Shown here: positions 1 through 23,653 of the stretch, piece by piece | Layout of the letters: each line of letters opens with the position of its first letter | Numbering within the stretch: the stretch's first letter is position 1 | Origin: a virus | Direction: 5' to 3' (one strand) | DNA length: 23,653 nt | IMG/VR virus record: IMGVR_UViG_3300027777_000149 | Coordinates: 1 to 23,653 of that record | The notes under the pieces: generated by a model | The model's input: the letters and a program-made list of their open reading frames with translations, nothing else | Told to the model about the DNA's origin: nothing | Database searches by the model: none | Translations under genes and position numbers: made by a program

Positions 1-259
1 CATCAGCGCAATTCCAAGCCCGTAGGCTTTTGTTAATACGTGAATCGGGGTCATTTGCTGTTTTGGCAGAAGTTAACTTCTTTTTCATCCCTGACATTCT
101 GGCACAGAATGAATCTTTGCGTGAACCACCCTCTGGCTGCGGAGCCTTTAGCCCCGGCTTGCCCGGATTAGCTGCGTTATAGGAAGCCCGTCCCTTGGCG
201 TTTAAACCGCCCTTGTCAGACTTGCCTTCCTTACGCTGCCATGCTGGTGATTTTGCCAT
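1..259 (-). CDS. DUF6321-like small phage protein, C-terminus beyond window
   Basis: The reading frame starts at the ATG at 259 and is still open at the left edge, so about 86 residues are visible and the C-terminus is missing. The N-terminus begins MAKSPAWQRKEGKS, continues with GGLNAKGRASY and LKAPQPEGGSRKDSFCARMSGM, and near the edge reads NDPDSRINKSLRAWNC. This is the pattern I know from DUF6321-type proteins, small basic phage proteins of unknown function that often lie among structural genes. It is rich in Lys, Arg, Gly and Ser, with no membrane segment. No clear Shine-Dalgarno sequence precedes the ATG, and 44 bases separate it from the upstream gene, so it is probably read from the fibre operon. 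The family match is from memory of its motif; the role is unknown. Confidence 0.8.
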   Translation of the reverse strand, partial: MAKSPAWQRKEGKSDKGGLNAKGRASYNAANPGKPGLKAPQPEGGSRKDSFCARMSGMKKKLTSAKTANDPDSRINKSLRAWNCAD

Positions 260-303
260 AATATGTTGACTTTACTGTGTTTTTGTGTTTTAAGCAATTA
301 ATT

Positions 304-501
304 TTACGGTTCTTCTGCTGGCGGTTCAGGAATAACAGGAGCAGTCCAATTAGACCCATCCCATGTCCAACCAATTCCTATTTCATCAGGTGCAGGAATA
401 CAAGTTATTCCTTCAGGGGGTTGCCACTTATTTGTGTCTCCATCCCATAAAGAAACATTCTCAACCACACCATTTTTAACCATTGCGTATCGTATTACCA
501 T
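304..501 (-). CDS. Small Trp-rich protein following the fibre cluster
   Basis: This is a 65-residue soluble protein. The N-terminus MVIRYAMVKNGVVENVSLWDG is followed by WQPPEG and a C-terminal repeat-like GIGWTWDGSNWTAP, with a Pro/Glu-rich tail. Its ATG at 501 overlaps the stop of the upstream glycine-rich gene by 7 bases, so translation is probably coupled; a second in-frame ATG at 483 is an alternative start. Short proteins of this kind sit directly after tail-fibre genes in many phages and are sometimes annotated as fibre-assembly related. Here that role rests on position and general resemblance only. No enzyme motif, signal peptide or membrane segment is seen. Confidence 0.75.
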   Translation of the reverse strand: MVIRYAMVKNGVVENVSLWDGDTNKWQPPEGITCIPAPDEIGIGWTWDGSNWTAPVIPEPPAEEP

Positions 502-1838
502 GAAGTTACCACTACCTTTCCTTGTGCTCCTACACCACCACGACCACCAATAAGAGTGCCTCCACCCCCACCAGCACCACCTCCGCCCGGAGTTCCACCA
601 TCACCACCTTTAGAGCCAGTTCCTGCGTTATTAGCCGCACCGCCTGCTCCTCCGCCTCCTGCTTTGGTTGAATCTCCTGCCGCACCATTTGCTGATGCAG
701 TTCCTGTATTTATTGCCGCACTTGCCGCACCACCACCTGCTGTAGTAGCCGCACCACCTGTTAAGCCTCCTGCTCCACCAAGTTGTGAAGTACCCGGAGT
801 TGCTGCATCAATACCCCCGCCTCCGCCTCCGCCTGCCGCAGAGAAATATGAAGAACCTCCAGCCGCACCTGCATTGGTTGAAGTTGATGCACCGCCACCA
901 CCTCCGCCACCTAAATATGATGAACCAGTTCCACCGGGAGTCGTTCCCGCTGATGAACCACCTCCGCCTCTATGGTCATCAGATGCTGTTGCTAATGATA
1001 CTGCTACAGTTGCACAAAGACCTCCTGATGTACCTGTTGAAGTCGTTGCTGGAGAACCATTAGCACTTCCCCCTGCACCGCCACCTCCACCACCGCCAAT
1101 AGTTGCAGAAACACCACCTCCACCTCCACCATAAGCAACTAAGAAGTTGCCAAAACGTGATGTGCTTCCTACCAATCCCGCTACACCAACAGCAGAAGTT
1201 CCACCACCCCCTCCGGGTTGAGATGACGCAACAGTAACACCAACAAAAGGAGTTAATTCAGCAGACAAAAATTGCATTACTAAACGTAAACCTCCCCCTG
1301 CACCTCCGCCTCCGGGTCTTACAGTTCCTGCCGCCGCACCTGTTCCACCGCCTCCACCGCCTCCACCGCCTGTACAGTCAACAGATGTGTAAGTTACACC
1401 AGTAGGTCGAGTCCATATTCCATTAGCCGTAAATACTTGAATATCAGTTACCGCAGTAGGAGCAATTAACACATTACCATTGGAATCAATAATTGACCAA
1501 CCCCTTGTATCTGTGAATTGCAATGTACTGTTAGGCGCAAGTGCCATTGATGCCACATAGTTGTATAAAGTTGCATTGTCATTTAAACGAATGGTGACAC
1601 TCACAAAATCTGTATCTTTGTTGGCTACTGTGATTAAATTTACTTTTCTTTGTGTACTTGCCGCAGGAGCACTAAGAATATCAACCGCAGTAGCACTATT
1701 TGTTGTGGATAGTTGAACAGCAGGAGTTGTCGTTGTTGATGTGAAATCTACATAGTCAACAGTTACGGGTAATTGGTTTGCATTGACTGTTGCGCCAAGC
1801 AAGATTTGAAGTTTTCGAGTTGTTGTATCAAGTATCAT
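495..1838 (-). CDS. Glycine-rich fibre/adhesin-like protein, copy A
   Basis: This 447-residue protein is the last of three tandem paralogs. Residues 1 to about 140 form a Thr/Val-rich beta-type domain: ILLGATVNANQLPVTVDYV, a run of [17 protein letters not shown], and LQFTDTRGW. From about residue 150 to the end it is dominated by Gly runs of up to nine, broken by Ala, Ser and Thr, and it closes with GKVVVTSW. Phage adhesins with such runs can pack as polyglycine-II helix bundles that present receptor-binding loops (known for T-even gp38-type adhesins). I infer a distal adhesion or fibre-tip role. It starts 4 bases after the stop of copy B, and GGTAAAAAT precedes the ATG as a weak ribosome-binding site. 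No catalytic motif is visible. Confidence 0.85.
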   Translation of the reverse strand: MILDTTTRKLQILLGATVNANQLPVTVDYVDFTSTTTTPAVQLSTTNSATAVDILSAPAASTQRKVNLITVANKDTDFVSVTIRLNDNATLYNYVASMALAPNSTLQFTDTRGWSIIDSNGNVLIAPTAVTDIQVFTANGIWTRPTGVTYTSVDCTGGGGGGGGGTGAAAGTVRPGGGGAGGGLRLVMQFLSAELTPFVGVTVASSQPGGGGGTSAVGVAGLVGSTSRFGNFLVAYGGGGGGVSATIGGGGGGGAGGSANGSPATTSTGTSGGLCATVAVSLATASDDHRGGGGSSAGTTPGGTGSSYLGGGGGGGASTSTNAGAAGGSSYFSAAGGGGGGGIDAATPGTSQLGGAGGLTGGAATTAGGGAASAAINTGTASANGAAGDSTKAGGGGAGGAANNAGTGSKGGDGGTPGGGGAGGGGGTLIGGRGGVGAQGKVVVTSW

Positions 1839-1842
1839 ATTT

Positions 1843-3183
1843 TTACCAACAGTAGACTACTACACGACCAGCCGCACCATTGCCACCAGCACCACCTGTG
1901 GATGTACCACCACCTCCGCCACCACCACCGCCTCCGGGAAATCCTCCCGCACCACCTGCACCGCCTGTGGTCGAGTTACTTGCTCCACCTCCCCCACCAC
2001 CTGTTCCGCAAGCAATGGATGAGCCTGTTGTTCCAGCAGTTCCTGCCACACCAGTTGCCGCACCACCTGCACCACCACCACCAGCCGCAGTTGCAGAGCC
2101 ACCAGTAGAACCACCTGCACCACCTGCTTGAGCAGTTCCCGGTGATGCGGCATTAATACCACCTCCACCACCACCTCCAGCCGCAGAATAATATGAACTG
2201 CCACCTGAGTTTCCTGCTACTGTGGATGTAGAGCCGCCTCCTCCTCCTCCGCCGCCCAAATATGATGAATTGCCCGCTACTGTTGTAGTGCCAGCCGCTA
2301 CGCCTGAACCTCCAGTATTTGTTGCATATAAAGTTAATGCAACACTAGCAAGAAATGCAGAACCACCAAGAGCCGCCGCACTTGTAGTAGCAGATGCACC
2401 AGCAGATGTACCACCTCCGCCGCCACCACCTCCACCTGCACCTGTGTTTGAAGCCGCACCTCCGCCACCAGCATACCCATAAAAAATTGCGCCAAAAGAT
2501 GAATTGTTGCCTTGAGTACCATTTGAGCCTGCGGCAGATGTACCACCACTACCACCAGTAGCGGTTGCGCCAACAGTAACAGTTACACTACTTGCTAAAT
2601 CTGATATTTGGTAAAGTGCAGTTAATTTATTTCCACCAGCACCAGCACCAGCTCCTGAACGGAGATTGCCAACCGCACGACCTTCTGCGCCACCACCACT
2701 TCCACCACCACCAGTTACTTCAACATAAGCCAAAGAAACAAAACTGGGTTTAGTCCAAGTGCCGTTAGCAGTAAATATTTGTACATCAGAATAAGCAGAA
2801 CCTTGAGCAGAAAGAATCTGACCCGATGCGTTGATTACAAACCAACCTCTAGTATCTGTGAATTGCAAAGTTGAGCCAACAGCAAGAACCATTGATTGAG
2901 CAACTCCGTAAATAACAGAATTGTCGTTAATCTGAATTGTTACTGTTATGGGTGAAGTATCTTTATTGGCAACAGTAATGCCGTTAATTTTGTATTGCGT
3001 ACTAGAAGCAGGCGCAGAAAGAATTGTGACCGCAGTTGTAGAATTTGTATTACTTAGTTGAACAGATGGAGTAGTTGTCGTTGCATCAAAAGCAACATAG
3101 TCAACAGTAACTGGACATTGATTAGCCGCTACTGCCGAGCCTAACAAAATTTCAAGTGTTTGTGTTGTTGTGTTAAGTATCAT
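1843..3183 (-). CDS. Glycine-rich fibre/adhesin-like protein, copy B
   Basis: This 446-residue paralog lies between copies A and C. Its ATG at 3183 shares a base with the stop of copy C (TAATG), so I chose this start over a codon four residues upstream. The N-terminal domain matches its neighbours: LEILLGSAVAANQCPVTVDYV, LSAPASSTQYKIN, and LQFTDTRGWFV. The rest, from about residue 155, is Gly-rich with runs up to ten Gly, loops rich in Ala, Ser, Thr and Tyr, and a GRVVVYCW end. The conserved head and C-terminus with a variable Gly-rich middle suggest a shared mounting site and diversified exposed loops. Its role as a virion adhesin is inferred from composition and context. No signal peptide or enzyme motif is seen. 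Confidence 0.85.
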   Translation of the reverse strand: MILNTTTQTLEILLGSAVAANQCPVTVDYVAFDATTTTPSVQLSNTNSTTAVTILSAPASSTQYKINGITVANKDTSPITVTIQINDNSVIYGVAQSMVLAVGSTLQFTDTRGWFVINASGQILSAQGSAYSDVQIFTANGTWTKPSFVSLAYVEVTGGGGSGGGAEGRAVGNLRSGAGAGAGGNKLTALYQISDLASSVTVTVGATATGGSGGTSAAGSNGTQGNNSSFGAIFYGYAGGGGAASNTGAGGGGGGGGGTSAGASATTSAAALGGSAFLASVALTLYATNTGGSGVAAGTTTVAGNSSYLGGGGGGGGSTSTVAGNSGGSSYYSAAGGGGGGGINAASPGTAQAGGAGGSTGGSATAAGGGGAGGAATGVAGTAGTTGSSIACGTGGGGGGASNSTTGGAGGAGGFPGGGGGGGGGGTSTGGAGGNGAAGRVVVYCW

Positions 3184-4508
3184 TACCAGCCCCACACTCT
3201 GACTTGACCTGCCGCACCTTTACCGCCTGCACCACTTCCTGCTACCGCATTACCGCCTGCTCCACCACCGCCACCGCCTCCACATGGGTAACCGCCATCT
3301 CCACCTGCGCCACCTGTCGCAGAAGCAGTAGAACTAGAAGCACCTCCGCCGCCTCCTCCACCAGCCCAACCAGCAACTGCTAAACCTTCACCACCTGCTC
3401 CACCAACAATTATACCTCCAGCCGCACCACCACCTGATGTTATTGCTCCTAATGCGCCATTAGTACCGCCTGCTCCACCAGCAGATGCCGCACCTGCGGA
3501 AGTTACACCAGCACCTGATGCTCCTCCACCACCACTAAACCATGAGCCGTAAGAAACAGAACCATTCAACCCAATTGTCGAAGATGGTGTTCCGCTTGCG
3601 CCTCCTAAAAACGAAGGAAATCCGGGGCTACCGCTACCTGCCCCTCGACTATCGGAATAAGGTGAGAAAGTAGCAGAACTGGCAAATGCGTTTCCACCAG
3701 CAACTGCCGAATTACTTGTTGCAGAAGAACCAGCAGAAGTAGCCCCTGCACCTGAACCGCCACCACCTCCAGCCCCTAAAGTCTGCCCACCTGCTCCTCC
3801 ACCACCAGCATATCCAATTAAATAAGTACCAAAAGATGAATTGTTGCCAACTGAACCATTGCTACCTGCGGCACTAGTAGCACCACTAGCGGCAGATGTT
3901 TGTGAGCCAACAGTAACAGTTACAGTAGATGGTAAATCTTTAGCAAGGAATAACTGACGAGTGCGTTTACCTCCACCGCCACCGCCACCGCCTTGAAGAA
4001 TTGCACCATTTACTGCGCCTTGACCGCCACCACCGCCTCCGCCACCGCCTGAAACTTCAACAAGGAAGAAACGACAGTTTCCGGGCTTATACCAAGTGCC
4101 ATTAGCATTAAAATCTTGAACCCATCCTGCTCTTAAATCAGCGATACCACCCGATACTCCAACAATCCCCCAACCATTTTGGTCTGTGTATTGAAGTGTT
4201 TGTCCCCTAAGAACAGAGATAGATTTAATTGTTTCGTACTTTGTACCCGATACATTGAACTGAACAGTTACCACAATCGTAGTGGTATCAGCGTTGTATA
4301 TCGTGATATTGTTTACTTTGCGTTGTGTACTTGCGGCTGGTGCAGAAAGAATTGTTACAACAGTTGTTGAATTAGTAGTTGTTGCATTTAATGCAGGTGT
4401 TGTTGTTGTTGCTGAAAACTCAACATAATCCACAGTAACGGGTGATTGATTAGTAGCAACTGCGCCACCAAGCAAAATTTCAAGCGTTTGGGTTGAATCA
4501 ATAATCAT
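3183..4508 (-). CDS. Glycine-rich fibre/adhesin-like protein, copy C
   Basis: This 441-residue protein is the first of the triplet in transcription order. The start ATG at 4508 overlaps the fibre stop in an ATGA arrangement. The N-terminus [20 protein letters not shown] is followed by [16 protein letters not shown] and [15 protein letters not shown], the same head domain as A and B. A Gly-rich region starts around residue 155, with runs such as GGGGGGGGG and GSGAGA, and the protein ends GQVRVWGW. All three copies end in a short beta strand with a terminal Trp, possibly the bundle base or a chaperone-recognised end. I infer an exposed adhesin made with the upstream fibre. It is the most diverged of the three in its central loops. 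Confidence 0.85.
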
Positions 4509-6301
4509 AGACGCAAACTAACTCTTTTTAAAACTTCGGGTTGTGTTAATCCACTACCCCCACCACTTGCCGCCGCCCATGTAGCCGTAGTTCCGTTAGA
4601 TGTTAAAACATAAGTGCTTGCACCAATAGCAAGCCTAGTTGCACTATTAGTTCCGTTTCCAATAATCAAATCGCCTGTTGTTGTTATTGGAGACAAAGCG
4701 TTAAAAGCCGCACCTGCCGTTGTTTGACCTGTACCGCCATTTAAAATTGGCAAAGCAGTTCCGCTATATGTAATAGCTAGAGTTCCTGATGATGTTATAG
4801 GTGAGCCACTAATAGATAAAAGCGAAGGTACTGTTGCCGCTACGCTTGTTACTGTTCCTGACCCTGCTGGAGTTGCCCAACTGCCATCACCTCTCCAAAA
4901 TGTTGTAGCCGAAGCACTTGTACCACTATTAAGGTTGGTTACGGGCAAATTTCCTGTTACTTGTGTTGCAAGGCTGACGTTTGCTAATGTACCGCCAAGA
5001 GTCAGATTACCACTTGATGTGACTGTGCCTGTGAGCGTGATGCCGTTAACTGTTCCTGTGCCGCCTACGGATGTTACAGTCCCGCTACCCTTGTTATTAA
5101 ACGTAGTCCAGTCAGTAGAAGTTAAGTAACCGCTTACAGAAGTAGTAGCGGCAGGCATAGATATAACTGGTGTTGCACCACCTGTGGATGCAACAGGACT
5201 TGTTGCAGTTACATCGGTAACTGGTGCTGTTCCACTTGATGCGGCAGTTATTAAACCTTTGCCGTTAACTGTAAGAGTTGCATTTGTAAATGAACCAACA
5301 TTGGTGTTTACAGTTGCCAATGTGCCTGCGGCAGTCACATTTGCCGAGCCATCAAAACTTGGGCTTGTGTATGCCAAATCTCCCGTAACTGCTATTGTTC
5401 TGCCAGTTGTAAGAGTTGCGGCTGAACCCGTTGTGTTTTGATTTAATGTAGGAAACGATGTAAGTGATGCGGCTGAACCTGTTGGTGCAAGTACATCAGT
5501 ACCAATAATTAAACCTAAAGAAGTTCGACCCGTTGCCGCAACCAATCCAGTTGCACCACCATCCCACTTTAATCTGTCTGTGTAAGCAGTATCCCAATTA
5601 CTTTGACTAGAAGTTGTAGGTATTGCGTAACCAGCCGTATAACCAATAGCCAAAGTTCCGTTTGTAGTTATTGGAGAGCCACTAACTGTCAAACCCGTTG
5701 GAACAGAAGCTGCAACGCTTGTAACAGTTCCTGAACCACCACCAGTTACAGTTGACCAAGATAAATTAGTTCCATCAGTCTTTAGATACTTATTAGCATT
5801 GCCAGTTTGAGCAGGAAGTACAGTACCTGCACCACCTGAAGTCACTAACTTAATCTTTTCAGCCAACTCAGGGGCAACAACCTCACCCACATTTAATTCT
5901 TTTCCTGTGGACAAGGTAATAACGAGTGAACCATCAAAATCAATGTGAGCATCTGTTACAGATACCCCATCAGACCCATCTACTCCATCTTTCCCATTAA
6001 TGCCGTCACGACCATCACGACCATTTTGACCTGCTTTACCATCTAGTCCTTTATCGCCCTTGTCACCTTTGTCACCCTTTTCAGGAACAATGGATTTGGC
6101 AACTTCTAGTTGCTCAGAAACCTTCTTTTCCATCACTTTGATGGCTTCAACAATCAGGTCTACATTGTCTTGAACTGCTTGCTCCTCTTGTGCTCTCATC
6201 GCAACAAGAGTTTCCTCCATCTGATTGATAGCGGCTAACTTCTCATCAAAGGATGAGTCTGCCGCCTCAATGCTTTGAATGAGGTCTTTGATGTTAGCCA
6301 T
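4505..6301 (-). CDS. Tail fibre protein with coiled coil, collagen-like stretch and beta repeats
   Basis: This 598-residue protein begins with a charged alpha-helical region (about 1-70, ESEQ/EKK-type heptads) likely to form a trimeric coiled coil. Residues 76-111 are twelve uninterrupted Gly-X-Y triplets ([21 protein letters not shown] and so on), a collagen-like triple helix common in phage fibres. The rest is Thr/Ser/Gly-rich with modules starting [10 protein letters not shown] and containing [13 protein letters not shown] or [13 protein letters not shown], plus [15 protein letters not shown], a motif frequent in phage tail fibres. It ends [12 protein letters not shown]. The ATG overlaps the portal stop by 8 bases and the stop overlaps the glycine-rich copy C start. 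It is probably the main tail fibre or its shaft, with the following proteins as tip adhesins. Confidence 0.9.
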
Positions 6302-8363
6302 TTTGCTTTAGTCCATCGGTAAGTTTAGTCAAGAAATCTTGTTTCACCTTGGATTGAGCATTAACTTTATCTGCCATTTGTAGTTCAACAATTTTAGATT
6401 TGTTCTTGATGTCTGCTTCTTTCAGCATCAAGTCTGCAATCTTAACTCGTTTGTCAAACTCACGGGAAGCCAAGTCATCTTGGTTGGGCAAGTTCTTAGT
6501 GTTTGCTGCCATTGCTTTGGCTTGTATTTCCATTGGCATCATCTGAACTTCAGTCATCAATTTAGTGGCTTCTGCTCTATTTTGCTCTGCTTGAGTAGTT
6601 TGTACAGCAATTTGAGCCTGTGCCGCTTGCATTGCCAACTGTTGTTGAGCTTGTTGCATCTGTTGAGCCTGTGGGTCAGGTTTACTCATCTCATCCAATG
6701 CCGCCATCATCTCATAGCGGTTAGTCATTGATGAATTAGCCAAAATACCTTTGAGTATCAATGGCAACACAGGAGTATTTGGACCGAGGGTCTGTAACAA
6801 CGCAATAAATTGCTGTTGTTCGTACTCTCTAGCAATAATTCCAAGGGTTGCAGTTGGAATGAAGTTCATGTCAACAGAAGGGTATCTGTTGGGGTCAAAC
6901 TGCATATAGCGGAAGGCCGCTTTTTTGATAAACGGAATTAAAAAATCTTCTTGAAAGTTGACCAAAGTGCGTTTGTACTTCTTAATAATAGAAGCCACCG
7001 CCATCGACATACCGCCTTGACCAGCATCACGACTGACTTGAGATACCATCCCATTTGAGTCAAGCGTACCCGTAGCTTGAAGTAACATTCTCTCAAACTC
7101 TTTAGAAGTTGCAAGATTGTTTCCATCTGTCTGTCCAAACTTAAAAGGATACAGAATTTCACTAGGAGCACCATTGGTCATAATGGCTTTTCCGGGTTTC
7201 ACCTCAAATTTTGCACCTCTTGGGAGCCTTGTCGCATCCATTGCAATCATAGGTGAAGTGGTCAACGCAAGAGAATCTAAATGACTACGAATTTGAGCAT
7301 CCATAGCCTTTTGCATATTGTATGCTTTCTCAACTGTGCCTCTGCCAAGCAGTCTATTAGGAACAGTATCATCTTGATAGGACAGAATCGGTCTATCCTT
7401 CATCATGTAAGGATTTTCTTCAGCCTTGAGTAACAGATTGTCGTTACCAATGACAATAATTGCCTCTACAAGGTCAGAATAGTCATCTGCTTGTGAATCT
7501 TCGGGGAATAAGTCGGCAACATCTTTGTTGTCTTCTAGGTTGTCCAAGTATTCACGGGGGACAAGCCCAAAATACTTCATTAGTTTAACTTTTTGGTCTT
7601 TAAACTGACTAATCTCTTGGGTTGCTTCTAAATCTTCGTCATCAGGAGTCGAGCCAATATCAACCTTGCGATACATTCCTGACTCAATGCCAGCCACAAC
7701 CTTGTGGATTGATACAAAAGTTTCGATAGCCACGCCCATACAGTCTTCAATACTTGTCCCATTAGGGTCAAATATGAAATTCTTAGGATTAATGGGATTA
7801 ATCTTGACAGAAATCCTATCTCTTTCCATTACACCGATAGCGGCTTGTCCTTGTTGACCAGCAATCGGTTGAGTTGCAGGGACATACTCTTTCTCAGTAT
7901 TAACAACAACTTCTCCAATGCCTGTTCCGTAGATTTCAGCCATCAATTCAATTTGGTCAATAGACTTTCTAATCTTGTCTTTCTTGAAGTCTTCCATGAG
8001 TTGCTTTTTAAGCATACCCACATCAATAGGAGTTCCATTTACATCTTGGATATTGTCTTCAATGTCAAAGAAGTCACCTTGTCCAAAGATGGCTTCCATA
8101 ATTTCAGCATGACGAGTCTCAACTGCCTGTTGTGTGGCAGGGGTTACGATGCGTGAACGCTCAGACTCCCTAGATTTGTCTTCTTCAGCCCATTGACCAC
8201 GAAAGATACGCTCATATTCCTCCCAATCGGGTAGGTAGTTAGAGTCACGATATTCACGCCATCTGTCGCAATGGTCAACAACAAACTGAACTAAGTCTTT
8301 GTCAGCATCAGTTGGTTCGTAAAACTCGTTTTGTTCTAGTTTCGGTTCTTTTTTGGTAGCCAT
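6294..8363 (-). CDS. Portal protein
   Basis: This 689-residue protein lies immediately downstream of the large terminase (stop and start adjacent), the usual place for a portal. It has the features of podovirus/P22-like portals: an acidic N-terminus followed by a [20 protein letters not shown] segment, [19 protein letters not shown], an [14 protein letters not shown] strand, [17 protein letters not shown], and a long Gln-rich, Met-rich alpha-helical C-terminus (about 560-680, [18 protein letters not shown]) like the barrel/helical tail of these proteins. A portal forms the twelve-subunit ring at one capsid vertex through which DNA is packaged and ejected. Family assignment is by recognition of sequence style and context, since portals have no short catalytic motif. 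Confidence 0.9.
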
Positions 8364-9623
8364 TTAAACCCCACTAATTATGTCCATTGGTTGCCAATCT
8401 TCATCTTCTTCACCTTCGTAGTAAGAAGTGACGGCTAACTGGTCTATGTAGGACAGGGCATCGGGCAAATCATCGTGTACGCCTTGTGAGGGGAACATTA
8501 GAAGTTGGTCTTTGAAGTCATCAAAGTCTTCTTCTTTATTCAACACAATACGCCCGTGTTCAAACCGCCCTTGAAGTGACCAAATGATTCGGTCAGCCTT
8601 CTTCCTATTGCCATGAGTCAAGTCAACTATATGCGAATATACATTATTTTTACGCATTAGGTCAGATAAATATGGTAAAACTGCGTTTTTTAACGCTCCA
8701 CGCTCAATTCCTATACTAATTGGGCGGTAATCTCGCATCTTCATCAGTATCTTGGCGGCAGTCTCCCGAATATCCCACCGCCCATGCACAATCTCTTTGA
8801 TAAACCATTTGCCATCCTCTGTGACCTTAACCACAGCAATGGCAGACTCATCTAGTCTTTTCTTCGAGTTAGCCGCTTGTTTAGCCACTTCTTCAAAGCC
8901 AGCCAAGTCGATTGCAATAAAGTAACTGCCGTGTTCAGGTTCTTCGCCATATTTAATCCATTCTTCTTTAAAGATGTTGCTCCCTGCGTTATCAAAGGAA
9001 GCCATATACTCTTGCTTAAACGCAAAGGAACTCAAGGTTTTCTTTGCCCCATCTATCTCAGTTGGGTCAATCAGGGGATTATCCTTTGTTGTAAAGTGCC
9101 AACTTTTCCAATCATCATCTTCTTCTGTCTGACCCAATTTAAACAGGTCATAAAACCAGTTTCTCCCTTTTGGAGTCCCAATAAATAATGCCCGACCTTT
9201 TTTGTCGGACAATGAAGCACGAATTACCTGTTCCCATGCTTCAGGTTTAATGTCTGCTACCTCATCCAAAACCGCATAGGTTAGGGACACACCACGAAGG
9301 GTATCGGGTCTATCAGCACCCCTGACATAGATTTTAGCCCCATTGATTGTCGTTATATCCATGTTATTGATATGGCTAGACTGAATCACATCTCGCCCAA
9401 TGTCGAGCAATACATCCCAAATAATCTGTCGAGCCTGACCATTGGTAGGAGCAACATAGAGAACGGCAGAACCAGCAGGGCATTTAAGTGCCTCAATGAT
9501 GAGTGCAGTAGCCGCTAACCTTGATTTACCGCATCTACGCCCTGCGGCAACCACTTTAAACCTTGTGTTATCAGCAAAGACTTCTTGTTGCCAAGGAAGG
9601 AGTGAGAAGTTTAAATCAGACAT
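8364..9623 (-). CDS. terL: Terminase large subunit (packaging ATPase-nuclease)
   Basis: This 419-residue protein has both terminase domains intact. In the ATPase domain the Walker A motif AAGRRCGKS is at 26-34, Walker B YAVLDE at 116-121 with Glu121 as catalytic carboxylate, and the coupling motif IGTP around 148-151. In the RNase H-like nuclease domain, acidic residues are Asp239 (AIDLAG), Glu307 (GIERGA) and the Asp384/385/388 cluster (HDDLPDALSY). It packages concatemeric DNA into the prohead through the portal. The length is on the short side of the usual range but the end is complete. The gene starts 8 bases inside the end of the small-subunit candidate and abuts the portal gene, so the three are probably one transcript. 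Confidence 0.95.
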   Translation of the reverse strand: MSDLNFSLLPWQQEVFADNTRFKVVAAGRRCGKSRLAATALIIEALKCPAGSAVLYVAPTNGQARQIIWDVLLDIGRDVIQSSHINNMDITTINGAKIYVRGADRPDTLRGVSLTYAVLDEVADIKPEAWEQVIRASLSDKKGRALFIGTPKGRNWFYDLFKLGQTEEDDDWKSWHFTTKDNPLIDPTEIDGAKKTLSSFAFKQEYMASFDNAGSNIFKEEWIKYGEEPEHGSYFIAIDLAGFEEVAKQAANSKKRLDESAIAVVKVTEDGKWFIKEIVHGRWDIRETAAKILMKMRDYRPISIGIERGALKNAVLPYLSDLMRKNNVYSHIVDLTHGNRKKADRIIWSLQGRFEHGRIVLNKEEDFDDFKDQLLMFPSQGVHDDLPDALSYIDQLAVTSYYEGEEDEDWQPMDIISGV

Positions 9624-10020
9624 TCTTATCCTCTACATCTTCTACTTCATCAACAATGACAGGCTCAATGGGTGAGCCACCTATCCCAGTAATATTAATA
9701 GTCACGGCATTTCTCTGTTTACCTTCTTTTTCAAATAGTGAAACGGGAAGCATCCTATCCATACAGAGTTTGATTGCCGCCATCTGAGAGGGGTGTTCGT
9801 CATTCAAGGCAATGTCAACTGCCTTTTGAACCACTCCACTACCTGCGCTATTTAACAAAAGGTCTTTCAGTTCTCTGACTCTTTGTATCTCAGTCTTGGG
9901 TAAAGAGACGATAGGATGGTTTGCCAGTTTACTCATCGTCATCTTATTGAAGTCAACAGAACCCTTTGGTCTACCACTTTTTTTCTTTATTTTTTCAGGG
10001 AGTGCATCGTAGGCGTTCAT
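9616..10020 (-). CDS. terS: Putative terminase small subunit
   Basis: This is a 134-residue protein from the ATG at 10020; in-frame starts further upstream (ATG 10056, TTG 10095) are less likely because they would overlap the promoter region. It opens MNAYDALPEKIKKKSGRPKG, a basic segment compatible with DNA binding, followed by a helical region with LNDEHPSQMAAIKLCMDRML and the stretch INITGIGGSP, and an acidic C-terminus. Proteins with this DMLP-type helix and 'ITGIG' strand commonly precede terL in related phages. It overlaps terL by 8 bases. Assignment as the small terminase, which selects the packaging site, is based on position and this remembered resemblance; no canonical helix-turn-helix is obvious. 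Confidence 0.65.
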   Translation of the reverse strand: MNAYDALPEKIKKKSGRPKGSVDFNKMTMSKLANHPIVSLPKTEIQRVRELKDLLLNSAGSGVVQKAVDIALNDEHPSQMAAIKLCMDRMLPVSLFEKEGKQRNAVTINITGIGGSPIEPVIVDEVEDVEDKNV

Positions 10021-10047
10021 ACTTTTATCCAATAGGGAAGTAGACGT

Positions 10048-10076
10048 AATATACATTGTTTGACAATAATGGTAAA
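10048..10076 (-). promoter_or_regulatory. Leftward promoter candidate for the packaging operon
   Basis: On the minus strand TTTACC (10076-10071) and TATATT (10053-10048) are separated by 17 bases, giving a transcription start about 20 bases before the small-terminase ATG at 10020. The -35 is poor and the -10 good. It overlaps the rightward promoter candidate and the ATTGT-TTG-ACAAT palindrome, so the two would compete or share an operator. Confidence 0.35.
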
Positions 10077-10088
10077 CCCCTATAATAT
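10060..10088 (+). promoter_or_regulatory. Sigma-70-type promoter candidate, rightward
   Basis: A perfect -35 hexamer TTGACA (10060-10065) is followed after 17 bases by TAATAT (10083-10088); a perfect TATAAT also overlaps at 10081 but with a 15-base spacer. Transcription would enter the long leader that precedes the small membrane peptide and the clamp. The -35 lies in the small palindrome ATTGT-TTG-ACAAT (10055-10067), a possible operator. Confidence 0.6.
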
Positions 10089-10237
10089 TAAACAACTGGG
10101 GGCATCACCCACCCCTCCATGCGGTAGAGCCGACCAATTGGGATAAACGTAGTGAATCAGACGAGTCTCTAGTAGTTAACAAACAAACGGGGCAAAGTAG
10201 TCTGAACTCTTAGTCTGACAAACTAATAGTAACTTAG

Positions 10238-10266
10238 AACTCTAACGAGTTACCCTAATCTTAGGG
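10238..10266. repeat. Two adjacent perfect inverted repeats
   Basis: AACTC-TAAC-GAGTT (10238-10251) is followed one base later by CCCTAA-TC-TTAGGG (10253-10266). Both arms are perfect. In the rightward leader RNA the first would form a small stem-loop; the second has a loop of only two bases and is more likely a protein-binding site. Confidence 0.5.
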
Positions 10267-10477
10267 GATAAACAAGAGGCTCATCTCTTTTTTGAGATAC
10301 ACCCACATACGGGTAATGTCTTACATCTGTCTGAAACACCAGTTTCATCTTCTTTTCTAAATCAGGATTGGCTTGTTTGGGTAAAAGTCTAATTTTACCT
10401 TCTCGTGTGGGTAGGAGGCTCCCACAAATATTTCACGCCTTGACCACCCCCTCCCCCCATACAAACCCTTAATGGTT

Positions 10478-10522
10478 TACCCTCATAGGGTTTACCCTGA
10501 CAGGGTTAACACTCATAGGGTT
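10478..10522. repeat. Three tandem palindromic 15-mers
   Basis: Three 15-base units follow each other without gaps: TACCCTCATAGGGTT, TACCCTGACAGGGTT and AACACTCATAGGGTT. In the first two the core ACCCT-NNN-AGGGT is a perfect inverted repeat; the third has a changed left arm. A period of about 1.4 helical turns and the symmetric core look like an operator or iteron array. The binding protein is unknown; no match to a named operator is claimed. Confidence 0.7.
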
Positions 10523-10572
10523 ACTACTACTGTAAGAATATACAGTTGTATTTATGCAACAGTAGGTTATTG

Positions 10573-10595
10573 CAAATGAGAATCATTCGCATTTG
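10573..10595. promoter_or_regulatory. Fur-box-like 23-bp palindrome
   Basis: The 23 bases form an inverted repeat around a central C with ten of eleven pairs matching. The core TGAGAAT-C-ATTCGCA agrees with the classical 7-1-7 Fur consensus TGATAAT-N-ATTATCA at 11 of 14 positions, and the flanks CAAATG/CATTTG extend the symmetry. Fur is the iron-responsive repressor of proteobacteria. The site lies in the control region upstream of the clamp block. It could instead bind a phage repressor with similar preference. Confidence 0.55.
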
Positions 10596-10687
10596 AGTCT
10601 ATATATGATTGATGCACCCTTATCTATAGTCCTTATTACTTTTAGATATATAAATTATTTAATCAATTACTTAATACTTTAATCTAC

Positions 10688-10739
10688 TAGGGTTTATCAT
10701 AGTATAAATAATGGGAAAACATAGGGTTTATCCTAGTAT
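10688..10739. repeat. Pair of 18-base direct repeats, 34 bases apart
   Basis: TAGGGTTTATCATAGTAT (10688-10705) and TAGGGTTTATCCTAGTAT (10722-10739) differ at one base and are spaced start to start by 34 bases, close to three helical turns. The AGGGTTTA core resembles the arms of the 15-mer array upstream, so the same protein may bind both. Confidence 0.6.
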
Positions 10740-10825
10740 CTTTTAAATAGTAGTGACGTTATATTATCTGTACTGGTTAACAATAATCAGTATCAATCAA
10801 TCAACTAAATAGGCGTTTAAACATC

Positions 10826-10909
10826 ATGGATAAAACCGATAAAATCACTCTTTTGGCTTGCCTGCTGGCTTCGCTTGCACTTGGCATCATTTTAACTATT
10901 TACAACTGA
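10826..10909 (+). CDS. Very small membrane peptide
   Basis: This 27-residue frame (MDKTDKIT then a hydrophobic stretch LLACLLASLALGIILTIYN) encodes a short charged head and one transmembrane segment of about 19 residues. It is the first open frame after the control region and is followed 70 bases later by the clamp gene. A weak purine-rich AGGCG lies about 10 bases before the ATG. Composition is typical of small phage membrane peptides, but at this length chance cannot be excluded. A role cannot be assigned. Confidence 0.45.
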   Translation: MDKTDKITLLACLLASLALGIILTIYN

Positions 10910-10917
10910 AAGAGTTT

Positions 10918-10979
10918 AGACTGAAGGGTATAACGTACCCTTTGGCCTGTACTTTTGCAGGGTTTAAAAGGTGTAAAAA
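10918..10979 (+). promoter_or_regulatory. Structured leader element, copy 1 (upstream of clamp)
   Basis: It starts AGACTG, then a perfect 7-bp hairpin AAGGGTA-TAACG-TACCCTT (10924-10942), then GGCCTGT (10944-10950) able to pair with GCAGG (10957-10961), then AGGTGTAAA (10969-10977) containing the ribosome-binding site before the ATG at 10980. The same order of elements occurs upstream of the next gene (11632-11719). I read it as a duplicated 5'-leader RNA structure; its function is unknown. Confidence 0.5.
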
Positions 10980-11627
10980 ATGAAATTCACAATTCAACGC
11001 AAACAATTAAAAGCATTATCTAGATTTTCTGCAATTAAAGATATACGTTATTATTTGCAGGGTATCCATGTAGTGCAAAATAATCGGGGTACTTACTTAG
11101 AGGCTACAAATGGTCATATATTAGGCCGATTATTGATAGATGAAACACCATGCGAGACACAATGTAGTGTCATTATCCCTAATGATGCAATTAAGACATT
11201 AGCGGCAACGGGTAAAAAAGGTGAGGAAACCCTATTCTTTACAGTAGACGGGGCAAAAATTACAGTTATTGGCATGGATAGCACTACTTATACATTTGGG
11301 GTGTTAGAGGGTAATTTCCCCAAATGCGACCAAGTAATGCCAAAAAACCTAGATGATTCCCAAATTGCACCAAGCACATACAATCCTAATTATGTTATGG
11401 CATTTCACGATTGTGCGGCGGATTTATCGGGCAATAAAAATCCAAATGGTGTAGCAGTATCTTTTAAACAAAGAGGCAACGATAGCGGGTTAGTTGCCTT
11501 GGACTGCACCGATTTATTTATTGGAATCATCATGCCCATGCGTGACAACTGTATAAACCCTAATATCCCTGCATGGTGCAATAGACCTACTGTAAAACCA
11601 GTAGAAAATCAACCAGTAGAGGCTTAA
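10980..11627 (+). CDS. Shortened DnaN-like sliding clamp
   Basis: This is a 215-residue protein, against about 366 for bacterial DnaN. The N-terminal half follows the middle domain of DnaN: KDIRYYLQGIHV, LEATNGHILGR, SVIIPNDAIKTL, then FGVLEGNFPKCDQVMPKN (compare the DVRYYLNG, ATDGHRLA, DGRFPDY pattern of the host clamp). The C-terminal part has PNYVMAFHDC and ends its domain in IIMPMRDN, like the VMPMRL end of DnaN. The first clamp domain and apparently the first half of the third are missing. Clamps ring DNA and tether polymerase; this one may recruit the host polymerase or act as a decoy. It has a good ribosome-binding site (AAGGTG). A Pro/Val-rich tail of about 20 residues follows. Confidence 0.8.
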   Translation: MKFTIQRKQLKALSRFSAIKDIRYYLQGIHVVQNNRGTYLEATNGHILGRLLIDETPCETQCSVIIPNDAIKTLAATGKKGEETLFFTVDGAKITVIGMDSTTYTFGVLEGNFPKCDQVMPKNLDDSQIAPSTYNPNYVMAFHDCAADLSGNKNPNGVAVSFKQRGNDSGLVALDCTDLFIGIIMPMRDNCINPNIPAWCNRPTVKPVENQPVEA

Positions 11628-11631
11628 TTTC

Positions 11632-11719
11632 AGACTGTAAACCCTTCAAAAGAGGGGTTTATGGCCTGCAATTCGCAGGGGCTATGTTTAGCATAGTTTA
11701 ATTTTCTTATAGGTGTAAA
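11632..11719 (+). promoter_or_regulatory. Structured leader element, copy 2
   Basis: It has the same layout as the element before the clamp: AGACTG (11632), hairpin arms AAACCC/GGGTTT (11639-11660), GGCCTGC (11663-11669) pairing with GCAGG (11675-11679), then AGGTGTAAA just before the ATG at 11721. The closing pair of the second stem changes from U-G in copy 1 to C-G here, a compensatory-type difference. An extra hairpin CTATG-TTTAG-CATAG (11682-11696) followed by a T-rich run could act as a weak terminator or attenuator. Confidence 0.5.
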
Positions 11720-11720
11720 C

Positions 11721-12047
11721 ATGAAAACAACTGTATCAATTCACGATTTTAGAACCGCATTTTCACAATTAAGACCCGATAATTTTACTTATGAGGGTTT
11801 AGCCGTCTTATTTGATTACTTTGAAGATTGTGAACAAGATGGCGAGGAATTCGAGTTAGATGTTATCGCTATTTGTTGCGAGTTCGCAGAGGCCACATGG
11901 CAAGAAATAGCCAACGATTATTTGCTTCACGATAAAACCCTTGACGATGAGTCACAAGACCATAAGTCAAAGGTTCTGGACTATTTGGCAGATGAGGGGG
12001 TTTTAATCGGTGAAACCGATGATTCCATTGTTTATCGCCAACATTGA
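11721..12047 (+). CDS. Conserved-type phage hypothetical protein, acidic
   Basis: This is a 108-residue acidic protein with the pattern FRTAFSQLRPDNFTYEGLAV, LFDYFEDCEQDGEEFELDVI, AICCEFAEATWQEIANDYL and a C-terminal VLDYLADEGVLIGETDDSIV. I recognise this as a protein family found in many unrelated phages, usually in early regions, but know no established function. It is predicted helical at the N-terminus with a small beta C-terminus, cytoplasmic. It sits behind the second structured leader with a good ribosome-binding site (AGGTG), so it is probably co-regulated with the clamp. Confidence 0.8.
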   Translation: MKTTVSIHDFRTAFSQLRPDNFTYEGLAVLFDYFEDCEQDGEEFELDVIAICCEFAEATWQEIANDYLLHDKTLDDESQDHKSKVLDYLADEGVLIGETDDSIVYRQH

Positions 12048-12115
12048 AAGTGTTTAAACATGCTTTATGCCGCCATTGCCCTACTCTTAAAAATCATCCT
12101 TCGAAAGGTTTCAAA

Positions 12116-12325
12116 ATGAGTTATATCAAAAAATCATATTGTTTTTCAAATACCCCAAACGGCTCAAAAATGCGAGTATTTGCTGGTCATATAAAAAAAG
12201 AAACAGCGCAAAAATATTGCTTTAGTCAAGTCGTTTTGTCAGTGATCGACATGAGCGGCAGGGGTCGAAATGAAGACCGCAGTTTTTATGCGCCTTATTT
12301 TGTCAGAATGCGATCATTTAATTAA
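12116..12325 (+). CDS. Hypothetical small protein
   Basis: This is a 69-residue basic protein starting MSYIKKSYCFSNTPNGSKMR, with KKETAQKYCFSQVVLSVIDM in the middle and an Arg/Tyr/Phe-rich end. The ATG at 12116 is chosen because GAAAGG lies about 8 bases upstream; the frame is open further left but lacks another good start. It is the last gene before the terminator at 12346. I do not recognise the family, and no membrane or enzyme motif is seen. Confidence 0.65.
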   Translation: MSYIKKSYCFSNTPNGSKMRVFAGHIKKETAQKYCFSQVVLSVIDMSGRGRNEDRSFYAPYFVRMRSFN

Positions 12326-12345
12326 ATTAGTAAACACTTACTTAC

Positions 12346-12367
12346 AACCCACTTCGGTGGGTTTTTT
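12346..12367 (+). terminator. Intrinsic terminator closing the clamp block
   Basis: Perfect 7-bp stem AACCCAC / GTGGGTT around a TTCG tetraloop (12346-12363), followed by further T residues. It lies 20 bases after the preceding stop codon, before the convergent minus-strand operon. The UUCG-type loop and U-run are classic for rho-independent termination. Confidence 0.85.
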
Positions 12368-12478
12368 ATTGCCTAAAATTAAACCACTTTTAAGCGATTA
12401 TTTTATTTCAATGTAGGGTATCAAGTAAACCCAAAAAAAACGTCTCTAAAGTGCCTTAAAATCGATTCTAGTGGCATA

Positions 12479-12685
12479 TTATTCATGTTCATTGTCTGCT
12501 ATGGTTATCAGCCCAACATAATTCAAGTCAATATCAGTTGTCAATCCAATATTAAAAAAGTGGGTTGCCCATCTTGCCGATACCCTTACGCCTTCGCTCA
12601 TGTTGCCATCACCGACCCTTTTAAATATTTCAACCTCTGCATCAGTAAGATAAAAAATCCTCTGTTTTTGCTCAATCTTTGCCAT
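12479..12685 (-). CDS. Small protein, ribbon-helix-helix-like pattern
   Basis: This is a 68-residue protein with RIFYLTDAEVEIFKRVGDGN followed by MSEGVRVSARWATHFFNIGL. The order beta-strand, LTDAE, helix, GDGN turn, SEGVR helix resembles small phage proteins thought to be ribbon-helix-helix DNA-binding or antitoxin-like; this is a weak family-level resemblance. It is the final gene of the operon headed by the DUF1376 protein and overlaps the end of the resolvase gene by 14 bases. A role in autoregulating the operon is possible but not shown. Confidence 0.65.
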   Translation of the reverse strand: MAKIEQKQRIFYLTDAEVEIFKRVGDGNMSEGVRVSARWATHFFNIGLTTDIDLNYVGLITIADNEHE

Positions 12686-13142
12686 TTATTTGATGCCTTA
12701 ACCAGTTTGCAATAAGTAACGATTCTGCCCTGTGTGAATCCTTTTTTAGCTTCAATTTGGCTTCAGGCCAATACATCCTTGCCATGTCTAATGATTCATT
12801 TTTATCAGCCGTTAGCCCGTAGTATCCCTTCCACTTCTGAGGTGTCACCAAGTGAAACGGGTATCTTGTTAACTCACAAACAGCCGATATGACACCTACT
12901 GCACGTGCGAAAACCCATGTACTAGAAACCCCTTGCTTGGGCATTGCATGGACTGATTCACAGCATATTTGGGCATCCTCATCAGGTGGAATAACTCCCA
13001 ATATGCGAGATTTAAACGCAAGGGCTAATATGTGCTTGTCCTTGTGTTCAATCATAAACGAGTCGATATACCCACCTTTTGAGTCAATTGCCCCTAATGC
13101 ACCAGTTACTGCGGCAGGGTCTATGCCAATCCAAATAGTCAT
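12672..13142 (-). CDS. RuvC-like Holliday junction resolvase
   Basis: This is a 156-residue RNase H-fold nuclease of the RuvC type. It opens IWIGIDPA with Asp8 as the first metal ligand, has CCESVHAM with Glu62 and the characteristic MPKQGVSSTWVFARAVG helix, then TPQKWKGYYG, and ends with DSHRAESLLIANWL supplying the last acidic residues (Asp135 and Glu140). It would cut four-way junctions formed during recombination-dependent replication so that DNA can be packaged. It is about the usual size for phage RuvC homologues. Its start overlaps the upstream small gene in an ATGA junction. Confidence 0.9.
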   Translation of the reverse strand: MTIWIGIDPAAVTGALGAIDSKGGYIDSFMIEHKDKHILALAFKSRILGVIPPDEDAQICCESVHAMPKQGVSSTWVFARAVGVISAVCELTRYPFHLVTPQKWKGYYGLTADKNESLDMARMYWPEAKLKLKKDSHRAESLLIANWLRHQINGKD

Positions 13143-13303
13143 TGTTTAACCTTGTTTAAACGCTCTTGCTCAATGCTTTGAGCCAGTAGTTTACGCAACC
13201 AGTTTGCATTACCCAATCGTCTATATTCGTCTCTGAGTGGTGGTGTCAGCCTAATGCAAACTGTACATTGAACATTCGTTATTTCACTCTTTGGTCTTGT
13301 CAT
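13139..13303 (-). CDS. Small Arg-rich protein, ribbon-helix-helix-like
   Basis: This 54-residue frame begins MTRPKSEITNVQCTVCIRLT and continues PPLRDEYRRLGNANWLRKLL with a charged C-terminal helix. The alternation strand, then LTPPLRDEYRRLG, then WLRKLL is the pattern of very small phage DNA-binding proteins of ribbon-helix-helix style. Both ends use four-base ATGA overlaps, with the upstream 84-residue gene and the resolvase gene, strong support that it is translated. A GCGTTTAAAC site lies near its 3' end. Function unknown. Confidence 0.7.
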   Translation of the reverse strand: MTRPKSEITNVQCTVCIRLTPPLRDEYRRLGNANWLRKLLAQSIEQERLNKVKQ

Positions 13304-13554
13304 TCTGTGACCTCATTATCTTTACCAAATCGTCTTTGATTCCATTGAATAACTGAATCTCGTTCAGTTCCTTCGTTCTGTTCCATGTGTACTCTTTCCA
13401 ACCTTTCGTATTTGCCAACTTCACAAGCCAATCTAACTGAGTCCGATACGATGTCTCCTGTGAGATATAAGGCTCGATTGATTGTGAGCATAGAGTAGTC
13501 GTGGCTTCCTTCTTTGTGTTTGTCAAGAATTCGTTTTGCGTCTTCATAATTCAT
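13300..13554 (-). CDS. Hypothetical early protein
   Basis: This is an 84-residue protein, MNYEDAKRILDKHKEGSHDY followed by SMLTINRALYLTGDI and a charged C-terminus. The N-terminal motif (YEDAKRIL, then INRAL-LTGD) is one I associate with small phage early proteins of unknown function. A different frame covering nearly the same span (13284-13547) is also open, but this one keeps the ATGA coupling with the next gene and has the more protein-like sequence. It overlaps the preceding gene by 11 bases. No catalytic motif is seen. Confidence 0.7.
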   Translation of the reverse strand: MNYEDAKRILDKHKEGSHDYSMLTINRALYLTGDIVSDSVRLACEVGKYERLERVHMEQNEGTERDSVIQWNQRRFGKDNEVTE

Positions 13555-13735
13555 CTTCCCACTCCAATTCTTTTCTTTTCATAATCTCAAAAATAGTCTT
13601 TGCGCTGTCTCCTGAGTAAGCATCTACTAACTTAACACATTCTATTCTTTCCCTGTTTAGAGCCTGTTTAAACGCTTTCGCAACAAAATTAGACTCTATG
13701 TACACTTTGCCATCAATAGTTTGAAGTGGAATCAT
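13544..13735 (-). CDS. Hypothetical small protein
   Basis: This is a 63-residue protein, MIPLQTIDGKVYIESNFVAK followed by AFKQALNRERIECVKLVDAY and an acidic end ELEWEDEL. It has a short beta start and a helical remainder. It begins 4 bases inside the end of the DUF1376 gene (ATGA-type) and runs into the next gene, so it is a middle member of the operon. A GCGTTTAAAC site falls within it. No recognised family. Confidence 0.65.
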   Translation of the reverse strand: MIPLQTIDGKVYIESNFVAKAFKQALNRERIECVKLVDAYSGDSAKTIFEIMKRKELEWEDEL

Positions 13736-14460
13736 ATTGTTTTGCCTTTAAGTTTTTCACGAATCATGGCAATCATCTCAGGATTAGTCTTTGCATTTTT
13801 AATACTCTCATCCAATGCAACCAAGGTAGGGTCACGTTCAAATGTGCTTGGCACAGTCTGATGCACCTTGTCGGAAATATTAGGCTTGACAACCCAATCA
13901 GCCTTAAACCCTGTCCAACCACGAACCAAACATTCTGTCATTGCCTGCTCTAAAGTCCAGCCTGCCTTTTCAGCCTCAGTCCTAATTCCATCAATGGCTC
14001 GCTCAGTTATAGGGGCTTTCTTGGCTTTTCTTAAAGATTTGAATTCCTGAAAAACAGAATCAGAAACACCGATAGGTGTATCTATATGGTTATTGGTTAT
14101 TGGTTTATGGTTATTGGTTGCTATTGGGGTAGCATTAGGGGGGCTATAGCCTCCCTTTGCCCACCTTATAGCCGCACCTTTCTTTCCATCCTCAGTAAAT
14201 TTACGATATTTACTAATTTCATCATCTGCTCTAGTATGAATGTATCCATTTTCTGTAGAAATAAAAAACTCATCCAATATTGTTAAAACCTCTTGTTCAA
14301 GGTCTTTCATGCCTATTTGTCTAGCAATATCTCGTTGTTTTATCGGTGATTCATGAAGATAGTAGAAATCTAACAATCTCCTGTAAGCCAAATCTTCCAT
14401 TAAAGAAAGGTGGTGGGTGTGGCTTTTGTAATCGCCTATATGAAAATTATAGTAGTGCAT
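13732..14460 (-). CDS. DUF1376-family replication protein
   Basis: This is a 242-residue protein. Residues 1 to about 90 are the DUF1376 (YdaU-like) domain: MHYYNFHIGDYKSHTHHLSL, MEDLAYRRLLDFYYLHESPI, then a winged-helix-like region with IARQIGMKDLEQEVLTILDE and FF, followed by HTRADDEISKYRKF and KGAAIRWAKGG. A low-complexity linker (about 107-128) contains repeated Asn-Asn-His and Pro-Ile, encoded by a heptamer array. The C-terminal helices (about 150-240) include ERAIDGIRTEAEKAGWTLEQ and end in basic KLKGKTI. Such proteins occupy the position of replication initiators in many prophages. It is the first gene of the minus operon, with a good AAGG site 6 bases before the ATG. Initiator function is inferred. 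Confidence 0.85.
   Translation of the reverse strand: MHYYNFHIGDYKSHTHHLSLMEDLAYRRLLDFYYLHESPIKQRDIARQIGMKDLEQEVLTILDEFFISTENGYIHTRADDEISKYRKFTEDGKKGAAIRWAKGGYSPPNATPIATNNHKPITNNHIDTPIGVSDSVFQEFKSLRKAKKAPITERAIDGIRTEAEKAGWTLEQAMTECLVRGWTGFKADWVVKPNISDKVHQTVPSTFERDPTLVALDESIKNAKTNPEMIAMIREKLKGKTI
14088..14122. repeat. Heptamer array inside the DUF1376 gene (candidate iterons)
   Basis: On the plus strand five consecutive 7-base units read GGTTATT, GGTTATT, GGTTTAT, GGTTATT, GGTTGCT. As a 21-base unit, 14086-14106 and 14107-14127 share their first 13 bases. Seven is not a multiple of three, so the peptide it encodes repeats every seven residues. Short direct repeats in the linker of an initiator gene recall the origin inside gene O of lambdoid phages. 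Confidence 0.6.
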
Positions 14461-14586
14461 ACTAACCTTACATCATTGGTTGTCATCACGAAGGAAACAT
14501 AGGCAGGTCGGTGATGAATCGACTTTTCCCCCGCTAAAGGTAGCCAGTTTCCAAACAGTTTATCGCAGATTGTGAAAGATGTAAAT

Positions 14587-14715
14587 ATGCCTTGGATTTA
14601 TTTTAAGTCAACTAGGGAAAACCCTGTAAAACAATTTGAGATTTTATGGCAAAGTCCTTATTGCGGTATGTTCCGTTTCTTAAAAGGTGTTGAAAATGAG
14701 TCCCAACTACTATGA
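14587..14715 (+). CDS. Possible 42-residue protein
   Basis: An ATG frame, MPWIYFKSTRENPVKQFEIL then WQSPYCGMFRFLKG, runs 42 codons and overlaps the start of the next gene by 20 bases. GAAAGA lies about 9 bases before its ATG. The composition, with two Trp and several aromatic residues, is unlike random AT-rich sequence, and it would be the first gene of the rightward early block. It could equally be untranslated leader. No family is recognised. Confidence 0.35.
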   Translation: MPWIYFKSTRENPVKQFEILWQSPYCGMFRFLKGVENESQLL

Positions 14716-14962
14716 CTTTGAGTATGAAATTGCAATGTTGCCAAACCTTTGCGAAAACGTGGAGTTTAACGAGAAGTATCCCAATGTTGACAAGGTGGTG
14801 ATGACATTTGAAGTTCAGGAATCAGACCCTGAGAATGGTGTTGAGTTTCGAGTTGATGTTTTTACATTCATCTTAGTTGATGACGAATTGGTAGACATTG
14901 AAGATTATTTGACAATGAAAGATATTAGAAGATTGGAAAAATATGTGGAGGAAAGTGTATGA
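14696..14962 (+). CDS. Hypothetical acidic early protein
   Basis: This is an 88-residue acidic protein, MSPNYYDFEYEIAMLPNLCE at the start, then alternating beta-type segments (KVVMTFEVQ, VEFRVDVFTFILVD) and a C-terminal helix MKDIRRLEKYVEE. The ATG at 14696 is chosen over a GTG nine bases upstream because AAAGG is correctly spaced for it. Its stop overlaps the next start (ATGA). The fold looks like a small alpha/beta domain; family and function are not recognised. Confidence 0.7.
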   Translation: MSPNYYDFEYEIAMLPNLCENVEFNEKYPNVDKVVMTFEVQESDPENGVEFRVDVFTFILVDDELVDIEDYLTMKDIRRLEKYVEESV

Positions 14963-15177
14963 ATAAAGCACAATCAGAATTTATCAGAATATTTGGTGAA
15001 TATGAGTTTACAGAAGATGCGGCATGGCACATCTTTTTACAGGGTTGGACTTCAGCCTTGATTAACTGTGCCAATGAGGTTGCAAAGATGAAAAATGGTG
15101 GTGACACAACAGCATCATTAGCAGTCTTTATTAAAAACATGGCACATAGGGTAAACACCGATTCCCTTAATCAATAA
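14959..15177 (+). CDS. Hypothetical small helical protein
   Basis: This is a 72-residue, mainly helical protein: MNKAQSEFIRIFGEYEFTED, then AAWHIFLQGWTSALINCANE and LAVFIKNMAHRVN. The amphipathic segment with WHIFLQGW appears in small early phage proteins I have seen, with no known role. It is translationally coupled to the upstream gene by a four-base overlap and precedes a 31-base gap with a fresh ribosome-binding site. No membrane segment or enzyme motif is seen. Confidence 0.7.
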   Translation: MNKAQSEFIRIFGEYEFTEDAAWHIFLQGWTSALINCANEVAKMKNGGDTTASLAVFIKNMAHRVNTDSLNQ

Positions 15178-15208
15178 ATCTGAGAAGATACATTTTTAAC
15201 AGGAGTAA

Positions 15209-15517
15209 ATGATGAAAAACTTAAAGATTCAAGACGAGATGTATGCAGTTAAACAAGAGTTGACAGCCAACGAAATGTGCGACCAACTGCGGGACTCAAA
15301 GGCAATGGTAGAAGCCTATCAAGCCAATGACTTCACAAGCATGGCAGACATTATTACACAGCGTTTAAACACCTATGCCAAACGTATAGCAGAGTTGCGT
15401 GTTGATGGAAAAATAACTACAAAATGGGTTGACAGTTCAGAGGAATTAGATGAATATAGGTTAGTTCGCCTTGAGCGTTTTGAGGATTCTATACGTCAAA
15501 AAAAGGCGGTTGTATGA
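15209..15517 (+). CDS. Hypothetical helical protein
   Basis: This is a 102-residue charged, almost entirely helical protein: MMKNLKIQDEMYAVKQELTA, NEMCDQLRDSKAMVEAYQAN, then a region with ITQRLNTYAKRIAELRVDGK and a basic-acidic C-terminal helix. AGGAG precedes two adjacent ATG codons; the second is one codon later and slightly better spaced. Coiled-coil potential is visible in the central part. A GCGTTTAAAC site lies within the gene. It ends in an ATGA overlap with the next gene. Function unknown. Confidence 0.7.
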   Translation: MMKNLKIQDEMYAVKQELTANEMCDQLRDSKAMVEAYQANDFTSMADIITQRLNTYAKRIAELRVDGKITTKWVDSSEELDEYRLVRLERFEDSIRQKKAVV

Positions 15518-15726
15518 AACTCAAAGACTATTTTCTTAATGAACTGGAAAATTCTAATGACTATTTCAATCAAAATGGCACTCAGGAAAATGGGACAGGA
15601 TTTTGTGATGTGGTGGAGCAAAACCATAGACTACAACTACGAGATTTTGCCGTATCAACCCAGTTTAAAATCGTTCAGCAACAAATCAAAGAAAGGGGTG
15701 AAGTTAAAGGTTCAGCGTGTTGTTAA
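15514..15726 (+). CDS. Hypothetical small protein
   Basis: This is a 70-residue protein, MKLKDYFLNELENSNDYFNQ, then NGTQENGTGFCDVVEQNHRL and QLRDFAVSTQFKIVQQQIKE. The start is coupled to the upstream stop (ATGA), and the sequence reads like a genuine amphipathic protein throughout. A second frame (open from 15539) covers most of the same bases and also looks protein-like in its later part, so this may be a real overlap. I favour translation of this frame at least to 15726. No family is recognised. Confidence 0.55.
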   Translation: MKLKDYFLNELENSNDYFNQNGTQENGTGFCDVVEQNHRLQLRDFAVSTQFKIVQQQIKERGEVKGSACC

Positions 15727-15925
15727 ACCCAGTATCAGCATTACTGATAAAGAGTTTATCTACACAAATTCAGCCCAAACTAATGTGGCTAAAACATTTC
15801 AAAAGTTTTCAACAAAGACAGGAGTTAATGATGCTAATGGATTATTCAACGATTCTGATACAAATAGAATCAAAAACGAAAATGTTGTCCGACCGATGCT
15901 TGGAAGGAAAGTACGAAGGGTTTAG
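15698..15925 (+). CDS. Hypothetical basic protein in an overlapping frame
   Basis: The frame is open from 15539 to 15925 (up to 128 residues). The part that looks conserved begins near the GTG at 15698: VKLKVQRVVKPSISITDKEF, IYTNSAQTNVAKTFQKF, followed by a basic tail ending GRKVRRV. The segment 'F-Y-(8)-TNVAKTF' resembles the end of small phage proteins I have seen in early regions. AAAGG precedes the GTG but very closely, so the true start is uncertain (ATG at 15539 or 15590 are alternatives). It overlaps the gene before by about 29 bases and the next by 98 bases. Confidence 0.45.
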   Translation: MKLKVQRVVKPSISITDKEFIYTNSAQTNVAKTFQKFSTKTGVNDANGLFNDSDTNRIKNENVVRPMLGRKVRRV

Positions 15926-16025
15926 TAGCGAAATCGCTAGTTTACACTTTGATTTAACTTTGTTAGCAATGTGGATAGTACAAGAACAGCAACGGGTGTC
16001 AGAAAATAAAAGGAGTCAAAAATGA
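15828..16025 (+). CDS. Hypothetical small helical protein
   Basis: This is a 65-residue protein: MMLMDYSTILIQIESKTKML, then SDRCLEGKYEGFSSEIASLH and FDLTLLAMWIVQEQQ. AGGAG lies about 5 bases before the ATG at 15828, a strong start signal, and the stop overlaps the ERF gene start (ATGA). The helix with CLEGKYEGF and a C-terminal helix fits small phage early proteins. It overlaps the preceding basic frame by 98 bases. Function unknown; position suggests it belongs with the recombination genes. Confidence 0.65.
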   Translation: MMLMDYSTILIQIESKTKMLSDRCLEGKYEGFSSEIASLHFDLTLLAMWIVQEQQRVSENKRSQK

Positions 16026-16576
16026 ATGTATATCAAAAATTAAATGATGCACGAGCCAAGTTTCACAAAAAATCCCTCAAGAAATCAGGTCACAATAAGT
16101 TTGCAGGATACAACTATTTTGAGTTGGCAGATTTTGTTGTTCCAGCAATAGAGATATTTAACGAGGTTGGTCTTACTTCTATTGTTAGATTTAACAAAGA
16201 ACAAGCAGAACTGATTGTTGTTAATGTTGATAAGCCTGAAGAAATTATTGTCTTCACTAGCCCCATGTCTTCAGCCGCCCTAAAAGGTTGCCATGAAGTG
16301 CAGAATTTGGGTGCGGTTCAGACCTATCTAACACGCTATTTGTGGGTGTCGGTGCTTCATATTGTTGAGCATGACGCCTTGGATGCCACAACTGGTTCTC
16401 AGCCAACAATGGATGCACAGGAACTCGCAGACCACTTGGCGGCTATTGATGCTTGCACTACCCTTGACGAGTTAAAAAAGGCTCACACAGACGCTATTAA
16501 GGCTACTGGTGGGGATATTTCTGCTCAGAAGAAGATTATTGCGGCTAAAGATGCTAAGAAGGGTGGCTTGAAATGA
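16022..16576 (+). CDS. erf: ERF-family single-strand annealing protein
   Basis: This is a 184-residue protein with the ERF pattern: VYQKLNDARAKFHKKSLKKS, then GHNKFAGYNYFELADFVVPA, and a central AALKGCHEVQNLGAVQTYLT followed by RYLWVSVLHIVEHDALDATT. The C-terminal third is a linker and charged helices ending KDAKKGGLK. ERF proteins bind single-stranded DNA and anneal complementary strands in phage recombination, an alternative to Red-beta. The gene overlaps the exonuclease gene by 4 bases, the usual exonuclease-annealing protein pairing. The family is recognised with high confidence; the exact start is fixed by the ATGA overlap with the upstream gene. Confidence 0.9.
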   Translation: MNVYQKLNDARAKFHKKSLKKSGHNKFAGYNYFELADFVVPAIEIFNEVGLTSIVRFNKEQAELIVVNVDKPEEIIVFTSPMSSAALKGCHEVQNLGAVQTYLTRYLWVSVLHIVEHDALDATTGSQPTMDAQELADHLAAIDACTTLDELKKAHTDAIKATGGDISAQKKIIAAKDAKKGGLK

Positions 16577-17193
16577 GCGATATTCAACAAGGCACTCCTG
16601 AATGGATGCAGAGTAGATGTGGTAAAGCAACTGCTTCCCGTATCTCTGACATTGTTGCCAAAACAAAGACAGGTTATTCAACATCAAGGGCTAAATACAT
16701 GGCTCAATTGGTGGTTGAAAGAATCACAGGTCAAGTGGCAGAATCCTATCAAAACTCAGCAATGTTGTATGGAATCGAGACTGAGCCTTTGGCAAGGGCG
16801 GCTTTTGAGGCAAAGGTAGGGGTTTTGGTTGATGAGGTAGGTTCTATTGACCATCCAACTATTGCAATGTCTTCTGCCAGTCCTGATGGCCTTGTAGGTG
16901 ATGATTCTTTAATCGAAATCAAGTGTCCAATGACGCATACGCACATTGAAACATTGGTTGATGGCAATATTTCAAAGGATTACATAGACCAAATGCAATG
17001 GCAAATGGCTTGTACAGGTAGACAGTTTTGTTATTTCGTGAGTTATGACAATCGTATGCCTAATGGACTTCAGTTGTTTATCAAGAGAATCCCAAGGGAC
17101 AATTCTTACATTGATGAACTGGAGAAAGAGGTGACTAAATTCTTAGATGAAGTTAGCATAAAAGTTGATAAATTGATGAAATTAAAGGAATAA
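16573..17193 (+). CDS. YqaJ-type (lambda exonuclease-like) recombination exonuclease
   Basis: This is a 206-residue PD-(D/E)XK nuclease of the YqaJ/lambda-exonuclease group. The N-terminus has QQGTPEWMQSRCGKATASRI; the active site is SPDGLVGDDSLIEIKCP with Asp105, Glu115 and Lys117. QMQWQMACTGRQFCYFVSYD is the typical following helix-strand pair. It would resect double-stranded DNA ends 5' to 3' and hand the single strands to the ERF protein encoded just upstream, and an SSB-like protein is encoded immediately after. The length is typical for the family, with no missing catalytic residue. Confidence 0.93.
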   Translation: MSDIQQGTPEWMQSRCGKATASRISDIVAKTKTGYSTSRAKYMAQLVVERITGQVAESYQNSAMLYGIETEPLARAAFEAKVGVLVDEVGSIDHPTIAMSSASPDGLVGDDSLIEIKCPMTHTHIETLVDGNISKDYIDQMQWQMACTGRQFCYFVSYDNRMPNGLQLFIKRIPRDNSYIDELEKEVTKFLDEVSIKVDKLMKLKE

Positions 17194-17433
17194 ATGATGG
17201 AAGAAAAACGGGACAATTCAGGCGTTTTGTTTAAGAATGACAAGAAAGAAACAGGCAATCAACCTGATTACAAAGGCAATATCCGAGTTGGTAATCAAGA
17301 ATATTGGTTGTCAGCATGGATAAAAGAGGGTAAAACAGGCAAATTCATGGGTTTGGCAGTCTCTCCAAAGGATGAGGATTACAAAGCCAAGAGTTACCCT
17401 AAACAAGAATCAGACGATTCAATCCCATTTTGA
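17194..17433 (+). CDS. Small SSB-like protein with acidic PF tip
   Basis: This is a 79-residue protein, MMEEKRDNSGVLFKNDKKET, then DYKGNIRVGNQEYWLSAWIK followed by KTGKFMGLAVSPKDEDY, ending in QESDDSIPF. The strand pattern resembles a compact OB-like or DUF736-like fold, and the final DDSIPF copies the acidic tip by which bacterial SSB recruits partner proteins. It directly follows the exonuclease stop (no gap; AAGGA overlaps that stop). I infer a single-strand binding or SSB-mimic role in the recombination set. The family is recognised as a common phage early protein, its biochemistry not established by me. Either adjacent ATG may be used. Confidence 0.75.
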   Translation: MMEEKRDNSGVLFKNDKKETGNQPDYKGNIRVGNQEYWLSAWIKEGKTGKFMGLAVSPKDEDYKAKSYPKQESDDSIPF

Positions 17434-17506
17434 TATAACGGGGTGAAAGCGGATGCTGAATAGACGTAGCGAGTAGCCCCACCCATTTAACAAACAGGAG
17501 TTAATA

Positions 17507-17845
17507 ATGAGTTCTTTGGATAAAACATGGTTTGGCGGTGCAGTTGAGAAATTCTTAAACTCACCACCTTTTAAATTGGCTCGTAAAAACGACCCACAAA
17601 CCTCACATGAAGCGGCACAGTCAGTCAAAGACTTTTCCAAGCACCATCAAACGCAGATTTTGGAGTGTTTACAGACCTTTGGAGCACTTGGAAAGGATGG
17701 GATAGCCGAACATACTGGGTTAGATAAAAGTCAGGTCTCAAGGCGTTTAAACGAACTTGAGAAACAAGGTCTAATTGTTCAGACTGGGAGACTTGTAAGG
17801 TCTAAGTCAGGTAAAAGCGAAAGAGAGTGGATTTCTTCATATTAA
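17507..17845 (+). CDS. Winged-helix DNA-binding protein
   Basis: This is a 112-residue protein. The N-terminal 30 residues are a linker; ARKNDPQTSHEAAQSV is a phrase seen in several phage helix-turn-helix proteins. The winged-helix domain covers about 48-110: HHQTQILECLQTFGALGKDG, then IAEHTGLDKSQVSRRLNELE as the recognition helix pair, and KQGLIVQTGRLVRSKSGKSE as the wing with REW at the end. It is MarR/IclR-like in pattern. AGGAG lies 7 bases before the ATG. It probably regulates phage or host transcription in the early phase; the target is unknown. A GCGTTTAAAC site lies in its coding sequence. Confidence 0.8.
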   Translation: MSSLDKTWFGGAVEKFLNSPPFKLARKNDPQTSHEAAQSVKDFSKHHQTQILECLQTFGALGKDGIAEHTGLDKSQVSRRLNELEKQGLIVQTGRLVRSKSGKSEREWISSY

Positions 17846-17874
17846 TAGGACAAGTCTTTTTAAAGGAGTTAACC

Positions 17875-17979
17875 ATGAGTAATGTTGTCATGTTAGTGAC
17901 AGTCCTTGGCATAGGTTGTGCTATTGGTATGCTTGTTATACTACTTTTTGTTGTGTCTTTATTGGCAATTCAGGACTGA
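17875..17979 (+). CDS. Small single-pass membrane protein
   Basis: This 34-residue frame, MSNVVMLVTVLGIGCAIGML then VILLFVVSLLAIQD, is almost entirely one long hydrophobic segment. A strong ribosome-binding site (AAAGGAG, 7 bases before the ATG) and position inside the early block support real translation. The Gly/Ala faces suggest helix packing. It would sit in the inner membrane, and a role in holding or disturbing the membrane early in infection is only speculation. It is too short for database-style recognition. Confidence 0.6.
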   Translation: MSNVVMLVTVLGIGCAIGMLVILLFVVSLLAIQD

Positions 17980-18092
17980 GAACTTAGTTCTGTCTTGCCC
18001 AAAAATGCCATATTTGTATCATCAAGTAGGTCTAGGATTCATTTGTGGCGCATTGCTACAAGGGATTTAGGCTTTATAAACAGGGGAACAAT

Positions 18093-18419
18093 ATGGATTA
18101 CACAATTGAGATTGACTTTTTTGGTTTAACATTAACTGCATCAAGCAACCAGTTTTACAAACTTGCAGAAATTCAAGAATTTGTAGAAACAATGCAAGAG
18201 GAAGAAGATGAGTTATTTGACTTTGATGACCAAGACGAAGACTTTGAACAAGACGAGTTTGACGATGAAGACGATTGGTCAGACGTTGAGTATGACGAAG
18301 AAGGTTATGCTTGGTGGTTTGATGACGAAGACGAAGTATGGTACATCTATGATGAACTCAATGAAGAATGGGTAGAATTCGAGGATGACGAAGAAGAAGA
18401 CGAGTGCGAAGAAGACTAA
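18093..18419 (+). CDS. Extremely acidic protein, possible DNA mimic
   Basis: This is a 108-residue protein. The N-terminal 35 residues look like a small folded domain (MDYTIEIDFFGLTLTASSNQ, then FYKLAEIQEFVETM); from about residue 36 to the end nearly every second residue is Asp or Glu, spaced by aromatic residues (FDFDDQD, DDWSDVEYDEEGYAWWF, EVWYIYDELNEEWVEF). The ATG at 18093 is chosen for the AGGGGAA site just upstream; a GTG 16 codons earlier is less likely. Such charge and aromatic spacing recalls phage DNA-mimic and anti-restriction proteins, but no specific family is recognised. It ends at a strong terminator. Confidence 0.75.
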   Translation: MDYTIEIDFFGLTLTASSNQFYKLAEIQEFVETMQEEEDELFDFDDQDEDFEQDEFDDEDDWSDVEYDEEGYAWWFDDEDEVWYIYDELNEEWVEFEDDEEEDECEED

Positions 18420-18422
18420 TCT

Positions 18423-18448
18423 AAAGGGGGCTAATAACCCCCTTTTTT
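18423..18448. terminator. Strong hairpin between convergent genes
   Basis: Perfect 8-bp stem AAAGGGGG / CCCCCTTT (18423-18430 and 18438-18445) with loop CTAATAA, followed by T residues to 18448. It terminates the rightward early block, 4 bases after its last stop codon. It lies just past the stop of the convergent metallophosphoesterase gene and could also slow leftward polymerase, although the T-run in that direction is short. Confidence 0.85.
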
Positions 18449-19433
18449 AATATGCCTTAACATTTATTACTTCGCCTCTAAATTCAATATTATTTTCCGA
18501 CCACTTTTGCACCAATTCGGGAATTATTAATTTTCCGTCTTTTATAGTCAAAATAACAAAACCTGAACGCCAGTTGACGGGTGAATCTTCCAAATAATCT
18601 ACGAATTGTTTGCCATCAATATCCGCCAAAGTACCCGTATCCACTCCGTATCTTGTGCCGTTGTAATCCGTAAATGGGGTAACTTTTAAGCTGTGTAAAT
18701 GACCAGTTACAAATGAAGTGCCTGAATTAACAGTATTGTTATGGGTAGCATGAACTCCACCTTTCCACCGATGTTTAACAACAACAGTCTCATTTACCCA
18801 ACATGACCAACATGGAATCCATGCAGGGAAATGGTCTTTCAGGCTAAATCCTTGGACACCTTCAAATTGTCCTGCGTGTTGAGCCAACATATTTTCAAAC
18901 CTAGAATCGTGGTTTCCCAAAGGCCACACCAGTTTGACGTTATGCCTAGCAATCTTGGCATACTCCTCAATCTCACCTAAAGCAGTCTCACAGGCTCTTA
19001 ATTCCTCTCGTACAGTAGGCTTAGAGTCCCATCCTATCCTTGGATACCTGCTAATTGAAGCACCATCAAAGGCATCCCCATTGTTGATAACAGCATTGGG
19101 TTGTAAATTCTCAATAGCCCAAAGCAATCCCTTGTAAGCAGTTGTTCTCTCATTAGGCCAAAAGTGAGCGTCAGAAAAGACAATAACAGTACCATTTAAG
19201 ATACCAAGATTTTTCCTAGCATTATGTGTATGAGCAGTAGAAACGTATTGAATGACATTTTTTGTAATATCTTCAAGTTCAGTTTCAAGTTTAATTTTGT
19301 GTTTAATTTCTATTGATTTACGTCTTCTGTAAATCTGACGTATATCCACGTCTAATGCTTTAGCAACTTTAGCGGGTGATTTGTGAATTCCCCAAATTGC
19401 AATAAATTCGTCATCAGAATGATTTTTAGGCAT
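18447..19433 (-). CDS. Calcineurin-like metallophosphoesterase with N-terminal helix-turn-helix
   Basis: This is a 328-residue protein. Residues 1-45 resemble a helix-turn-helix: HSDDEFIAIWGIHKSPAKVA, KALDVDIRQIYRRRKSIE. The catalytic domain shows the metallophosphoesterase motifs in order: FSDAHFWP (Asp88, His90), NNGDAFDG (Asp120), LGNHDSR (Asn174, His175, Asp176), a His at 228-231 and TGHLHS (His245, His247). The substrate is unknown; in phages these enzymes are usually of uncertain role and may act on nucleic acids or nucleotides. It lies downstream of the endolysin (35 bases) and its stop runs into the terminator hairpin. No clear ribosome-binding site precedes the ATG. Confidence 0.85.
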   Translation of the reverse strand: MPKNHSDDEFIAIWGIHKSPAKVAKALDVDIRQIYRRRKSIEIKHKIKLETELEDITKNVIQYVSTAHTHNARKNLGILNGTVIVFSDAHFWPNERTTAYKGLLWAIENLQPNAVINNGDAFDGASISRYPRIGWDSKPTVREELRACETALGEIEEYAKIARHNVKLVWPLGNHDSRFENMLAQHAGQFEGVQGFSLKDHFPAWIPCWSCWVNETVVVKHRWKGGVHATHNNTVNSGTSFVTGHLHSLKVTPFTDYNGTRYGVDTGTLADIDGKQFVDYLEDSPVNWRSGFVILTIKDGKLIIPELVQKWSENNIEFRGEVINVKAY

Positions 19434-19468
19434 ATTGATATTTAGTCATAGCAATATGACAGGGTTAT

Positions 19469-20068
19469 TTATGTTAAAACTGTCAATGCTTCGTTAGTGT
19501 GTTTGATTCTGTCATCAATACCAATTGTTCCACCATTAATAATCTTAGTTAACTTAACATGGTCTAGGGCATCCGCAGGTAAATTACATTTGTGGGTGCT
19601 CCAAAACCATCCAGCAGTTAGTGCCGCATATTTAGGAGTAGAAACCCAATCAGGTTGCATAACAAAATCAACCCCTAATGCTTTTCCTGCATGGTAGTAA
19701 TTATCGTGTCCAGTAAGTTGAATACAACCTCTGCCTCTGAAACGATAGCCGTCTCCTGATGCTTCATCCCTGTTTCCCATGCGACTAGAGTAAACCTTGT
19801 TGGCAATAGCCTTTGCATTACCAGCAAACTGGTTAGCAAACTCAATCGTGGGAAATCTTTTAGGCCATAACTTAGTCAAAGTAACTGCCTTGTAGTTCAA
19901 GTTTTCTTCAAGTAATCTAAAACTACCACTCTCATGCCCACATTGAGCAATAAAACAGGCTTGTTGATTAACAGAAGATATACCAAAACGCTCGAATGTC
20001 TCGTTCAATGGGTCAACCCACTTAGCGTCTATGTGAAGTCTCTTTAATTGTTCAGCGTTTATTGACAT
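19469..20068 (-). CDS. GH19-family endolysin
   Basis: This is a 199-residue soluble glycoside hydrolase 19 (chitinase-like lysozyme). The catalytic glutamate is Glu46 in AQCGHESGSF, and the signature RFRGRGCIQLTGHDNY follows at about 108-123; WFWSTHKCNLPADAL and KIINGGTIG are late family motifs. It would cleave the peptidoglycan glycan backbone at the end of infection. No signal peptide or signal anchor is seen, so release needs a holin, for which a candidate lies upstream. The start overlaps the Rz gene end by 17 bases, making it part of the lysis cassette. Confidence 0.93.
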   Translation of the reverse strand: MSINAEQLKRLHIDAKWVDPLNETFERFGISSVNQQACFIAQCGHESGSFRLLEENLNYKAVTLTKLWPKRFPTIEFANQFAGNAKAIANKVYSSRMGNRDEASGDGYRFRGRGCIQLTGHDNYYHAGKALGVDFVMQPDWVSTPKYAALTAGWFWSTHKCNLPADALDHVKLTKIINGGTIGIDDRIKHTNEALTVLT

Positions 20069-20525
20069 TGATTACTCCTCTTACTTGCTCGTAGGTGTCG
20101 ATACAGGCGTTGAGTTGGGTGGTGTTCCTGTCTCCTTCGATGGCGAGGGCGACAATAGCTTTAATAGTCTCTCCGTAAGGGTCGGGTCTTGCTTCTTCCC
20201 TATTTCGGGGGGTAGGGGTGGCATCTGTGGGGGTTGATACGCAACTTGGGGTCGGGAGGCGCAGGCTACCAGCATCAACAAGTTTAGAAATATCAGACTG
20301 CTTTTTAGTAATCTCATCATTTGCTTTCCTTAGTGCATAACTTTTCTCGTTAACCGACTTACTCAGTTCTTGCTCTTTTGTCCTAGATTCCTCATTCAAC
20401 TTGGCAATCTGTGCTTGCATTTCTTGGTCACGGGCATCCCATCCCTTGTGATGACCCCAAAAGTAAGCAGAAGTGGCAACAGAAATTGCCCCCAAAATAA
20501 ACCAAGGATTAGGTAACGCAATCAT
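20052..20525 (-). CDS. Rz: Rz-like i-spanin
   Basis: This is a 157-residue protein with an N-terminal transmembrane anchor (WFILGAISVATSAYFWGHHK, about 8-27) followed by a periplasmic coiled coil (about 32-85: DQEMQAQIAKLNEESRTKEQ, ELSKSVNEKSYALRKANDEI) and a Pro/Thr-rich then helical C-terminus with two Cys (TQLNACIDTYEQV). This is the architecture of an inner-membrane spanin subunit that pairs with Rz1 to fuse the envelope membranes in lysis. The Rz1 frame is wholly inside it. Its start overlaps the stop of the holin candidate by 4 bases. Confidence 0.85.
   Translation of the reverse strand: MIALPNPWFILGAISVATSAYFWGHHKGWDARDQEMQAQIAKLNEESRTKEQELSKSVNEKSYALRKANDEITKKQSDISKLVDAGSLRLPTPSCVSTPTDATPTPRNREEARPDPYGETIKAIVALAIEGDRNTTQLNACIDTYEQVRGVINVNKR
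20081..20320 (-). CDS. Rz1: Rz1-like o-spanin lipoprotein, embedded in Rz
   Basis: This is a 79-residue protein in another frame entirely inside Rz. The signal sequence MMRLLKSSLIFLNLLMLVAC has the lipobox LVAC with Cys20 as the acylated residue, followed by a Pro-rich mature part (QPPQMPPLPPEIG) and a Ser/Pro/Thr-rich end. Embedded, proline-rich outer-membrane lipoproteins of this size are the hallmark of o-spanins. It would join the i-spanin across the periplasm. Two adjacent ATGs make the exact start uncertain by one residue. Confidence 0.85.
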   Translation of the reverse strand: MMRLLKSSLIFLNLLMLVACASRPQVAYQPPQMPPLPPEIGKKQDPTLTERLLKLLSPSPSKETGTPPNSTPVSTPTSK

Positions 20526-20992
20526 TTGACACTCTCTCTTGCTTCAGCCAACAACTCACGTTCATGGTCAGCCTCAAGGCTTGGAGGCGTTGTAGGAGGT
20601 GGTGGAGGTGTCCAAGATTCATCCAAAGGAGGATTGACCCATACTGGCAATGCACCAGTAGCCACAGAAGGGGCAGAAACAGGGCTAAGATGAACGACAG
20701 GAGGTGTAGGGGTACTAGGAGTAGCCAATGATTGAACAACTGCTCCTACGCCCTTTTTACCAATGACTCCACCGATGCCGCCAACAATCAATAACACAAT
20801 GTCGTTGAGCATCTTAGTATAGGCTTGGTCTATCGGAGCCATGCTCTTGATAGGCTGAACTACAAAAGTAACGCTATACAGGAGTGCAAACACAATCCCT
20901 GCAAGAATGAGAGTAACCATGATGACCACAAAAGCCCATATACGGGTTTCTATGTCTTCATTTGACAAGCGGTTTTGGTTGTTCAGGTTCAA
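20522..20992 (-). CDS. Two-span membrane protein, holin candidate
   Basis: This protein of about 156 residues starts from a TTG at 20992, chosen because GGAG lies 7 bases upstream; other in-frame TTG starts are at 21010 and 20968, and no ATG is available near the front. There is one transmembrane segment near the N-terminus (AFVVIMVTLILAGIVFALLY), then VQPIKSMAPIDQAYTKMLND, a second segment IVLLIVGGIGGVIG and GKKG, and a Pro-rich cytoplasmic-type tail (TPPPPPTTPP). The second segment with 'GGIGGVIGKKG' is reminiscent of some phage holins. It precedes Rz/Rz1 and the endolysin, and its start overlaps the end of the lipoprotein gene. Confidence 0.65.
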   Translation of the reverse strand: MNLNNQNRLSNEDIETRIWAFVVIMVTLILAGIVFALLYSVTFVVQPIKSMAPIDQAYTKMLNDIVLLIVGGIGGVIGKKGVGAVVQSLATPSTPTPPVVHLSPVSAPSVATGALPVWVNPPLDESWTPPPPPTTPPSLEADHERELLAEARESVK

Positions 20993-21176
20993 TTTTCTTC
21001 TCCAAAGCAATAGGTGCTACAAGGTATTCAGGACAAGTTTGAGTGAATAAACATTTGGGTTTCTGACACTCTGCAAGATTGAAATTGTCAGGGTTTTGGC
21101 AAGTATATCTGTAAGAATCGTGACATCCTGAAATTACAAATGATGCAAAAATTAGAGTAAGTTTGAGTTTATTCAT
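20958..21176 (-). CDS. Small Cys-rich lipoprotein
   Basis: This is a 72-residue protein with a signal peptide (MNKLKLTLIFASFVISGC) and lipobox ISGC, Cys18 acylated, so it should be anchored in the outer membrane. The mature part has five further Cys (YRYTCQNPDNFNLAECQKPK, CLFTQTCPEYL), suggesting disulfides, and a Pro/Lys tail. Small phage lipoproteins of this kind are known in lysis and late regions and can block receptors (superinfection exclusion), but no function is proven for this type. The gene starts 2 bases after the HNH gene stop and overlaps the holin candidate. Confidence 0.75.
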   Translation of the reverse strand: MNKLKLTLIFASFVISGCHDSYRYTCQNPDNFNLAECQKPKCLFTQTCPEYLVAPIALEKKIEPEQPKPLVK

Positions 21177-21178
21177 AG

Positions 21179-21679
21179 TTATACATGGTGTGTGAAATAT
21201 AAATCTTCAGCCTTTTTTCTAGCCTCAACCGCTTCTTCTGCTGTTGAATAATAACCCAAATGTTTAGTTTGATAATTATGTGTAATAGTTGCAGACCAAG
21301 GTTTTTCTTTTAATCTATTTTCACATCTAACGCCACGATAACCTGATGTATTGTTTTTTAACCTATACATATTTTCACTATTTTGTTTTTGAGTTGCCAA
21401 TCTCAAATTAACAGGTCGATTATCGTGTCTTATTCGATTTATATGGTCTATTTGTAATAAAGGTAATGCTCCGTAAACATAAAGCCACATTAATCTATGA
21501 CCTAAGTAATCTTTTTGGTCAATTCCAGTTATTAAATAACCTTGTAAATTAATATTACCAGCCTGTTGACCTTTTTTAGCCTTACCGCCCATTGTGTGTT
21601 TCCAAATAAAAATTCCTTTTTCAGTATCAATATCTAGCAACTCACACAATCTATCCCGTGTTAAAATTTTTTCAGCCAT
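21179..21679 (-). CDS. HNH homing endonuclease with AP2 DNA-binding domain
   Basis: This is a 166-residue protein from the ATG at 21679 (AAAGGA lies 7 bases before it; a longer frame to 21763 is open but runs through the hairpin). The HNH core is LGHRLMWLYVYGALPLLQID, HINRIRHDNRPVNLRLATQK, then QNSENMYRLKNNTSG; the C-terminal AP2 domain is GYRGVRCENRLKEKPWSATI followed by HLGYYSTAEEAVEARKKAED. Such free-standing endonucleases cut DNA at sites lacking the gene and so spread by repair. It is inserted between a coiled-coil gene and the lipoprotein gene, with no evident link to lysis. Composition is AT-richer than its neighbours. Confidence 0.9.
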   Translation of the reverse strand: MAEKILTRDRLCELLDIDTEKGIFIWKHTMGGKAKKGQQAGNINLQGYLITGIDQKDYLGHRLMWLYVYGALPLLQIDHINRIRHDNRPVNLRLATQKQNSENMYRLKNNTSGYRGVRCENRLKEKPWSATITHNYQTKHLGYYSTAEEAVEARKKAEDLYFTHHV

Positions 21680-21705
21680 TTGATGTCCTTTCATCATATT
21701 GGTTA

Positions 21706-21739
21706 GAGATGCCAATCGGTTACAGCCGTTTGGTGTCTC
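21706..21739. repeat. Long hairpin upstream of the HNH gene
   Basis: On the plus strand the arms GAGATGCCAA and TTGGTGTCTC pair over 10 positions (two G-U wobbles), then CGG pairs with CCG inside around the loop TTACAG. On the minus, gene-sense strand the same two positions become C-A and A-C mismatches. The element lies 27 bases before the HNH start codon. Possible roles are an RNA structure associated with homing, or a cleavage-site remnant. Confidence 0.6.
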
Positions 21740-21808
21740 GAATTTTAACTCAAATGCTGACATTATGTGTCTTCGCAGGCCACTAGCAATAACAAAATCA
21801 ACAGATAT

Positions 21809-21979
21809 TTACTCATCTTTCTCAACCTTTCTATCAACTTTACGTCTCAGAACTTCAACCTTTTTCATCTCTGCCTGAACCTCTTTTTGAGTCTGTTTAA
21901 CATCCAAATACACACTCGTAATCAACGGCAATATGATTACAAAAACAAACGCACAGATGATAATTATTACTAAATTCAT
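21809..21979 (-). CDS. Small membrane protein with short coiled coil
   Basis: This is a 56-residue protein from the ATG at 21979 (GGTGG lies upstream): MNLVIIIICAFVFVIILPLI is a transmembrane segment, followed by a charged heptad region VKQTQKEVQAEMKKVEVLRR. One membrane span plus a short coiled coil fits a small inner-membrane partner of the larger protein encoded just upstream, which also ends in a membrane segment. The two genes are separated by only two bases. Function is unknown; it is not the spanin, which is found elsewhere. Confidence 0.7.
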   Translation of the reverse strand: MNLVIIIICAFVFVIILPLITSVYLDVKQTQKEVQAEMKKVEVLRRKVDRKVEKDE

Positions 21980-21981
21980 TC

Positions 21982-22659
21982 TTACCACCCATATCGAACC
22001 TTTCTGTCTAACACGATAACCCACCAAGTAAACGCCAAAGCTGAAAATACAAAGAAAACAGCAACAAAATATATCAAGTTATCTTGAATCTTTGATGTCA
22101 TCTCGTCTTGCTTGCGTTTGGCCTCCCGTCTTTTCTTCTCAATCTTTGCCCTAGCATGGTCTTGCTCATGGGTAATCTGCACCTTCATGTGGTGACATTT
22201 GCTAAACAATGCTCCCAGTTCAGGAGGACTGTTGTAAATCATCTCCCATTGAACTTGCTCTGCCAACTTGTCCATCTGCTCTTGAACCAAGACCCTTTGA
22301 AGTGCTGACTCCATAAGGTTTTGGTCAGGGTCATAGACTGTTTTAGACTTTTCTTCTTCGTTTCTAATGTACTTAGACAATTGTTCTTGAAGGCGGAACA
22401 ACTTAGACAGATTTGTTGCCAACTCTGCATAAACTGTATTTTCATCAATAACAGGCTGATGCTTCTTTCCCTTTGGTTGCTCAACAGGGACTTCAACTTG
22501 GATTTCAACCTTTTTCTTGAACATTCCAAAGAATCCACCCACTTCTTTAGTGATGGTCTTAACTTCGTTAAATGTCTTTTGAGCATCGGCAACAGTACCT
22601 TTGACTTGCTTATAAAGTTCACAACCTTTTCGAATAGCCGCCACACAGCCATTCGCCAT
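21982..22659 (-). CDS. Coiled-coil protein with C-terminal membrane anchor
   Basis: This is a 225-residue protein from the first ATG (22659). A better-placed start may be the ATT at 22683, which adds IDPLTILA and sits 6 bases after AGGAG. The protein has an N-terminal hydrophobic/helical part (ANGCVAAIRKGCELYKQVKG), a central charged helical region with LSKLFRLQEQLSKYIRNEEE, a long basic coiled coil (ARAKIEKKRREAKRKQDEMT) and one C-terminal transmembrane segment (LIYFVAVFFVFSALAFTWWV). Proteins of the 'IDPLT... GCELYK' type are known in marine and freshwater phages without assigned function. It follows the virion-type gene, so it may be a late, envelope-facing protein. Confidence 0.7.
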   Translation of the reverse strand: MANGCVAAIRKGCELYKQVKGTVADAQKTFNEVKTITKEVGGFFGMFKKKVEIQVEVPVEQPKGKKHQPVIDENTVYAELATNLSKLFRLQEQLSKYIRNEEEKSKTVYDPDQNLMESALQRVLVQEQMDKLAEQVQWEMIYNSPPELGALFSKCHHMKVQITHEQDHARAKIEKKRREAKRKQDEMTSKIQDNLIYFVAVFFVFSALAFTWWVIVLDRKVRYGW

Positions 22660-22692
22660 TGCAAGGATGGTAAGCGGGTCAATAGGTCACTC

Positions 22693-23653
22693 CTACTGTA
22701 CAGGTTGTGCTTGAGGTGCTGTATCCCAATTGATAGGGGCAACTGAAGGCTGAGATGATGGTTGATAGGCTTGTGATTTTCCAGTAGTAAATTGGTTAAC
22801 TTCATTTAAATATTCATTGTCAATAATGCCTGACTTGTTAAGCATATCTGCAATTTTCCCTGAAACTGCGCCCATGTATTTTGGATTTTTTTGACCTTTT
22901 GAAATCATAGCCAAAGCATCCATTGCATCTTTGTTTGTCAATGCTTTACTAATAAACTTTGGAGTTAAATATAAAGCACCAATTGTGGCAATACTTTCAG
23001 GTAAATTAATTTGACTTTGAACAGAATTAGGCAATGTTAAATATGCACCTACTGCCGTTGCTGTGGTTGCTCCAGCAGACACCAATCTTGTTCTTAAAGC
23101 AGTAGTTCCACCTTCTTCTTCAAGACCATATTTGGCGGCATTTGCAATATCAGTCAATTGTTTTTTAGTAGTTGCATCCCTAAATAAATAATCAAATCCT
23201 TCTTTAAATGTTTTGTCTTCCATTTTTTTAGTAAAGTTTGTTACACCTTCAGGAGAACCAAACATTTTATTTATGTAACCATATTGCAATTCTTGGATAA
23301 GACCTTTGCTTTGATTAGCAGGCAAATACTTTTGCATTTCTCTAACTGCTTTAGCAACATCTTGTATTCTTTCAGGTCTATTTATATCAAATAAATATTC
23401 TCCAACAGCAGAAGGCTCAGATTTAAGAGCAGTTCTCATTGCTCCACCATAAAGTCCTTCCATTGCGCTACCATAGGCATTTTGAGCATCCCAATAGTTT
23501 TTAAGAAGGTCATTGTTTTTAATGTTTGCTTCAGTAGTAGGCAAATTCATTTTTGACAACGATTCAATATTGTATGTTTGAAATTGGCCTGTACGCAATC
23601 CTGCTGGTTGGTCAATACCGCCAACTAAACCTAACTGCCTTGCTTTTGCTTTT
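22693..23653 (-). CDS. C-terminal part of a large protein, possibly virion/ejection
   Basis: The frame is open at the right edge, so at least 319 C-terminal residues are visible and the N-terminus is outside. The sequence has Ala/Lys-rich helices (IQDVAKAVREMQKYLPANQS, YGYINKMFGSPEGVTNF), a small hydrophobic stretch (SAGATTATAVGAYLTL), KQLTDIANAAKYGL and a Pro/Gln-rich C-terminus (QAYQPSSQPSVAPINWD). The helical, low-complexity character and the position upstream of late membrane and lysis genes fit an internal or ejection protein, or a very long polyvalent protein. No enzymatic motif is visible in this part. Assignment beyond 'large late protein' is guesswork. Confidence 0.6.
   Translation of the reverse strand, partial: KAKARQLGLVGGIDQPAGLRTGQFQTYNIESLSKMNLPTTEANIKNNDLLKNYWDAQNAYGSAMEGLYGGAMRTALKSEPSAVGEYLFDINRPERIQDVAKAVREMQKYLPANQSKGLIQELQYGYINKMFGSPEGVTNFTKKMEDKTFKEGFDYLFRDATTKKQLTDIANAAKYGLEEEGGTTALRTRLVSAGATTATAVGAYLTLPNSVQSQINLPESIATIGALYLTPKFISKALTNKDAMDALAMISKGQKNPKYMGAVSGKIADMLNKSGIIDNEYLNEVNQFTTGKSQAYQPSSQPSVAPINWDTAPQAQPVQ

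Follow-up and report, generated by a model that had tools for sequence, protein, structure and literature searches.

What is the structured leader that stands twice before neighbouring genes in the IMG/VR virus record IMGVR_UViG_3300027777_000149, and what might it do there? The DNA analysed, which we call the window, is this whole record of 23,653 bases. It contains a short plus-strand operon made up of an open reading frame (ORF) of 27 amino acids, a sliding-clamp-like gene, a gene of 108 amino acids and a small third ORF. One copy of the leader lies before the clamp gene and the other before the 108-amino-acid gene, as follows:

10826-10909, plus strand: 27-amino-acid ORF encoding a hydrophobic peptide, upstream of copy 1; stop TGA at 10907-10909 (from the sequence)
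10910-10919, plus strand: copy 1, strand A of the alternative helix P0; 9 of 10 pairs with strand B at 10947-10956 (from the sequence, and from register and covariation across copies)
10918-10923, plus strand: copy 1, conserved AGACTG; lower strand of H1 plus the A of a conserved A x C mismatch
10921-10945, plus strand: copy 1, hairpin H1; 10921-10930 with 10936-10945
10946-10961, plus strand: copy 1, hairpin H2 (strands B and C); 10946-10951 with 10956-10961, then GTTT
10970-10982, plus strand: copy 1, ribosome-binding site AGGTGT and the ATG of the clamp gene
10980-11627, plus strand: DNA polymerase sliding-clamp-like gene, 215 amino acids; stop TAA at 11625-11627 (PF02767, E 4.8e-07)
11626-11633, plus strand: copy 2, strand A, which overlaps the clamp stop codon by two bases; partner strand B at 11666-11673
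11635-11664, plus strand: copy 2, hairpin H1; 11635-11647 with 11652-11664
11665-11679, plus strand: copy 2, hairpin H2; 11665-11669 with 11675-11679
11680-11707, plus strand: copy 2, extra hairpin H3 and T-rich tract TTTAATTTTC; core 11682-11686 with 11692-11696 (predicted fold; counterpart in the related locus L131)
11710-12047, plus strand: copy 2, ribosome-binding site TAGGTGT and the next gene (11721-12047, 108 amino acids, phrog_9974)

The operon ends, between convergent operons, at a strong intrinsic-terminator-like site (12346-12363, CCCACTTCGGTGGG-TTTTTT), by comparison with which the leader hairpins are much weaker. The hydrophobic peptide encoded at 10826-10909 (MDKTDKITLLACLLASLALGIILTIYN) may serve as a leader peptide or as a small protein of the membrane, and in several relatives similar small hydrophobic ORFs end near the leader. 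PHROG 3007 labels the family of the clamp gene a RusA-like Holliday junction resolvase. The domain that Pfam recognises is that of DNA polymerase III beta (the clamp), and the PHROG name seems to be a wrong annotation that has passed into phage records. The gap between the divergent operons (10468-10740) holds direct repeats of the AGGGTTTA type, three of them at 15-nt spacing, and is possibly a replication origin or operator region. Elsewhere in the window, 4505-6301 on the minus strand encodes a tail-region protein of 598 amino acids with a collagen-like repeat (PF01391) near residues 76-112.

In both copies of the leader the parts come in the order AGACTG (10918 and 11632), hairpin 1, TGGCCTG...CAGG, AGGTGTAAA and ATG (10980 and 11721), and this order is matched at two places in the window and in none of 100 dinucleotide shuffles. 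The duplication and the shared order are thus just as the original prediction described them, and so is the change of one stem 2 pair from U-G to C-G (10950/10957 versus 11669/11675). The additional hairpin and T-rich tract that it saw in copy 2 are also present, and this hairpin recurs in L131 with compensatory changes. The extent of the leader needs revision: the parts described stand, but the element, about 60 nt in size, does not start at AGACTG. Its start lies further upstream, at 10910 and 11626, since the 5' arm and loop of stem 2 pair with bases that adjoin or overlap the upstream stop codon, in a third helix that the prediction lacked.

A protein search with the clamp gave 18 related loci, and in the gaps flanking their clamps the element recurs, in the same or a divergent form, both before the clamp and before differing next genes. 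Copies were also retrieved by two stricter pattern scans of IMG/VR, a first broad scan that returned mostly chance matches having been dropped; the stricter scans constrained H2, so our statements on H2 covariation rest on the unconstrained copies and the clamp-derived loci. When only AGACTG...TGGCC was searched for, the H1 stems divided cleanly into those of 0-3 bp (chance) and those of 8-12 bp (real), and the H2 stems, which this search did not impose, included CCTTGG/CCAAGG, CCCAGT/ACTGGG and CCTAAT/ATTAGG. Altogether there are about 130-146 distinct copies from uncultivated IMG/VR phage contigs, with up to four clear copies per genome, all within one operon; the further copies in related phages that had been envisaged therefore exist. 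A second, clamp-based retrieval, free of leader bias, gave 80 loci with 104 model matches (some of which are antisense shadows), and there the leader adjoins most clamps above about 40% identity. Four loci (L198, L213, L216 and L238) have the same leader with a quite different H1 (e.g. TAGCGCATGC) and belong to another phage group; in L211 at least, a GP88-domain gene lies upstream of the leader.

Comparison of the leader with 50,697 phage records by blastn gave chance matches only, and the RNA model had no match in 369 gammaproteobacterial genomes, in a search run without a positive control. A search for the host by way of the clamp found relatives at 24-26% identity only. Rfam 15 has no match at the gathering threshold in the window or 15 related loci, and the relaxed threshold gave chance-level matches only, which agrees with the suggestion that the element may be undescribed. 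The RNA element is real and is new as a family. Its significance is that of a well-supported structured RNA family absent from Rfam, in which a two-fold competition is evident from the sequence alone.

Hairpins H1 and H2 abut, with no spacer between them. In 25 diverse copies 99.3% of the cells in the two hairpins are paired, and their covariation is 0.442, versus 0.120 when shuffled (0 of 500) and at most 0.070 when slid; the compensatory changes of a conserved RNA fold, surmised earlier from two copies, are thereby borne out. The sequences of H1 are far apart (TAAACCC, TAGCGCATGC, AAGGGCA) and pairing is always kept, with U.G pairs conserved on one strand. There is almost no variation in AGACUG and UGGCC, and H1 above them varies freely; its lower part is an invariant CUG/UGG in the canonical copies, and its base has a conserved tandem U.G/G.U and the A x C mismatch. 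In divergent copies found by the covariance model, A-U replaces C-G, and A-U or U-A replaces G.U, at the H1 base, and AGACUG/UGGCCU becomes AAACCA/UGGCUU, AGGGUA/UCACCU or AGCCUU/CGGGCU in divergent groups. H2 is only 5-8 bp long. It is followed in canonical copies by G and then by U at 92, 95, 87 and 58%, a short tract (3-5 U) that is weak in divergent copies (GCATTTT, GGATTCA). A closing helix of AGAC with GUUU was considered and rejected, as the AGCC group keeps GUUUUUU and the copies with the extra hairpin shift the T tract behind that hairpin.

The third helix, P0, is apparent from base -1, which was never used for retrieval and which covaries with base 42 in the H2 5' arm (0 of 2000 shuffles); the pairs are U-A in 88 copies, C-G in 32, A-U in 5 and U.G in 10, with 11 not paired. 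Linkage to H1 fails as an explanation, since differing (-1,42) pairs are seen with the same H1 in nine H1 types. The whole strand from -7 to 2 (stop codon to AG) pairs with 40 to 48 in a single register, the diagonal i+j=41 having a z of 11.9 and all others less than 1.6 (individual values are 10.6 for -1/42, 8.5 for -3/44, 5.9 for -4/45, 7.4 for -5/46, 6.5 for -6/47 and 9.0 for -7/48). Over 79 rows the covariation of P0 is 0.357, versus 0.175 shuffled and at most 0.153 slid. The helix has constant interruptions at positions 3/39 and -2/43, and 10 of the 146 copies have G-A at -1/42 and few other P0 pairs. Fifteen divergent leaders with other sequences have a mean of 7.7 P0 pairs versus 3.6 with shuffled A strands, the single examples not all being significant.

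Base 42 also pairs with the H2 3' arm, and the resulting triples are mostly U-A-U, C-G-C and A-U-A, which, as a pattern in the alignment, is the signature of a putative strand exchange. The helices A:B (P0) and B:C (H2) share strand B and are mutually exclusive, and both covary. When every pair of leader segments outside H1 is scanned, these two pairings are by far the strongest, and no signal links the ribosome-binding site to any part of the leader. When copies are folded in silico without strand C, P0 forms in at least 99% of them; with strand C, the H2 form is better by 6-17 kcal/mol. In canonical copies the equilibrium favours H2 over P0, so that any effect of P0 there would have to be kinetic. 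Two competing folds very probably exist in this RNA.

The element occupies the gap between one gene's stop codon and the next gene's start codon. An upstream ORF could be identified for 135 copies, and in 127 of these its stop codon stands 2-6 nt ahead of AGACTG. On the other side, 142 of the 146 copies are followed by an ORF start, at a distance of anywhere between 10 and 68 nt, and every one of these 142 has the sense orientation relative to the gene that it precedes. The flanking proteins fall into 29 clusters downstream and 26 upstream, where the ORFs are mostly full genes (Pfam names among the flanking proteins include ArdC-N, DUF7222, DUF7249 and GP88), and the element therefore belongs to the gap and not to a gene. 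Among the close relatives L123-L140 the gene after the clamp has been swapped (several unrelated small proteins occur there) and the leader before it has been kept, which points to a modular exchange of genes here.

What, then, might the element do in the gap? We give an even chance to the reading that each copy is a three-strand (A, B and C) RNA transcription attenuator between two co-transcribed phage genes. The sequences themselves bear out that there are three helices, that P0 and H2 exclude each other, that the element is placed at stop codons and that a T-rich tract is present; the two exclusive helices together with that tract favour transcription attenuation over control of translation. 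In the proposed scheme strand A adjoins or overlaps the upstream stop codon, and H2 supplies the other two strands, B being its 5' arm with the loop and C its 3' arm; H1 is placed between A and B, and P0 would stack on it. As the RNA emerges, A:B could form first and act as an antiterminator; once C has emerged, B:C and the short U tract could take over as an intrinsic terminator. A ribosome ending at the upstream stop codon would cover A and block P0, favouring H2 and termination before the next gene. When no ribosome is terminating there, P0 would delay H2 and the polymerase would read on.

The ribosome finishing the preceding gene is suggested as the input because the spacing of the element is tight to the stop codon and loose to the next start, and a ribosome at that stop codon is the probable switch. 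In E. coli a ribosome at a stop codon shields about 10 nt of RNA beyond it and is unable to block a terminator lying more than 27 nt past the stop (PMC4824070). By these E. coli figures strand A is inside the ribosome's reach and H2, about 43 nt past the stop, is outside it, so that A would be masked by a terminating ribosome and H2 would remain free. We infer that H2 terminates transcription; termination there may be partial or absent, given the short U tract and the 5-8 bp of H2. More tentatively, the element may be a gene-independent attenuator that reads the translation termination of an ordinary gene, sets the transcription of the next and is reused in tandem, with whole genes acting as the leader peptide. 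Should the proposal hold, the element would link the end of translation of one gene to transcription of the next as a portable part, with which phages could balance neighbouring genes and accept swapped-in genes without losing control.

Control of the next gene's translation, the role originally suggested for the leader, finds no counterpart in the covariation, since nothing in the leader covaries with the ribosome-binding site or the start region; hiding of the ribosome-binding site by the leader is likewise rejected. A leader that binds a protein or ligand to control translation, with the invariant AGACUG/UGGCC base of H1 as recognition site, would accord with the near invariance of these motifs beneath a freely varying stem, and the conserved tandem U.G/G.U and A x C mismatch do resemble a binding feature. 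It is nevertheless unlikely in view of that missing covariation, of the replacement of both motifs in the divergent groups and of the 29 unrelated protein families downstream, which also argue against a single-metabolite riboswitch. We think it improbable, too, that this is an intercistronic processing or stability element, in which a double-strand RNase would cleave P0 plus H1, or the stacked H1-H2 would shield the ends of the mRNA. P0 and H1 make a long imperfect helix of about 20 bp with mismatches at fixed positions (3/39 and -2/43), the position is intercistronic and T7 early RNA is cleaved at intercistronic hairpins, but such a role leaves unexplained both the complementarity of B to A as well as to C and the U tract directly after H2.

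The elements might also be plain weak intrinsic terminators or pause hairpins, P0 being merely a folding guide with no regulatory role. H2 with its T tract is indeed the most stable state in canonical copies; the A-B pairing, however, is specific, compensated, in a single register (z 11.9) and kept in divergent leaders, which makes this quite improbable. The chance that the RNA acts directly on RNA polymerase, like HK022 put, is very slight. Two directly adjoining stem-loops in a phage early region recall put, which also has a 5' AGAC pairing within its stem (PMC9378689), but the element model finds no sequence or structure match in the HK022 genome (best E 0.6, a fragment of the model only), and put acts once per operon on distant terminators, whereas a single genome here has as many as four copies, each with a gene of its own. 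Equally slight is the chance of a DNA-level module, a recombination junction or protein operator that is palindromic by chance. The kept leader before differing genes behind the clamp would make it a possible junction for gene exchange, but widely different H1 sequences (such as TAAACCC, TAGCGCATGC and AAGGGCA) that always pair, with conserved U.G on one strand, speak for RNA, as does the sense orientation of all 142 copies for which a start codon is identified.

Among known systems, the SAS/ESAS elements of cluster K mycobacteriophages are repeated leaders with an inverted repeat and ribosome-binding site before several genes. By description only, our element shares these properties; we know of no strand-exchange architecture in SAS/ESAS elements. 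With HK022 put it shares two adjacent stem-loops in phage early-region RNA, but put has RNA polymerase as its binding partner and does not recur gene by gene. The Polynucleobacter-1 RNA motif (RF01718) is a candidate cis-regulatory RNA from freshwater Burkholderiales metagenomes (PMC2864571), and the Rfam scan found no match to it in the window or the 15 related loci. In the pyrBI attenuator and the intrinsic terminators close to stop codons (PMC4824070), as is proposed here, the position of the ribosome near the stop sets terminator efficiency; there the ribosome covers the terminator hairpin itself, whereas here it would cover the antiterminator strand, with the terminator about 43 nt away. 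The element resembles the trp-type attenuator (the trpL-trpE leader) in having mutually exclusive hairpins with a common strand, antiterminator and terminator in trp and putatively so here, and a stop codon at which a ribosome ending translation would mask the first strand and so promote the terminator; the geometry here fits such masking. The trp leader has a short leader peptide with regulatory codons, whereas the element follows full-length genes of many families, recurs independently of the gene between several genes of one phage operon and has the constant extra hairpin H1 between A and B, and its termination is predicted. Being without a regulatory leader peptide, gene-independent and repeated, the element is not filed as a member of the trp-type class.
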